Assembly: GCA_016234935.1 (NCBI GenBank)
Contig: JACRNL010000012.1
Coordinates: 1 to 52,172 of the forward strand
Origin: Deltaproteobacteria bacterium
GTDB lineage: Bacteria; Desulfobacterota; GWC2-55-46
DNA length: 52,172 nucleotides
Direction: 5' to 3'
Notes under the pieces: model-generated
Told to the model about the DNA's origin: nothing
Database searches by the model: none
What the model saw: the letters and a program-made list of their open reading frames with translations, nothing else
Program-made: the position numbers and the translations under genes
Part shown: positions 1 through 52,172 of the stretch, one piece after another
Layout of the letters: each line of letters begins with the position of its first letter
Position numbering within the stretch: the first letter of the stretch is position 1

Positions 1-228
1 ACGATCAAATACGAGGAGGTTTATCTCAAGAGCTACGAGACGGTGGCTGAGGCCAGAGAAAGCCTTGCAAGATACTTCCACTTCTACAACGCCGAGAGGT
101 TACATGAGTCCTTAGGCTACCGGACACCGAGGGAGGTCTACGTCAAGGAAGGACGGCTAAGGGAAGACCCGGAGACTAAACCAGTGCAGGCTCCTCTACA
201 CCAAATACAACCCTCTTTTTTGTCTTGA
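1..228 (+). CDS. IS3-family transposase (integrase core), C-terminal part only
   Basis: The reading frame is open from base 1, so the gene starts outside the window. The visible 75 residues are the end of a DDE integrase/transposase. The segment RYFHFYNAERLHESLGYRTP is the conserved C-terminal signature of IS3-group OrfB proteins. The upstream KYEEVYLKSYE stretch is where the last catalytic Glu of the DDE triad normally lies. The protein would cut and join IS ends during transposition. The IS right end must lie close after the stop codon, but its inverted repeat cannot be recognised without the left end. The frame shows no internal stop; whether the copy is active cannot be told. Confidence 0.85.
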   Translation, partial: TIKYEEVYLKSYETVAEARESLARYFHFYNAERLHESLGYRTPREVYVKEGRLREDPETKPVQAPLHQIQPSFLS

Positions 229-554
229 CGATGGGGATAGGTTTACCGGAGACATTTAAGCCCTGCAATTTGGGGCACATTCATGATCCTAAATATAGAA
301 AGGGTTTGCTTGGTGAAGATAATCCGGCTTTGTCCATTGTGGCTGGCGAAACACTATTTTGCTTTGACGTTAATTTTAGATCGAACAAGCTGAATTATCT
401 TGTTCAACCTGGCACATATAAGTTCACGATCACTGTAGGCTGCGAAAATGCGAAAACAATAACCAAAAAATTTATCATGGAAATAACCGGCAAGTGGTTC
501 GAAGATGAATCAAGAATGTTGAATGAGGGTCTAAAAATATCCGAAGCAAAATAA
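225..554 (+). CDS. Hypothetical protein, probable 3' remnant of a gene cut by the IS
   Basis: This open frame of up to 109 codons overlaps the transposase stop by 4 bases. I do not recognise a family. The sequence looks like a folded extracytoplasmic or beta-rich domain (SIVAGETLFCFDVNF, then VQPGTYKFTITVGCENA), not a random frame. It has no ribosome binding site of its own, no signal peptide and starts directly at the IS end. This suggests the 3' part of a longer gene whose 5' part was separated by the insertion. Base composition is more AT-rich than the core genes downstream, in keeping with a mobile region. Confidence 0.5.
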   Translation: MTMGIGLPETFKPCNLGHIHDPKYRKGLLGEDNPALSIVAGETLFCFDVNFRSNKLNYLVQPGTYKFTITVGCENAKTITKKFIMEITGKWFEDESRMLNEGLKISEAK

Positions 555-609
555 ACATCCCTTTCTAATTTGCGAATTTCTTAAGCACTGCTCTCGTATG
601 CTCCTCGCC

Positions 610-834
610 TTATTTTTTCCTCCTGTGCTTTTTGGCCGAGATGTCCTCAACGCCCAATAGTTCCGCATCCGTCGGCTCGCGTTTGAGTATCCCGGCCATT
701 ACCTCCGCAATGGCACTGCATAGCGTCTCGTTTTGAGCCTTCCGCTCCGTTGGTGGAAGCGGCCTATCCGCGAAAGACACGGTGATCCTGCCTCCGAAAC
801 GCTTTTGAAAGTTTTTATCAATTCTTTGCCTCAT
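610..834 (-). CDS. Small basic hypothetical protein, divergent to the recombinase
   Basis: A 74-residue protein that I do not recognise. It is rich in Arg and Lys at both ends (starts MRQRIDKNFQKRF, ends KKHRRKK). A clear ribosome binding site, GGAGGT, lies 8 bases before the ATG, which argues that it is translated. It is transcribed away from the serine recombinase and shares with it the 200-base intergenic region that holds a long symmetric site. By position it could be an accessory or regulatory protein of the mobile element; that is inference only. Confidence 0.6.
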   Translation of the reverse strand: MRQRIDKNFQKRFGGRITVSFADRPLPPTERKAQNETLCSAIAEVMAGILKREPTDAELLGVEDISAKKHRRKK

Positions 835-851
835 AGAGATTTACCTCCAAG

Positions 852-913
852 GCATGCATACGACGTATTTTGAAAAAGTGTCGGCACTTAATGGAAAAAC
901 GTCGTATACATGC
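852..913. promoter_or_regulatory. 62-bp dyad-symmetric site between divergent genes
   Basis: Outer arms 852-866 and 899-913 are 15-bp inverted repeats with one mismatch (GCATGCATACGACGT against ACGTCGTATACATGC). An inner pair, AAGTG at 876-880 and CACTT at 885-889, has exactly the same centre (882.5). Such nested symmetry suggests a binding site for a dimer or tetramer. It lies between the 74-codon gene and the recombinase, so it could be an operator for both or a recombinase site. Confidence 0.55.
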
Positions 914-1035
914 TTGAAGGACAAATCCATCCCTTGGCCAGTCAAGGAGAGATGGGCACAACATATTGATATTGCTTGATTTATTAGGGGATTCGCTGTA
1001 GGGGTTGTATAAGGGATGGGTTTTAACGGAGGCTT

Positions 1036-2739
1036 ATGATTCCGCAGATTAAAGCAAATTCAGGAAAAAAGAAGTACGTTATCTACACACGCTGCTCGAC
1101 CGAAGACCAGGCGCAGGGAGATTTTACAACCCTCGACGCGCAGGCGCACCACTGCAAGAACATGCTCGACGCCTTCGGCTACGAGCTCGCTGATTTCGGG
1201 AAAAAGGGCATCGTGAACGATGACGGATACTCGGGCAAAGACCTCAACAGACCCGGAATTCAGGCCATCCTCGATAGCGTCCATAAGAAGCGGGCATTCG
1301 ACGGCATAATCTTCTTCCGGCTCGACCGCCTGACCCGGAACCCCCGTGACCTATACGCGCTAATCGACCTGTTCAAGGCCAATGACGTGGACTTCATCTC
1401 CGTCCGTGAAAACCTCGATAGCTCCACGGCCATAGGCCGGGTGGTCATAGGGATACTCGGACTCCTATCCGCTTTCGAGAGGGAACTGACCGGCGAGCGC
1501 GTGAAGGCGTCGGCCATAGCAAGGGTTCGGCAAGGACGCTGGGTCGGCGGCATTATCTCTTACGGCTACAAGCTGGAGAACGACGGCCCGGCGCTCCCTA
1601 ACGGTAAGCAACCGCACAAGATAGTGATTGACGAGGATGTCGCCTCGAAGTTGAAGATCGTCTGGGAGATGGCCGCAGAGAATAAATCGCTGACAGAAAT
1701 CGGATTGGAATTGTCGAGGATGGGAATCAAGACTCCGACAGGAAAGGAATGGCGGAAGCAAATCATCTCAAATATCATCAAAAACCCGTTCTACAAGGGA
1801 TACCTGCAATACGCGGATGAGATTCACAAAGGGACGCATCCGGCCATCGTGGATGAGAGGCTCTGGGAAAAGGCTAATAAGGTCCTTACGGCAAGACTGC
1901 CCGGGCACCGCTTCGTGAAAAAAGCAAAAGACTACAACTGCCTCCTGAGTGGACTCCTCAAATGCCCGAAGTGCCAAAGTCATTATGTCTCGGTTTCAGC
2001 GGCCGGTAAGTCAAAACGAAAGTTTTTCTATTACGTCTGCGGCCGCTCAAAGCAGGGCCTTGGATGCGACGCCCCGGCAATATCGGCAACCGCGTTCGAC
2101 AAGGCGCTCATCCAATATTTCAAGAAGGCGTCGGAAGACCGGGAACTCATCGTCAAGGCCATCGGAGACGCCATACTCGACGCACAGATTAAGCTGGAGA
2201 AGATAGAAAAGACGATAGGGGAGCATGGGAAGGAGCTTGATGCCGCAAGAGGGGAAGCGAAGAAACTTTTGGATTTAGCCATGGACGGGGCCGTGCCGCA
2301 AGGCGCGACATTCAAGGCCAAGATGGGTGAGTTGGAAGGAGAGATACTGAAACTCGAGGACACGCTCGCGAAGTTGCAAGCCCAAAAGAGCGCGACTCAG
2401 ATGTCCGCGCACTCAGGGGTGTTCCTGCACTCCAATATACGGTTTGCCATGCAGTACATCGACCAGGCGCCGCCTGACGCGCAGAAAAGCCTTATCCGGG
2501 CGCTCATCAAGGAGATCATGGTCTACGATGACAGGATAGAACTCAGGATGTATGTTAACCAGCCGCCCATTTTAACGGAAGACACCATGCCGTGCGCCCT
2601 GCCGTCCGTAACCAGCGGAAAACCCAATAAAAAACGCCCCACCGCAAGCGATGAGGCGTTAACAAGCCCGGACGTGGGTTCGTCTGAGCGTCCAGTCTGG
2701 CTCCCGGGGAGGGATTCGAACCCCCGACATGGTGATTAA
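1036..2739 (+). CDS. Large serine recombinase (resolvase/invertase family integrase)
   Basis: A 567-residue site-specific recombinase of the large serine type, which cuts DNA through a phosphoserine link and integrates or excises a mobile element. The N-terminal resolvase domain (about residues 12-165) has the nucleophile Ser21 in YTRCSTEDQ and the RLDRLTRNPRD motif. A recombinase domain follows (about 190-280), then a zinc ribbon (KCPKCQ, later CGRSKQGLGC, about 308-350) and a coiled coil (about 385-465). GGAGG sits 3 bases before the ATG. The last 13 codons and the stop are read from the antisense strand of the tRNA-Asn gene, and codons before that cross the tRNA terminator. The natural protein end may therefore be near residue 515, the rest being readthrough at the integration junction. 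Confidence 0.93.
   Translation: MIPQIKANSGKKKYVIYTRCSTEDQAQGDFTTLDAQAHHCKNMLDAFGYELADFGKKGIVNDDGYSGKDLNRPGIQAILDSVHKKRAFDGIIFFRLDRLTRNPRDLYALIDLFKANDVDFISVRENLDSSTAIGRVVIGILGLLSAFERELTGERVKASAIARVRQGRWVGGIISYGYKLENDGPALPNGKQPHKIVIDEDVASKLKIVWEMAAENKSLTEIGLELSRMGIKTPTGKEWRKQIISNIIKNPFYKGYLQYADEIHKGTHPAIVDERLWEKANKVLTARLPGHRFVKKAKDYNCLLSGLLKCPKCQSHYVSVSAAGKSKRKFFYYVCGRSKQGLGCDAPAISATAFDKALIQYFKKASEDRELIVKAIGDAILDAQIKLEKIEKTIGEHGKELDAARGEAKKLLDLAMDGAVPQGATFKAKMGELEGEILKLEDTLAKLQAQKSATQMSAHSGVFLHSNIRFAMQYIDQAPPDAQKSLIRALIKEIMVYDDRIELRMYVNQPPILTEDTMPCALPSVTSGKPNKKRPTASDEALTSPDVGSSERPVWLPGRDSNPRHGD
2626..2660 (-). terminator. Rho-independent terminator of tRNA-Asn
   Basis: Read on the minus strand, arms 2648-2660 and 2633-2645 form a stem of 12-13 pairs (with G-U pairs) with a tight loop, followed by a run of T. 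It lies 38 bases past the tRNA 3' end. It sits inside the recombinase open frame on the other strand. Confidence 0.8.
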
Positions 2740-2773
2740 CAGTCACCCGCTCTGCCAGCTGAGCTACCCGGGA
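2698..2773 (-). tRNA. tRNA-Asn (anticodon GTT), CCA encoded
   Basis: The cloverleaf folds fully: acceptor TCCCGGG pairs with CCCGGGA, the D arm contains AGCTCAGCTGGCAGAGC, the anticodon loop is CTGTTAA, and the T arm has GGTTCGAATCC. The CCA end is encoded at 2698-2700. The 3' half faces the serine recombinase, the usual geometry for a tRNA used as an integration site. Confidence 0.97.
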
Positions 2774-2832
2774 ATGGTTTGACGCGCTTTGGTCTTTTTA
2801 GGGCGAAGCGCGGCTAAAAATGTTAAGCAAGT

Positions 2833-2862
2833 ATATTAATACTTCTTCGTTATTCAAGTCAA
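2833..2862 (-). promoter_or_regulatory. Candidate sigma-70 promoter for tRNA-Asn
   Basis: On the minus strand TTGACT (2862-2857) and TAATAT (2838-2833) are separated by 18 bases. Transcription would begin about 50 bases before the tRNA. Confidence 0.5.
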
Positions 2863-2917
2863 GTTTTTTCCTTTCCAGCCGGCAGGCAGGCAGGCCTTTT
2901 CCGGAGGCTATTTCCTC

Positions 2918-2946
2918 TTGACTTTTTCATGCTATTCCAGTAACTG
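2918..2946 (+). promoter_or_regulatory. Weak candidate promoter for aroD
   Basis: TTGACT at 2918-2923 is followed after 17 bases by TAACTG at 2941-2946. The -35 box is good and the -10 box is poor. It is placed about 40 bases before the aroD start. Confidence 0.3.
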
Positions 2947-2982
2947 TATTTATTGCAGTCATACCCTTTTAAAGGGTTTTTA

Positions 2983-3687
2983 ATGGCAAGAATGTCCTCT
3001 GGAAAAGAAATGCCCAAGCCGGAAATAGCAGGGGTGATAGCCGGCGGAATCAATAAAAACGCTGTCAAAAGGGCCATTTCATCCGGCGCGGATATCCTGG
3101 AGCTTCGCGTTGACACCTTCAAAAATATAGACCTGTCCGCGCTTCGGGCCGGCGTTAAGGAACTGAAGGAGTTTAAAAAACCGATTATCATTACCGTTAG
3201 AAGCACGAAAGAAGGCGGCGCGGCAGAGATCGCGGATACCGTCAGAGAAGAAATATTTAAAACTCTGACTCCGGTTGCCGATATGGTCGATGTGGAGCTC
3301 GGCTCAGTCAAAATCCTCAAAAATGTGATAGACTTTGCTTGCAAACATAAAAAAAAGAGCATTGTCTCTTATCACAACTTCGCCGAAACTCCGGATTCGC
3401 GCACGCTGAAAAATATCATAAGCAGAGGCGTAAGGGCCGGAGGCCGTATCGTAAAGATAGCGACCCGCGTAAACGCGGCGGAAGACGCCAGACGGCTTGC
3501 CGGGCTTTTGATTGATTCGCGCCATGAGCTTATCGTCATAGGCATGGGCGAAAAGGGCGTTTTCACGAGGGTGCTTTTCCCCCTTCTGGGCTCGCGCCTG
3601 ACCTACGGCTCGGTAACAGGCAAGACGGCGCCGGGACAGCTCTCAATCGGAACGCTGAAAAAACAGTTCGCACTTTACGGATTTTAA
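2983..3687 (+). CDS. aroD: 3-dehydroquinate dehydratase, type I
   Basis: Third step of the shikimate pathway: dehydration of 3-dehydroquinate to 3-dehydroshikimate through a Schiff base. The 234-residue TIM-barrel protein has the usual type I length. The catalytic pair is visible: His131 in SYHNF and the Schiff-base Lys158 in IVKIATRVN. The substrate-binding end GSVTGKTAPGQLSIG is conserved. A frame reaching back to a TTG at 2953 exists, but the ATG at 2983 has AAAGGG six bases upstream and fits the family better. It precedes the glycolytic genes and has no other shikimate genes beside it. Confidence 0.93.
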   Translation: MARMSSGKEMPKPEIAGVIAGGINKNAVKRAISSGADILELRVDTFKNIDLSALRAGVKELKEFKKPIIITVRSTKEGGAAEIADTVREEIFKTLTPVADMVDVELGSVKILKNVIDFACKHKKKSIVSYHNFAETPDSRTLKNIISRGVRAGGRIVKIATRVNAAEDARRLAGLLIDSRHELIVIGMGEKGVFTRVLFPLLGSRLTYGSVTGKTAPGQLSIGTLKKQFALYGF

Positions 3688-3731
3688 CAGGCTTGGGGCG
3701 CTTGAGGCGGGCTGCCGGCATTTTTTTTTAA

Positions 3732-4766
<1,035 letters not shown>

Positions 4767-4784
4767 GAGATTCCGTAAAAATTA

Positions 4785-4945
4785 TCCTGACAAGTTGCGA
4801 AAAAACTCAAAATCTGGTCAGGCTGCTCAAAAAGTTCCAGATGCAAGGCGTCGAGGAGTGAGGAACGAGGCGCACTTTGTTGTGCGCCGCAGTGAGGAAC
4901 GACGAAGACAACGCCACAGATGGGACTTTTTCAGCAACCTGCTAA
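4785..4945. repeat. Dispersed palindromic repeat R, copy 1
   Basis: Lies between gap and pgk. Arms 4819-4843 and 4917-4941 are 25-bp imperfect inverted repeats (core CAGGCTGCTCAAAAAG). An inner perfect hairpin GCGCAC-GTGCGC lies at 4870-4887. Most of it matches 31362-31520 closely, and its left part matches 46754-46795 in inverse orientation. No open frame is present. It resembles a small non-autonomous element or REP-like unit. Confidence 0.85.
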
Positions 4946-4999
4946 TCCGCGCCGCCATCATCCGGATAAGGGATGGGCGCGGATTCACGGAGGTGTTGT

Positions 5000-6232
5000 T
5001 TGAACAACGGCATTAAATTCATAGACGAGCTTACCCTCAGGGACAAATGCGTTTTTATCAGAGTTGACTTCAACGTGCCCCTTGATGAAAACCACAACAT
5101 CACGGACGACACGAGGATAAGGAGCGTCCTGCCGACCATTAATTACGCGCTCGATGAGCACGCGAAGGTAATACTTGCCTCTCACCTCGGCAGGCCAAAG
5201 GGCAAGAGAGTCCCTGAGATGACCCTCGGGCCGGTGGCAAAGCGTTTATCAAGGCTTTTGTCAAAGGAAGTCACCCTTGCCCCGGACTGCGCTGGGCCTG
5301 AGACGCGAAAAATCGTGGCTGACATGAAGCCGGGCGACGTCGTCCTTCTTGAGAACCTGCGCTTTCACCCCGAAGAGGAGAAAAATGACGACGCCTTCAG
5401 CAGGGAGCTTGGCTCCATCGCCGATATCTACATAGACGACGCCTTTGCCGTGGCCCACAGGACGCACGCCTCCAACGTGGGCATAACAAAGCACGTAAAG
5501 GAATTCGGCGCCGGTTTTTTGATGAAAAAGGAGCTTTCGTACTTCACGCGCGCGATGGAAAAGCCGACAAGGCCGTTTGCGGCCATCATCGGCGGGAAAA
5601 AGGTCTCCGACAAGGTCGGCGTGCTCTCAAGCCTTTGCGACAAGGTCGACAAGCTTATCCTCGGCGGCGGCATGGCGCTGACCTTCTTCAAGGCCCTGGG
5701 CTACGAGGTCGGCGCGTCATTCACCGAAGACAGCGCCCTTGAAAGCGCGAAAGAGGTCATTGAAAAGGCGCGCCTGAAGCACATAAAGCTCTACCTGCCG
5801 GTTGACTTCGTCGTGGCGGACAAATTCGGCGCCGCCGCTGAAACGAAGGTCGTGACGTATCAGGAGATTCCCAAGGACTGGATGGCCCTTGACATCGGCC
5901 CGGCCACGGTCACGCTCTTTACCGAGGCCATACAGAACGCGAAGACCATAATTTGGAACGGCCCGATGGGGGTCTTCGAGCTTGACGCATTTTGCCGCGG
6001 CACCTTCGCCATGGTAACGAGCATCGCCAACACCTACGCGCTCTCCATTGTCGGCGGAGGCGACACGGACGTGGCCGTGCACCGCGCCGGCGAGTCCGCC
6101 AAGATGAGCTACATCTCAACCGGCGGCGGCGCGTTCCTTGAAATACTTAAAGGCAACGATCTGCCCGGCATAGCGGCCCTCAGAAGGACCGGCGCCGGCG
6201 AAATGCCGGCTGAGGCCGCAGCCGCCTCTTGA
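5000..6232 (+). CDS. pgk: Phosphoglycerate kinase
   Basis: Transfers phosphate from 1,3-bisphosphoglycerate to ADP. The 410-residue, two-domain protein shows the N-terminal signature VFIRVDFNVPLD, the substrate loop SHLGRPKGK, and the C-terminal nucleotide motif GGGDTDVAVHRAG followed by STGGGAFLE. The start is the TTG at 5000: GGAGG at 4989-4993 lies six bases before it and the resulting LNNGIKFIDEL matches the family start. The longer frame from 4973 reads through this ribosome binding site. The next gene, tpiA, follows after 67 bases. Confidence 0.96.
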   Translation: MNNGIKFIDELTLRDKCVFIRVDFNVPLDENHNITDDTRIRSVLPTINYALDEHAKVILASHLGRPKGKRVPEMTLGPVAKRLSRLLSKEVTLAPDCAGPETRKIVADMKPGDVVLLENLRFHPEEEKNDDAFSRELGSIADIYIDDAFAVAHRTHASNVGITKHVKEFGAGFLMKKELSYFTRAMEKPTRPFAAIIGGKKVSDKVGVLSSLCDKVDKLILGGGMALTFFKALGYEVGASFTEDSALESAKEVIEKARLKHIKLYLPVDFVVADKFGAAAETKVVTYQEIPKDWMALDIGPATVTLFTEAIQNAKTIIWNGPMGVFELDAFCRGTFAMVTSIANTYALSIVGGGDTDVAVHRAGESAKMSYISTGGGAFLEILKGNDLPGIAALRRTGAGEMPAEAAAAS

Positions 6233-6299
6233 CGTTGGCAGGGCTTTCATATGACAGCCCTTGGGCATTTTCGCCGCCGGACAAAAAAGCGAGGTCTCA

Positions 6300-7061
6300 A
6301 TGCTAACGCCTCTCGTAGCGGGAAACTGGAAGATGAACACCACGCTCCGCGAGGGCGCGGGGCTTGTCATGAGCCTTCGTGAACTTATAAAAGGCGTTGA
6401 TTCCGTGGAGATACTCATCGCTCCGCCGTTTACCCACCTTCACCACCTCAGCCACCTTGCCGCGGACAGCCCTATAAAATTAGCCGCCCAGAACGTCTAT
6501 TGGGAGAAAAAAGGCGCATTCACCGGAGAGATATCCCCTGAGATGCTCAAAGACGTCGGTTGCCGATATGTCATCATCGGCCACTCCGAGAGGCGGCAAT
6601 ATTTTCATGAGACCGACGAGACGGTGAACAGGAAGCTTCTTTTTTCCATCAAGGAAGGGTTAAAGCCGATCGTTTGCGTCGGCGAGACCCTTGAAGAAAG
6701 GGAGGCCGGCAAGGCGCTGACAAAGGTACGGTCTCAGCTGAAAAAGGCCCTTTCCGGCATAGTCGTCGGCACTCTCAAAGAGGTCGCCGTCGCGTACGAG
6801 CCTGTGTGGGCCATAGGCACCGGCAGGAACGCCTCGCCCGAAGACGCCGAAGAGGTGCACAGCGCCATAAAAGAGCTTCTCTTTGACATGTTCGACACCG
6901 AGTTCGCCAACTCGGTGCGCGTAATATACGGCGGCAGCGTAAAGCCCGACAACATGGACGCCCTGATGGCCCAGCCCAACATAGACGGCGCGCTCGTCGG
7001 CGGCGCAAGCCTCAAGGCCGCGGACTTTGCAAGGATAATAAAGTTCCAATCGCAAAAGTAG
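6300..7061 (+). CDS. tpiA: Triosephosphate isomerase
   Basis: Interconverts dihydroxyacetone phosphate and glyceraldehyde 3-phosphate. The 253-residue TIM barrel starts LVAGNWKMN (substrate Lys). It has the catalytic His in [11 protein letters not shown] and the catalytic Glu in [12 protein letters not shown], followed by the phosphate loop [10 protein letters not shown]. The ATG at 6300 is chosen because GAGGT lies just before it and the protein then starts at the usual position. It is the last of the gap-pgk-tpiA group; secG follows after a repeat-filled gap of about 430 bases, an order common in deltaproteobacterial genomes. Confidence 0.96.
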
Positions 7062-7083
7062 CGCGAGGCTTCTACCGGGCTTC

Positions 7084-7160
7084 CCCGCTTAAAGCCCCCG
7101 CTTTAGCCTGCCCTCGAATGTTTCTATCGAGGGACACGCGAGGGCAGGCCTGCGGGGACA
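7084..7160. repeat. Palindromic repeat family B, copy 1
   Basis: Intergenic, after tpiA. Inverted arms built around CCTGCCCTCG and CGAGGGCAGG, with outer CCCGCTTTAG-type pieces. The same unit occurs at 21510-21562 (intergenic) and at 43296-43351 inside cbiD. Confidence 0.75.
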
Positions 7161-7206
7161 TGGTTTTGCAGCACTCTTGTCTGATTGCGGCAGGCGAGGC
7201 TGAAGC

Positions 7207-7383
7207 TTCGCGCTGCGGATTATCATCGCTGGTTCAGGTTTGCAACCTGAACCCTTTTGATTCGTAACTGCAAAAAAGCCATGTCTGCAGACCATATTCT
7301 ATCCCATGCACGAAATTTTAGGTTCAAGTTACAAACTTGAACCCGCATAAATCCATCCACGCTCAATGCCCCGCAGCGCGGCC
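7207..7383. repeat. Composite inverted-repeat region before secG
   Basis: Outer arms CGCGCTGCGG (about 7209) and CCGCAGCGCG (about 7373) enclose two perfect-looking palindromes: one at 7231-7253 around GGTTCAGGTTTGCAACC, and one at 7321-7343 around GGTTCAAGTTACAAACTTG. No gene is supported in 7062-7489; this region and repeat B fill most of it. Confidence 0.6.
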
Positions 7384-7489
7384 TTTGCGCTCCGGCGTCA
7401 TGCAATTAATGCTTATAAAATCACCTTTAATGCAGGCCGTCTTATTTTTTCCTTGCATTTTATTTCAAGAAAAGTAAAATGTATGGGTT

Positions 7490-7843
7490 ATGGTAACTCT
7501 GGCAACGGTCATCCACATCATTGTAAGCATCATCCTTGTCATCGCCGTGCTGCTGCAGGTGGGCAAGGGCGCGAGCATCGGCTCGACATTCGGGTCATCC
7601 TCAAGCCAGACGCTTTTCGGAAGCGCCGGGCCGGCGACTTTTCTAACGAAGGTCACCGGAGTCTGCGCCGCGATATTCATGCTGACGTCGCTTTACCTGA
7701 CCTACAATGCCTCAAAGTCAAGGTCGGCTTCCGTCATGAGCGACATGCCCGCAGTAAAGAGCGCGCCAGCCGGACAAAAAGACGCGCCGCAACAGCCTCA
7801 AGCGCCGGAGCCCGCCAAACAGGCCGCACCGGCTGCAAAATAA
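7490..7843 (+). CDS. secG: Protein translocase subunit SecG
   Basis: Small inner-membrane subunit of the SecYEG channel that helps SecA-driven export. The 117-residue protein has two membrane segments, about residues 3-22 and 52-71, separated by the conserved Gly/Ser loop QVGKGASIGSTFGSSSSQTLFG. A low-complexity Ala/Pro/Gln tail (about 85-117) is typical for SecG of this group. The start ATG has only a weak upstream purine stretch. The tRNA-Leu gene follows 14 bases after the stop, also a frequent arrangement. Confidence 0.93.
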   Translation: MVTLATVIHIIVSIILVIAVLLQVGKGASIGSTFGSSSSQTLFGSAGPATFLTKVTGVCAAIFMLTSLYLTYNASKSRSASVMSDMPAVKSAPAGQKDAPQQPQAPEPAKQAAPAAK

Positions 7844-7857
7844 GCAATCTTTCAAAT

Positions 7858-7941
<84 letters not shown>

Positions 7942-7954
7942 TTTTTTAAGCTAA

Positions 7955-7991
7955 TAAAAAACGGCTGTCCATTCTGGATAGCCGTTTTTTT
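7955..7991. terminator. Bidirectional terminator between tRNA-Leu and coaBC
   Basis: A 12-bp stem (AACGGCTGTCCA with TGGATAGCCGTT) with a 3-base loop is flanked by A-run and T-run on both sides. It can therefore end the secG-tRNA transcript and also the convergent coaBC transcript. Confidence 0.85.
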
Positions 7992-8015
7992 GTTTTCAAG
8001 GCGCAGCTGATCTTC

Positions 8016-9200
8016 TCACCCCTTCCCCTTTACCACCCTGTCCAATATCAAGTCCGCCACCTCGTCTTTTCTGAGGGACGGGAGCTTTTCGACGGCGGTT
8101 TTGGGGCTTAGGATGGTTACTTCGTTCAGTTCGCTGTCGAGGCCGCCTGTGGTGTTGGCTATGACGAGGTCGAGGTTCTTGTCAATGAGCTTTTTGCGGG
8201 CGTTTTCGACAAGGTGGTCGGTCTCTAAGGCAAAGCCCACGAGGAACTGCCCCTTTTTCTTCTTCCTGCCCATGTATTGAAGCACGTCTTCAGTCCGTTC
8301 CATTTCAACCGTCAAGGAAGTTGCCTCTTTCTTCATCTTTGTCGGGGAGCTTTTCACGGGCCTGTAATCGGAAACAGCGGCGGCCATGATGACTATGGTG
8401 GACTGCGGGTAGTATCTCACGCAGGCGTCCTTCATCTCCTCGGCTGTCGTCACCTTTACGAAGGTTATGCCCCTGGGCTGAGGCAGATAAGACGGACCCG
8501 TGACCAGCACCACCTCTGCGCCGCGTTTTTTGGCCGACTGCGCAATGGCGTAGCCCATCCTGCCGGAAGAACCGTTCGATACAAAGCGCACAGGGTCAAT
8601 GGCCTCGCGCGTCGGCCCGGCGGAGACAAGCACCTTTTCGCCTTTTAAATCCTTTTTGCTCAGGGCCTCCTGGGCGGCATGAAGTATGTCAATAGGCTCG
8701 GAAAGGCGGCCTTCACCTTCGTAGCCGCAGGCAAGGTCGCCCTTTTCAGGGCCGGCAAGCAGGCAGCCGAGCTTTTTGAGTTTTTCGACATTCCCCTTTG
8801 TAACGGGATTTGCCCACATCTGCGCGTTCATCGACGGCGCAAGCAGGATGGGCGCTTTGGCGGCGCAGATGACCGTTGAAAGCAGGTCGTCGGCTATGCC
8901 GCAGGCGGCCTTTGCCATGATGTTGGCGGTCGCGGGGGCGACGATAATCAGGTCTGACTTTTGCGCAAGCTCTATGTGGCCGATCTTCGATGAGCCGACA
9001 AGCTCGAAAAGCTCCGTGTAAACCTCATTGCACGCAAGGGCGGAGAGGCTCAAAGGGCTGATGAACTCTCTGGCGGCCTTTGTCATTACGGGCCATACGG
9101 CTGCGCCCTCCTTCACAAGCAGCCTCGTAAGCTCAAGCGCCTTATACGCGGATATGGCGCCGGTTACGCCAAGGACTATGCGTCTGTTTTTAAGTATCAT
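8016..9200 (-). CDS. coaBC: Bifunctional phosphopantothenoylcysteine decarboxylase/ligase
   Basis: Two consecutive steps of coenzyme A synthesis: CoaB joins 4'-phosphopantothenate and cysteine, and CoaC decarboxylates the product with FMN. The 394-residue protein has the flavoprotein domain first (about 1-180: VLGVTGAISAYKA, catalytic His in KIGHIELAQ, APSMNAQMW, substrate-clamp LACGYEGEGRL). The ligase domain follows (about 188-394: VLVSAGPTREAIDPVRF, NGSSGRMGYA, the Lys in FLVGFALETD region). Full length, no defects. The MBL hydrolase gene lies 66 bases upstream on the same strand. Confidence 0.95.
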   Translation of the reverse strand: MILKNRRIVLGVTGAISAYKALELTRLLVKEGAAVWPVMTKAAREFISPLSLSALACNEVYTELFELVGSSKIGHIELAQKSDLIIVAPATANIMAKAACGIADDLLSTVICAAKAPILLAPSMNAQMWANPVTKGNVEKLKKLGCLLAGPEKGDLACGYEGEGRLSEPIDILHAAQEALSKKDLKGEKVLVSAGPTREAIDPVRFVSNGSSGRMGYAIAQSAKKRGAEVVLVTGPSYLPQPRGITFVKVTTAEEMKDACVRYYPQSTIVIMAAAVSDYRPVKSSPTKMKKEATSLTVEMERTEDVLQYMGRKKKKGQFLVGFALETDHLVENARKKLIDKNLDLVIANTTGGLDSELNEVTILSPKTAVEKLPSLRKDEVADLILDRVVKGKG

Positions 9201-9266
9201 GAAAACCCTTTCGCAGAGTCAACGCCCTGCCTTTCTTGAAAAAACAGTGGCGGCCTTATGCCTTTT

Positions 9267-9911
9267 TCAAATACCCTGAAGAAACTGGTTGGACTTCTTT
9301 TCCCTCTTCAGCGTGGTCGAAAGGCCGTGGCCTGGAAAGATCAAAGTTGTTTCATTAAGCGGCAGTATCTTTGTTCTAATCGAATTAATAAGATCTTCAA
9401 ACGAGCCGCCTTCAAGGTCCGTCCGGCCTACCGAACCGGCAAAGAGCGTGTCGCCGGTGAAAAGCAGCCCCTCACTCCGGCTGTAAAGGCATATGCCGCC
9501 CTTTGTGTGTCCGGGCGTATGAAGCACCTCAAGGGTCAGAGAGCCGGCTTTAAGCGTGTCGCCGTCCTTAAGCATGATGTCAGGCAGCGGCTGTTTCGGC
9601 GTCTTAATGCCGAAGCGCATGGCGTCCTCGTGCGCGCCGGCCATAAGCGGCAGGTCATCTTTGTGTATGGCTATAGGCGCTTTCAGCGCCTTTCTCAGCC
9701 GCTCGCCGGCGCCGACGTGGTCAAAGTGGCCGTGCGTGTGTATGATATTCAGGACATTGAGGCCGTTGGTTCTGACAAGGTGCTCTATGAGGTCGGCCTC
9801 CTCGCCGGCGTCTATGACAAAAGCGTCCTTTGTTTTCTCGTCCCAGTATATGTAACAGTTGACCTGCAAAGGGCCAACCGGCGCGATCTTCAGATTTCTT
9901 AATGCGGGCAT
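9267..9911 (-). CDS. MBL-fold hydrolase, glyoxalase II-like
   Basis: A 214-residue metallo-beta-lactamase-fold protein. The metal-binding motif THGHFDHVG and the later ligands in HTPGHTKGG, FTGDTLF and PGHG are all present, so two metal ions can be bound. Its short form without the C-terminal glutathione domain is the common YcbL-like hydrolase, which cleaves thioesters such as S-lactoylglutathione in some species; the true substrate here is unknown. It is transcribed between the nucleotidyltransferase-mutase gene and coaBC. Confidence 0.88.
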   Translation of the reverse strand: MPALRNLKIAPVGPLQVNCYIYWDEKTKDAFVIDAGEEADLIEHLVRTNGLNVLNIIHTHGHFDHVGAGERLRKALKAPIAIHKDDLPLMAGAHEDAMRFGIKTPKQPLPDIMLKDGDTLKAGSLTLEVLHTPGHTKGGICLYSRSEGLLFTGDTLFAGSVGRTDLEGGSFEDLINSIRTKILPLNETTLIFPGHGLSTTLKREKKSNQFLQGI

Positions 9912-9966
9912 GTTTCAATTCTTCCAATGTTTTATTTTTGCCGTTTTCCTGACAGGCTGATGATGA

Positions 9967-10009
9967 AGCCCCTTCAAGGGGCTGATCCCCCTCAGGGGGC
10001 TGAGCCCCG
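9967..10009. repeat. Palindromic repeat family A, intergenic copy
   Basis: Alternating AGCCCCTTCAAGGGGCT and CCCCCTCAGGGGG palindromes lying directly behind the stop codon of the fused mutase gene. This is the same unit that is found in frame inside several genes (see the copies at 17511, 17801, 21054, 27041, 32929, 48240 and 49340). Confidence 0.85.
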
Positions 10010-10010
10010 T

Positions 10011-12545
10011 CTACCGCTGCCATTTCTTGATTTTTTCGGCATACTTTTCGATAAGTCCGCGCGCGGCCCGTTCGGTGGAGGCCTCGGCGACTATGTGAAA
10101 GTAAGGATGGTCCTGGCTCGGATAGGCGGCCAGCCATTCATCCTTGAAGTTTATCCTGATGCCCTCAAGAAGTATCATGTCCTTGCCCTGCGCGTCCTCG
10201 GCAAGCCGGCGCATGACCGTGCCCTTGTTCTCAAAGGAACAGGATACCCTGTCCTGCAAAAGCACGCTCGGAGGTATCTCGCGGATGAGCTTATGAAGCC
10301 GCGTGCCCTCCTTTGCGAGCATCTCGAGTATCTTGGCTATGGAGTACATCCCGTCAAAGTAGGGTTGAAACTGCGGGAAGATATAGCCTCCCGTCGGCTC
10401 GCCGACAAAGACGACGCCCTCATCCTGAGATTTTATCCCCTCGCTCGCGGCCTCCATCAGGCCGCGCGAGGTCGTCTTCGTCCGCCTGACGTTGACGCCG
10501 TAGGTCTTTGCCATGTAGTCTATCGCGCGCGAAGCGGTCACCGGCACGGCGATGGTGTGCTTGAAGCCGGCGGCCCTGCTTGACTTGAGCGTGAGAAGCG
10601 TGACGATATTCAGGGCCGTATCGCCGTCGATTATCTCGCCGGTGTCGTCGACTATGAATACCTTTTCGCCGCCCGCATCGAGCAAAAACCCGGCGTGCGC
10701 GTCAAGCGAGCGGACTATCGTGGAGAGCTGGCGCAGCGCCTTTTGGAACTCCTCGGCGGTCTTTGTGGTCTTCATGCCGTCGAGGTTGGCGTTAAGCGCG
10801 ATGACCTCGCAGTCGAGCTTGCCGAGTATCGCGGGGAATATGCGCGAGGAACTGCCGTAGGAGTAGTCAAGGACTATCTTGAAGCCGGCCTTTCTGACAG
10901 GCTCCGCGTCAATGGCCGACATGAAGCTGTTCTGATAGTATTCAAAGCCGTGTATGGGAAAAAGCATCTCGCCGGTCTCTTCAAGCGGCATGCGCCTGAA
11001 GTCCTCGCGGTAAAAAAGCCGCTCGATGGTCTTTTCGTATCCGGGGTGCAGGTCGAGGCCCGTGGAGTCGAAGAATTTAATGTCGAGAAGAAGCGTGTCA
11101 AACGGAGACCTGCGCGTATGGACGCCGCCGACTTCGCTCCCGCCGCGCGCAAGGAGCCTGCACACGGGCATGGGGGTGACGCCGTAGTCATGGACGTTCA
11201 CGCCGGTCGAGAGGATGCCTGTCATTATGGCGCGGTTTATCATGCGCGAGGTCTTGTGCCCGTCGCGCGACGTTGAAACGAAAGACCCTTTTGGAAGAGA
11301 CGCCCCATATGCCGCGCCGAGCCGGGCGGCGAATTCGGGGCTGACCTCGATATTCGCAAGTCCCGTGACGCCGTATGTCGAGAAGATGTTCTTGCTCCAT
11401 TTCTGACCCCATATGAGGCTTGAGGCAAGGATGGCCTCGTCCTCGACGCTCTTATGCGGCCAGACCTTGACGTTGGCCTTGACCGTGGCCCTTCGTCCGA
11501 TGCGGCAATGGTCGCTTACGACGACGCCCTCGCCAAGGTGCGCCCCCTCGGCTATCTCGGTGTTGCTTCCGATGATGTTTTCCTGCAAAAGCGCTCCGCT
11601 GGCAATCTTGACGTTGTCCCATAAGACGGAATCGATTATGACGGCGCCTTCCTCGACGACGGTATTGCTCCCTATCACGGAATTGGCTATCCGCGTGTTC
11701 ATGGATATCTTACAGCCGGCGCCGATGACGTTCGCGCCTTCGAACTTCGAGGAATAATCTATCCGCGAGTCCGCGCCGACCCGCATCTCGGCGGCGCCGG
11801 TCTTCTCGCCGGGTATCCGCACCTTTACCCGGCCCAGCAGGATGTCCATGTTGGCCTGCCGGTATTCCTCAAGGCTTCCCACGTCCTTCCAGTAGCCCTC
11901 GGCAACGTAACCGTAGATCGGTTTCTTATTTTCAAGAAGAAACGGGAAAAGGTCTTTGCTGAAGTCGAACTCCCTGTTTTCGGGGATGAACTGGAGCACA
12001 TCATCCTCAAGGATGTAAATGCCCGTGTTGATGGTGTCGCTGAAGACCTCGCCCCAGCCCGGTTTTTCAAGAAACCTCGTGATGCGTCCCTTTTTGTCGG
12101 TTATGACTATGCCGAATGAAAGCGGGTTCTCCACGCGCGTCATAATGATGGTGGCCAGCGACTTACTCTTTTTGTGGAATTCAACGGCCCTGGACAGGTC
12201 AATGTCGGTTAAAACGTCGCCGCTTATGATGAGCGTAGGATTTCCGGACTCGTTCTTTTTCATCCGCATGGCGTGCGCCACGCTGCCCGCCGTGCCATAG
12301 TCCACCTTGGCCGTCCAGTAGTCCATGGAGACCTTGAAGGCGGAGCCGTCGCCGAGGTGGTTTTTGAGGTTTTCAGGCTGGAAGTAAAGCAGCGCCGTAA
12401 GGTCTTTGATGGAATGCTTCTTCAGGAGCTCGATGATGTAATCTATCATCGGCCTGTTGGCCATGGGGACCATGGGTTTGGGCAGGTTGTTCGTAAGGGG
12501 ACGAAGCCTCGTGCCGAAGCCTCCTGCCATTATAATACAGTTCAT
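10011..12545 (-). CDS. Sugar-phosphate nucleotidyltransferase / phosphomannomutase-like fusion
   Basis: An 844-residue protein in three parts. Residues about 1-235 form a nucleotidyltransferase (MAGGFGTRLRPLT, then KPMVPMANRPMI) that makes NDP-sugar, probably GDP-mannose or a glucose equivalent. A left-handed beta-helix of hexapeptide repeats follows (about 250-370). A phosphohexomutase domain completes it (about 380-844, with the sugar-binding FVGEPTGGY). In the mutase the usual phosphoserine loop TASHNP is replaced by GVHTRRSPFD, a variant of this fused subfamily, so mutase activity is uncertain. ATG 12545 has AGGGGG upstream; the longer frame runs into repeats. Likely supplies sugar for surface polysaccharide. 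Confidence 0.88.
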   Translation of the reverse strand: MNCIIMAGGFGTRLRPLTNNLPKPMVPMANRPMIDYIIELLKKHSIKDLTALLYFQPENLKNHLGDGSAFKVSMDYWTAKVDYGTAGSVAHAMRMKKNESGNPTLIISGDVLTDIDLSRAVEFHKKSKSLATIIMTRVENPLSFGIVITDKKGRITRFLEKPGWGEVFSDTINTGIYILEDDVLQFIPENREFDFSKDLFPFLLENKKPIYGYVAEGYWKDVGSLEEYRQANMDILLGRVKVRIPGEKTGAAEMRVGADSRIDYSSKFEGANVIGAGCKISMNTRIANSVIGSNTVVEEGAVIIDSVLWDNVKIASGALLQENIIGSNTEIAEGAHLGEGVVVSDHCRIGRRATVKANVKVWPHKSVEDEAILASSLIWGQKWSKNIFSTYGVTGLANIEVSPEFAARLGAAYGASLPKGSFVSTSRDGHKTSRMINRAIMTGILSTGVNVHDYGVTPMPVCRLLARGGSEVGGVHTRRSPFDTLLLDIKFFDSTGLDLHPGYEKTIERLFYREDFRRMPLEETGEMLFPIHGFEYYQNSFMSAIDAEPVRKAGFKIVLDYSYGSSSRIFPAILGKLDCEVIALNANLDGMKTTKTAEEFQKALRQLSTIVRSLDAHAGFLLDAGGEKVFIVDDTGEIIDGDTALNIVTLLTLKSSRAAGFKHTIAVPVTASRAIDYMAKTYGVNVRRTKTTSRGLMEAASEGIKSQDEGVVFVGEPTGGYIFPQFQPYFDGMYSIAKILEMLAKEGTRLHKLIREIPPSVLLQDRVSCSFENKGTVMRRLAEDAQGKDMILLEGIRINFKDEWLAAYPSQDHPYFHIVAEASTERAARGLIEKYAEKIKKWQR

Positions 12546-12585
12546 GCAATCCCCCTCAATCCCCCTTTTGCAAAGGGGGAGGCAT
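12546..12585. repeat. Short G/C-run palindrome in the 5' leader of the fused mutase gene
   Basis: AATCCCCCTCAATCCCCC followed by TTTTGCAAAGGGGG. A shorter relative of the palindrome at 18326-18404. It provides the G-rich ribosome binding site of the downstream minus-strand gene. Confidence 0.5.
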
Positions 12586-12639
12586 ATATCGTCTGCTTGC
12601 GGTATTTGAATTTTATCAGCAAACAGCCACACCGTCAAC

Positions 12640-12748
12640 TTACCTTTTTTGAAAAAAAGGTGCCTGCGCACGGCTAAAGTCAAAATATAACCCTTTAGCA
12701 TTGCCCGCCGCAGGCGCCGAAAAACTTTAATTCCCGCTCCACGGGTTC
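12640..12748. repeat. Intergenic repeat family E, copy 1
   Basis: Begins with the hairpin CCTTTTTTGAAAAAAAGG, continues TGCGCACGGCTAAAG, and ends AAAACTTTAATTCCCGCT. Related copies lie at 33757, 34633, 35022, 35178, 36640 and 51318. Fills the gap between plsY and the fused mutase gene. Confidence 0.75.
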
Positions 12749-12751
12749 ATG

Positions 12752-13399
12752 CTAAAAAAACTTGTTTTCTGTTCCTGCCGCGAGGCGTTTGATGTTCTCC
12801 TTGTGCTTGATGATTACGCACACGCCTATCAAGACGCCTAATAACATGTACTCCCTTACGGACGGAAGAAATGACAGTATAACGGGAAGCGCTGAGGCGG
12901 CGATGATGGAGCCGAGGGAGATGTACCTTTTAATCAAAACAACCAGAACAAAAAGCGCGGCAATGATAAGCATGGCCGGAGGGGAAATTACCAGCATCAC
13001 TCCGCAGGCGGTGGCTACGCCCTTACCGCCCTTGAACTTGAGAAACACCGGGAATAAATGGCCCAAAAAGGCCGCAAAACCGGCAAGGCTCACAAAAAAA
13101 ACTCTCATGCTCATGCCGGGAAGGGCGTATATGTCGTCTCCGATAACGTAAACATAAGACACAATGTAAAACGCAAGCAGTGTCGGCAGGGCACCCTTTA
13201 AGATATCGCAAAGAAGCGTTGCGATGCCGGCGGCCTTTCCGGCGGAACGGATGACGTTCGTAGCGCCGATGTTTCCGCTGCCCGTAGCCCTCGGGTCTTT
13301 CCCGCCAAAGATCCTTGCGGCAATGATGCCGAACGGGATGGACCCTGCCAGATACGCGGCGGGTATGATGAGAAGAAGGATTGCCGGGTTTGCGGGCAT
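12752..13399 (-). CDS. plsY: Glycerol-3-phosphate acyltransferase PlsY
   Basis: Inner-membrane enzyme that moves the acyl group of acyl-phosphate to glycerol 3-phosphate, the first step of phospholipid synthesis with PlsX. The 215-residue protein has about five membrane helices. It carries the three PlsY motifs: SIPFGIIAARIFGGKDPRATGSGNIGATN, here in two adjoining blocks (GSIPFGII and RATGSGNIGATN), GHLFPVFLKFKGGKGVAT, and IIKHKENIKRL near the end. It starts 2 bases after the glmS stop, so the two are probably cotranscribed. Confidence 0.94.
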   Translation of the reverse strand: MPANPAILLLIIPAAYLAGSIPFGIIAARIFGGKDPRATGSGNIGATNVIRSAGKAAGIATLLCDILKGALPTLLAFYIVSYVYVIGDDIYALPGMSMRVFFVSLAGFAAFLGHLFPVFLKFKGGKGVATACGVMLVISPPAMLIIAALFVLVVLIKRYISLGSIIAASALPVILSFLPSVREYMLLGVLIGVCVIIKHKENIKRLAAGTENKFF

Positions 13400-13401
13400 C
13401 G

Positions 13402-15222
13402 CTATTCCACCGTTACGCTCTTGGCGAGGTTTCGGGGCTGGTCAACGTCCGTGCCCTTCAAGACGGCGATGTGATAGGCGAGGAACTGAAGCGGCACGGA
13501 CATGATTACAGGCATCAGATGCACCGAGGCATTGGGGACGAATATCGCATCGTCGGCCCTTGCCGACGCCTCCGTGTCGCCTTCGTTGACAATAACCATA
13601 ACGCGCCCGCCCCTGGCCTTTACCTCCTCCATGTTGCCGAGCATCTTTGCGTAACTGGAGTCCTTCGGGGCGAGCATCACCACTGGCATGTCTTCGTCAA
13701 TGAGGGCTATGGGGCCGTGCTTCATCTCGCCCGCGGCGTAGCCCTCGGCGTGAATGTAGGATATCTCCTTTAATTTAAGCGCGCCTTCAAGGGCGATGGG
13801 ATAGTTGATGCCCCGTCCAAGGTAGATGAAATCGCGGAACTGGAAGTATTTCTTGGCAAGCGTCTCGATATGAGCGGCGCCGTCAAGGGCCTTTTCAAGT
13901 TTGCCGGGAAGGGTGACAAGCTCGTGGATAAGGGTCTTGCCCTCGGCCGCGCCGAGCCTTCCGGCTGTCCTGCCCAGATAGACCGCTAAAAGATAGAGCG
14001 CGGTAAGCTGCGTGGTGAATGCCTTTGTGGAGGCTACGCCTATCTCCGGCCCGGCGTGCGTCATGAACGACCAGTCCGCCTCCCGCGTAAGGCTCGATTC
14101 CATGACGTTGCATATGGCTATAACCTGCGCCCCGCGCCTTTTTGCCTCGCGCACGGCGGCAAGCGTGTCCGCCGTCTCGCCGGACTGCGATATGGCGATG
14201 ACGAGCGTCTTATCGTCGACAAGCGGGTCGCGGTAGCGGAACTCTGAGGCAAGGTCAACCTCAGCCGGCACACGGTAAAACTCTTCAATAAGAAACTTCC
14301 CGACAAGGCCCGCGTGCCATGACGTGCCGCAGGCAATGATGTAAATGCGCCGGGCGCGCTTCAGGTCGATATTAAACTTATTTAAAAAAACTTCTCCCTT
14401 TTCCTCGATGACCGAGCCGCGAAAGGTGTCAGCCACCACGCGCGGCTGCTCGAATATTTCCTTGAGCATAAAGTGGCGGTAGCCGCCCTTTTCCGCCATG
14501 ATGGGGCTCCAGTCTATGTGCCGGGGGGCGCGGCTTATCTTGTTACCCGCGAAATCCTCTATCTCAAAGGAGTCTTTCGTTATGGTGACTATCTCTCCGT
14601 CATTGAGGAAGACAGCCTTTCTTGTGATGCCGAGCACCGCCGTGATGTCGGATGAGAGCACGGTCTCCTTTTCGCCCGCGCCGACGATAAGCGGGCATTC
14701 CATGCGCGCTGCTATGATCCTGTCAGGCTCGTGCTCGCTCACCGCCGCAAGGGCGTATGTGCCCTTGATTATCCTTACAGCCGCCTTTACCGCCTCTTTC
14801 AGGGTGGCGCCTTTTTTCGTCTCGCGGTGTATGAGATGGCTTATGACCTCGGTGTCTGTTTCGGATTTAAAGCGCGCGCCTTCTTTTATAAGCCCCTCTT
14901 TGAGGGCAAGATAGTTCTCGATGATGCCGTTATGCACGACGGCCACGCCGCCTTCAAGGTGCGGGTGGGCGTTCTCCTCGCTCGGCCTGCCGTGCGTGGC
15001 CCAGCGCGTGTGGCCTATGCCGATGTGGCCGGAAAGCGGCCTTTTCGCGACGACCGCTTCGAGCCTTTCAAGCTTCCCGACGCTCCTTCTAAGCTCGACC
15101 TTGCCGTCCTCGACAATGGCTATGCCCGAAGAGTCATAGCCCCTGTACTCAAGCCTCTTAAGCCCGTCCATAAGCACCGCGACAGCGTTCTTAGGGCCGA
15201 TGTATCCTACTATTCCGCACAT
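13402..15222 (-). CDS. glmS: Glutamine-fructose-6-phosphate aminotransferase (isomerizing)
   Basis: Makes glucosamine 6-phosphate from fructose 6-phosphate and glutamine, the entry to peptidoglycan and lipopolysaccharide amino sugars. The 606-residue length is standard. The glutaminase domain (1 to about 235) starts MCGIVGYIG with the catalytic Cys after Met, and includes [17 protein letters not shown]. Two SIS isomerase domains follow ([28 protein letters not shown]), ending in the conserved [11 protein letters not shown]. No ribozyme-like leader is seen upstream. DUF190 gene lies 25 bases upstream. Confidence 0.97.
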
Positions 15223-15247
15223 GTGAGATTTTCCTTGCCTGAAAAGA

Positions 15248-15592
15248 TTATTTGGTATCCCCGCCGTGTCTGTAAGCTATAACTCTTACTTTTTCTATGG
15301 TTATCAGCCCTTCTGCGACCATCTGATCGAGCGTAGGGAGAAATGCCTCGATGCGTTCGGGCCTGTCTATTATCTCGACTATCATCGGCAGGTCTTCGGA
15401 CAGGCGCAGGACCTTTGCCGTGTGTATCCTGCTTCCGACGCCGAAGCCGAGCGTGCCGCGCATGACCGTCGCCCCGGCCATGCCGCTTTTTCTGGCCTCC
15501 TCGACAATGGCCTCGTAGAGCGGCCTGCCTGAATGTTTGTCGCTTTCGCCTATGAAGATGCGGATTATCTCGGCTTCAGACGGCAGCTTCAT
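15248..15592 (-). CDS. DUF190 family protein
   Basis: A 114-residue protein of the DUF190 family, small PII-like ferredoxin-fold proteins of unproven function. The family pattern is visible: [33 protein letters not shown] split over the N-terminal half, then [17 protein letters not shown]190 genes are often coupled to crcB/fluC fluoride channels, and here crcB lies 15 bases upstream. A role in sensing or controlling fluoride export is therefore plausible but unproven. Confidence 0.88.
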
Positions 15593-15607
15593 CCTGACCT
15601 CCTGTGT

Positions 15608-15979
15608 TTAAAAGAGCCTTCCAACGGCAAAACCGAGGAATAATAAGACTACGCCAAGGACGTTTTGCAAAGCGATATTGGCAAAGGCCGCCATGAACTG
15701 TGAATCCCTCAAAAGCGCGCCGGATTCGAATATGAAGCTTGAAAAGGTGGTGAATGCGCCCATGAAGCCGACGAGGATTATGAGGCGCGTCTGTCCGCTG
15801 ATGACAAGCCGTTCCTCGGCCAGCGTCCAGACAAGGCCGAAAAGGAAGCACCCTGTCATATTCACCGCGAAGGTGCCGATGGGGAAAACGCCTCCGTAGG
15901 CCCTTTGCGCGAAGCCGCCAAGCCAGTAGCGCGCCAGAGTGCCGAATACGCCGGCTATGGCAAGGTAGACTGTTTTCAT
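15608..15979 (-). CDS. crcB: Fluoride channel Fluc/CrcB
   Basis: Small inner-membrane fluoride channel that works as a dual-topology dimer. The 123-residue protein has four membrane helices and the hallmark GFMGAFTTFSSFIFE, plus the Asn-bearing GTFAVNMTGCFLFG. The ATG at 15979 begins MKTVYLAIAGVFG, the usual start; a longer frame to 16021 is not supported by a ribosome binding site. Forms an operon with DUF190. No convincing fluoride riboswitch was seen upstream. Confidence 0.92.
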   Translation of the reverse strand: MKTVYLAIAGVFGTLARYWLGGFAQRAYGGVFPIGTFAVNMTGCFLFGLVWTLAEERLVISGQTRLIILVGFMGAFTTFSSFIFESGALLRDSQFMAAFANIALQNVLGVVLLFLGFAVGRLF

Positions 15980-16065
15980 GTTATGTCCATGAGGCTCTGA
16001 GGCGCCATCGCGAAGGCGCATCCGGTTTTGATATCCGCGGCTCCCGTTTTAATAATTTTTACATT

Positions 16066-16094
16066 TTTACTTAATGCGTATAATATATTATAAT
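16066..16094 (+). promoter_or_regulatory. Sigma-70 promoter of the tol-pal operon
   Basis: TTTACT at 16066-16071, a 17-base AT-rich spacer, and a perfect TATAAT at 16089-16094. The position, about 50 bases before tolQ, is right. A second TATAAT at 16079-16084 overlaps the spacer. Confidence 0.7.
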
Positions 16095-16143
16095 ATGCCG
16101 GTTATAAAAGCAATTTTTTCTACTTTACCGGAGGTGTCCGCCA

Positions 16144-16839
16144 TTGAATAGCGCTGGTTTTGACAATCAAATGCGGCTGTGGGACATGGTCGTGAATGCC
16201 GGCCCAATGGTCAAGTTCGTCCTGCTCCTGCTCCTTGCTTTTTCCATCCTGTCGTGGGCCATAATAATATATAAACTTTTACTGCTGAGAAAGGTTGAAA
16301 AGGAGACCGCCGCCTTTTCGACTCTCTTCTGGGGCAACCGCCAGTTCGCGCAGATATTCGCGGCGAGCAAGAACTACAAGCATTCGCCGCTTGCCGCGTT
16401 GTTTTCAGCGGTCTACGCGGAGTTTGCCAACTCCGCCAGGACGGCACGGATGGAGGACGTCGGCAGGTTCCAGAGGATACTCAGAAAAAGCGCGGCCCTC
16501 GAGGGCGCCAGGCTCGAATACGCCGTGCCATTTCTGGCCACCACCGGCAACACCGCGCCGTTTATAGGGCTTTTCGGGACGGTCTGGGGCATCATGACGT
16601 CGTTCAGGGGCATCGGCACAAAGGGCGCGGCCAGCCTCGCCGTGGTCGCGCCGGGCATTTCAGAGGCGCTTATCGCCACTGCCATGGGACTTCTCGTGGC
16701 CATACCGGCGAGCGTGGCCTACAACCACATCCTTGCGCGGATAGACCGGGCACACTCCGAAATGGACAACTTCTCGGCGGACCTGCTGAACATCATCGAA
16801 AAGCAGATTGCAAAGAACGGTTCTTCCCCTCCGGAATAA
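16144..16839 (+). CDS. tolQ: Tol-Pal system proton channel subunit TolQ
   Basis: Inner-membrane MotA/ExbB-family protein that forms the proton channel with TolR. The 231-residue protein has a first helix at about 20-42 and two more in the C-terminal half around TTGNTAPFIGLFGTVWGIM and ALIATAMGLLVAIPAS, the conserved channel-lining segments. The start is TTG at 16144, with GGAGGT eight bases before it. First gene of a complete tolQRAB-pal-cpoB operon. Confidence 0.95.
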   Translation: MNSAGFDNQMRLWDMVVNAGPMVKFVLLLLLAFSILSWAIIIYKLLLLRKVEKETAAFSTLFWGNRQFAQIFAASKNYKHSPLAALFSAVYAEFANSARTARMEDVGRFQRILRKSAALEGARLEYAVPFLATTGNTAPFIGLFGTVWGIMTSFRGIGTKGAASLAVVAPGISEALIATAMGLLVAIPASVAYNHILARIDRAHSEMDNFSADLLNIIEKQIAKNGSSPPE

Positions 16840-16851
16840 AAGGCGCGCACT

Positions 16852-17286
16852 ATGGCATTTAACGGCCCGAATAAAAGAAGATTCGTCTCGCATATAAACG
16901 TCACGCCGCTTGTTGACGTAATGCTGGTCCTCCTTATTATTTTCATGGTGACCGCGCCCATGATGCAGGCCGGCATTGACGTCAGCCTGCCTCAAGCGGA
17001 CGGCGCGGCGCTCAAAGACCAGGAAGAGCCTCTCGTCGTGACAATAGACCGGCAGAAAAGGATATTTCTCGGCAGCAGACAGTTGACGCAAAAGGAATTG
17101 AGGGCCAAACTTATTGCCATAAACGAAGGCAAGACCGGCGCGGCAAGCAGGGCCGTTTTGCTGAGGGCGGATGAGGCGGTGCCTTACGGTTTTGTGGTCA
17201 ACGCCATCTCTGAAATAAGAAAGGCCGGCATTGACAAGCTCGGCATGGTGACGGAGCCGGCGGGGCATATCGAAAAAAACAGATGA
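16852..17286 (+). CDS. tolR: Tol-Pal system protein TolR
   Basis: ExbD/TolR-family protein, 144 residues, with one membrane helix (about 20-40). The essential channel Asp lies in NVTPLVDVMLVLLIIFMV, and the periplasmic domain contains LRADEAVPYGFVVNAI. It couples proton flow through TolQ to TolA movement. Its stop overlaps the tolA start in the sequence ATGA (17283-17286), indicating translational coupling. Confidence 0.95.
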   Translation: MAFNGPNKRRFVSHINVTPLVDVMLVLLIIFMVTAPMMQAGIDVSLPQADGAALKDQEEPLVVTIDRQKRIFLGSRQLTQKELRAKLIAINEGKTGAASRAVLLRADEAVPYGFVVNAISEIRKAGIDKLGMVTEPAGHIEKNR

Positions 17287-18254
17287 TGAACAATACGTTA
17301 AGACATACGCCGGACGGTTTTTCAAAGATACTCGCGGCCTCGCTGATACTGCATGTTGCCGTGATACTCTTCGCCCTTGTCATCTACAAGGGAGGGGCCA
17401 GGCGGATATACCTGACGCCTGTTACCGTAAGCCTCGTCGGGCCGGAAGCGCTTGGCCGGCAGGGCGTATCCGCCGCAGCGCCGGAGGCGGCCGCTAAAAA
17501 ACAGGTTGACGGGGTTCAACCCCTTAAAGGGGTTCGGCCCCACGCAAGCCCTGCCGTAAAGCCTATTGCGAAGTCCGCCGCAAAATCCGCCGCCGCGGTC
17601 ATACCGCGCATAAAAAGCCGTGCAGCTGAAAAAACGAAAACCCCCTTTGCACTGAAGAAGACAAAAGACCATAACACCGTTGAGGACGCGATAAAACGGG
17701 TTAAGGAAAAAGTCCGGAAAAAAGAGGACAAAGAGGAGCTGCATGCCGCCGAGTCGCACATTGACGCGCTAAAGAAAAAAAACGTATCTTCCGCAAAGGC
17801 CGAACCCCTTCAAGGGGCCGAACCCCTTCAAGGGGCTGCAAGGCGCGCAGGGAAAGGCGGCATTTCAAAGACGTCAAGCGCGCTGCAGGCATTTACAAAG
17901 ACTGACGGCGCGCCGCAGGGCGGCGTTAAAACAGGCGGCGCCGGGACAGTGGTAGACGGCCCGTCTGTCAAATACCGGGCATATCTGACCGCCGTAGGCG
18001 ACCGCGTGAAGAATAATTGGACCTACCCTGAAGAGTTCCGCAAAGACAAGATAGAGGTAATAGTGTCCATAAAAATCGGCAGGAACGGCAAACTTCTTGA
18101 CAGCTGGGTGGAGAAAAGCTCCGGCAACTACCTTTTTGACGAATCCCTGATGGACGCAGTCAAGAAATCAGCCCCGTACCCGCAGCTCCCGCAGGATTAC
18201 GACGGGAACGTTTTTGAGACAGGGCTGAGGTTTTGCAAAAACTGCGCGCAGTAA
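17283..18254 (+). CDS. tolA: TolA-like envelope-spanning protein with TonB-type C-terminus
   Basis: A 323-residue protein with one N-terminal membrane helix (about 15-35), a long charged Ala/Lys-rich middle and a C-terminal TonB/TolA domain (about 230-323, KNNWTYPEEF, then GRNGKLLDSWVEKSSG). It links the TolQR motor to TolB and Pal. The middle contains two in-frame copies of the family A palindrome (about residues 76-86 and 173-185), encoding peptides such as AEPLQGAEPLQGA. The tether can evidently accept such insertions. Confidence 0.88.
   Translation: MMNNTLRHTPDGFSKILAASLILHVAVILFALVIYKGGARRIYLTPVTVSLVGPEALGRQGVSAAAPEAAAKKQVDGVQPLKGVRPHASPAVKPIAKSAAKSAAAVIPRIKSRAAEKTKTPFALKKTKDHNTVEDAIKRVKEKVRKKEDKEELHAAESHIDALKKKNVSSAKAEPLQGAEPLQGAARRAGKGGISKTSSALQAFTKTDGAPQGGVKTGGAGTVVDGPSVKYRAYLTAVGDRVKNNWTYPEEFRKDKIEVIVSIKIGRNGKLLDSWVEKSSGNYLFDESLMDAVKKSAPYPQLPQDYDGNVFETGLRFCKNCAQ
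17511..17541 (+). repeat. In-frame palindromic repeat family A in tolA, first copy
   Basis: GGGGTTCAACCCCTTAAAGG and further GGTTCGGCCCC. Encodes DGVQPLKGVRPH, without breaking the frame. Confidence 0.75.
17801..17838 (+). repeat. In-frame palindromic repeat family A in tolA, tandem copy
   Basis: Two tandem units of GAACCCCTTCAAGGGGC, encoding EPLQGAEPLQGA in the TolA tether. Confidence 0.9.
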
Positions 18255-18325
18255 AACGGCGTTTTCAGGATGGATTGATGCGCGACAAGGCTCATCAAAA
18301 GGCTGAGGGTGAAAGACCTATTATC

Positions 18326-18404
18326 AAATCCCCCTAACCCCCTTTTACAAAGGGGGAAGCTCATTAATTAATTCCCCCCTTTAGAAAAGGGGGTTAGGGG
18401 GATT
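18326..18404. repeat. Long G/C-run palindrome between tolA and tolB
   Basis: Arms of about 33 bases (AAATCCCCCTAACCCCCTTT on the left, its complement on the right) flank a short AT-rich centre. Transcribed within the tol operon it would form a very stable hairpin. No T-run follows, so it is not a plain terminator; it could protect the upstream mRNA or lower expression of downstream genes. Confidence 0.8.
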
Positions 18405-18464
18405 TGATAATTGACGAATTTTGATATTTTTCCATACCTTAACAAGAAGGCCAACGAGGTGAAG

Positions 18465-19847
18465 ATGAAACTTTTCTCTGGACTTAAGAACTTTGCGGCG
18501 CTGGCGCTTGCGGCCATGTTCATTTTTGCGCCGGCATACGCGTTTTGCCAGACGCCGCCGCCAGCGGCCGCGCCTGCCGCGGCTCGCGCCAAGGTCTACA
18601 TAGACCTTGAGGCCCCCGCAATAAAAAAGCTCCCCATAGCCATTCAGGAATTCCGCGAGGCCCCCTCCTCCGGCTCGAAGGCTGACGAAAAAACAGCGGC
18701 GGCGATAAAGGCCGAAATCCTTGACGCGCTTACCGGAGACTTGAGGTTTTCAAACCTCTTCACCTTCATAAAAAAAGAGGCATTCCTTGAAGACCCCGCA
18801 AAGTCCGGCGTAACCCTTAAAGAGACCAACTTCAAGGACTGGCGGGCCGTTGGCGCGGACGCGCTGATCAAAGGACGGTTTACAATAGAAAAGGGGTCTC
18901 TCACCGTTGAAGTCCGGCTCTTTGACTGCGTTGATGAAAAGGAGATCCTCGGCAAGAGATTTGTCGGGAGCAGCTTGAGCCCCAGAAGGCTCGCTCACTA
19001 CTTCGCCGACCAGATATACGAAGAGCTTACAGGCAGGAAGGGAATCTTCGGCACCAAGCTCCTGTTCGTCTCCAAAAGGACCGGCAACAAAGAGGTCTAC
19101 ATGTCCGATTACGACGGCAGGGGCGTGCGCCAGATCACGCGCAGCAAGGCCATAAACTTCTCCCCATACTGGTCGCCGGACGGGAAAAAGATCATCTACA
19201 CGTCATACAAAAAAGGGTGGCCGTGCCTTTACATGCTTGACCTGAGAACAGGCGAGGACGCAGCCCTTTCCGACAGGCCCGGTATAAACATCGGAGGCAG
19301 GCTCTCTCCCGACGGCCGGAGCGCGGCCCTTACGCTGAGCGGGAAAAAATCAACGGAACTCTATTCCCTGGACATCGGCACGAAGAGCTACAAACAGCTT
19401 ACCGACAACAGCGCCAATGACGTTTCTCCCGCATGGTCGCCCGACGGCAAGAGACTTGCCTACGTGTCGGACTCAAGTGGAAACCCGCATATATTTGTGT
19501 TAGAATTGGGTGCCGGAGAAATAGCAAGGCTCACTTACGGCGGCAAGTACAACGCAAGCCCCGCATGGTCTCCGGACGGCAGATTGATAGCCTTTTCAAG
19601 GCAGGACGGAGGCGAGTTTAATATCTGGACACAGGGCATCAATGACGCGGAGGCGGCGCAGCTTACGTTTGAGGGCGACAACAGGTCGCCTTCATGGTCG
19701 CCTGATTCCAGACAGATAGTCTTCAGCAGGGGCGAGCAGGGGTCATCCTCTCTCTACATCATGAACGCCGACGGCACCGCTCTGGTGAAGCTCGACACAG
19801 GGGCTCTCACGGAAAGCCAGCCGTCATGGTCGCCTTTCATGGAATGA
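18465..19847 (+). CDS. tolB: Tol-Pal system periplasmic protein TolB
   Basis: Periplasmic protein that binds Pal and TolA. The 460-residue protein has a signal peptide (about 1-28, ending FAPAYAFCQ), an N-terminal alpha/beta domain (about 35-190) and a six-bladed beta-propeller with repeating WSPDGK motifs (for example YWSPDGKKI, AWSPDGKRL, SWSPDSRQI). ATG 18465 is chosen because GAGGTG precedes it and a signal peptide follows directly; a longer frame from 18411 would bury the signal. Confidence 0.95.
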   Translation: MKLFSGLKNFAALALAAMFIFAPAYAFCQTPPPAAAPAAARAKVYIDLEAPAIKKLPIAIQEFREAPSSGSKADEKTAAAIKAEILDALTGDLRFSNLFTFIKKEAFLEDPAKSGVTLKETNFKDWRAVGADALIKGRFTIEKGSLTVEVRLFDCVDEKEILGKRFVGSSLSPRRLAHYFADQIYEELTGRKGIFGTKLLFVSKRTGNKEVYMSDYDGRGVRQITRSKAINFSPYWSPDGKKIIYTSYKKGWPCLYMLDLRTGEDAALSDRPGINIGGRLSPDGRSAALTLSGKKSTELYSLDIGTKSYKQLTDNSANDVSPAWSPDGKRLAYVSDSSGNPHIFVLELGAGEIARLTYGGKYNASPAWSPDGRLIAFSRQDGGEFNIWTQGINDAEAAQLTFEGDNRSPSWSPDSRQIVFSRGEQGSSSLYIMNADGTALVKLDTGALTESQPSWSPFME

Positions 19848-19877
19848 TTTTACCTTAACCCTAAGGAGGCAGAAAAA

Positions 19878-20477
19878 ATGAAGAGACTATTCAATATCTT
19901 TTCAGTGATGGCATTGGGCATTATGATCGCCTCATGCGCGCCAAAGGCCGTGGTAAAGGAGGAAATAACCGCCACCAGGGAAAAGCCCGCGGAGGCGCAG
20001 ACCGTGGTCGTGCCGGATGAAACGGTGGCGGAGGAAAAAGTGACGGCCTCTGACCTTGGCGCGTCAGAGACGAAAAAGGGCGCGGCAAAGTACGCGTCGC
20101 TCTCTACCGAGGATGAAGCGATAAGCAAAAAGGCCGAAGAGACCGGAAGCCTGCTGACGGTGCATTTTGATTTTGACAAACATACCGTCAGGGATGACGA
20201 CAAAGGCGTGCTTGGCAAGGACGCGAACTGGCTGAAGGTGAATGCGTCCGTTAAGGTGCGCGTCGAAGGCCACGCTGATGAAAGGGGGGAGGCCGAATAC
20301 AACCTCGCCCTCGGCGAAAAACGCGCGGTAACCGTAAAGGCATACCTTGAGGCCATGGGCATAAGAAGCGACAGGCTCTCGACGATAAGCTACGGCACCG
20401 AAAAGCCCGCTGACACGGGCCACAATGAAGATGCATGGGGCAGGAACAGACGGGCGGAGTTCACCATCCAGAATTAA
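19878..20477 (+). CDS. pal: Peptidoglycan-associated lipoprotein Pal
   Basis: Outer-membrane lipoprotein that anchors the envelope to peptidoglycan through an OmpA-like domain. The 199-residue protein has a signal peptide with a lipobox-like IASC (Cys20). A charged linker follows, then the OmpA domain (about 90-199) with VHFDFDKHTV and the peptidoglycan-binding VEGHADERGEAEYNLALGEKRA. AGGAGG precedes the ATG. Follows tolB by 30 bases. Confidence 0.96.
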   Translation: MKRLFNIFSVMALGIMIASCAPKAVVKEEITATREKPAEAQTVVVPDETVAEEKVTASDLGASETKKGAAKYASLSTEDEAISKKAEETGSLLTVHFDFDKHTVRDDDKGVLGKDANWLKVNASVKVRVEGHADERGEAEYNLALGEKRAVTVKAYLEAMGIRSDRLSTISYGTEKPADTGHNEDAWGRNRRAEFTIQN

Positions 20478-20496
20478 AAGGCGGAAAACCTTTCGT

Positions 20497-21474
20497 ATGC
20501 GCATGGCATTACGCGGTGTTTCTCTTTTTCCAATAGTCCTTCTTGCCGCCGCTGTTTTGGGGGCCGCCGGCTGTGGTCCCGGCATGCCCTTCATGACCGC
20601 CGGGCAGCAGGCCCTCGTAAACAACGTGGACACACTCGTCAAAGAAAACGAGGCCCTGAAAAAGCGGGTGGCCGCGCTTGAGAGCGCCGGGGCAGGCGAT
20701 CATACCAGGACGCAAAAAGACATTGCAGGCTTACGGGCCGCGCTTGCGGACAGCAGTAATTCCATCGAGCAGGTCAGACAGGAATTCTCGTTTGTGAAAG
20801 GGAGCTTTGAAGAAACCTCTCACGCAAGAGCGCAGACGCGCGAAGACCTGAAAAACCTGAACGCCTCGATAAAGGGTATAAGCGCGAGGCTTGCGGCAGC
20901 GGACAGCGGCCTGAAGGAGCTCGGCGCGAGGCTCGATGCCGTTGATAAAAAGACGTCTGCCCTCTTCGATGCCGCCGTTATTACCGACAAAAAACTAACT
21001 GAACTGGAGACAAAGGCGGCAAAGGAAAGGGAGACGGCGGCCTCGGTAAAAAAAGGGGCTGAACCCCCTGAGGGGGCTCAGCCCCTTCAAGGGGAAGACC
21101 CGCAGGCCCTCTATCGGAAGGGCAAGAATTTGGCCGCCCGCAAGGACTATCAGGGCGCGATTGATTCGTTCGGGCGGTTTCTCGCGGCATTCCCCAAGCA
21201 CAAACTCTCCGGAAGCGCGCAGTACTGGCTCGGCGAGACCTATTACCTGAAGGGCGACTACGAAAAAGCGATAGTGGAACTCGATAAGGTCGCGGCGCAT
21301 TATCCGGATAACAATAAAATACCCTCGGCGGTTTTGAAGCAGGGCCTCTCCTTTGAAAAATTAGGCTCGAAAAAGGACGCAACGGCGCTCTATAAAAAAG
21401 TGGCTGAAAAATATCCGAAAAGCCCGGAAGCCGCCGCCGCCAAAAAACGGCTGAAGGCGATGAAGGGCAGGTAA
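20497..21474 (+). CDS. cpoB: Cell division coordinator CpoB (YbgF), lipoprotein form
   Basis: Last gene of the tol-pal operon. CpoB coordinates Tol-Pal with peptidoglycan synthesis at division. The 325-residue protein starts at MRMALRG after the pal stop and has a lipobox LGAAGC, so it is probably lipid-anchored. A long coiled coil follows (about 45-180), then three TPR units (about 200-320: ALYRKGKNLAARKDYQGAI, AQYWLGETYYLKGDYEKAI, and a third). The junction between coiled coil and TPR carries an in-frame family A repeat (about 186-199) encoding GAEPPEGAQPLQGE. Confidence 0.92.
   Translation: MRMALRGVSLFPIVLLAAAVLGAAGCGPGMPFMTAGQQALVNNVDTLVKENEALKKRVAALESAGAGDHTRTQKDIAGLRAALADSSNSIEQVRQEFSFVKGSFEETSHARAQTREDLKNLNASIKGISARLAAADSGLKELGARLDAVDKKTSALFDAAVITDKKLTELETKAAKERETAASVKKGAEPPEGAQPLQGEDPQALYRKGKNLAARKDYQGAIDSFGRFLAAFPKHKLSGSAQYWLGETYYLKGDYEKAIVELDKVAAHYPDNNKIPSAVLKQGLSFEKLGSKKDATALYKKVAEKYPKSPEAAAAKKRLKAMKGR
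21054..21095 (+). repeat. In-frame palindromic repeat family A in cpoB
   Basis: Units GGGGCTGAACCCCCTGAGGG and GGGCTCAGCCCCTTCAAGGG overlap here. It lies precisely between the coiled coil and the TPR domain. Confidence 0.9.
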
Positions 21475-21489
21475 TCCTGCCTGTTTTTT
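21465..21489 (+). terminator. Terminator of the tol-pal operon
   Basis: Stem GGCAGG/CCTGCC (extended by flanking CAGG/CCTG pairing) with the cpoB stop codon in its loop, followed by seven T. Confidence 0.85.
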
Positions 21490-21509
21490 TCCGTCCAAAC
21501 CGGCACCCC

Positions 21510-21562
21510 CACCCTGCCCTCCCATCCCCCGCTTTAAACACGCGAGGGCAGGCAAGGGGGAG
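21510..21562. repeat. Palindromic repeat family B, copy 2
   Basis: CCTGCCCTCCC, CCCCCGCTTTAAA and CGCGAGGGCAGG. Intergenic between cpoB and the DUF362 gene; its right end provides the GGGGGAGGAG ribosome binding region of that gene. Confidence 0.7.
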
Positions 21563-21574
21563 GAGATAAGGAAG

Positions 21575-22729
21575 TTGCCCATCTCACACATGAAAAAAAC
21601 AGTAGCCATAGTCAGATGCGCCGCTTACAAGGACACGGATGTCCTGGAGGCCGTAAGAAAGAGCGTCGGCCTTTTGGGCGGCATTGAGAGGTTCGTCAAA
21701 AAAGGCGAGCGAATACTCATTAAGCCCAACCTCCTTGCCGCAAAGCCCGTGGAAACGGCCGTGACCACGCATCCTGCCTTTGTGAAGGCGGTTATCCTTC
21801 TCATTAAAGAGGCAGGGGCAACGCCGGTGGTGGGAGATTCGCCGGGCATGGGAAGCGCGCAAAAGGCAGCGCAAAAGAGCGGCATCCTTGATATTTGCAG
21901 GGAAACAGGCGCCCAGCTCATAGAGCTTAAGGAACTGGTCATAGCTGAAAACCCCAGGGGCCATACCTTCAGGCGTCTGGAGGTGTCAAAAGAGGCGCTT
22001 GGCTTTGACGGCATCATCAACCTGCCAAAGCTGAAGACGCATGTCCAGATGTATCTGACGCTCGGCGTCAAGAACATGTTCGGCTGCGTGCCGGGAAAAT
22101 TGAAGCCCCAGTGGCACCTTTCCTCCGGCGTCGACAGCAAGGACTTTGCAGGGATGCTCCTTGACCTCTATTATTTCCTCAGCCCCAGGCTGACGATCAT
22201 GGACGGCGTCATCGCGATGGAAGGAAACGGCCCGGGAAGCGGAGACCCGCGCACGCTCGGCCTTGTCTTTGCCTCGGAAAACGCCGTTGCCATGGACACG
22301 GTCATTGCCCGCGTCCTCGGCTGTAAGGCGGAAAACATCCCCATACTCAAGGCCGCTATCGGGCGGGGGCTCAAGGAATCCGATATTTCGAATATCGCCG
22401 TCTGCGGCGAAAGCATGGAGAGCGTCCTGGTTCACGGCTTCCGCTTCCCGCCCCTTACAGGCGTCAACTTCGCGGACAGGCTCCCGTACTTCCTTGACAG
22501 GCATCTAAGGAAGGCCCTCACGTCAAGACCGCATATCGATAAGGCAAAGTGCTCGCTCTGCAAAGTCTGCGTGGAGGTCTGTCCGCCGGAGGTCATGTCG
22601 AAATCAGGACAGATGATAGACATAAACTACGACCGCTGCATAAGATGCTACTGCTGTCAGGAGATGTGCCCGCAGGGCGCCATCACCCCGCGCCAGGGAT
22701 GGCTGAAGCGCGCGATCCCCGGACTCTGA
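21575..22729 (+). CDS. DUF362 protein with C-terminal two-cluster ferredoxin domain
   Basis: A 384-residue protein. The DUF362 domain (about 8-300) has ILIKPNLLAAKPVETAVTTHP at its start and FDGIINLPKLKTHVQMYLTLGVKN, split here over two segments. The last 80 residues hold two [4Fe-4S] motifs, CSLCKVCVEVCPP and CIRCYCCQEMCPQ. The reaction is unknown; the architecture suggests an iron-sulfur electron-transfer or cluster-handling role in anaerobes. The TTG at 21575 has GGAGG 11 bases upstream; the ATG at 21590 (MKKTVAIVRC) is the alternative start. Confidence 0.85.
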   Translation: MPISHMKKTVAIVRCAAYKDTDVLEAVRKSVGLLGGIERFVKKGERILIKPNLLAAKPVETAVTTHPAFVKAVILLIKEAGATPVVGDSPGMGSAQKAAQKSGILDICRETGAQLIELKELVIAENPRGHTFRRLEVSKEALGFDGIINLPKLKTHVQMYLTLGVKNMFGCVPGKLKPQWHLSSGVDSKDFAGMLLDLYYFLSPRLTIMDGVIAMEGNGPGSGDPRTLGLVFASENAVAMDTVIARVLGCKAENIPILKAAIGRGLKESDISNIAVCGESMESVLVHGFRFPPLTGVNFADRLPYFLDRHLRKALTSRPHIDKAKCSLCKVCVEVCPPEVMSKSGQMIDINYDRCIRCYCCQEMCPQGAITPRQGWLKRAIPGL

Positions 22730-22857
22730 GCCGGGAAAATTTTTGCTAAACGGGGACTTTTATAATATAATCTGCTTGCGTTTTATAATCCCTCCGCTGA
22801 AAAAATGGTTTCCGGAAAAAAGGAACGCATATGATGAAACGCTTTCGGGAGCGATGA

Positions 22858-25800
22858 TTGTCGAAGCCGCTATGGAAAAAGGGACGCATCCTCCTTATTG
22901 GCGCCGCCATTGCCCTCGCGGTCTTTCTGGCCGCGTTTTTTTACGTCTTTTCCTCCCCCGTGGACCTCTCAAGCCAGCACGCGCGGATTGAAGCGATAAT
23001 TGAAAAGCGCACCGGCATAAAGGTCAAGGCCGAGGCCGTCGTGTTAAAGGCCTTTCCTCACATCGACCTCAGGATAAAGGACGCGGAGGCCTTTGACGGC
23101 AATGCCGCCTTCCTGAAGATAAGGTCAATGAGGCTTGTCCTGCCGCTTCTTTCCATCTTCTCGCGCTCGATAAACATTAACAGCCTCGATATAGACGGAC
23201 TGGAGCTTAACGTCACCAGAAACGCGTCGGGCGAGATAAATCTGGCGCGGCTGCTGAAGAAGCCGACGCCGGTCACGCTGAAAAGGCTGAATCTAAGCGA
23301 TGCCCGCGCTTCCTTCAAGGACGAAGCGGCCAACGCGGCCTTTGACGTCACCGGCATAAAGGCGGCCATAACGCGCACGCGCGAGGGGTTTGACTACGCG
23401 GCTGAGGCGGCCCTTCGTCCTGGCGTGAAGATCAGCCTTCGCGGCACGGGAGACGACGGCAAAGGGAGGCTTGCATTTTCAGGCACATGCGCCGTAAAAG
23501 GGTTTGACCTCGCGCGGCTTACGCCGTATATAAGAAAGAGCCTGCCCAATGCGTCCATCAGCGGCATGGCCGGCTTCGCAGGTTCGTACTCGTACGACGG
23601 GGATATGCGCGCCAAAGGCAGCCTCACCTATAAAAACGCGGCGGCAGTCCTGCCAGGTCTTCTCGCGAAGCCTTTAGTGTCGGCAAGCGGCTCTGCCGCG
23701 ATGAGTTTTTTCAGGGATAAAAAAGGCACGGTCTCGGCCGTTGACAGGGCTGCCCTTGCCTTTGACGGTTTCAGCCTTTCCGGCTCGCTCAAGGTAAAAA
23801 CCCTTGCCGCAACCAACGGAAAGGGGGTTGAACCCCTGCAAAAGGTTCCGCCTGTTTTCGAGGCGCAGCTCTCTTCAACGCCGGCGCCTGTGCGGACGCT
23901 GATGGCCTATATCCCTGCTCCATACAGTAAAATGCTGGAAAAAGTCAGGCCGGTTGACGGCACGGTCGCGCTTAAAAACCTCTCGGTATCCGGCACATCC
24001 GGCGACCTGAAGGAGCGGGACACGTATAAGAGGCCGGGATTTGCAAGCGCCTCCGTGAAGTTCGACAACGTGAAGGTGAAGCACCAAAACCTTGAAAAGC
24101 CGTTCGCCGGAATCCGGGGCGTGCTGGCGTTTAAGGACAACGTCCTGTCGCTTGAGCATTTTACCGGCAGGCACGGGGCGATAAGCGTAGATGACCTTTC
24201 AGGCGAGATAAAAGACCCCGCCGGAAAGGCCGATTACCGCCTTTCGCTGGCCGCTGATCTGGAGACCTCGCAGCTCCTGCCGCTGGCAAGGGCGCTGCTT
24301 GAAGACCGCCTCGCCCAGGAGGACATTGAAAAACTCGGCAAGGCGCGCCTGGCGGGCAAGGCCGGTTTGATTCTTAAATTGAAAGGCAAAGGCCGCCCCC
24401 TGAGGGGGTTTGACGGCCTCAAAGGCGCGGCGTACTCCGGCGCCTTGAGGTTAAACGGCGTGGACGCGGGCTACGGGGATATTCCTCTTGCGCTAAAATC
24501 GCTCAAAGGCCTGTTTGCGTTTGACAACAGTGGCATAACACTGAAGGGCGTCGAAGGAACGGACGAGTTTAAAAGCCTCCTCGGCGTGGACGGGTCGGTG
24601 ACCCACTACCTTTCAAAAAGCCCTGCGCTTGACATCAGGGCTAGGGGCGCGCTTTCGCAGGGAACGGCGGATACGGCCTTCAGGAAGTGGGGCATTGAAG
24701 GGCCGGTTTACGGGGGCAGCGTGCCATTCACGATTTCGCTTAGAGGCAGCCCCGGATCGTTAAGCGCAAAGGCGTCCCTTAACTTCACGCCCATTGCCAT
24801 AGAGTATAAAAATATCGTAAAAAAGAGCGCGGGCGTAAAGGCTTTCGCCAAAGGCTCCTTCAGCCTGAGCAACAAGGAACTTTCGATAAAAGAGTTCATC
24901 CTTGCCTTTGGCAAGACCACGGTAAACGGGGGCGGACGGCTGTCGCTTGGCGACGGGCACGCATACAACTTTTTTGCGCTTTCCAGACACGTTGACATTG
25001 ACGACCTTGGCCATGTGGCGGCGTTTCTGGTGGATGGGGCCGCCTCCGGCGGCATTCTCGCATTTGATGTAAAGACGGAAAAAAACGCCCAGGACAAAAA
25101 GCCGTCATATGAAGGCGATGTTACGTTTAAAGACGGGCGCTTTAACGCCGTTTTTCTCGCAAAGCCCGTTGAAAAGGTGAGCGCGTCGCTCAAATTCGGC
25201 AAAGACGCCGTTCATTTTGCGCTCGACAAGCTCAGCGCCGGACAGACGGAGGTAAGCGCGCGTCTTGACGCCCAAAACGGGACCATCAGCTTTGAGGTGG
25301 ATTCGCCCGGCTTTTTCCTCGAAGATTTTATAAAAAAGGCCGAAGGTCCGCCGTCAGATACGGCTCCCGGCGCGCCGCTTGTAAAAAAGCAAAACAGAAT
25401 AAAGAATTTCCTCTTTGACATTATCGAAGCGGAAGATGCGGCCGGGGCTGCCCCGGCCTTTATTGGCGGCGGGATTATAAAGATAAAAAAAGGGAGCATC
25501 ATGGGGCGGACGTTTGAGGATTTGAGCGCCGGGTTCGTCCTCGAAAAAGACGCGCTCTACATAAAGCCGATTACCTATTTCAAAAACGAAGGAAGCGCGG
25601 CGGCCCAGGTCACTGTTTACAGGGGCGCGTCAACCCCTCTTCTTTTCGCGGCCAAAATGGACTTCTCCGGCGTGCAGCTCGAACCGTTTTTTAAGGAGAT
25701 GGGCGCGAAGAAACAGATTTTGTCGGGCCCGGTCCGTGGGACGATGGAGCTTACCGGCAGGCGCGGGGCCTCTCCTTTTACCGCCGGGTTGAACGGATCG

Positions 25801-26289
25801 GTCTACCTTCGCTCCGAGGACGGCAGGCTCTATAAGTTCACGCTGCTAAGCAAGATATTCTCAATCGTGAACATCCTTTCCATAACCGAGCTTTTCGAAG
25901 AGGGCCTTCCGTATAAGTATATTTCCGGGGACTTCACCGTCAAAGACGGCATCATTTCAACCAATAACCTCAGGCTGGACGCTTCTTCCATGAGGATGTC
26001 CGCCCTTGGCGAGATAAGCCTGCCCGACGCCGCCATAGACGCCGTCCTTGCCATGCACCCGTTCGTTACCATTGACAAAATCATCTCAACGATACCTCTT
26101 GCGGGATGGATAATCGGCGGCAGGCAGGAGAGCACTTTGAGCATGTATTATGACATAGTCGGGCCTTTGAAAGAGCCGGAGGTAGGGCCAGCCCCGATAA
26201 AAGGCCTGGGCGCCGGAGTCCTGGGCATACTGCAAAGACTTATCGAAGCGCCGGTAGAGCTTCTCAGGCCGGACAGCGCGCCGAAATAA
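22858..26289 (+). CDS. AsmA-like giant envelope protein
   Basis: A 1143-residue protein with one N-terminal membrane helix (about 12-32, ending FFYVFSSPVDLSS), then a long repetitive beta-rich body and a C-terminal AsmA-type region (about 960-1110, containing SIVNILSITELF and LAMHPFVTIDKIISTIPL). AsmA-like proteins bridge inner and outer membranes and are implicated in phospholipid transport; that role is inferred from the family. The start is TTG at 22858, with GGGAG in front. Two in-frame family A remnants occur at about residues 321-330 (GVEPLQKVPP) and 512-518 (GRPLRGF). Confidence 0.85.
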   Translation: MSKPLWKKGRILLIGAAIALAVFLAAFFYVFSSPVDLSSQHARIEAIIEKRTGIKVKAEAVVLKAFPHIDLRIKDAEAFDGNAAFLKIRSMRLVLPLLSIFSRSININSLDIDGLELNVTRNASGEINLARLLKKPTPVTLKRLNLSDARASFKDEAANAAFDVTGIKAAITRTREGFDYAAEAALRPGVKISLRGTGDDGKGRLAFSGTCAVKGFDLARLTPYIRKSLPNASISGMAGFAGSYSYDGDMRAKGSLTYKNAAAVLPGLLAKPLVSASGSAAMSFFRDKKGTVSAVDRAALAFDGFSLSGSLKVKTLAATNGKGVEPLQKVPPVFEAQLSSTPAPVRTLMAYIPAPYSKMLEKVRPVDGTVALKNLSVSGTSGDLKERDTYKRPGFASASVKFDNVKVKHQNLEKPFAGIRGVLAFKDNVLSLEHFTGRHGAISVDDLSGEIKDPAGKADYRLSLAADLETSQLLPLARALLEDRLAQEDIEKLGKARLAGKAGLILKLKGKGRPLRGFDGLKGAAYSGALRLNGVDAGYGDIPLALKSLKGLFAFDNSGITLKGVEGTDEFKSLLGVDGSVTHYLSKSPALDIRARGALSQGTADTAFRKWGIEGPVYGGSVPFTISLRGSPGSLSAKASLNFTPIAIEYKNIVKKSAGVKAFAKGSFSLSNKELSIKEFILAFGKTTVNGGGRLSLGDGHAYNFFALSRHVDIDDLGHVAAFLVDGAASGGILAFDVKTEKNAQDKKPSYEGDVTFKDGRFNAVFLAKPVEKVSASLKFGKDAVHFALDKLSAGQTEVSARLDAQNGTISFEVDSPGFFLEDFIKKAEGPPSDTAPGAPLVKKQNRIKNFLFDIIEAEDAAGAAPAFIGGGIIKIKKGSIMGRTFEDLSAGFVLEKDALYIKPITYFKNEGSAAAQVTVYRGASTPLLFAAKMDFSGVQLEPFFKEMGAKKQILSGPVRGTMELTGRRGASPFTAGLNGSVYLRSEDGRLYKFTLLSKIFSIVNILSITELFEEGLPYKYISGDFTVKDGIISTNNLRLDASSMRMSALGEISLPDAAIDAVLAMHPFVTIDKIISTIPLAGWIIGGRQESTLSMYYDIVGPLKEPEVGPAPIKGLGAGVLGILQRLIEAPVELLRPDSAPK

Positions 26290-26300
26290 AAGGGGGGGAT

Positions 26301-27089
26301 ATGCAGGGATTCTGGAACAGATTGAAGGCCGAGTGGTACAGCAAGGGGCTTAAGTATTCCACGCTCCCCCGGACGGCGGTGCCGTTTATCCTCTCAAAGG
26401 CCGCGGGCGCCAGGACCTTTCTTGACGCGGGCGCTGGCTGCGGCACGCTTGCCATACCGCTTGCGAAGAAGGGCAAAAAGGTGACGGCCCTCGACCCGTC
26501 GCGCTCCATGCTCGCCGTCCTGGACGGGGAGATAAAAAAACAGGGGCTTAAAAACATAAAAACAATACTTGCCGCATGGGGCCAGGCAGAGGTAAAACCG
26601 CACGACGTGGTCATCTGCGCCAACGTGCCGCAGCTCTTAAAGGGCAACGAGCCTTTTCTAAGGGATGCCGACGCCCTTTCAAAAAAAGCGGTGTTTCTCA
26701 TAGAAGGCGCCGACCCGAACGCCGATAAGTTTTATTATAAAGACCTCTACCCGCTCGTCTTCAACAAAAGCTTCAGCCAGAGGACGGACTATCTTGAGAC
26801 GGTCAAACTGCTCCATTCGATGGGCATCTTCGCGAACGTCGAGATCATCGAATACGACTTTGACCAGCCGTTCGCGGACGTGGACGAGGCCGTCCATTTC
26901 TGGAAGGAACACATGGGCATCGTCACAGAGGAGCATGACGCGCGGCTCAAAGGCTATCTGAGAAAAAGGCTTGTAAAAAAAGGAAATGTCCTTTTCGCGC
27001 CCTTCCATAAAAAGGCGGCGATAATCTGGTGGGTGAAGAAGGGGGTTGAACCCCTTCAAGGGGCGGCAAAGCGGCGGATAAGGAAGTAG
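26301..27089 (+). CDS. SAM-dependent methyltransferase, class I
   Basis: A 262-residue protein with the SAM-binding motif FLDAGAGCGTLAIPLAKKG (about residues 40-58), an acidic residue in VTALDPSRSM, and VVICANVPQLL as motif IV. The substrate is unknown. The C-terminal part resembles methyltransferases found near anaerobic metabolism genes, but no specific family can be named. It starts 11 bases after the AsmA-like gene with GGGGGG before the ATG. Its tail is made by an in-frame family A repeat (about 247-255, GVEPLQGAAKRR). Confidence 0.8.
   Translation: MQGFWNRLKAEWYSKGLKYSTLPRTAVPFILSKAAGARTFLDAGAGCGTLAIPLAKKGKKVTALDPSRSMLAVLDGEIKKQGLKNIKTILAAWGQAEVKPHDVVICANVPQLLKGNEPFLRDADALSKKAVFLIEGADPNADKFYYKDLYPLVFNKSFSQRTDYLETVKLLHSMGIFANVEIIEYDFDQPFADVDEAVHFWKEHMGIVTEEHDARLKGYLRKRLVKKGNVLFAPFHKKAAIIWWVKKGVEPLQGAAKRRIRK
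27041..27064 (+). repeat. In-frame palindromic repeat family A at the methyltransferase C-terminus
   Basis: GGGGGTTGAACCCCTTCAAG plus GGGC. Encodes GVEPLQGA just before the stop codon. Confidence 0.85.
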
Positions 27090-27116
27090 AGCGTCCTTGC
27101 AGGCTTTAAGCGTGGA

Positions 27117-27899
27117 TTAAAAACTGTGGCTGCTCTTCATCAGCATACTTACTCCAAGGTAGGTAAAAAGCACCACGAAAAAACCGAAGAGCGTGGCAAA
27201 GGCAAGGCCCTTTCCGCGCCACTGCCGGACGTAATAGGCGTGCATGGCCCCTGCGTAGTAGAACCAGACGATGAACGACCAGATGATCTTGGGCTCCCAC
27301 ATCCAGTAGGCCCCCCACGCGAGATACCCCCATACGGCGCCGGAAAACATGGAAGCGGAAAAAAAGCCGAAGCCCCACATGACGGCCTTTGCGGCTATAT
27401 CTTCAAACTTCTTCTGCTCGGCATTATTCGGAAGCCATGCGCCGTAGACGAGATATAAGAGCGCGGCTGAGAAGGCCAGTGTGAAAAAGGCGTAGGCCAC
27501 GAATGAAAAAGTAACGTGTGTCTCAAACCACCTGGTGCGCAAAATGAGCGTAAGCGGCCCGCCCGGCTTTTCGTTTGCAAATGAAAAAAGGAGCGCAAGG
27601 ACGGCAACGGGAATTGTCACAAGCTCGGTGGCGCGCTCGCCGTACCGGAAGATGACAAAGACGGAAAGCAGCGCCGTGCACCAGCTGAAAAAAAGGAGCG
27701 TTTCGTACATACTGGCCATTGGGGCGTGGCCGGTCGAGTAGACGCGGGCCGCCAGGGCCGCGCTGTGGCTTAAAAGGCCGGCGCACAAGGCCGCCTTTGA
27801 CGCAAGCTCCAGCGAGGCGGCTTTTTTTACGTGATAAATGAAAACAGCGATGAGGCCCGCTGCGTAGAGCATTACCGAGGCGATTAAGAGCGGTTTCAT
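27117..27899 (-). CDS. ccsB: Cytochrome c biogenesis protein of the CcsA/CcsB (ResC) family
   Basis: Inner-membrane heme-handling protein of system II cytochrome c assembly. The 260-residue protein has about eight membrane helices. The WWD-type heme-binding motif is present as WGAYWMWEPKIIWSFIVW. It deviates from the common WGSYWSWDPKETW, with Glu for Asp and Ile-Ile for Glu-Thr. His residues that may ligate heme are in LLSHSAALAARV, FETHVTFSF and GAMHAYYV. No ccsA/resB partner lies beside it. Confidence 0.85.
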   Translation of the reverse strand: MKPLLIASVMLYAAGLIAVFIYHVKKAASLELASKAALCAGLLSHSAALAARVYSTGHAPMASMYETLLFFSWCTALLSVFVIFRYGERATELVTIPVAVLALLFSFANEKPGGPLTLILRTRWFETHVTFSFVAYAFFTLAFSAALLYLVYGAWLPNNAEQKKFEDIAAKAVMWGFGFFSASMFSGAVWGYLAWGAYWMWEPKIIWSFIVWFYYAGAMHAYYVRQWRGKGLAFATLFGFFVVLFTYLGVSMLMKSSHSF

Positions 27900-27947
27900 A
27901 TTGGTCTGTTTGGCAGCGGGGCGGCCTTGAGGGTGGAAACCCTTATG

Positions 27948-28071
27948 TTGTCATTCCCGCAGTCTTTAAGCGGGCATCCGGTAAGGGCATCCGGGCATCC
28001 CGTGCCTCTTTATGCTTTCGCCTGCGCTGCCAAAGACGCTGGATGCCCGATTAAAACCTCGGGCATGACAG
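27948..28071. repeat. Interspersed repeat with TGTCATTCCCGC ends
   Basis: Starts TTGTCATTCCCGCAGTC and ends CCTCGGGCATGACA, with internal GGATGCCC pieces. This type of near-palindromic intergenic repeat is widespread in proteobacteria. Fills the gap between ccsB and queE. Confidence 0.6.
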
Positions 28072-28106
28072 ATTATTTTTAAAAAAGTTTTTCCCCCGTG
28101 GCAGCC

Positions 28107-28745
28107 CTATCTTCCCCTTTCGTCGTTCCAGATGTATTTGTGAAGCTGAAGCTGAAGACGCGCGCAGAGCCTGTCGCGAAGCATCCATTCGGCGAGCTCC
28201 TTTGGGGCAAGCGCCGGCTGGACGGGCGCGAAGAGCACCTTGGCGGTCTGGCCCCTTACGAACTCTTCAAGGAATTCCTTCGCGAATTCATAGTCCTGCC
28301 GGTCGGCTATTACGAACTTCAGCTCATCCTCCAACGTGATGAACTTCATGTTTTCCATAATAAATGACCCCGCATGACCGCTGGAGGGGCATTTCACGTC
28401 CACTATCTTGACAATACCCGCGTCAAGACAGGATAAATCAATGGTTCCGTTCGTCTCGATGAGAACGCGGAGGCCGTCGTCAAGAAGCCTCTTCGCGAGC
28501 GCCGGCGCTTCGGGCTGGATAAGAGGCTCGCCGCCCGTTATTTCAACAAGCGGGCACCTGTATTTTCCCGCCTCTTGAATAACGGCGTCAACGGACATCT
28601 CCTTGGCGTTGCCATTGGTCCTCGCGTAAGGCGTGTCGCACCAGTTGCAGGCAAGGTTGCAGCCGGACAACCGGACGAACACGCATGGAAGACCGGCGTA
28701 TGTAGATTCGCCCTGTATGCTGAAAAATATTTCCGATATAAGCAT
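28107..28745 (-). CDS. queE: 7-carboxy-7-deazaguanine synthase QueE
   Basis: Radical-SAM enzyme that rearranges carboxytetrahydropterin to 7-carboxy-7-deazaguanine on the way to queuosine. The 212-residue protein starts MLISEIFFSIQGEST, the family start. It carries the cluster-binding CNLACNWC (Cys29, Cys33, Cys36) and the SAM-binding EITGGEPLIQ. A longer frame to 28796 reads through the palindromic repeat upstream and is not used. No other queuosine genes are nearby. The Lon-like protease lies upstream on the same strand. Confidence 0.93.
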   Translation of the reverse strand: MLISEIFFSIQGESTYAGLPCVFVRLSGCNLACNWCDTPYARTNGNAKEMSVDAVIQEAGKYRCPLVEITGGEPLIQPEAPALAKRLLDDGLRVLIETNGTIDLSCLDAGIVKIVDVKCPSSGHAGSFIMENMKFITLEDELKFVIADRQDYEFAKEFLEEFVRGQTAKVLFAPVQPALAPKELAEWMLRDRLCARLQLQLHKYIWNDERGR

Positions 28746-28754
28746 CTGTTTTAT

Positions 28755-28823
28755 CCCAGTGCCACTTTCCATCAACAAGAGTTCCTGCGTATGCAAACGT
28801 TTGCGATGGAAAGTGGTGCTGGG
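28755..28823. repeat. Palindromic repeat family D, copy 1
   Basis: Arms CCCAGTGCCACTTTCCAT (28755-28772) and ATGGAAAGTGGTGCTGGG (28806-28823), with a conserved centre like ACGTTTGCATACGCAGGAAC on the minus strand. Sits between the Lon-like gene and queE, nine bases from the queE start. Other copies are at 32553-32624 and 50023-50096. Confidence 0.88.
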
Positions 28824-28833
28824 CTTCCCTTTG

Positions 28834-31293
28834 TCATTCCTTCTTTTTGCTCTCGCCCTTTGCGTTCCTTGTCTCTTCAGACTTTGCAGATTTGGAAGCG
28901 GCGGGCCTGCCGAATTCTTTGAAACCCTTCGCGAGGGTTAAAAGCCGCTGGGCCGCAAGGTGATTGACCGTCCCCGCGGGAAAGCTCCCGTCAGGGCCTT
29001 TTTCTCCGGCCGGTTTGCCCGTTAATATCTCAAGCCCCTCGTCGACAAACTCGATAGGATATATGGAAAATCTGCCGTCCCTGACGGCGTCAACGACCTC
29101 CTGCCTCAGCATAAGGTTTCGGACGTTTCTTTTCGGAATGATGACGCCCTGCCTTCCCGTGAACCCCTTTGCCTTGCACACGCCGAAAAAGCCTTCTATC
29201 TTCTCGTTGACGCCGCCGATGGGCTGCACCTCTCCCTTCTGATTCATGGAGCCTGTGACGGCCAGTCCCTGATCGATGGGCGCTCCGGACAGGCTTGATA
29301 AAAGGGCGTAGACCTCGGTGCAGGTCGCGCTGTCGCCTTCGATCTCGTCGTAGAGCTGTTCAAAACAGACGGTGGCTGAAAGGGTGAGCGGGAAGCTCTG
29401 CGCGAACCTCTCGCCCAAAAAACTGGTGAGTATCATGAGGCCCTTGTTGTGAATCTTGCCGCTCATCTTCACCTCGCGCTCGATATTCGCGATGCCGAAG
29501 TCCCCCATATAGGAGCGCGCCGTCACCCTCGAAGGCTTTCCGAAGGCGTAATCGCCGGGGTCAAGGACGGCGATGCCGTTTACCTGCCCCACGACCGCGC
29601 CGTCGGTGTCCACCATGATGGTATCCTCCGTTATGTAGTCGCGCAGCTTGTCTTCGATCTTGGAGTTCCGGAAGATCTTTTCGTTAATGGCCTTCTCCAC
29701 GTGAACGGCTGAAACCAGGAATGCGCCCTCGACCTTTGCCCAGTAGCCGGCCTCCACTATGAGGTTCTCTATGTCGTTAAATCGCGCGGACAGCTTTTCC
29801 CTGTCCCCGGCAAGGCGCGCCCCGTATTCGACGACCCGCGTCACGCCGCTCTTCTCAAAGCACATGAGGTCTTCTTCCTTGCAGCGCGTGGAGATGAAAT
29901 AGGCATACTTCTGCATATTGTCAACGCTGCGCGGCATCACGGCGTCAAAGTCGGATTTAACCTTGAAAAGTTTTCTGTACTCGGTATCGAGGTTGTAAAG
30001 CAGGTAGTAGATGAACGGCTCGCCGATGATGACGAGCTTCAGGTTGATCGGAATGGGAGAGGGCTTCAGGGTGGACGTCGAAAGCAGACGGTACTGCTCC
30101 CATACGTCCTCTATGCGCACCTCGCGGTTTTTTATCATCCTCTTTATGGAGTCGTAGACGAAGATGTTGCGCATCATGTCGAGGGCGTTGATTATGAGGT
30201 AGCCCCCGTTCGCCTTGTGCACGGAGCCGGCCTTTATCATGGTGAAGTCGGTGGTAGCCACGCCGAACTGCACGCGGTACTCGATGCGTCCGAAGAGGTT
30301 ATAGTAGGTCGGGTTTGTCTCGAATATGACCGGCGCCCCTCCGGTGTCTTTGTTGTTCACGATGAGGTTGACGCGGTAACGCTCGAAGGTCGGCTCGCGC
30401 TGCTGGAGCCTTAACGGCCCAAGCGCAAGCGGCATCTCCTCCTTGGGCCTGAAGTCGTCTATGTTGACGAGGATGTCTTCCTGCACGGACTTGACGTAGT
30501 CAACGACCGTCGGGAACTTCTTGAATTTGTCGAGTATCTCGTTTATGAGGGGGTTTACGACATACTGAACGACCTCTCTGTCAAGGGAGACTATGCGGCC
30601 CTTGGTCTCCTTTTCGACTACGCGGGCCTCCCGGATGGCGTCGGAAAGCTTTTCCTGGAGTATCCGCATGTCTTCTTCCGCGGCCTTCTTTTTTTCCGGC
30701 GGCAGCTTGTTGAACTCCTCCTGCGACAGGGCTTTGCCGTCCTTTGCCGGGGCCAGCGCGAGCCCGCTTACGGATTTTTTGAGGACAAAGCCCTTTTCCG
30801 CCGCCCTCTGCTCAAGTCTCATGAATATCGAGCGCGTCCTTTCCTGCTGGGCCTCGAAGATCTCGTCGCGGTGCTTCTCGTAGTCCTTGCTCTCGAACAC
30901 CTTCGGTATGTCGCGTTTGAGTATATCCAGAAGCTCGTCCATCTCCCCGACGAGCAAAAAACCCTTGCCCGGCGGCAGGGTTATCGCCATCGGCGAATCC
31001 GGCTCGGCGAAGTTGTAAACGTAGCACCAGTCGTCCGGCACCGGCTCTCCCTTCGCCTTTTTGTCAATGATGCCCTTTACGGTCGTGCTTTTTCCCGTGC
31101 CGCTCTCGCCGAGCACGTAGATGTTGTAGTTGTGGTTCGTGATGCCAAGGCCGAACTCTATGGATTTGAGCGCCCTGTCCTGTCCTATTATCTCCTGCAG
31201 CGTCGGGACCTCTTCCGTGGTCTTGAACTGAAAGACATTCGGGTCGCACTTCCACGAGGCCTCCTCTGGAGCCAGCGGTATTACCTTTGCCAT
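28834..31293 (-). CDS. Lon-like ATP-dependent protease (YcbZ/LonB-related)
   Basis: An 819-residue AAA+ protease. The Walker A motif GESGTGKS is at residues 62-69, followed by an inserted helical domain (about 150-260, rich in charged residues). The Lon-type proteolytic domain is C-terminal (about 560-770), with the catalytic Ser655 in EGDSATCTE and Lys698 in VNEKIEGF. Their 43-residue spacing equals that of E. coli Lon. It lacks the LAN substrate domain of classical Lon, so it belongs to the Lon-like clade with YcbZ. It degrades misfolded or specific proteins; targets are unknown. Confidence 0.93.
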   Translation of the reverse strand: MAKVIPLAPEEASWKCDPNVFQFKTTEEVPTLQEIIGQDRALKSIEFGLGITNHNYNIYVLGESGTGKSTTVKGIIDKKAKGEPVPDDWCYVYNFAEPDSPMAITLPPGKGFLLVGEMDELLDILKRDIPKVFESKDYEKHRDEIFEAQQERTRSIFMRLEQRAAEKGFVLKKSVSGLALAPAKDGKALSQEEFNKLPPEKKKAAEEDMRILQEKLSDAIREARVVEKETKGRIVSLDREVVQYVVNPLINEILDKFKKFPTVVDYVKSVQEDILVNIDDFRPKEEMPLALGPLRLQQREPTFERYRVNLIVNNKDTGGAPVIFETNPTYYNLFGRIEYRVQFGVATTDFTMIKAGSVHKANGGYLIINALDMMRNIFVYDSIKRMIKNREVRIEDVWEQYRLLSTSTLKPSPIPINLKLVIIGEPFIYYLLYNLDTEYRKLFKVKSDFDAVMPRSVDNMQKYAYFISTRCKEEDLMCFEKSGVTRVVEYGARLAGDREKLSARFNDIENLIVEAGYWAKVEGAFLVSAVHVEKAINEKIFRNSKIEDKLRDYITEDTIMVDTDGAVVGQVNGIAVLDPGDYAFGKPSRVTARSYMGDFGIANIEREVKMSGKIHNKGLMILTSFLGERFAQSFPLTLSATVCFEQLYDEIEGDSATCTEVYALLSSLSGAPIDQGLAVTGSMNQKGEVQPIGGVNEKIEGFFGVCKAKGFTGRQGVIIPKRNVRNLMLRQEVVDAVRDGRFSIYPIEFVDEGLEILTGKPAGEKGPDGSFPAGTVNHLAAQRLLTLAKGFKEFGRPAASKSAKSEETRNAKGESKKKE

Positions 31294-31361
31294 AGCACCC
31301 TCCCGGAAATTAAGATATAAATTCCAATGAAAAAGCCGTTTTCACACGCGCCTGTTTTCGA

Positions 31362-31520
31362 TTAGCAGGTTGCTGAAAAACTCAAAATTTATTCAGGCTG
31401 CTCAAAAACGTCCAAATGCGAGGCGTCGAGGAGCGACGAATGAGGCGCACTTTGTTGTGCGCCGCAGTGAGGAGTGACGACGACAACGAAGCAGATGGGC
31501 GTTTTTCAGCAGCCTGTTAG
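31362..31520. repeat. Dispersed palindromic repeat R, copy 2
   Basis: Closely similar to 4785-4945 over its whole length, including the GCGCACTTTGTTGTGCGC hairpin. Ends TTAGCAGGTTGCTGAAAAAC and GTTTTTCAGCAGCCTGTTAG are inverted. It separates the Lon-like and CDF genes. Confidence 0.88.
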
Positions 31521-31526
31521 AACGTA

Positions 31527-32486
31527 TCAGTGCAAATGACCTCTTTCCCTGTGCGTCAGCCGCCGGAGCATGTCGCCGTTATCGCAGCCGCTGCACTCCG
31601 CCTGTAATGTAGTATAGAAGATATGGTGCGATTGGGCAAGCCTCTCATTGACAGCCTCGAATATCTCGGCCATGCGCCGTCTCTGCATCGGCTCGATGTC
31701 TATGTGCGCGCTCAGCGCGTAGACGTTGTGGCAAATGGACCAGATGTGAATGCTGTGCATGCCCATCACGCCTTCGACGGCCTTTATGTCGGCGGCCACG
31801 CGGCTGAGCTCTATTCCCTTTGGCACGCCCTCAAGCAGGATATGCGAGGAGTCCCTCATTATGCCGTACGCGCCGAAGACGATTATCAGGCCGATAAGCA
31901 CGCTGATGAGAGGGTCCGCGAGATACCACCCTGTGTAATAGATTATGACCGCGGCGATTATGACGCCCACGGAGGCCGCCGCGTCGCCGATTACGTGCAG
32001 AAAGGCGCTTTTGACGTTAAGATCGCTCGCGGTATAACGCATCAGCCACATCGCGACGACAAGGTTTGCCGTGAGGCCGACGGCGGCCACTATAAACGTG
32101 CCGACGCTGTCAACCGGCTCCGGCAGAGACAGCCTTCCGTATGCCATGTAGAATATGAAGATGGTGATGAGAATGAGCGAGAGGCTGTTGATGAACGATA
32201 CGAATACCTCGACCCTGTGCAGGCCGAATGTCCTCTTTTCCGTGGGCGGCATCTCGGATATGTGCAGCGCGAACCAGCTCAAAAAGAGGGTAAGGGCGTC
32301 CATGAACACGTGCGCGGCGTCGGACATAAGGGCAAGGCTGTTGAAAAAATAGCCGCCTGCAAGCTCCGCGGCCAGGACGACGCACGTAAGCCCGGTGGAA
32401 ACAAGGAGCCTTCTTTTAAGCAAGGCGTCTGCGCCGCGCCCTGCCGCGTGCGGCGCATCAGTATGTCTGTCCGCATGTTCCATCAT
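31527..32486 (-). CDS. Cation diffusion facilitator (CzcD/ZitB-type metal exporter)
   Basis: A 319-residue inner-membrane proton-coupled exporter of Zn, Co or Cd ions. Six membrane helices occupy about residues 25-215. The metal site motifs are in helix II (SLALMSDAAHVFMD) and helix V (FLHVIGDAAASVG). The cytoplasmic domain (about 220-300) has GMHSIHIWSIC. His-rich ends (MEHADRHTDAPH and RERGHLH) may bind metal. Two adjacent ATG codons begin the frame, and there is no ribosome binding site because a TATAAT lies only 8 bases upstream. Confidence 0.92.
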   Translation of the reverse strand: MMEHADRHTDAPHAAGRGADALLKRRLLVSTGLTCVVLAAELAGGYFFNSLALMSDAAHVFMDALTLFLSWFALHISEMPPTEKRTFGLHRVEVFVSFINSLSLILITIFIFYMAYGRLSLPEPVDSVGTFIVAAVGLTANLVVAMWLMRYTASDLNVKSAFLHVIGDAAASVGVIIAAVIIYYTGWYLADPLISVLIGLIIVFGAYGIMRDSSHILLEGVPKGIELSRVAADIKAVEGVMGMHSIHIWSICHNVYALSAHIDIEPMQRRRMAEIFEAVNERLAQSHHIFYTTLQAECSGCDNGDMLRRLTHRERGHLH

Positions 32487-32494
32487 ATATATAT

Positions 32495-32500
32495 ATTATA
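32495..32500 (-). promoter_or_regulatory. Candidate -10 box of a leaderless CDF transcript
   Basis: TATAAT on the minus strand, 8 bases before the first ATG. Transcription from it would begin at or next to the start codon. No clear -35 box is seen. Confidence 0.35.
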
Positions 32501-32552
32501 CCGAAAATATCATAAAACGCGCGGTTTTTCAGAGATGACCCCTTCCTTTTCT

Positions 32553-32624
32553 CCCCAGCACCACTTTCTTCCGCCGACGTTTGCGTTATGCGCGAACTCT
32601 TAGTAATGGAAAGTGGTGCTGGGG
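32553..32624. repeat. Palindromic repeat family D, copy 2, overlapping the modC 3' end
   Basis: Arms CCCCAGCACCACTTTC (from 32553) and ATGGAAAGTGGTGCTGGGG (32606-32624). Centre ACGTTTGCGTTATGCGCGAA. It encodes the last residues of ModC and supplies its stop codon. Confidence 0.88.
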
Positions 32625-33742
32625 GCAGGGTGGGGAATGACCCAGAGACTTTCTTTTTTCAGCGAAACCCTGATGCGCCTGCCTGCGGCAAGGCCGAGCT
32701 TGCGCACCACGAAGTTCGGAAGCTCCACTTTCAAAGAGGCCCTGCCCCGGCCTATATCGAGAAACAGCGTCTGGGTGGCGCCGCGCGCGGCGGCGGAGGT
32801 TATTACGGCCTCGATGATATTCTCCTCGGCCTTGCCGCTTATGGGCCTGTCCGGCCGGATGATGAGGACCTCTTCGGGCCTTATGCAGAACGTTACGTCA
32901 GAGCCGACGTCAAATTGCGTCTTAGGCCGCGCCCCTTGAAGGGGCTGCATGGGCGCGTGGATGGCGCCGAGTTCCGGACAATGGATGGTAATGCCCTGAG
33001 AACTTCTGGCCGTGACGACGCCGTCGAAAATGTTCTTCACGCCGACAAAGCGCGCGACGTTCCTTGTAGCCGGCATATAGAAGACCTCCTCGCGCGTCCC
33101 GACCTGTTCGATGGCGCCGTTGTTGATGACGCCTATCCGCTCGGCCAGCATGAATGCCTCCTCAAGGTCATGAGTGACCATCACCGTGGTGATGGGATAG
33201 TGCCTGTGAATGGCGCAAAGATCAGCCCTCAATTTTTCCCTGACCTGATAATCAAGGGCTGAAAAAGGCTCGTCAAGGAGCAGCGCCCTCGGCCCGGCCG
33301 CGAGCGTCCTTGCAAGGGCCGTCCTTTGGCGCTGTCCGCCCGACAGTTCATGGGGATAACGCTCCTCAAGGCCGCCGAGCCTCATAAGGGCCAACAGCTC
33401 CTTTACCCTTTTTCCAACCTCCGCGCGCTCGAGATGCGACATGCCGTAGGAGATGTTGCCCGCGACCGTCATATGAGGAAAGAGGGCGTAGTCCTGAAAG
33501 AGATATCCGGCGCGCCTTTCCCTTATCGGGACGTTTACGCGGCCCCTTGAGTCAAAGACGGTCTCTCCGGATATGCTGACCGTGCCTTCATCAGGGGTTA
33601 TGAGCCCGGATATCATCTTGAGTATGAGGCTCTTGCCCGCGCCCGAAGGCCCGAAAAGCACGAAAAGCTCATCCGCAAAGGACAGGGAAGCATCCGCGGT
33701 GAAACCGTTGAACGATTTTTTTAAGTTGAAGCTGAGGCTCAT
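32600..33742 (-). CDS. modC: Molybdate ABC transporter ATP-binding protein
   Basis: A 380-residue ATPase for molybdate import. The Walker A motif is GPSGAGKS, the signature is ELSGGQRQR, the Walker B is RALLLDEPFSAL, and the switch His is in VMVTHDLEEA. A MOP-type regulatory domain fills about 290-360. An in-frame family A repeat (about 264-271, QPLQGARP) lies between the ATPase and MOP parts. The last residues (HPAPSTTFHY) come from the palindromic repeat at 32553. modB lies upstream; modA is not in the window. Confidence 0.92.
   Translation of the reverse strand: MSLSFNLKKSFNGFTADASLSFADELFVLFGPSGAGKSLILKMISGLITPDEGTVSISGETVFDSRGRVNVPIRERRAGYLFQDYALFPHMTVAGNISYGMSHLERAEVGKRVKELLALMRLGGLEERYPHELSGGQRQRTALARTLAAGPRALLLDEPFSALDYQVREKLRADLCAIHRHYPITTVMVTHDLEEAFMLAERIGVINNGAIEQVGTREEVFYMPATRNVARFVGVKNIFDGVVTARSSQGITIHCPELGAIHAPMQPLQGARPKTQFDVGSDVTFCIRPEEVLIIRPDRPISGKAEENIIEAVITSAAARGATQTLFLDIGRGRASLKVELPNFVVRKLGLAAGRRIRVSLKKESLWVIPHPAPSTTFHY
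32929..32951 (-). repeat. In-frame palindromic repeat family A in modC
   Basis: On the minus strand GCAGCCCCTTCAAGGGGCGC encodes QPLQGAR in the linker between the ATPase and MOP domains. Confidence 0.8.
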
Positions 33743-33756
33743 GGATAATGCCCGCT

Positions 33757-33820
33757 TACCTTTTTTAAAAAAAGGTAAGACCCAAAAACTTTAATTCCTG
33801 CTTACGCAGGTTCATGCTCA
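33757..33820. repeat. Intergenic repeat family E, copy 2
   Basis: ACCTTTTTTAAAAAAAGGT hairpin followed by AAAAACTTTAATTCCTGCTT and a GCAGG end. Lies between modC and modB. Confidence 0.65.
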
Positions 33821-33870
33821 ATGTGAGACGCAGGGCAATGGCTGTGGCCTTCACCCGTATGTTTTCAAAC

Positions 33871-33982
33871 TCCGCAAGGCGTTGCAATTTGCCCTTTAAA
33901 AAAACTGCTGAATGAACGGAGAGGCCGAAAGAGGCCGGTATTTTTCCGAATCCGCAAGGCGTTACAATTTGCCCTTTAAAAA
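33871..33982. repeat. Direct repeat of the modB 3' end
   Basis: TCCGCAAGGCGTTGCAATTT with GCCCTTTAAAAA (33871-33902) recurs at 33951-33982 with one change. The second copy includes the last codons and stop of modB. The spacing is 80 bases, as from a small tandem duplication. Confidence 0.75.
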
Positions 33983-34618
33983 CCGGGCGGCGACAAGAAG
34001 CACGGCGAGTGAAAATACGGTGATAATGGCAACGAGGACATTGGCCGTGTGATTGTCTCCGGCGGAGACCGCGTCGTAGATGGCTATCGGCAGCGTCTGC
34101 GTGAGTCCCGGAATATTGCCCGCCACCATCAGCGTCGCGCCGAACTCGCCTGTGGCGCGCGCAAAGGCCATGACCGTGCCTGCGGCGATGCCCCTCCACG
34201 CAAGGGGCAAAGTAATGGTATTCAAGACCTCAAGCTCCGTCTTGCCGAGGAGACGCGCGGCATTTTCAAGGTCTTTGCCGACGGACTCGATGGAGGCGCG
34301 CGCGGGCTTCACGAAAAGCGGAAAAGAGGAAATAAACGCCGCCACAACAGCCCCTTTCCAGGTGAAGACGATATCCAGGCCGAGCGTATCCTCAATGAAC
34401 CTGCCCAGGGGGCCCGACTTTCCAAAGACCGTCAGGATATAGTAGCCCAGGACCGTCGGCGGAATGACGAGCGGCTGCATGATGACGATGTCAAGCAGGG
34501 TCTTGCCGGGAAAGTCCTTTCGCGCCATCAAAAGCGCGACCACAAGGCCGATTGCAGCCGTGAAAAACGTAGCCGTTATCGAGACCTTGATTGTAAGATA
34601 TAAGGGGGAAAGTTCCAT
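33962..34618 (-). CDS. modB: Molybdate ABC transporter permease
   Basis: A 218-residue inner-membrane permease with five to six helices. The ABC-coupling EAA loop is visible as ARLLGKTELEVLNTITLPLAWRG in part, and the substrate-channel segment FARATGEFGATLMVAGNIPG is typical of ModB. It stands directly behind a Moco riboswitch, so it is probably switched off when molybdenum cofactor is plentiful. A 219-base gap with repeats separates it from modC. Confidence 0.92.
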   Translation of the reverse strand: MELSPLYLTIKVSITATFFTAAIGLVVALLMARKDFPGKTLLDIVIMQPLVIPPTVLGYYILTVFGKSGPLGRFIEDTLGLDIVFTWKGAVVAAFISSFPLFVKPARASIESVGKDLENAARLLGKTELEVLNTITLPLAWRGIAAGTVMAFARATGEFGATLMVAGNIPGLTQTLPIAIYDAVSAGDNHTANVLVAIITVFSLAVLLVAARFLKGKL

Positions 34619-34632
34619 ATCTTATCGATTCA

Positions 34633-34790
34633 ACTTGCCTTTTTTGAAAAAAAGGTGCTGCGCACGCTAAAATCTAATAATGATACACCTTAAGCTTTGC
34701 TCACCGCAGGTGCTGCGCACGGCTAAAGCCTGAATACAACCATTCAGCTTTGCTCCGCCGCAGGCGGCCGAAAGACTTTAAAGTTAAAGC
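34633..34790. repeat. Intergenic repeat family E, two adjoining copies
   Basis: GCCTTTTTTGAAAAAAAGGTG, shown here as hairpin CCTTTTTTGAAAAAAAGG, then GCTGCGCACGCTAAAAT. A second unit follows with GGTGCTGCGCACGGCTAAAG and GCCGCAGGCGGCC. It fills the gap between the Moco terminator and modB. Confidence 0.7.
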
Positions 34791-34823
34791 GGCGCCGCTT
34801 TGCGGCGGCTGTTTTTCCAATCA

Positions 34824-34849
34824 AAAAAAAACCAACCTGAAAAGGTTGG
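34824..34849 (-). terminator. Terminator of the Moco riboswitch
   Basis: On the minus strand CCAACCTTTTCAGGTTGG forms a 7-bp stem and is followed by nine T. It stands immediately behind the aptamer, the normal arrangement for transcriptional control. Confidence 0.85.
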
Positions 34850-34858
34850 CAAATGTAT

Positions 34859-34966
34859 CTTCCAACTCTCCTTTCCAAGCGCGGGAGGCACGGCCGTTTC
34901 CAGCCGCACCCTTTCGTCCAACATCCCGTAGCGCATGAGCGCCCTCAGGGAGATTGGCTCGGAGAA
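34859..34966 (-). promoter_or_regulatory. Moco (molybdenum cofactor) riboswitch
   Basis: On the minus strand the conserved blocks occur in order: TCCGAGCCAATCTCCCTGAG, a GCGC hairpin, GAAAGGGTGCGGCTGGAAAC, GGCCGTGCCTCCCGCGC, and GGAAAGGAGA. These match my memory of the Rfam Moco motif. It precedes modB and modC, a known target class. The hairpin GCGCTCATGCGC is the P3-like arm, which is present in Moco-type rather than tungsten-cofactor-type members. Confidence 0.85.
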
Positions 34967-35021
34967 TTTGCTATATTTGGTTTTCTATAAATTTTATACC
35001 ACGAACACGCGCCGCGGTCAA

Positions 35022-35215
35022 CCTGCCTTTTTTTGAAAAAAAGGCGCTGCGCACGGCTAAAGCCCAAATACAACCATTTAGCTTTGCTCCCGCGTATGTA
35101 GCCAAAAAACTTTAATTCCTGCTGACGCAGGCTCGTGCACGGGTGCAAACGCTATACACGATGCAAAACAAATTTCCTTCTTTTGAAAAAAAGTGAGACC
35201 AAAAACTTTAATGCC
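35022..35215. repeat. Intergenic repeat family E, copies behind the histidine kinase
   Basis: CCTTTTTTTGAAAAAAAGGC, GCTGCGCACGGCTAAAGC, and twice AAAAACTTTAAT (35107 and 35201). No gene is seen between 34967 and 35229. Confidence 0.65.
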
Positions 35216-35229
35216 CCCTTCGGGATTCC

Positions 35230-36612
35230 TTACACCGGGATGGTGAATGCTATCGTCGCGCCGGCTTCTTTTTCGTGCTCCACCCAAACCTTTCCGCCGT
35301 GCACCTGAACGAAATTTTTCACTATGGACAGCCCAAGCCCTGCCCCTCCGGTCTTTACGCCCTCCCTTGTCTGGTAGAAGGCGTCGAAGATCCTCTCCGC
35401 ATTCTCAGGGGAGATGCCGCTGCCGTCGTCGGACACGCTGAACTTCAGGCTGTCCGCGTTTATCTCCCAGCGCGCGTGCACGGACGACGCCGCGTGCTTG
35501 AAGGCGTTGGATAAAAGGTTGTATATGATCCGCTGGAGCTTGTCGGGATCGGCCTTTATCATCGCCCGACCGATGGCGTTTTCGTCATACGGGATCCCAT
35601 TGACGAAAAGTTTCTTTTCAGCGCTCTCAAAGGGCCTGACGGCCTCTTTCAACGCCGAGGCGAACTGGATATTTTCCTTTTTAATCGTAAGACAGCCGCT
35701 CTTTGCGCGGCTGAAGTCGAGCATGTCCGAGGTCATGCCGCTTATCTTCTGCGCGGCGGAAAAGATGGTGTCGATCTTCTTCTTGACAGGCTCGGTGACG
35801 GCGCCTTCGAGCTGCATCTCCAGCAGTTCCGTATTGGCCATTATCGCGGTCAGAGGGCCGCGTATGTCGTGAATGATGTAGTCAATGTACATCTTGTTGA
35901 TGCTGTCCAGCTCCTTCTGGCGCGTCATGTTGAAGGCGATTCCGAGGAAGTTCCTTATCTCGCCGCTTTCGTCTTTGACGGCGTTTATGGAAAGCAGCAC
36001 CGGCACCTCTACGCCGTCCTTATTGAGGTTTATTATCTCCCCGCGCCAAAAACCCTTTGCCGGGTCAAGTATATCGGCCCACATCTTTTCGTAAAGCTCT
36101 TTTTTGGAGTGCGGCGACTTCAGTATCCGGGGGTTTTTGCCGAGGCATTCGTCTTTTTTGTAGCCGTATGTGTCGAGCCATGCCTGGTTGACGTCTATTA
36201 TAAAGCCCCATTTGTCGGTTACAGCAACGCCGTCGTTTGAGAATCTGAAAATGCGCTGGAACTCATCGGTCAGGATGGCGGGCACCCCGGCGGACTTATC
36301 CAGGCTTACGGTAAGCATGAACGAGTTTATATCGCCAAGGCGGTCTTTCAACGAATAGATGGAAATATAAACGTCAAGCGGCGCGCCGTCGCTTTTGATC
36401 ATGCGCGTTTTAAAGGCGCTGACCGTGCCGGAGGCGCGCGCGGTCTTTAAAAGCCCCCGGTGCTCCTCTTCAGAGCCGGCGGGAAAGAGGAATGTAAAAT
36501 CCCTCCCGCGCGCCTCCTGGTCCGAGCAGCCCAGAAGGGCTTCAAAGGCAGGGCCGAGGCGCAGTATGCGGCCGTCAACGCTTAAACTCAGACTTCCTTC
36601 ACGTTCAACCAT
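35230..36612 (-). CDS. PAS-PAS sensor histidine kinase, apparently cytoplasmic
   Basis: A 460-residue kinase without membrane segments. A first PAS domain (about 5-100), a second PAS-PAC domain (about 115-230, GVAVTDKWGFIIDVNQAW), a HisKA domain with the phospho-acceptor His in IIHDIRGPLTAI (about residue 247), and a HATPase (about 335-460: N-box LLSNAFKHA, G1 DDGSGISPE, G2 GGAGLGLSIV). The signal is unknown. There is no response regulator beside it; the neighbouring upstream gene encodes an XRE-PilZ regulator. Confidence 0.92.
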   Translation of the reverse strand: MVEREGSLSLSVDGRILRLGPAFEALLGCSDQEARGRDFTFLFPAGSEEEHRGLLKTARASGTVSAFKTRMIKSDGAPLDVYISIYSLKDRLGDINSFMLTVSLDKSAGVPAILTDEFQRIFRFSNDGVAVTDKWGFIIDVNQAWLDTYGYKKDECLGKNPRILKSPHSKKELYEKMWADILDPAKGFWRGEIINLNKDGVEVPVLLSINAVKDESGEIRNFLGIAFNMTRQKELDSINKMYIDYIIHDIRGPLTAIMANTELLEMQLEGAVTEPVKKKIDTIFSAAQKISGMTSDMLDFSRAKSGCLTIKKENIQFASALKEAVRPFESAEKKLFVNGIPYDENAIGRAMIKADPDKLQRIIYNLLSNAFKHAASSVHARWEINADSLKFSVSDDGSGISPENAERIFDAFYQTREGVKTGGAGLGLSIVKNFVQVHGGKVWVEHEKEAGATIAFTIPV

Positions 36613-36639
36613 GCCGCCTTGTTAAACTCCCTTTTGACT

Positions 36640-36803
36640 TGCCTTTTTTGAAAAAAAGGTGCTGCGCACGGCTAAAGTCAAAATACAACCCTTTTATCGT
36701 TCCCACGCTCCAGCATCCAGTTGCATTACCTCGCCATATGTGGCCAAAAAACTTTAATTTCTTTTCCTCCCCTCTCCCCTTTGGGAAGAGGGGAGGGTGA
36801 GGC
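36640..36803. repeat. Repeat family E copy and C/T-rich palindrome
   Basis: GCCTTTTTTGAAAAAAAGGT, then GCTGCGCACGGCTAAAG and AAAAACTTTAATTTC. Behind it CCTCCCCTCTCCCCTTTGGG and its inverse form a hairpin at about 36768-36800. No gene is seen between the histidine kinase and the XRE-PilZ gene. Confidence 0.65.
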
Positions 36804-36883
36804 TGATGGCATGGGTTTTTGTCTTTAAACGGAGAGGGGTTCTTAAATAAGCGGCGCATTTCCGGCGCACGGATGGCTGCCGT

Positions 36884-37387
36884 TCAGTTCATGAGAAGTG
36901 AGTGCAAAGCGGAGTGCCCGTCCTCGGTCATCATCTCCTTGAAACGCACGCCTATCTGTTTGCCGGCGTCTTTGGGCTGTGCCCAGACAACCTCTGAGAG
37001 GGCCTCTATGCGGGATTTTTCAGCATGATCCCCAAGGTGCAGCTCTATGCGGACGATTTCTCCGGTCTTTATGTCATGCGGCGCAGTGAACATGATGCCG
37101 CCGGTGGATATGTTGTCCGTATACGCGGTAAATACTATCGGAGCATGTTCATGCTGCTTGTGAACCGTAATCGGGTAGCGCAAATCAATGCGCGGAGACT
37201 TGCGGAGGTTGCGTTTGCCGGTAGTTCCCTTAAGCGTGGATATTGATTTCATGGCCATCGGGCTCGGCGTGGTCTTGCCCCGTTCCCACCTGTTTACCGT
37301 GCAAAAACTAACGCCAAGCTCCCTAGCCATGCGTTCCTGCGACCAACCGAGGAACGTTCTCAGGCGTTTGATCTCTTCCGGGCTCAT
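36884..37387 (-). CDS. XRE-type helix-turn-helix fused to a PilZ domain
   Basis: A 167-residue protein. Residues about 4-50 form a Cro/C1-type helix-turn-helix (LRTFLGWSQERMARELGVS, then TVNRWERGK). Residues about 60-167 form a PilZ domain with the two c-di-GMP-binding motifs, RKSPRIDLRYPI and DNISTGGIMF. The architecture suggests a DNA-binding regulator that responds directly to c-di-GMP. The ATG 37387 gives the natural HTH start; a longer frame begins with TTG at 37435 without a binding site. An inverted repeat lies upstream, possibly its operator. Targets are unknown. Confidence 0.85.
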   Translation of the reverse strand: MSPEEIKRLRTFLGWSQERMARELGVSFCTVNRWERGKTTPSPMAMKSISTLKGTTGKRNLRKSPRIDLRYPITVHKQHEHAPIVFTAYTDNISTGGIMFTAPHDIKTGEIVRIELHLGDHAEKSRIEALSEVVWAQPKDAGKQIGVRFKEMMTEDGHSALHSLLMN

Positions 37388-37452
37388 ACGATATGGCTCC
37401 CCCTGATAAAGTTTAATTTCGTACCGCGACCGCAATAATGGCGGTTTGGTAA

Positions 37453-37536
37453 TTTTAAAGGGTCATGACAATTTGAAGGGTTGTTTACGTTAGCACACTC
37501 TTAAAGCGCCTCAACGTATCATGACCCATCTTAAAA
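37453..37536. promoter_or_regulatory. Inverted repeat upstream of the XRE-PilZ gene
   Basis: TTTTAAAGGGTCATGA (37453-37468) and TCATGACCCATCTTAAAA (37519-37536) are inverted copies with a 2-base insertion; GGGTCATGA/TCATGACCC is perfect over 9 bp. The region 37388-37724 otherwise holds only AT-rich DNA and a small hairpin near 37668-37683. It may be an autoregulatory site. Confidence 0.45.
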
Positions 37537-37724
37537 ATTGACAATGATGCGTTACTGCTCATATATATGTGTTATAGCATATCTTTTCATTAAAGCAAAC
37601 AGCTTTTTTAACCGCAGTATCATTTTAAGATATTTCCTGACAATAGATGAATAGTCGTAACCGGTAATCGCCTGTCGGCGATAATATATTTCATATGCTA
37701 TATGGCCTTGGCGGTATATTAAAT

Positions 37725-38519
37725 TTATACGTCCCTGTATCCCCTCGGCGTTATCATGCCAAGCTCCGTTAAACTTGTAGCGGAGCTGCCTATAATGACG
37801 ATGGTCAGCATGTCTATGTCGTCGTAATGCGCGTCGAATGCCTTAAGGGGCACCGCCACGGCCCACTGGCCGGCGCGCGCGGCGTTTCTCACTATGCCTA
37901 CGGGGGTGTCGGGGCCTCTGTATGCGCGCACAACGGCAATCGCCTTTTTAAGCCCCTCGGTCCTTTTCGAGCTTTTCGGGTTGTAAAATATCATGACGAA
38001 GCCGGCCTTTGCCGCCGCGTTTATCCGCTCCTCTATGGTCTCCCAGGGGGTGAGAAGGTCGGAGAGAGATATGGACGCAAAGTCATGCATCAGGGGCGCG
38101 CCGAGGATGGCCGCGGCGCTTACGAATGCCGGTATGCCAGGAACGACCTCTATGGTGAAGGCCTCCGCCGAGCCCCCTCTGCGGCCCGCAAGCTGCAGAA
38201 CCAGCCCGGCCATGCCGTAGATGCCGGAATCCCCGGAGGAGACGACGGCGACTGTCTTGCCCGCGCCGGCAAGGTCTATGGCGAGCGAGCACCGGTCTAC
38301 CTCCTCGGTCATGCCGGATGTGCGCGTATCCTTATCCTTGATAAGCGCGGCGATAAGATTCACGTAGCGCGTGTAGCCTACGATGACGTCGGCCTCGCTG
38401 ATGGCCTCTTTTGCCCTGGGGGTAAGGTGCTCCAGCCCCCCGGGGCCGATGCCTACCACCGTGAGCTTACCCTTGCCGCCGCTACCGTGACCTTGTCTGA
38501 TTTCTGTTTTTTTATCCAT
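37725..38519 (-). CDS. cbiH: Cobalt-precorrin-3B C17-methyltransferase
   Basis: Methylates C17 and drives ring contraction of the corrin precursor. The 264-residue tetrapyrrole methylase has the N-terminal VVGIGPGGLEHLTP, VVSSGDSGIYGMA, VVPGIPAFVSAAA and MIFYNPKSSKRTEGL, the last characteristic of CobJ/CbiH. Its first 22 codons overlap the end of cbiG by 67 bases, so both are translated from one message. Last gene of the riboswitch-led cobalamin operon; no strong terminator follows. Confidence 0.93.
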   Translation of the reverse strand: MDKKTEIRQGHGSGGKGKLTVVGIGPGGLEHLTPRAKEAISEADVIVGYTRYVNLIAALIKDKDTRTSGMTEEVDRCSLAIDLAGAGKTVAVVSSGDSGIYGMAGLVLQLAGRRGGSAEAFTIEVVPGIPAFVSAAAILGAPLMHDFASISLSDLLTPWETIEERINAAAKAGFVMIFYNPKSSKRTEGLKKAIAVVRAYRGPDTPVGIVRNAARAGQWAVAVPLKAFDAHYDDIDMLTIVIIGSSATSLTELGMITPRGYRDV

Positions 38520-39574
38520 AATTTTTTTGCCTTCGCCGATAAAAGCGCCGCGGGTTCCGCCACAGCCGGACAGCCTGCGGCCTTGGCAACGAACGCCGAA
38601 GGCCCTGACGGCGGTTTTTTGGTTTTTAGAGTTGAGCTTGTAAAATATTCTATCGGGACATTTAAACTACGCGCGAAGTTTAAAAGCCCCTTTTCGTCAG
38701 CCTTTATGTCAATGGTCGCGATGTTCCTGATGCAGAGCATTGAAAGCCCCGCCGAGTCAAAGGCATTTTTTACAACGCGCCTGATCTGCGCCGCGCTCGC
38801 AAAGCGCCTGCAGCCGATGCCGACGGCGAACTCGCGCGGCCTCAGTATAAGAGTCCTATGCTCCGCCCCGTTTGGCAGGGCGGTATGCGCGCTGTTTGAG
38901 ACGATGACAAACGCCGATGCGTCTTTTATATCCCTTATCTCTTTTCCGGATGCCGGCTTTGATTTAAACGCGAAAACGCCCGCTCCCGCATACGCCCGCC
39001 GCATGGCGCTGAGCCTTTTAGCGTCAGCGTCAAATATGGAAACAGGGCCGCCGTTTAATATGGCGGCATTGACGCATTTTATCTTTTTTACGTCGCCAAA
39101 GGCCAGAGAGAACTTTTTGGCGATATCCTCAACGCACGGAAGCCCGGCGCCGTCCGTCGCCGTGGTTATCACGGGCGCCGCATCAAGGGCAGAGGCCGTC
39201 TCCCTTGCCAGTTCATTTGCCCCGCCGAGATGGCCAGATAAAAGACTTATCGCGAATTTGCCCTGATCGTCAACCACGACCACCGCCGGGTCGAGGTGCT
39301 TGCCCTTTAAGTTCGGCGCGACGGCCCGGACGGCTATCCCTGAGGCGCAGATGAAGATAAGCCCGCTGTAATCCCCGAAGGCCGCGTTGACCGTATTCAC
39401 TATGCCGCCATTTTTAAGCCGGGCAGGGGAAAACACCTTCAGACCTGTAAACCGCTTTTTCAGGCGCAGGGCAAGGGCGTATCCGGCATGCGTTACGGCG
39501 AACGCGGCCAGAGGGGGGGTGACCCCCTTCGACCGATTGGCATGGTTATAATCTTGTCCGCCCTTTTTCACCAT
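38453..39574 (-). CDS. cbiG: Cobalt-precorrin-5A hydrolase
   Basis: Opens the delta-lactone of cobalt-precorrin-5A with loss of acetaldehyde, a step specific to the anaerobic route. The 373-residue protein has the N-terminal CbiG domain (FICASGIAVRAVAP, LLSGHLGGANELA, ITTATDGAGLPCVEDIA) and the C-terminal CobE-like domain (AVGIGCRRFASAAQI, ending KSDKVTVAAAR). The N-terminus (SKGVTPPLA) may derive from a degenerate family A repeat. Confidence 0.92.
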   Translation of the reverse strand: MVKKGGQDYNHANRSKGVTPPLAAFAVTHAGYALALRLKKRFTGLKVFSPARLKNGGIVNTVNAAFGDYSGLIFICASGIAVRAVAPNLKGKHLDPAVVVVDDQGKFAISLLSGHLGGANELARETASALDAAPVITTATDGAGLPCVEDIAKKFSLAFGDVKKIKCVNAAILNGGPVSIFDADAKRLSAMRRAYAGAGVFAFKSKPASGKEIRDIKDASAFVIVSNSAHTALPNGAEHRTLILRPREFAVGIGCRRFASAAQIRRVVKNAFDSAGLSMLCIRNIATIDIKADEKGLLNFARSLNVPIEYFTSSTLKTKKPPSGPSAFVAKAAGCPAVAEPAALLSAKAKKLWIKKQKSDKVTVAAARVSSRW

Positions 39575-39691
39575 GTTGTCACTTGACCTTTTAATACCGC
39601 CCGGCTGTCCCGTAAGACACGGCGATGGTCTTCATTTTGTGGAATATCAAGGCCATGTATGCCTCAACCGCCCGCAGCAGGCCCTTCCGGT

Positions 39692-40471
39692 TCATTTCTT
39701 CCTGAAGCCGTGGCCAAAGCCGGGGGCGTAGAGCTTTGAGCATTCGCCCACGGCGCCGTCAAGCGCCCTGCCGACGATTATCATGGCCTGCCTTGAGATG
39801 CCTGCGGCCTTTACCCTGGCCGCGATGTTTTTCAAGTGGCCGGTTATCACGACCTCGTCCTTCCAGCTCGCCCTGTATACGGCCGCGGCGGGCGTGTCCG
39901 GGGGATAGCCTTTTTTAAGCTCACGCACGGTCTTGTCAATCATTCCGGCGCTCAGGAATACGCAGATGGTCGCCTGATGCCTGGAAAGGAGAGAGAGCTT
40001 CTCATTGGCTGGCGCCGGCGTCTTTCCCGGCAGTCTCGTGAAGATAACCGTCTGGCTGACGCCGGGCACGGTAAGCTCCCTTTTAAGGGCCGCCGCCGAG
40101 GCAAAGGCCGATGAGACGCCGGGGATTATCTCGTAGGGGACGTCTTGGGCCTCAAGAACGCAGGCCTGCTCGCGGAGCGCCCCGTAAAGCGCCGGGTCTC
40201 CGGTATGGAGCCTGACGACGCGCTTGCCTGAGCGCGCGCCGCTGACCATGAGGGAGGTTATCTCAGGAAGGGTCATAGGCGCGCTGTCGTGGATACGCGC
40301 AGCCTTGCGGCAGTATGCGAGCATCTTTTTTGAAACGAGAGAGCCCGCATAGATGACGATATCCGCCTTTTTAAGGGCGTTCATGCCTTTTACGGTTATA
40401 AGCTCCGGGTCTCCGGGGCCGGCTCCGGCGAATATGACCGGGAAAGGTTTTCTTGCGCGTATGTTTTTCAT
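39692..40471 (-). CDS. cbiF: Cobalt-precorrin-4 C11-methyltransferase
   Basis: Tetrapyrrole methylase acting at C11. The 259-residue protein shows FAGAGPGDPELITVKG, IVIYAGSLVSKKML (typical of CobM/CbiF), VRLHTGDPALYGAL, IIPGVSSAFASAAAL, and the substrate loop RLPGKTPAPANEKL. Its ATG overlaps the stop of cbiL (40468-40471). A 117-base gap separates it from cbiG. Confidence 0.94.
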   Translation of the reverse strand: MKNIRARKPFPVIFAGAGPGDPELITVKGMNALKKADIVIYAGSLVSKKMLAYCRKAARIHDSAPMTLPEITSLMVSGARSGKRVVRLHTGDPALYGALREQACVLEAQDVPYEIIPGVSSAFASAAALKRELTVPGVSQTVIFTRLPGKTPAPANEKLSLLSRHQATICVFLSAGMIDKTVRELKKGYPPDTPAAAVYRASWKDEVVITGHLKNIAARVKAAGISRQAMIIVGRALDGAVGECSKLYAPGFGHGFRKK

Positions 40472-41196
40472 TTTTTGATTATCACCGTTGAAAAATAGTC
40501 CGGGCTTGCTCCCTTGAGGCTTTTAATGTCCGTTACGACCTCTTCATCCGGCCAGCTTGCGCGGGAGACGAAGACGGCGTTTTTTTCAAGCCCCATCGAG
40601 CAGAGCAGGCCGATGAGCGCGTCCATGGCCCTGTTCACCTTCATGAGGACGACCGTATCATTGGCGGCGATGCGCTCACGCAGGTCTTCGATGTCATAGG
40701 CCGCCGGAATAATGGCCACCTTCCCGCCTGATTCCGCGAGCGGGATAATTGCCGAGGCCGCCGCCGCCGAGAAGGACGTAACGCCGGGTATTACCCTTAC
40801 CGGCGCATCAGGCAGCAGTTTCCTGACAAATGGCACGAGGTAGCTGAATGTGGAATAGAGCATCGGGTCTCCGAGGGTTATGAAGGAAACGTCAAGCCCC
40901 TTTTCAAGCCGCCCGGCAATGGCGGAGGCCGCGGTTTGCCGCGCCTCTTTAAGGCGCGCCGCGTCCTTTGTCATGGGCAGGAGGAGCCTCAGTATCTCCT
41001 TTCCCTTCAGCTCCGCGCCCTTTGACGCTATGGAAAGGGCGCGGCTTGCCGCGTCCGGCGCGGCGCCTGCGGACTTTGGCACGGCGATGACGGCGGAGCC
41101 TTCAAGGACGCGCACGGCTTTCAGCGTCATAAGCTCCGGATCGCCGGGGCCTACGCCCACGCCGTAAAGCGCGCCGTTTTTAACGGATTCCGTCAT
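40468..41196 (-). CDS. cbiL: Cobalt-factor II / precorrin-2 C20-methyltransferase
   Basis: Methylates C20 after cobalt insertion. The 242-residue protein shows YGVGVGPGDPELMTLKA, LLLPMTKDAARL (substrate-binding, typical of CobI/CbiL), FITLGDPMLYSTFSYL and VIPGVTSFSAAAA. It overlaps the cbiET stop by 4 bases (ATGA at 41193-41196), so the two are translationally coupled. Confidence 0.94.
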   Translation of the reverse strand: MTESVKNGALYGVGVGPGDPELMTLKAVRVLEGSAVIAVPKSAGAAPDAASRALSIASKGAELKGKEILRLLLPMTKDAARLKEARQTAASAIAGRLEKGLDVSFITLGDPMLYSTFSYLVPFVRKLLPDAPVRVIPGVTSFSAAAASAIIPLAESGGKVAIIPAAYDIEDLRERIAANDTVVLMKVNRAMDALIGLLCSMGLEKNAVFVSRASWPDEEVVTDIKSLKGASPDYFSTVIIKK

Positions 41197-42476
41197 GGTT
41201 TCGTCCCTGTTATTATAAAGACCGGATTATTCGCGCTGAAAAGGTTCAATCCGCCGCGAATGTCAACGCCGCGCGTCCGCGAAATATTTATCATCAGCAT
41301 CTCTTTTTCGATGCCGCCTTTCTTGAAAAAATCAAAGGCGCGGGATGCGGTTTCAATCGTGACGGCGTTCACGACGATGCGTCCGCCTTTTTTTATTTTT
41401 TTAAGGACGAATGCCAGAATTCCAATGATATCCGCGCCGCCGCCGCCTATGAAGGCCGCGTCCGGCGCGGGCAGGACGCCGCGCGCAAGACACCCGGGGG
41501 CCTTGCCGCTTATGACTTCAATATTATGCGCGTTGAAACGCCGCCTGTTGCGTTCTATCTGCCTGACCCTTGCCGGTTTTTTTTCTATCGCATAGACCCT
41601 GCCGCTGACCGCGAGGCGCGCGGCTTCAATCGCTACGGAACCTGACCCGGCGCCTATGTCCCATACGACGCTCTTTTCGCCAAGGCGGAGCTTGGCCAGG
41701 CTCACCACGCGGATCTCCTCCTTCGTTATCATGCCTTTTGAATGGGCAAACGCCGCGTCAGGTATGCCGAAGGCAACCCCTTCTCCCCTTCGGGGAGAAG
41801 GCTGGGATGAGGGAGGGACAGCCGCCTCTTTTTTGATAAGGATGAGGATATTGAGCGGCGCGAACTTTTTCCTGCGGCTAAGGGCGGCAAGGCTTGGCGT
41901 TGATATCTTTTCGTCCTTTGTTCCGAGGGCCTCGCAGACATATGCCGCATAATCCGCGGCGGCGCGTTTGCCGTGCCGGCCCCTGAGGAGGGCGCGGGCT
42001 ATCACCGCGGGGCTGTTTGCCGGGTCGGTGAAGATTGCGGCCTTTTCGCATTTGGATATCTCGCCTGCGAGCGCCTCAACGGACGCATTCCTCCCGTGCG
42101 CGCTGAGCACCCTGACGTTGTTTGAGCTTTCTTTAATGCGCGCAAAGGCCTCCTGAACCGTGCTTATGTTCGGGATGACGCGCACCGCCCTTTTTCCGAA
42201 GGTCTTTACGATAAAGCCGCCTATGCCGAAGAGGAGCGGGTCGCCCGTCGCGATGACCACGGCGTTTTTGTTCCCCCCGCCCTTTACGTGCGCGCGGATG
42301 GCGGCGGCAAGCGAGTCAAGACCGCTGGTTATGGGCAGCTTTTTGGCCTTAACCTCGGCGAACTCGGCAAGGTGCCTTGCCCCGCCCGCGATAAGACCGG
42401 CCCCGCGTATAAGCCGGACCGTCTTGTCGGACAGGCTGTCTTTGCCGTCCGTCCCTATGCCGATTACGTAGATCAT
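41193..42476 (-). CDS. cobL: Precorrin-6Y C5,15-methyltransferase (decarboxylating), CbiE-CbiT fusion
   Basis: Methylates C5 and C15 and decarboxylates the ring C acetate. The 427-residue protein fuses CbiE (about 1-215: VIGIGTDGKDSLSDK, IATGDPLLFGIGG) and CbiT (about 240-427: SKGMITKEEIR, VVWDIGAGSGSVAIEAA, FIGGGG). The linker at about 218-233 contains PPSSQPSPRRGEG, encoded by a short palindromic repeat. That the repeat lies between the two domains explains why it is tolerated. Confidence 0.93.
   Translation of the reverse strand: MIYVIGIGTDGKDSLSDKTVRLIRGAGLIAGGARHLAEFAEVKAKKLPITSGLDSLAAAIRAHVKGGGNKNAVVIATGDPLLFGIGGFIVKTFGKRAVRVIPNISTVQEAFARIKESSNNVRVLSAHGRNASVEALAGEISKCEKAAIFTDPANSPAVIARALLRGRHGKRAAADYAAYVCEALGTKDEKISTPSLAALSRRKKFAPLNILILIKKEAAVPPSSQPSPRRGEGVAFGIPDAAFAHSKGMITKEEIRVVSLAKLRLGEKSVVWDIGAGSGSVAIEAARLAVSGRVYAIEKKPARVRQIERNRRRFNAHNIEVISGKAPGCLARGVLPAPDAAFIGGGGADIIGILAFVLKKIKKGGRIVVNAVTIETASRAFDFFKKGGIEKEMLMINISRTRGVDIRGGLNLFSANNPVFIITGTKP
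41776..41821 (-). repeat. In-frame palindromic repeat (family C) in the cobL linker
   Basis: TTCTCCCCTTCGGGGAGAAG hairpin followed by GCTGGGATGAGGGAGGG. A similar C/T-rich palindrome is at 36768-36800. It encodes SSQPSPRRGEG. Confidence 0.75.
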
Positions 42477-42484
42477 TTATTTAC

Positions 42485-43645
42485 TCAGCAAACGCAGACT
42501 ATGTCGTTGCTGTATCCCGCGAGCACGCACTGGAGGGCAAAGCCCTTGCCGGTTATCCGCGCGGCATTTTTTTTGACCAGCGCGCAGACGGCCTTTAATA
42601 CCGCGCCGCAACCGGATGCCTTTAAGATAAAAAAGACCTCCCGCGCGGTGTTGGCGTTTTCGACCTTTTTAATTATGGCCGGCGGCGCGGCGAGCTCTCT
42701 GCAAAGACCGGCAAGAAAGGCAAGCTCTACACTCGCGTCAGAGCAGTGCGTCTCAAAATGTCCGGCGGCGAGTTTTGAAAACTTCGCGAACTGTCCGGCA
42801 ATCACGGCCTTCCTGAGCAAGGGTCTGCCCAATGCGTCTTTAAGCGCATGGCCCATGTGGTCGCCGGTAAGTATGAAGGCCGTCTCCGGCAGGTCATTCA
42901 TGGCCTTTTGAACGGCCTTTTCAGTGCTTCTGCCGGTGGAATAGACTAATACCGAACAGCCGTTGGCAAGGGCCACGTCAACGCCGAGGCTTATCGAGTG
43001 ACGGTAGGCGCTTAGCGACATCGGCTCTACGATGCCGCTCGTTCCAAGTATGGAAATGCCGCCGGTAATGCCAAGGCGTGGGTTCATCGTCTTAAGCGCG
43101 AGCCTTTTACCCTCAGGCACCGAGACCGTAACGACGGCCGAGGTGGTTTTAACGCCCGCTTCCCTGGCCGCTTCGAGAACGGCGCGCTTTATCATGGCAA
43201 GCGGCACAGGGTTTATGGCGGGCCTGCCGGGCCGTATCTTCAGCCCCGGCCTTGTCACCATGCCCACCCCTTCGCCGCCCTTTATGACGACCTTTCCCCG
43301 CTTCAGCCTGCCCTCGCATGCTTTAAGCGGGGGGCACGCGAGGGCAGGCGGCGTTTTGCGGCTTTCAGGCACAAGCTCAACTTCGGTGACTATCTCGGCG
43401 CCGTTCGTCACGTCCGGATCGTCGCCTGCGTCTTTTACGACAGTTGCCACAGCCCTGTTTTCAAAGACCCGCACGGTCTTTATTTTAATATTAAGGACAT
43501 TTCCTGACGGGAGCGTTACCAGCACTGTTTTGACAATCAGCCTTCCGGGCAGGGCGAAGACGGCCATCGCCGCGGCCTTTGCCCCTGCCGCCGCGCATGT
43601 GCCGGTCGTAAAACCCTTTTTAAGCGTTTTCCCGGTATCACGCAA
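42485..43645 (-). CDS. cbiD: Cobalt-precorrin-5B C1-methyltransferase
   Basis: Methylates C1 in the anaerobic route. The 386-residue protein starts KKGFTTGTCAAAGAKAAAMA, the CbiD signature, and has GGEGVGMVTRPGL, ISILGTSGIVEPMS and ILTGDHMGHAL. Residues about 98-117 (PALACPPLKACEGRLKRG) are encoded by an in-frame family B palindrome inserted before the GEGVG segment. The start TTG at 43645 is the only sensible one after an in-frame stop; AGGAG is rather far upstream. Confidence 0.92.
   Translation of the reverse strand: MRDTGKTLKKGFTTGTCAAAGAKAAAMAVFALPGRLIVKTVLVTLPSGNVLNIKIKTVRVFENRAVATVVKDAGDDPDVTNGAEIVTEVELVPESRKTPPALACPPLKACEGRLKRGKVVIKGGEGVGMVTRPGLKIRPGRPAINPVPLAMIKRAVLEAAREAGVKTTSAVVTVSVPEGKRLALKTMNPRLGITGGISILGTSGIVEPMSLSAYRHSISLGVDVALANGCSVLVYSTGRSTEKAVQKAMNDLPETAFILTGDHMGHALKDALGRPLLRKAVIAGQFAKFSKLAAGHFETHCSDASVELAFLAGLCRELAAPPAIIKKVENANTAREVFFILKASGCGAVLKAVCALVKKNAARITGKGFALQCVLAGYSNDIVCVC
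43296..43351 (-). repeat. In-frame palindromic repeat family B in cbiD
   Basis: CCCCGCTTCAGCCTGCCCTC, CATGCTTTAAGCGGGGGG and CACGCGAGGGCAGGC. Same unit as at 7084-7160, whose minus strand could also encode PALACPxxxxxEGRLKRG. Adds about 18 residues to CbiD. Confidence 0.85.
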
Positions 43646-43657
43646 AGGCTGGCTGAT

Positions 43658-44062
43658 TTAAGACTCCTGAATTGGCAATGGCCTGTTTTTTAGAAGAAGC
43701 CCCAAAATTATCCCGAGGATTACGGCAAGGAAAAAACCCTGCACAGTCTGCGGCGTCACGATATTGTAGCGAGCTGGCTCCATCTTGGAAAGCATCGCCC
43801 CGCCAAGGCGCAGGACTACCCATACAGCCGTTGTGACCATGACGGCCTTTAACGCAAGGCTTTTAAACGGCAGCCTCGCCTCCACCGCGCAAAGCAGCCC
43901 GCCTGCGACCGCGCCAAAGACCGCGCCCGCAACGGCAAAGGTAACCAGATTGTGCGGAAAACTGCCTTCGAACATGAAGGCTCCGCTAACGCTGTTCACA
44001 AACATTGCCATCCAGCCCCATATGACGCCGCCGGCAATACTTAGAACGAATTTTTTAATCAA
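43658..44062 (-). CDS. Four-helix membrane protein, candidate cobalt transport partner of CbtB
   Basis: A 134-residue inner-membrane protein with about four helices (IKKFVLSIAGGVIWGWMAMF; HNLVTFAVAGAVFGAVAGG; AVMVTTAVWVVLRLGGAM; GFFLAVILGIILGLLL). It starts with TTG at 44062, with AAGGAGGA four bases upstream; a longer frame would overlap cbtB. It stands where cbtA stands in other CbtAB pairs but is shorter than the usual CbtA, and I cannot confirm homology. Position in a cobalamin-riboswitch operon suggests cobalt transport. A CbtA-unrelated protein is the alternative. Confidence 0.65.
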   Translation of the reverse strand: MIKKFVLSIAGGVIWGWMAMFVNSVSGAFMFEGSFPHNLVTFAVAGAVFGAVAGGLLCAVEARLPFKSLALKAVMVTTAVWVVLRLGGAMLSKMEPARYNIVTPQTVQGFFLAVILGIILGLLLKNRPLPIQES

Positions 44063-44075
44063 TGCGTCCTCCTTG

Positions 44076-44249
44076 TTAATGACACGGCATTCCGATGGTA
44101 TGGCGGAAATCATGAAAGGTGTCATGCGCGCCTCTTGCGACGGAGTCCCAGCCGTAAGTCATGGTCACCATCGTAAAGGCAAGCCCCGCGATTATTAGCG
44201 CCGGAAGCACGGTCTTTAACAAAAATTCCCTCTCCAGGATTCGTTCCAT
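44076..44249 (-). CDS. cbtB: CbtB-like small cobalt transport subunit
   Basis: A 57-residue protein too short for most gene callers. It has AAGGAGG eleven bases before the ATG, one membrane helix (about 13-32: VLPALIIAGLAFTMVTMTYG) and a C-terminal His/Cys tail, AHDTFHDFRHTIGMPCH. That tail is the hallmark of the CbtB family of B12-regulated cobalt transporters, where it is thought to bind the metal. Lies between the porin and the four-helix protein, with 13 bases to the latter's start. Confidence 0.88.
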   Translation of the reverse strand: MERILEREFLLKTVLPALIIAGLAFTMVTMTYGWDSVARGAHDTFHDFRHTIGMPCH

Positions 44250-44281
44250 TTCAGTAAAACCTCCTTTTTTAACGTCATTTT

Positions 44282-45583
44282 TTAAAAGTACGCCTGCAGT
44301 CTCATGCCGTAGATAAAGAGTTTATTCTGTTCCCTGTCTCCGCCGGGGTTGATAACGTACTGGACGTCCGGGGTCACGTAAAAGCCGGTGTTGTCCTTTG
44401 CGCCGTCAATGGCTATGTTGTAGTATGCCTCGAGGTAATGCTCAGCCGCCGGCTTGAAGTCGGCGCTGCTGCCGGCTTTAAACTCCTTATAGTCCTTGCC
44501 GATAAAATCCGCGCCGTAGCCGAAACCGGCGTTGTCATTCGGGCGAGAGGCGAAGGGGCCGCTGAAGTTCAGTCCGCCGCCAAAAAACCTGCCGAACTGA
44601 GCGACCTTTTCCCGCTGCGTGCCTGCCCTGAGCCATACGCCCAGAAGGCTTGAGATCGACTGGTCAAAGCTTATGCCCGCGCCCTGGTTGGCGGCCCGTG
44701 AAAGCCGGGCGTCCGCCGGATTCGCGGCGCTGAGTTCATCAGGCCTGCCCTGCCGGTTCCAGTAGTAAAAACGGTATTTGCCTTCCTTTCCGGCCGGATT
44801 TAATTTCAGATCAACCTCGGCCATGAAAAAGGGGCTGTTGAAGGTATCGTTAAAATTGCCCTTTCCTTCAAAAGCGCCAACGGTAATACCAAGGCTGTCG
44901 TTCGGCTTGCACGTGGCCCTTATGCCCGGGCCGTAGAAATCGGCCGTGCCGCCGAACTCTATGGCGGGATTATTGACGAAAAGGTTCGCAAGGAACTGCG
45001 ACCTCTCTGTGTTGGCATACGCATTCGTGTCGAAGTATGCCGTAGGGTCGAGCTTGCCCACCGTGAAGGTCAGTTTTTTATTCACGTTGTGCTCGTAATA
45101 TATCTGCGCGAGGTGAACGTTGTCATTGTTAAAGGACTCAAGGTCGTTATTCGGCCCGGTGGGGTTGGCGTTGGGCTGGGTTGCAAAGGGCGGGAGGTTG
45201 CGCATGCCCGCGCCCATCTGCACGTCGAATACGGCGGCCGCCCTGCCGTTTTCGCCCACATGCGACTCAAAGGCAAGGTCTGCGGACAAGGCCGCCGCGC
45301 CCCTCTGCGGACCGGTCTTGGCGTGCGTGCTCCCCTGTGCCGTCGTTGTAAGGCCGCCGCTTATCCTGAGGCCGTAGATGCTGTGTATCGGATGGAGCTT
45401 GTGCCCAAGTTCGTTGAGCACCTCTTTTTCGCTCATCTGCTGCTCAAGCTTTTCAATGCGTTCACGGAGCTGGCGCAACTCGCCGGACGAGGACGCCTTA
45501 TCCGCATCCGGCCTTTCATCGGCCAGCGCCGGCGCGCTTGCGAGCATCAATGCCGCTGCCGCGAGAAGAAAAAATCTTTTCAT
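44282..45583 (-). CDS. Outer-membrane porin with N-terminal coiled coil
   Basis: A 433-residue protein with a signal peptide (1 to about 21, LAAAALMLASAPALA), a short coiled coil (about 32-55, LRQLRERIEKLEQQM) and a C-terminal beta-barrel of alternating strands ending in aromatic YGMRLQAYF, as outer-membrane proteins do. It resembles OprB-like or related porins, but the exact family is unclear. ATG 45583 is chosen as it starts the signal peptide and has GAGAGG upstream. Its place inside a cobalamin-riboswitch operon suggests passage of cobalt or a cobalt complex across the outer membrane. Confidence 0.8.
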   Translation of the reverse strand: MKRFFLLAAAALMLASAPALADERPDADKASSSGELRQLRERIEKLEQQMSEKEVLNELGHKLHPIHSIYGLRISGGLTTTAQGSTHAKTGPQRGAAALSADLAFESHVGENGRAAAVFDVQMGAGMRNLPPFATQPNANPTGPNNDLESFNNDNVHLAQIYYEHNVNKKLTFTVGKLDPTAYFDTNAYANTERSQFLANLFVNNPAIEFGGTADFYGPGIRATCKPNDSLGITVGAFEGKGNFNDTFNSPFFMAEVDLKLNPAGKEGKYRFYYWNRQGRPDELSAANPADARLSRAANQGAGISFDQSISSLLGVWLRAGTQREKVAQFGRFFGGGLNFSGPFASRPNDNAGFGYGADFIGKDYKEFKAGSSADFKPAAEHYLEAYYNIAIDGAKDNTGFYVTPDVQYVINPGGDREQNKLFIYGMRLQAYF

Positions 45584-45624
45584 TCGACACCTCTCAGTGT
45601 TTGAAGTTGTTTGCGGCGGACGGT

Positions 45625-45906
45625 TTAATATTCGTTGAACTTCCATGCCTTCATTATTTTGGTCTTTTTGTCAAAGGTCAGCTGCAGAACGTTGTCTATG
45701 GCGTTTTCCCGTATGCTGGTCGCGGTTTTGCCGTTCCATGTGGCTATAAAGACATCATTACCCTCAAGCATGGAATCCGGCGCGCCCCACTGCTTCAGCG
45801 CGCCGTCGTAGGTCAGTTTGCCCATGTTGCGGTCAAGGCCCTTCTCCATCGCGCTTGCGCAGCCGAAGACAAGGAATATCAGGAAAACAAGTAAAACCTT
45901 TTTCAT
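45625..45906 (-). CDS. Small lipoprotein of the cobalamin/cobalt operon
   Basis: A 93-residue protein starting MKKVLLVFLIFLVFGCASA, a signal peptide with a lipobox-like VFGC. AAGGAGG precedes the ATG. The remaining 75 residues (MGKLTYDGALKQWGAPDSM, then IATWNGKTA) resemble the small SmpA/OmlA-like or DUF fold lipoproteins, but no family can be assigned. It sits between cbiO and the porin gene with gaps of 27 and 41 bases, so it is cotranscribed and may assist the porin. Confidence 0.75.
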   Translation of the reverse strand: MKKVLLVFLIFLVFGCASAMEKGLDRNMGKLTYDGALKQWGAPDSMLEGNDVFIATWNGKTATSIRENAIDNVLQLTFDKKTKIMKAWKFNEY

Positions 45907-45933
45907 TTGGCCTCCTTTTAATGATGAATTCGT

Positions 45934-46746
45934 CTATTCATGCTCGTCGTGTGTCGCGAACGGGCCGTGGCTGTGTATGTGGATAACATCGCCATGCCTG
46001 TGCGTGTGCTCGTGGATGATGTTCGCCCGCAGCAGCAGGTCTTTATCCCTGAGTATCGCGGCGCACGAACCGTCCGCCGCAGCAGTATGGGATTCGTCAA
46101 GGACTATCGCCCTGTCGGCGAAGTCCTGGACGAGGCTCAGATCGTGCGTTGCCATTATGACGGTCTTTTTAAGGGCTTTAAGGCTCCCCAAAAGCTCAAA
46201 CAGCCACACCTGCGTCCTCGGGTCAAGCCCGTTCGTCGGTTCATCAAGCAAAAGCACGTCCGGATTTACCGCGAGCACCGACGCTATGGCGACCTTCTTT
46301 TTCTCGCCGCTTGAGAGCGTGTGCGGCGCGCGTTCCTTCAAAGCCGATATGCCGAGCATCTCGAGCAGGTCTGCAACCCTTTTTCGCGCCTCTGCCGCCG
46401 GTATGTCCAACTGAAGGGGGCCGAAGGCGACCTCTTCAAAAACCGTGGGGCAAAAAAGCTGCACGTCCGGCTCCGGGAAGACGAAGCCGACCCTCTCGCG
46501 GAAACATCTTAATAAGCCGTGCTTCAGCGTCTCTTCCGTAATGCGCTCGCCGAAGAACTCAACGCGGCCAACGGATGCGAACTGCAGGCCGTCTAATATC
46601 TTTAAAAGCGACGACTTGCCGCTCCCGTTAGCCCCGAGTATGGCGAGGCTCTCCCCGGCATTTACAGTAAAACTGATGTTTTTTAGCGCGGAATAAGTCC
46701 CGTATGAATAACCGACGCCTTCGAGTTTATAGACCTGTCCGGCCAT
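45934..46746 (-). CDS. cbiO: Cobalt ECF transporter ATPase CbiO
   Basis: Energises the CbiMQO cobalt importer. The 270-residue protein has the Walker A GANGSGKSS, the Q-loop region FPEPDVQLFCPTVFEEVAFG typical of cobalt/nickel ECF ATPases, the signature LSSGEKKKVAIA, the Walker B DVLLLDEPTNGLD and a His in ATHDLS. The C-terminal tail (about 245-270, HEHTHRHGDVIHIHSHG) is His-rich and probably binds metal. ATG 46746 with AAGGAG before it is preferred; the longer frame to 46788 reads repeat DNA. Confidence 0.94.
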   Translation of the reverse strand: MAGQVYKLEGVGYSYGTYSALKNISFTVNAGESLAILGANGSGKSSLLKILDGLQFASVGRVEFFGERITEETLKHGLLRCFRERVGFVFPEPDVQLFCPTVFEEVAFGPLQLDIPAAEARKRVADLLEMLGISALKERAPHTLSSGEKKKVAIASVLAVNPDVLLLDEPTNGLDPRTQVWLFELLGSLKALKKTVIMATHDLSLVQDFADRAIVLDESHTAAADGSCAAILRDKDLLLRANIIHEHTHRHGDVIHIHSHGPFATHDEHE

Positions 46747-46753
46747 TGGCTCC

Positions 46754-46795
46754 TTAGCAGGCTGACCAGATTTTAAGTTTTTCCGCAACCTGTTA
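46754..46795. repeat. Partial copy of repeat R between cbiQ and cbiO
   Basis: Its minus strand, TAACAGGTTGCGGAAAAACT then AAAATCTGGTCAGCCTGCTAA, matches the left end of the R copy at 4785. It directly abuts the AAGGAG ribosome binding site of cbiO. Confidence 0.75.
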
Positions 46796-47650
46796 AAAAC
46801 CGACGCTTAAAAAAAACACGAAAAAGGCGGCAAAAAGCCATATGTAGTCGCGTTGCCGCAGCCCCTCGCCGTCGAACGTCTTGACCTGCCCTGTAAAGCC
46901 CCTTGACGCCATGGCCCCCATGACGTCTTCTGCCATGTCGAGCGACTTCTTTAAAAAAAGCGCCACCCTTGAAGCGAACCACCTCTGGTTCTGGCTCTGG
47001 GACTGCCTGAGGCCGGCCCTGCTTATGAGCCTTGACTTCTTCGCAAACGCCGCGTCCTCGGCCATCTTCAGCAGTATGAAGATGTAACGGAAGGTCATAA
47101 AAAGCGCTGTCACGAAAAACTGCGGCACAGGCAGACGCCTGAGGCCCCTGAAAAGGTCCGTCTGCCTCGTGGTAAGCGCGAGAAGCGCCGTCAAGGCCGT
47201 CATTGCCGTGACCCGCGCTATGATAAAGACCCCTGCCTTAAAGCCCGCGTTGGCCATGAAAAAGACCGGCGCGATTATCACGGCGGTGAACGCAAAGGCC
47301 GGCATGACCCTTTTAACAAGCACCGCCGGAGGCACGCGCGACGCAAAAGCCAGAACAGCCGTCAGCAGTATGATGCCGCCGAGCATTGCCGGATTTTTCG
47401 TTATCGCCGCGCCCATTATCACGGAACATATCCCGGCTATGCGTGAGGCCGGGTTGAGCCCTTGCAAAAGGCCGGGCCTTCCGGCGCATTCCTCGGAGTC
47501 AAGGAGCCTTGCCGCTGCCGAGGCAATATTGGAAAGTGTCTTTGCCAGAAAAGGCTCTGTTCCATCTCCTTTACCCCGCGCATCCCTTGTTGAGCAGGGC
47601 TTGTCCCGCGCTTCTTTAAACCACGGCGGGATGCCTGTTATTTGCGCCAT
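46793..47650 (-). CDS. cbiQ: Cobalt ECF transporter transmembrane protein CbiQ
   Basis: T-component of the cobalt importer. The protein has about 285 residues, five to six membrane helices (about 70-215 and 260-283) and the coupling segments TLFMTFRYIFILLKMAEDA and MGAMASRGFTG, which contact CbiO. The N-terminal 65 residues before the first helix are longer than usual. The start ATG 47650 lies within the end of cbiM (the two overlap by 13 bases), indicating translational coupling; 47662 is an alternative. Confidence 0.9.
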   Translation of the reverse strand: MAQITGIPPWFKEARDKPCSTRDARGKGDGTEPFLAKTLSNIASAAARLLDSEECAGRPGLLQGLNPASRIAGICSVIMGAAITKNPAMLGGIILLTAVLAFASRVPPAVLVKRVMPAFAFTAVIIAPVFFMANAGFKAGVFIIARVTAMTALTALLALTTRQTDLFRGLRRLPVPQFFVTALFMTFRYIFILLKMAEDAAFAKKSRLISRAGLRQSQSQNQRWFASRVALFLKKSLDMAEDVMGAMASRGFTGQVKTFDGEGLRQRDYIWLFAAFFVFFLSVGF

Positions 47651-48669
47651 ATCCTGCCCCACAGGTAAACGGCAAGGATAACCCCGGCGCTGCCCGCCGT
47701 TGCCGCGATGACATAGCCCGCTACGGAGCCGAGCCGCTCGCCAAAGACGGCATTAAGGCCTTTTATGCCGTAAGAAGGCATGACGCCTGTCCACATTTCG
47801 CCAAGCCTGTGCATACCCGCTGGAACGTAGCCGACGAGGCCGGCGAGTTCGCCCTTACCCCATTCGCCCCACGGCGTGCCGGTGGCGACGAGACCCAGCG
47901 GCGTTAATATTATCATAATCGCGAGTAAAATCCAAAGGGGTTTTAGGCTGCCGCCCGCGCCGCCGGCCGCATGGAGCATGGCGCTGTCCGTCCTGTGGAT
48001 GAACGACACAGCCAGCGCCGTTCCAAAGGCCTCGACAGGCCCGAATATCAAAAGATGCGGTATCATCATGGCGGGCAATGCTATGGAAAGCGGATAAGGC
48101 GCGTAAAGAGGCCTTCCGAGGGCGTCGGCCGCCACGAGCGGCTGAATGCCCAGCTCCATGGCCGCCGCGAAGGCCGCGATATTCACCGCGACATAGGCCC
48201 CTATTGCCGAGGCGATGACCCTTCTAAGCCTCCCGGCATCCCCCCGAGGGGGCTCAGCCCCTTGAAGGGGTTTGGCCCCTGCCGAGATAAGACGGTATGT
48301 ATAGTAGCCGCCGAATGACATCAGCGCCGCCATGTTAAAACAGTTGGCGGCAAGGGTCGTTATCCCGCCGTCGCCGAAGAAAAATGCCTGAAGCGAAAGC
48401 GCGAGAGTCAGCGCTATGACCGCTGCCCACGGCCCGAGTATTATGGCCATTAGCGTGGTTGCCGCCATGTGGCCGGAGGTGCCGCCCGGCACCGGTATGT
48501 TGAACATCATTATAACGAAGGCAAACGCCGCGCCAAAGGACAGGAGCGGAAGCTGTTTTAATTTAAGCGCCCGCTCGGCCTTCCTCGCGGAAACGAACCA
48601 GACCGGAGCCATCCCGGCGTAGAAAAGAGCGCATGTCGCGGGGCTTAGGTATCCATCGGGTATATGCAA
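47638..48669 (-). CDS. cbiM: Cobalt ECF transporter S-component CbiM (CbiM-CbiN type fusion)
   Basis: Binds cobalt for import. The 343-residue protein starts M-HIPDGYLSP: the His after the initiator Met is a cobalt ligand. It has ALSLQAFFFGDGGITTLAANCFNM and further helices (six to seven in all), then a C-terminal CbiN-like part (about 230-343). The initiator is TTG at 48669. An in-frame family A repeat (about 130-143, KPLQGAEPPRGD) lies in a loop between helices. Confidence 0.93.
   Translation of the reverse strand: MHIPDGYLSPATCALFYAGMAPVWFVSARKAERALKLKQLPLLSFGAAFAFVIMMFNIPVPGGTSGHMAATTLMAIILGPWAAVIALTLALSLQAFFFGDGGITTLAANCFNMAALMSFGGYYTYRLISAGAKPLQGAEPPRGDAGRLRRVIASAIGAYVAVNIAAFAAAMELGIQPLVAADALGRPLYAPYPLSIALPAMMIPHLLIFGPVEAFGTALAVSFIHRTDSAMLHAAGGAGGSLKPLWILLAIMIILTPLGLVATGTPWGEWGKGELAGLVGYVPAGMHRLGEMWTGVMPSYGIKGLNAVFGERLGSVAGYVIAATAGSAGVILAVYLWGRIWRK
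48240..48279 (-). repeat. In-frame palindromic repeat family A in cbiM
   Basis: On the minus strand AAACCCCTTCAAGGGGCTGA with GCCCCCTCGGGGG. Encodes KPLQGAEPPRGD. Confidence 0.9.
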
Positions 48670-48683
48670 TTACGTCCTGCCTT

Positions 48684-49748
48684 CTATGCCGGTTTATACT
48701 TCCTTTCATTGGCAAGTATCGCAAGGGCGTTGGCTATGGCGGCCGCGACGGTCGAGCCGCCCTTTCTTCCTGTTGAGGCAATGAACTCAAGGCCGGAGTT
48801 CATCAATTCCTCTTTTGACTCCGCCGCGCCGACAAAGCCCACCGGCACGCCTATGACAAGGGCGGGGCGCGGCGCTCCGCCGCGCGTCAACTTCAATAAT
48901 TCCACAAGCGCCGTCGGCGCGTTGCCGATGACGACAACCGCTTTGTCCATGAAGGGTGCGGCCTTTTGCATGGACGCCGCCGTCTTTGTCATGTTCTTCT
49001 CAATCGCCGCGGCGGCAACGTCCGCGTCCGCTGAATAACAGACCACCTTCACGCCAAGACCCTCAAGACGCGCCCCTGTTATGCCGGCCTCGGCCATCCT
49101 GACGTCGGTTATTATCCGCGCCCCGCCCTCTAAGGCCCTGACCCCGGCCTCGATGGCGCGCGGGCTGAAGCGGAGGATGTCTTTGTAGTCAAAATCCGCC
49201 GTTGTGTGAATAACGCGCTTGACCACGCTGAGCTCGCCCTCTGAAAAGGCGGTCGGCCCAAGCTCCCGGCCGATGATGCGCAGGCTTTCTTTTTCTATCG
49301 GATGCTGCTCCGGCCTTTTTTGAACTGTTTTCGCAGTGGCCCCCTGAGGGGGTTCAACCTCACAGCCGAGCCTCTCAAGGACTATTTCGATAAGTTTATC
49401 ATGAAAACCGAGATTCGGCGTGATGCCGACCTTTAATCCGGGATGCCTTTCCTTTGCGGCGTTCAACTCCCCGGGTATGTCCGACGTCACGTGCGCGCCG
49501 GAGTAGAGAAAATACGGCATGACCGTTATCTCGTCAAACCCCTTTGCGGCGATGATGTCAATGGCCTCCGATATGCCGGGCTTTTCTATCTGCAAAAAAG
49601 CTGGCATGACAAGCGCAAGGCCGGTCTTTTCCTGCACGGCTCGGGCGACAGTCCTCAGCGTATCGTTGGCGCCTTGGAGCTTTGAGCCGTGGCCGAGCAG
49701 AAGAACGGCCTTTTTACCGTTTTTAGCGCAATCCGCATGATTTGTCAT
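48684..49748 (-). CDS. CbiX-CbiC fusion: sirohydrochlorin cobaltochelatase / cobalt-precorrin-8 methylmutase
   Basis: A 354-residue bifunctional protein. Residues about 12-128 are a short CbiX chelatase that inserts cobalt into sirohydrochlorin, with metal-binding His in LLLGHGSKLQG and GAHVTSDIPGEL. Residues about 145-354 are CbiC, which moves the C11 methyl to C12 (catalytic His in RVIHTTADFDY, GNAPTALVELLKL, PVGFVGAAESKEELM). The linker (about 129-137, VEPPQGAT) is an in-frame family A repeat. First gene after the cobalamin riboswitch, with AAAGGA before the ATG. Confidence 0.93.
   Translation of the reverse strand: MTNHADCAKNGKKAVLLLGHGSKLQGANDTLRTVARAVQEKTGLALVMPAFLQIEKPGISEAIDIIAAKGFDEITVMPYFLYSGAHVTSDIPGELNAAKERHPGLKVGITPNLGFHDKLIEIVLERLGCEVEPPQGATAKTVQKRPEQHPIEKESLRIIGRELGPTAFSEGELSVVKRVIHTTADFDYKDILRFSPRAIEAGVRALEGGARIITDVRMAEAGITGARLEGLGVKVVCYSADADVAAAAIEKNMTKTAASMQKAAPFMDKAVVVIGNAPTALVELLKLTRGGAPRPALVIGVPVGFVGAAESKEELMNSGLEFIASTGRKGGSTVAAAIANALAILANERKYKPA
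49340..49361 (-). repeat. In-frame palindromic repeat family A in the CbiX-CbiC linker
   Basis: On the minus strand GAACCCCCTCAGGGGGCC encodes EPPQGA exactly between the two enzyme domains. Confidence 0.88.
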
Positions 49749-49792
49749 TCGGCTTCCTTTGATTAATTTGATTAAGGGGAAAAAAGAGCGCC

Positions 49793-49833
49793 CAAAAAAA
49801 TACCCTCCTCTTTGTTTCCAAAGGGAGGGTATC
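49793..49833 (-). terminator. Terminator of the cobalamin riboswitch
   Basis: Minus strand TACCCTCCCTTTG and CAAAGAGGAGGGTA form a strong stem with a GAAA loop and are followed by seven T. It stands between the aptamer and the first gene and is the probable expression platform. Confidence 0.88.
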
Positions 49834-49899
49834 TTGAGTTGATGGCGGAAATGTCATCAAAAGACCCTCACCTTCTTTACAATCGAAGAGTGCGTGAGG

Positions 49900-50150
49900 C
49901 ATATCCGGGCCGGTCTCCTGACTTGCGGTTCATCCTACTCTCTCAGACCTTCCCGGCATTTTGCCAGTGGCCTTAAACAGAGATTTCGTCCCGCTTACAG
50001 TGGCGTGTCCGTTCCCGATTCTCCCCAGCACCACTTTGCATCGCCAAGAGTTCATGCGTAATACAAACATTGGCAGCGGAAAGTGGTGCGGGTGATCACG
50101 GGATTCCCGATTCCCCCGTAAAGAGGGAACACCCGGATACATCAGTTTAG
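49900..50150 (-). promoter_or_regulatory. Cobalamin (AdoCbl-type) riboswitch, with a repeat inserted in the L5 loop
   Basis: On the minus strand the conserved blocks appear in order: GGTGTTCCC and GGGGGAATCGGGAA, P5 TCCCG/CGGGA, ACGGACACGCCACTGTAAGC, GCCACTGGCAAAATGCCGGG followed by AAGG, and the B12 box AAGTCAGGAGACCGGCC. Loop L5, which should read about UGAGAAU, is interrupted by 70-odd bases of repeat D. It controls the cobalt-uptake and cobalamin operon that ends at 37725. Confidence 0.92.
50023..50096. repeat. Palindromic repeat family D, copy 3, inside the riboswitch
   Basis: Arms about 24 bases: CCCCAGCACCACTTTGCATC (from 50023) and GGCAGCGGAAAGTGGTGCGG (50072-50091). The centre GAGTTCATGCGTAATACAAA matches copy 1 in orientation. 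Confidence 0.88.
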
Positions 50151-50290
50151 GTCATAGATTTACATGATTAAGGCAAGGTGTCAAGCTGAAAGGAAGAAGC
50201 TGTCACGCCGGCCGCTGTCCTTGACGACGGCCGCGATTCAGCCGCGCCGGCTAAAAAAGGCCTGCCTTTCGGCAAACCCGGTAATTCCAT

Positions 50291-50367
50291 TGGTGCGCCC
50301 GGAGGGAGTCGAACCCCCAGCCTTTTGATTCGTAGTCAAATGCTCTATCCAGTTGAGCTACGGGCGC
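50291..50367 (-). tRNA. tRNA-Arg (anticodon ACG), CCA encoded
   Basis: Acceptor GCGCCCG pairs with CGGGCGC. Anticodon arm TTTGA-CTACGAA-TCAAA gives ACG, read as ICG after deamination. T arm GGGGGTTCGACTCCCTCC. CCA at 50291-50293. Confidence 0.97.
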
Positions 50368-50403
50368 ATCGGGGGAAAATTATAAAGCGGGATGTTCTTG
50401 AAA

Positions 50404-50497
<94 letters not shown>

Positions 50498-50589
50498 ACG
50501 CCCTGCGTACGGATTTAGCCCTATATTTGTATCATGGCTTTATGGTATAATCAAGGGCGCTGTCAAATATTTTTTCAAGAGGTTCTCTA

Positions 50590-51099
50590 ATGTCCGACGA
50601 CGTCAAGATATGCCCCGAATGCGGGGCCGAGTTTTTCGCGCACGCGACGAATTGCAATAAATGCGAAGTTGCCCTGATACTGCCCGGCCAGGAGCCGCCT
50701 AAAAAGATAATTCCCCAAGGCGAAGGCGAGTTCGTCGCCATAATGACCGGCCCCTGCGACAGACTGAGAGAGCTTTCAACTGAACTGGACTTCATAGGAA
50801 TTGAAAACAAGGTTTTAAATACCGGCGGCGCTTCGTGCGCCGCGAATGAAGGCTACGGCCTGTTTGTGCCGGCCTCGCTCGCGAACATATCGCTTCAGGC
50901 CATCGAAGACTTCAAGATACGGATATACCCTGAACTGCGTCAGGCAGAGGAGAGGTTTTTAAACGGCCAGTGCCCCGCGTGCGGCGCGGACATAAGCAGC
51001 AACCCCGTGGAATGCCCCGACTGCGGCCTGAACCTCTCAGGCGGCGGTGGCGGCGGCGGCTGCTCCGACGACAGTTGCGGCAGTTGCGGCGGCCACTAA
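50590..51099 (+). CDS. Double zinc-ribbon protein with Gly/Cys-rich tail
   Basis: A 169-residue protein of unknown function. An N-terminal zinc ribbon (ICPECGAEF with CNKCEV, residues about 7-26), a central alpha/beta segment (about 47-105, EFVAIMTGPCDRLRELSTEL) resembling DUF2007-type signal proteins, a second zinc ribbon (CPACGAD with CPDCGLN), and a Gly-rich tail ending CSDDSCGSCGGH. The tail could bind metal. AGAGG precedes the ATG. It stands before tmk, but with a repeat-filled gap of 310 bases. Confidence 0.85.
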   Translation: MSDDVKICPECGAEFFAHATNCNKCEVALILPGQEPPKKIIPQGEGEFVAIMTGPCDRLRELSTELDFIGIENKVLNTGGASCAANEGYGLFVPASLANISLQAIEDFKIRIYPELRQAEERFLNGQCPACGADISSNPVECPDCGLNLSGGGGGGGCSDDSCGSCGGH

Positions 51100-51223
51100 C
51101 AGGCTGCTCAAAAAGCCCCATCTACGTCGTTGCCTTCGTTGCTCATCATTACGGCGTAGTTACCGGTACGCCTACATTCTTCGCTCCTCGTCGCATAGTA
51201 GCTGGGGCTTTTTGAGCAGCCTG
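51100..51223. repeat. Dispersed palindromic repeat R, copy 3
   Basis: Arms 51100-51125 and 51198-51223 are 26-bp inverted repeats with one mismatch (core CAGGCTGCTCAAAAAGCCCC). It begins directly at the stop codon of the zinc-ribbon gene. The ends match copies 1 and 2; the centre differs. With its GGGGC stem and T run it may also work as a terminator. Confidence 0.85.
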
Positions 51224-51317
51224 CCTTTTGACGGTCACTTTAAAAAGAACGACAACTGCGGCGTGCCGCAAGCAAACTTTTATACCTATCCGCCGCCCCC
51301 ATCCCATTGCCAGACGC

Positions 51318-51343
51318 AGCGCCTTTTTTTCAAAAAAGGTAGG
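51318..51343. repeat. Repeat family E hairpin before tmk
   Basis: CGCCTTTTTTTCAAAAAAGG, the hairpin part only. Nothing else is seen between repeat R copy 3 and tmk. Confidence 0.5.
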
Positions 51344-51408
51344 GCTTGCCACGGCTTTTTTTTTACTGTAAGATTTACAAGGCGCCTTTGCGCCGAATGG
51401 AGGGCGGT

Positions 51409-52050
51409 TTGGCTTTTTTCATTACATTCGAAGGCATAGAAGGCTGCGGCAAAACCACGCAGATGGAAATGTTAAAGGCGTATCTTGAGCAGGGCGGGGC
51501 CGAGGTGCTATGCGTAAGAGAGCCTGGCGGGACTATCCTCGGCGAAAGGGTGCGGGAGCTGCTCCTCAATGCAGGGGATGAGGAGCCCGGCCCCCTTGCC
51601 GAGCTTTTTCTATATGAGGCGTGCAGGGCGCAGCTCGTAAATCTTGTAATAAAACCGGCTCTGGCAAGCGGCAAGACCGTGCTGTGCGACCGTTTTATTG
51701 ATTCCACGGTTGCCTATCAGGGCTACGGCAGGGGTCTTGACGTGAAGGCCGTTTACGCGGCCAACGAGCTGGCAACCAACGGGCTAAGGCCTGACCTTAC
51801 GCTCATACTCGACTGCGCGGTTGAAACCGGGCTAAAAAGGGCGTGGGCAAGGATAGAGGCGGCAACAGACGAAAACAGGGAAGACCGCTTCGAAAAGGAG
51901 AGCCTTCTTTTCCATAACCGTGTGCGCGCGGGCTATATAGAGATAGCCAAAAAAGAGCCTGAACGCGTGCAGGTGATAGACGCAACCGTTGAAATTGCTT
52001 CGATTCACAGGGCTATCTGTGATATCATAACGAAGAAGGTGCTGAGCTGA
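51409..52050 (+). CDS. tmk: Thymidylate kinase
   Basis: Phosphorylates dTMP to dTDP. The 213-residue protein begins MAFFITFEGIEGCGKTTQ with the P-loop EGIEGCGKTT. It has the dTMP-binding REPGGTILGERVR, the DRF motif CDRFIDSTVAYQGYGRG and the lid ENREDRFEKES. Start TTG 51409 with GGAGG five bases upstream; the ATG at 51397 lies inside the ribosome binding region. holB follows after 2 bases, the usual tmk-holB pair. Confidence 0.95.
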   Translation: MAFFITFEGIEGCGKTTQMEMLKAYLEQGGAEVLCVREPGGTILGERVRELLLNAGDEEPGPLAELFLYEACRAQLVNLVIKPALASGKTVLCDRFIDSTVAYQGYGRGLDVKAVYAANELATNGLRPDLTLILDCAVETGLKRAWARIEAATDENREDRFEKESLLFHNRVRAGYIEIAKKEPERVQVIDATVEIASIHRAICDIITKKVLS

Positions 52051-52052
52051 AC

Positions 52053-52172
52053 ATGCCTGCGTTCAATGACATATGCGGCCACGAAAGAGATATCGGCAGA
52101 CTCAAGGCCGCCATTGCGGCAAAAAGGGTGGCGCACGCCTATCTCTTCAGCGGTCACGACGGCATCGGCAAA
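52053..52172 (+). CDS. holB: DNA polymerase III delta' subunit, N-terminal part
   Basis: The frame runs off the window after 40 codons. MPAFNDICGHERDIGRL and HAYLFSGHDGIGK (start of the Walker A loop) are the typical N-terminus of the clamp-loader subunit delta'. It begins 2 bases after the tmk stop. Confidence 0.9.
   Translation, partial: MPAFNDICGHERDIGRLKAAIAAKRVAHAYLFSGHDGIGK

Follow-up and report, generated by a model that had tools for sequence, protein, structure and literature searches.

A cobalamin riboswitch that looks intact with a dispersed-palindrome copy in its P4 T-loop

A study from 2007 (Barrick and Breaker, PMC2258182) already described helices that interrupt the T-loop of P4 in cobalamin riboswitches, so that structural variation at this point of the aptamer is known. 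The locus reported here has the same aptamer and the same base-paired interruption of the T-loop, and differs in that its helix can be traced to a dispersed palindrome, whereas the 2007 study describes its insertions as nonconserved stem-loops and does not appear to trace their origin. The other close precedent is a BOX element of Streptococcus pneumoniae found between two T-box riboswitches, in a leader that seems still to regulate (PMC3049150): there too, a mobile-type palindromic repeat is transcribed within a riboswitch leader, but the BOX element lies between two complete T-boxes, whereas the repeat described below sits inside the loop of a single aptamer. A literature search for mobile elements inside an aptamer loop returned only this case and general reviews of MITEs. 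What is new here is the repeat origin of the insert in L4 (the P4 loop) and its recurrence in relatives; the tolerated point itself was already known.

The window, i.e. the whole stretch of DNA analyzed (52,172 nucleotides), belongs to a deltaproteobacterial genome of 2.15 Mb in 15 contigs. A covariance-model search identified a cobalamin riboswitch (RF00174) on the minus strand at 50151-49891, with a score of 102.9 bits (E 2.4e-25; the RF00174 gathering cut-off is 31.5 bits) and a match over the full model (1-189). All 189 positions are aligned, in agreement with the original prediction that the conserved aptamer blocks, including the B12 box (AAGUCAGGAGACCGGCC), are intact; the B12 box and the P4 T-loop UGA..GAGAAU of the four-way junction are aligned with high posterior probability. 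The genome has a second cobalamin riboswitch (116.5 bits), upstream of cobO, with a normal loop. In the aptamer under study, the segment around P4 reads GGGAA-UCCCG-UGA[...]GAGAAU-CGGGA, and the relevant elements are the following.

49891..50151, minus strand: aptamer of the cobalamin (AdoCbl-type) riboswitch (RF00174 match)
50099..50103, minus strand: P4 5' arm, UCCCG (covariance-model alignment and MFE fold)
50018..50098, minus strand: L4 T-loop UGA...GAGAAU, 81 nt, whose outer UC/GA pairs match those of relatives' hairpins (covariance-model alignment, loop comparison)
50024..50093, minus strand: copy of a dispersed 70-nt palindrome in the P4 loop (genome copies aligned with their flanks; fold)
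50013..50017, minus strand: P4 3' arm, CGGGA (covariance-model alignment and MFE fold)
50002..50010, minus strand: P5/L5, GG-ACACG-CC, the uninterrupted kissing loop (covariance-model alignment; L5-L13 covariation)

L4 comprises 81 nt instead of the canonical 7, which bears out the predicted insertion of about 74 bases of repeat. Together with the P4 arms, its minus-strand sequence is UCCCG-UGA-UCACCCGCACCAC...GUGGUGCUGGGGA-GAAU-CGGGA, the insertion point lying between nucleotides 3 and 4 of the T-loop. Folded alone, the insert gives a long hairpin with -33.6 kcal/mol (z -4.1; none of the shuffled sequences was as stable), and P4 is closed in the MFE structure. This insert is one of about 37 copies dispersed in the genome, as expected of the mobile-type palindrome that had been proposed.

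The loop that is interrupted is not the one first named. The original prediction placed the repeat in L5, and this assignment was rejected on the basis of the covariance-model alignment, which puts the insert in the P4 T-loop, and of the pairing of a whole L5 with L13. Indeed, in the covariance-model layout P3 is followed first by the interrupted arm and then by the L5 hairpin; since it is the first arm of the junction and carries the T-loop sequence UGA..GAAU, the interrupted loop is L4. The proposal that the insert extends its host arm stands, except that this arm is P4 and not P5. A T-loop contact that joins L4 to L6 organizes the four-way junction P3-P6, and regulation involves the L5-L13 kissing loop (reviewed in PMC10907184). 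The latter contact, which had been thought to be interrupted, is preserved in that L5 (ACA) is complementary to L13 (UGU), over a 3-bp core only. Among 37 distinct related switches, 33 have ACC:GGU, one has ACC:GGC and three, including this one, have ACA:UGU, while the mismatched combinations (ACA with GGU or ACC with UGU) occur in none of the 37. Judged by sequence, ACA:UGU is thus a compensated version of the ACC:GGU pair of relatives. The other two ACA:UGU switches belong to genomes from another family of the order (G035 and G038), so the double change may predate the insertion; it is therefore better taken as a sign of integrity than of later selection.

Downstream from the aptamer, we found a complete expression platform followed by cobalt and B12 genes.

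49866..49899, minus strand: P13/L13, CCUCAC...UGU...GUGAGG, with the L13 UGU at 49879-49881 (fold -10.8 kcal/mol; kept in relatives)
49861..49869, minus strand: antiterminator 5' strand GAGGGUCUU, overlapping the P13 3' arm (segment fold -21.1 kcal/mol)
49825..49835, minus strand: antiterminator 3' strand AAGAUACCCUC, overlapping the terminator 5' arm (segment fold)
49794..49832, minus strand: intrinsic terminator ACCCUCC(C)UUUG...AGGAGGGU, then a U run (fold -21.0 kcal/mol)
48684..49748, minus strand: fused cbiX-cbiC gene, with which the operon starts (PF01903 and PF02570)
37725..48669, minus strand: rest of the operon, namely cbiM, cbiQ, an ABC ATPase, an OprB-like porin, cbiD, a tetrapyrrole methylase and cbiG (ORFs, Pfam)

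The folds show P13, the antiterminator and the terminator competing for the same bases. The terminator that had been predicted to follow the aptamer is thus present (a simple terminator scan missed it, probably owing to its bulge), and Pfam matches for cbiX-cbiC, cbiM, cbiQ, cbiD and cbiG confirm the 12-kb cobalt/B12 operon said to be under the control of the switch. A promoter scan detected no promoter. Regarding the operon itself, a single protein combines CbiX and CbiC and has relatives, many of them near full length, in 50 of 59 related genomes, and the OprB-family porin (44282-45646, minus strand) within this gene run might provide an outer-membrane route for cobalt or a cobamide.

With P13, antiterminator and terminator each in place, the cobalt/B12 operon most likely has an ordinary OFF-switch here. 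Our main reading, to which we give a probability of roughly 0.8, is a functional, transcription-attenuating cobalamin OFF-switch bearing a palindrome copy in the family's variable hairpin atop the P4 T-loop. The palindrome would have landed in that hairpin and would fold by itself as an extended P4a arm, leaving P4, L5 and the binding core unchanged. When cobalamin is bound, L5 would kiss L13 and P13 would form, taking up GUGAGG; with the antiterminator thereby lost, the terminator before cbiX would form and the operon would be OFF. When the ligand is absent, GAGGGUCUU would pair with AAGAUACCCUC and the operon would be read. The switch looks intact despite the palindrome, and the insert is probably close to neutral, albeit much longer than the usual arm; the kinetics of folding or transcription could change.

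To examine the insertion point in orthologous switches, i.e. those located upstream of a cbiX-cbiC ortholog, we crossed riboswitch and protein searches. A few of the 110 rows (e.g. L140, L147 and L151) were left out, L4 having been parsed wrongly in them. L4 measures at least 19 nt in 25 of the 28 parsed orthologs (the exceptions are L126, L110 and L129) and usually forms a short hairpin, such as UGGUCCGCGCAGGCGGAGAAU, with a loop length of typically 19-25 nt; the outer UC/GA pairs of these hairpins are still there around the palindrome. As a hairpin occupies exactly this position in 25 of 28 orthologs, L4 qualifies as a peripheral variable arm, and it is in such an arm that the covariance-model alignment places the repeat, an outcome that the original prediction had itself named as contrary to its reading. 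An alignment scan returned 30 loci, the close ones from uncultured Deltaproteobacteria MAGs, largely from groundwater, and none recognizably from the window's genus; an earlier contig scan for relatives, using one protein, found nothing. The search turned up no genome of the same genus, hence no direct empty site for the insertion in the window. The orthologous switch L129 (G057:C23), whose L4 is normal, has a strong hairpin, CCCCCACACC...GGTGTGGGGG, within the P13 stem region. Paired cobalamin riboswitch matches, 100-200 bases apart on one strand, occur at G031:C4, G024:C74, G037:C82, G039:C10, G040:C113 and G042:C269, from which tandem cobalamin switches seem frequent in the class.

Repeats are also found in the switches of relatives. 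In G023, L4 of the orthologous switch measures 211 nt, compared with 46 nt in the sister genomes G017 and G009, and most of the insert can be assigned to a dispersed family that is matched dozens of times in G023, G017, G009 and G028. In front of cobO, L4 measures 152 nt in G029 and 149 nt in G018, as opposed to an empty 5-8-nt L4 in same-genus genomes (G004, G024, G014, G027 and G021 for G029; G010 for G018); both inserts are members of another dispersed family, of which G029, G004, G024 and G018 have many copies. The L4 point has thus received, with the window's, four insertions from three unrelated families of dispersed palindromes. Insertion into L4 is therefore recurrent, and the three cases in relatives suggest that mobile repeats can land there harmlessly: L4 would seem to be a point at which mobile hairpins arrive repeatedly and are tolerated. 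A fourth dispersed family is found in a different peripheral hairpin, on the P6 side, where a 150-nt palindrome lies in a G011 switch (L138/L212, G011:C8:25846-26168) upstream of a gene that we take, from a reading of its sequence, to be thiC-like.

These observations bear directly on the suggestion that the switch is broken or locked. Splitting the L4 T-loop would weaken the L4-L6 contact, whose docking organizes the core (PMC10907184), and leave the operon constitutively on or off; the insert is recent-looking (94% identity to its nearest copy) and exceeds the normal arm length of the clade, which would fit this view. However, a hairpin at the same point is the rule among orthologs, three relatives have even longer arms (149-211 nt), and the UGA/GAGAAU T-loop bases, P4, L5, L13, P13 and the terminator are all kept. 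Nothing points to locking, and we regard a broken switch as improbable.

Somewhat less probable still is co-option, in which the long P4a arm would tune the cobalt/B12 operon, for instance by pausing transcription, by binding a protein or by offering a site to RNase III. It would fit a stable hairpin within a leader, and repeat elements of pneumococcus are transcribed together with riboswitches (PMC3049150), but this copy has drifted like the others, with no special conservation, and the short hairpins that relatives have in its place are unrelated. Convergence, whereby a native P4a hairpin (those of relatives at L4 are indeed unrelated) merely resembles the palindrome, can be dismissed, as many unlinked copies match the insert, its loop as well, at 92-94% identity over 69-72 nt (E down to 1e-24).

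The L4 inserts suggest a concrete source for the variable arms of riboswitches, as well as a natural map of added-hairpin tolerance in a folded RNA, useful for riboswitch engineering. To our knowledge, variable insertions have traditionally been shown as blank arms, their origin unstated. A broader version is more doubtful: unrelated mobile palindromes would land repeatedly in the P4 T-loop of cobalamin riboswitches, perhaps via insertion at, or growth from, the centers of existing hairpins, and the variable insertions of riboswitches would largely be the remains of mobile repeats.

The palindrome, with ends CCCAGCACCACTTT / AAAGTGGTGCTGGG in copies aligned with their flanks, has weak relatives in four more of the family's genomes and two further copies in the window.

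32552..32624, plus strand: palindrome copy, 78% identity
28755..28822, minus strand: palindrome copy, 80% identity

Its scattered, similar copies suggest that it is, or was, mobile. Like MITEs and REP-like palindromes, it is short, multicopy and palindromic, with terminal inverted repeats and no evident coding capacity. It differs in that the genome has no match to the Y1 (RAYT) transposase PF01797, which matched in 5 of 14 control genomes, so that RAYT mobilization was rejected. As to direct target duplication, no consistent one was seen in the flanks of the copies. Inverted repeats are more frequent there than direct ones, GAG...GAG being found only at copies inside another repeat. Beyond the CCC...GGG ends of unlinked copies, the inverted-repeat run averages 2.56 bp, compared with 0.78 bp in shuffled pairs (0 of 20000 shuffles), for 27 copies, excluding the riboswitch copy and most copies with shared flanks; all 34 copies were run too. 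With inverted repeats this common in the flanks, copies often lie at the center of a larger palindrome, which could be explained by insertion into hairpins or by fold-back copying at the ends. At L011, L012, L021 and L153, unique flanks form perfect 5-11 bp inverted repeats with no spacer, as if these copies sat at palindrome centers or had been extended by fold-back copying. Copies also combine with other repeats: L005, L006, L008 and L009 lie within another dispersed repeat, AGGCGTCGAG...CAGCAGCCTG, and L018, L019, L023, L024 and L027 (1400-1560) have a second palindrome, GCCTGCCCTCGC...GCGGGG, nested in the loop at nearly the same point. A related repeat is found in the window at 7096-7149 and 43296-43349.
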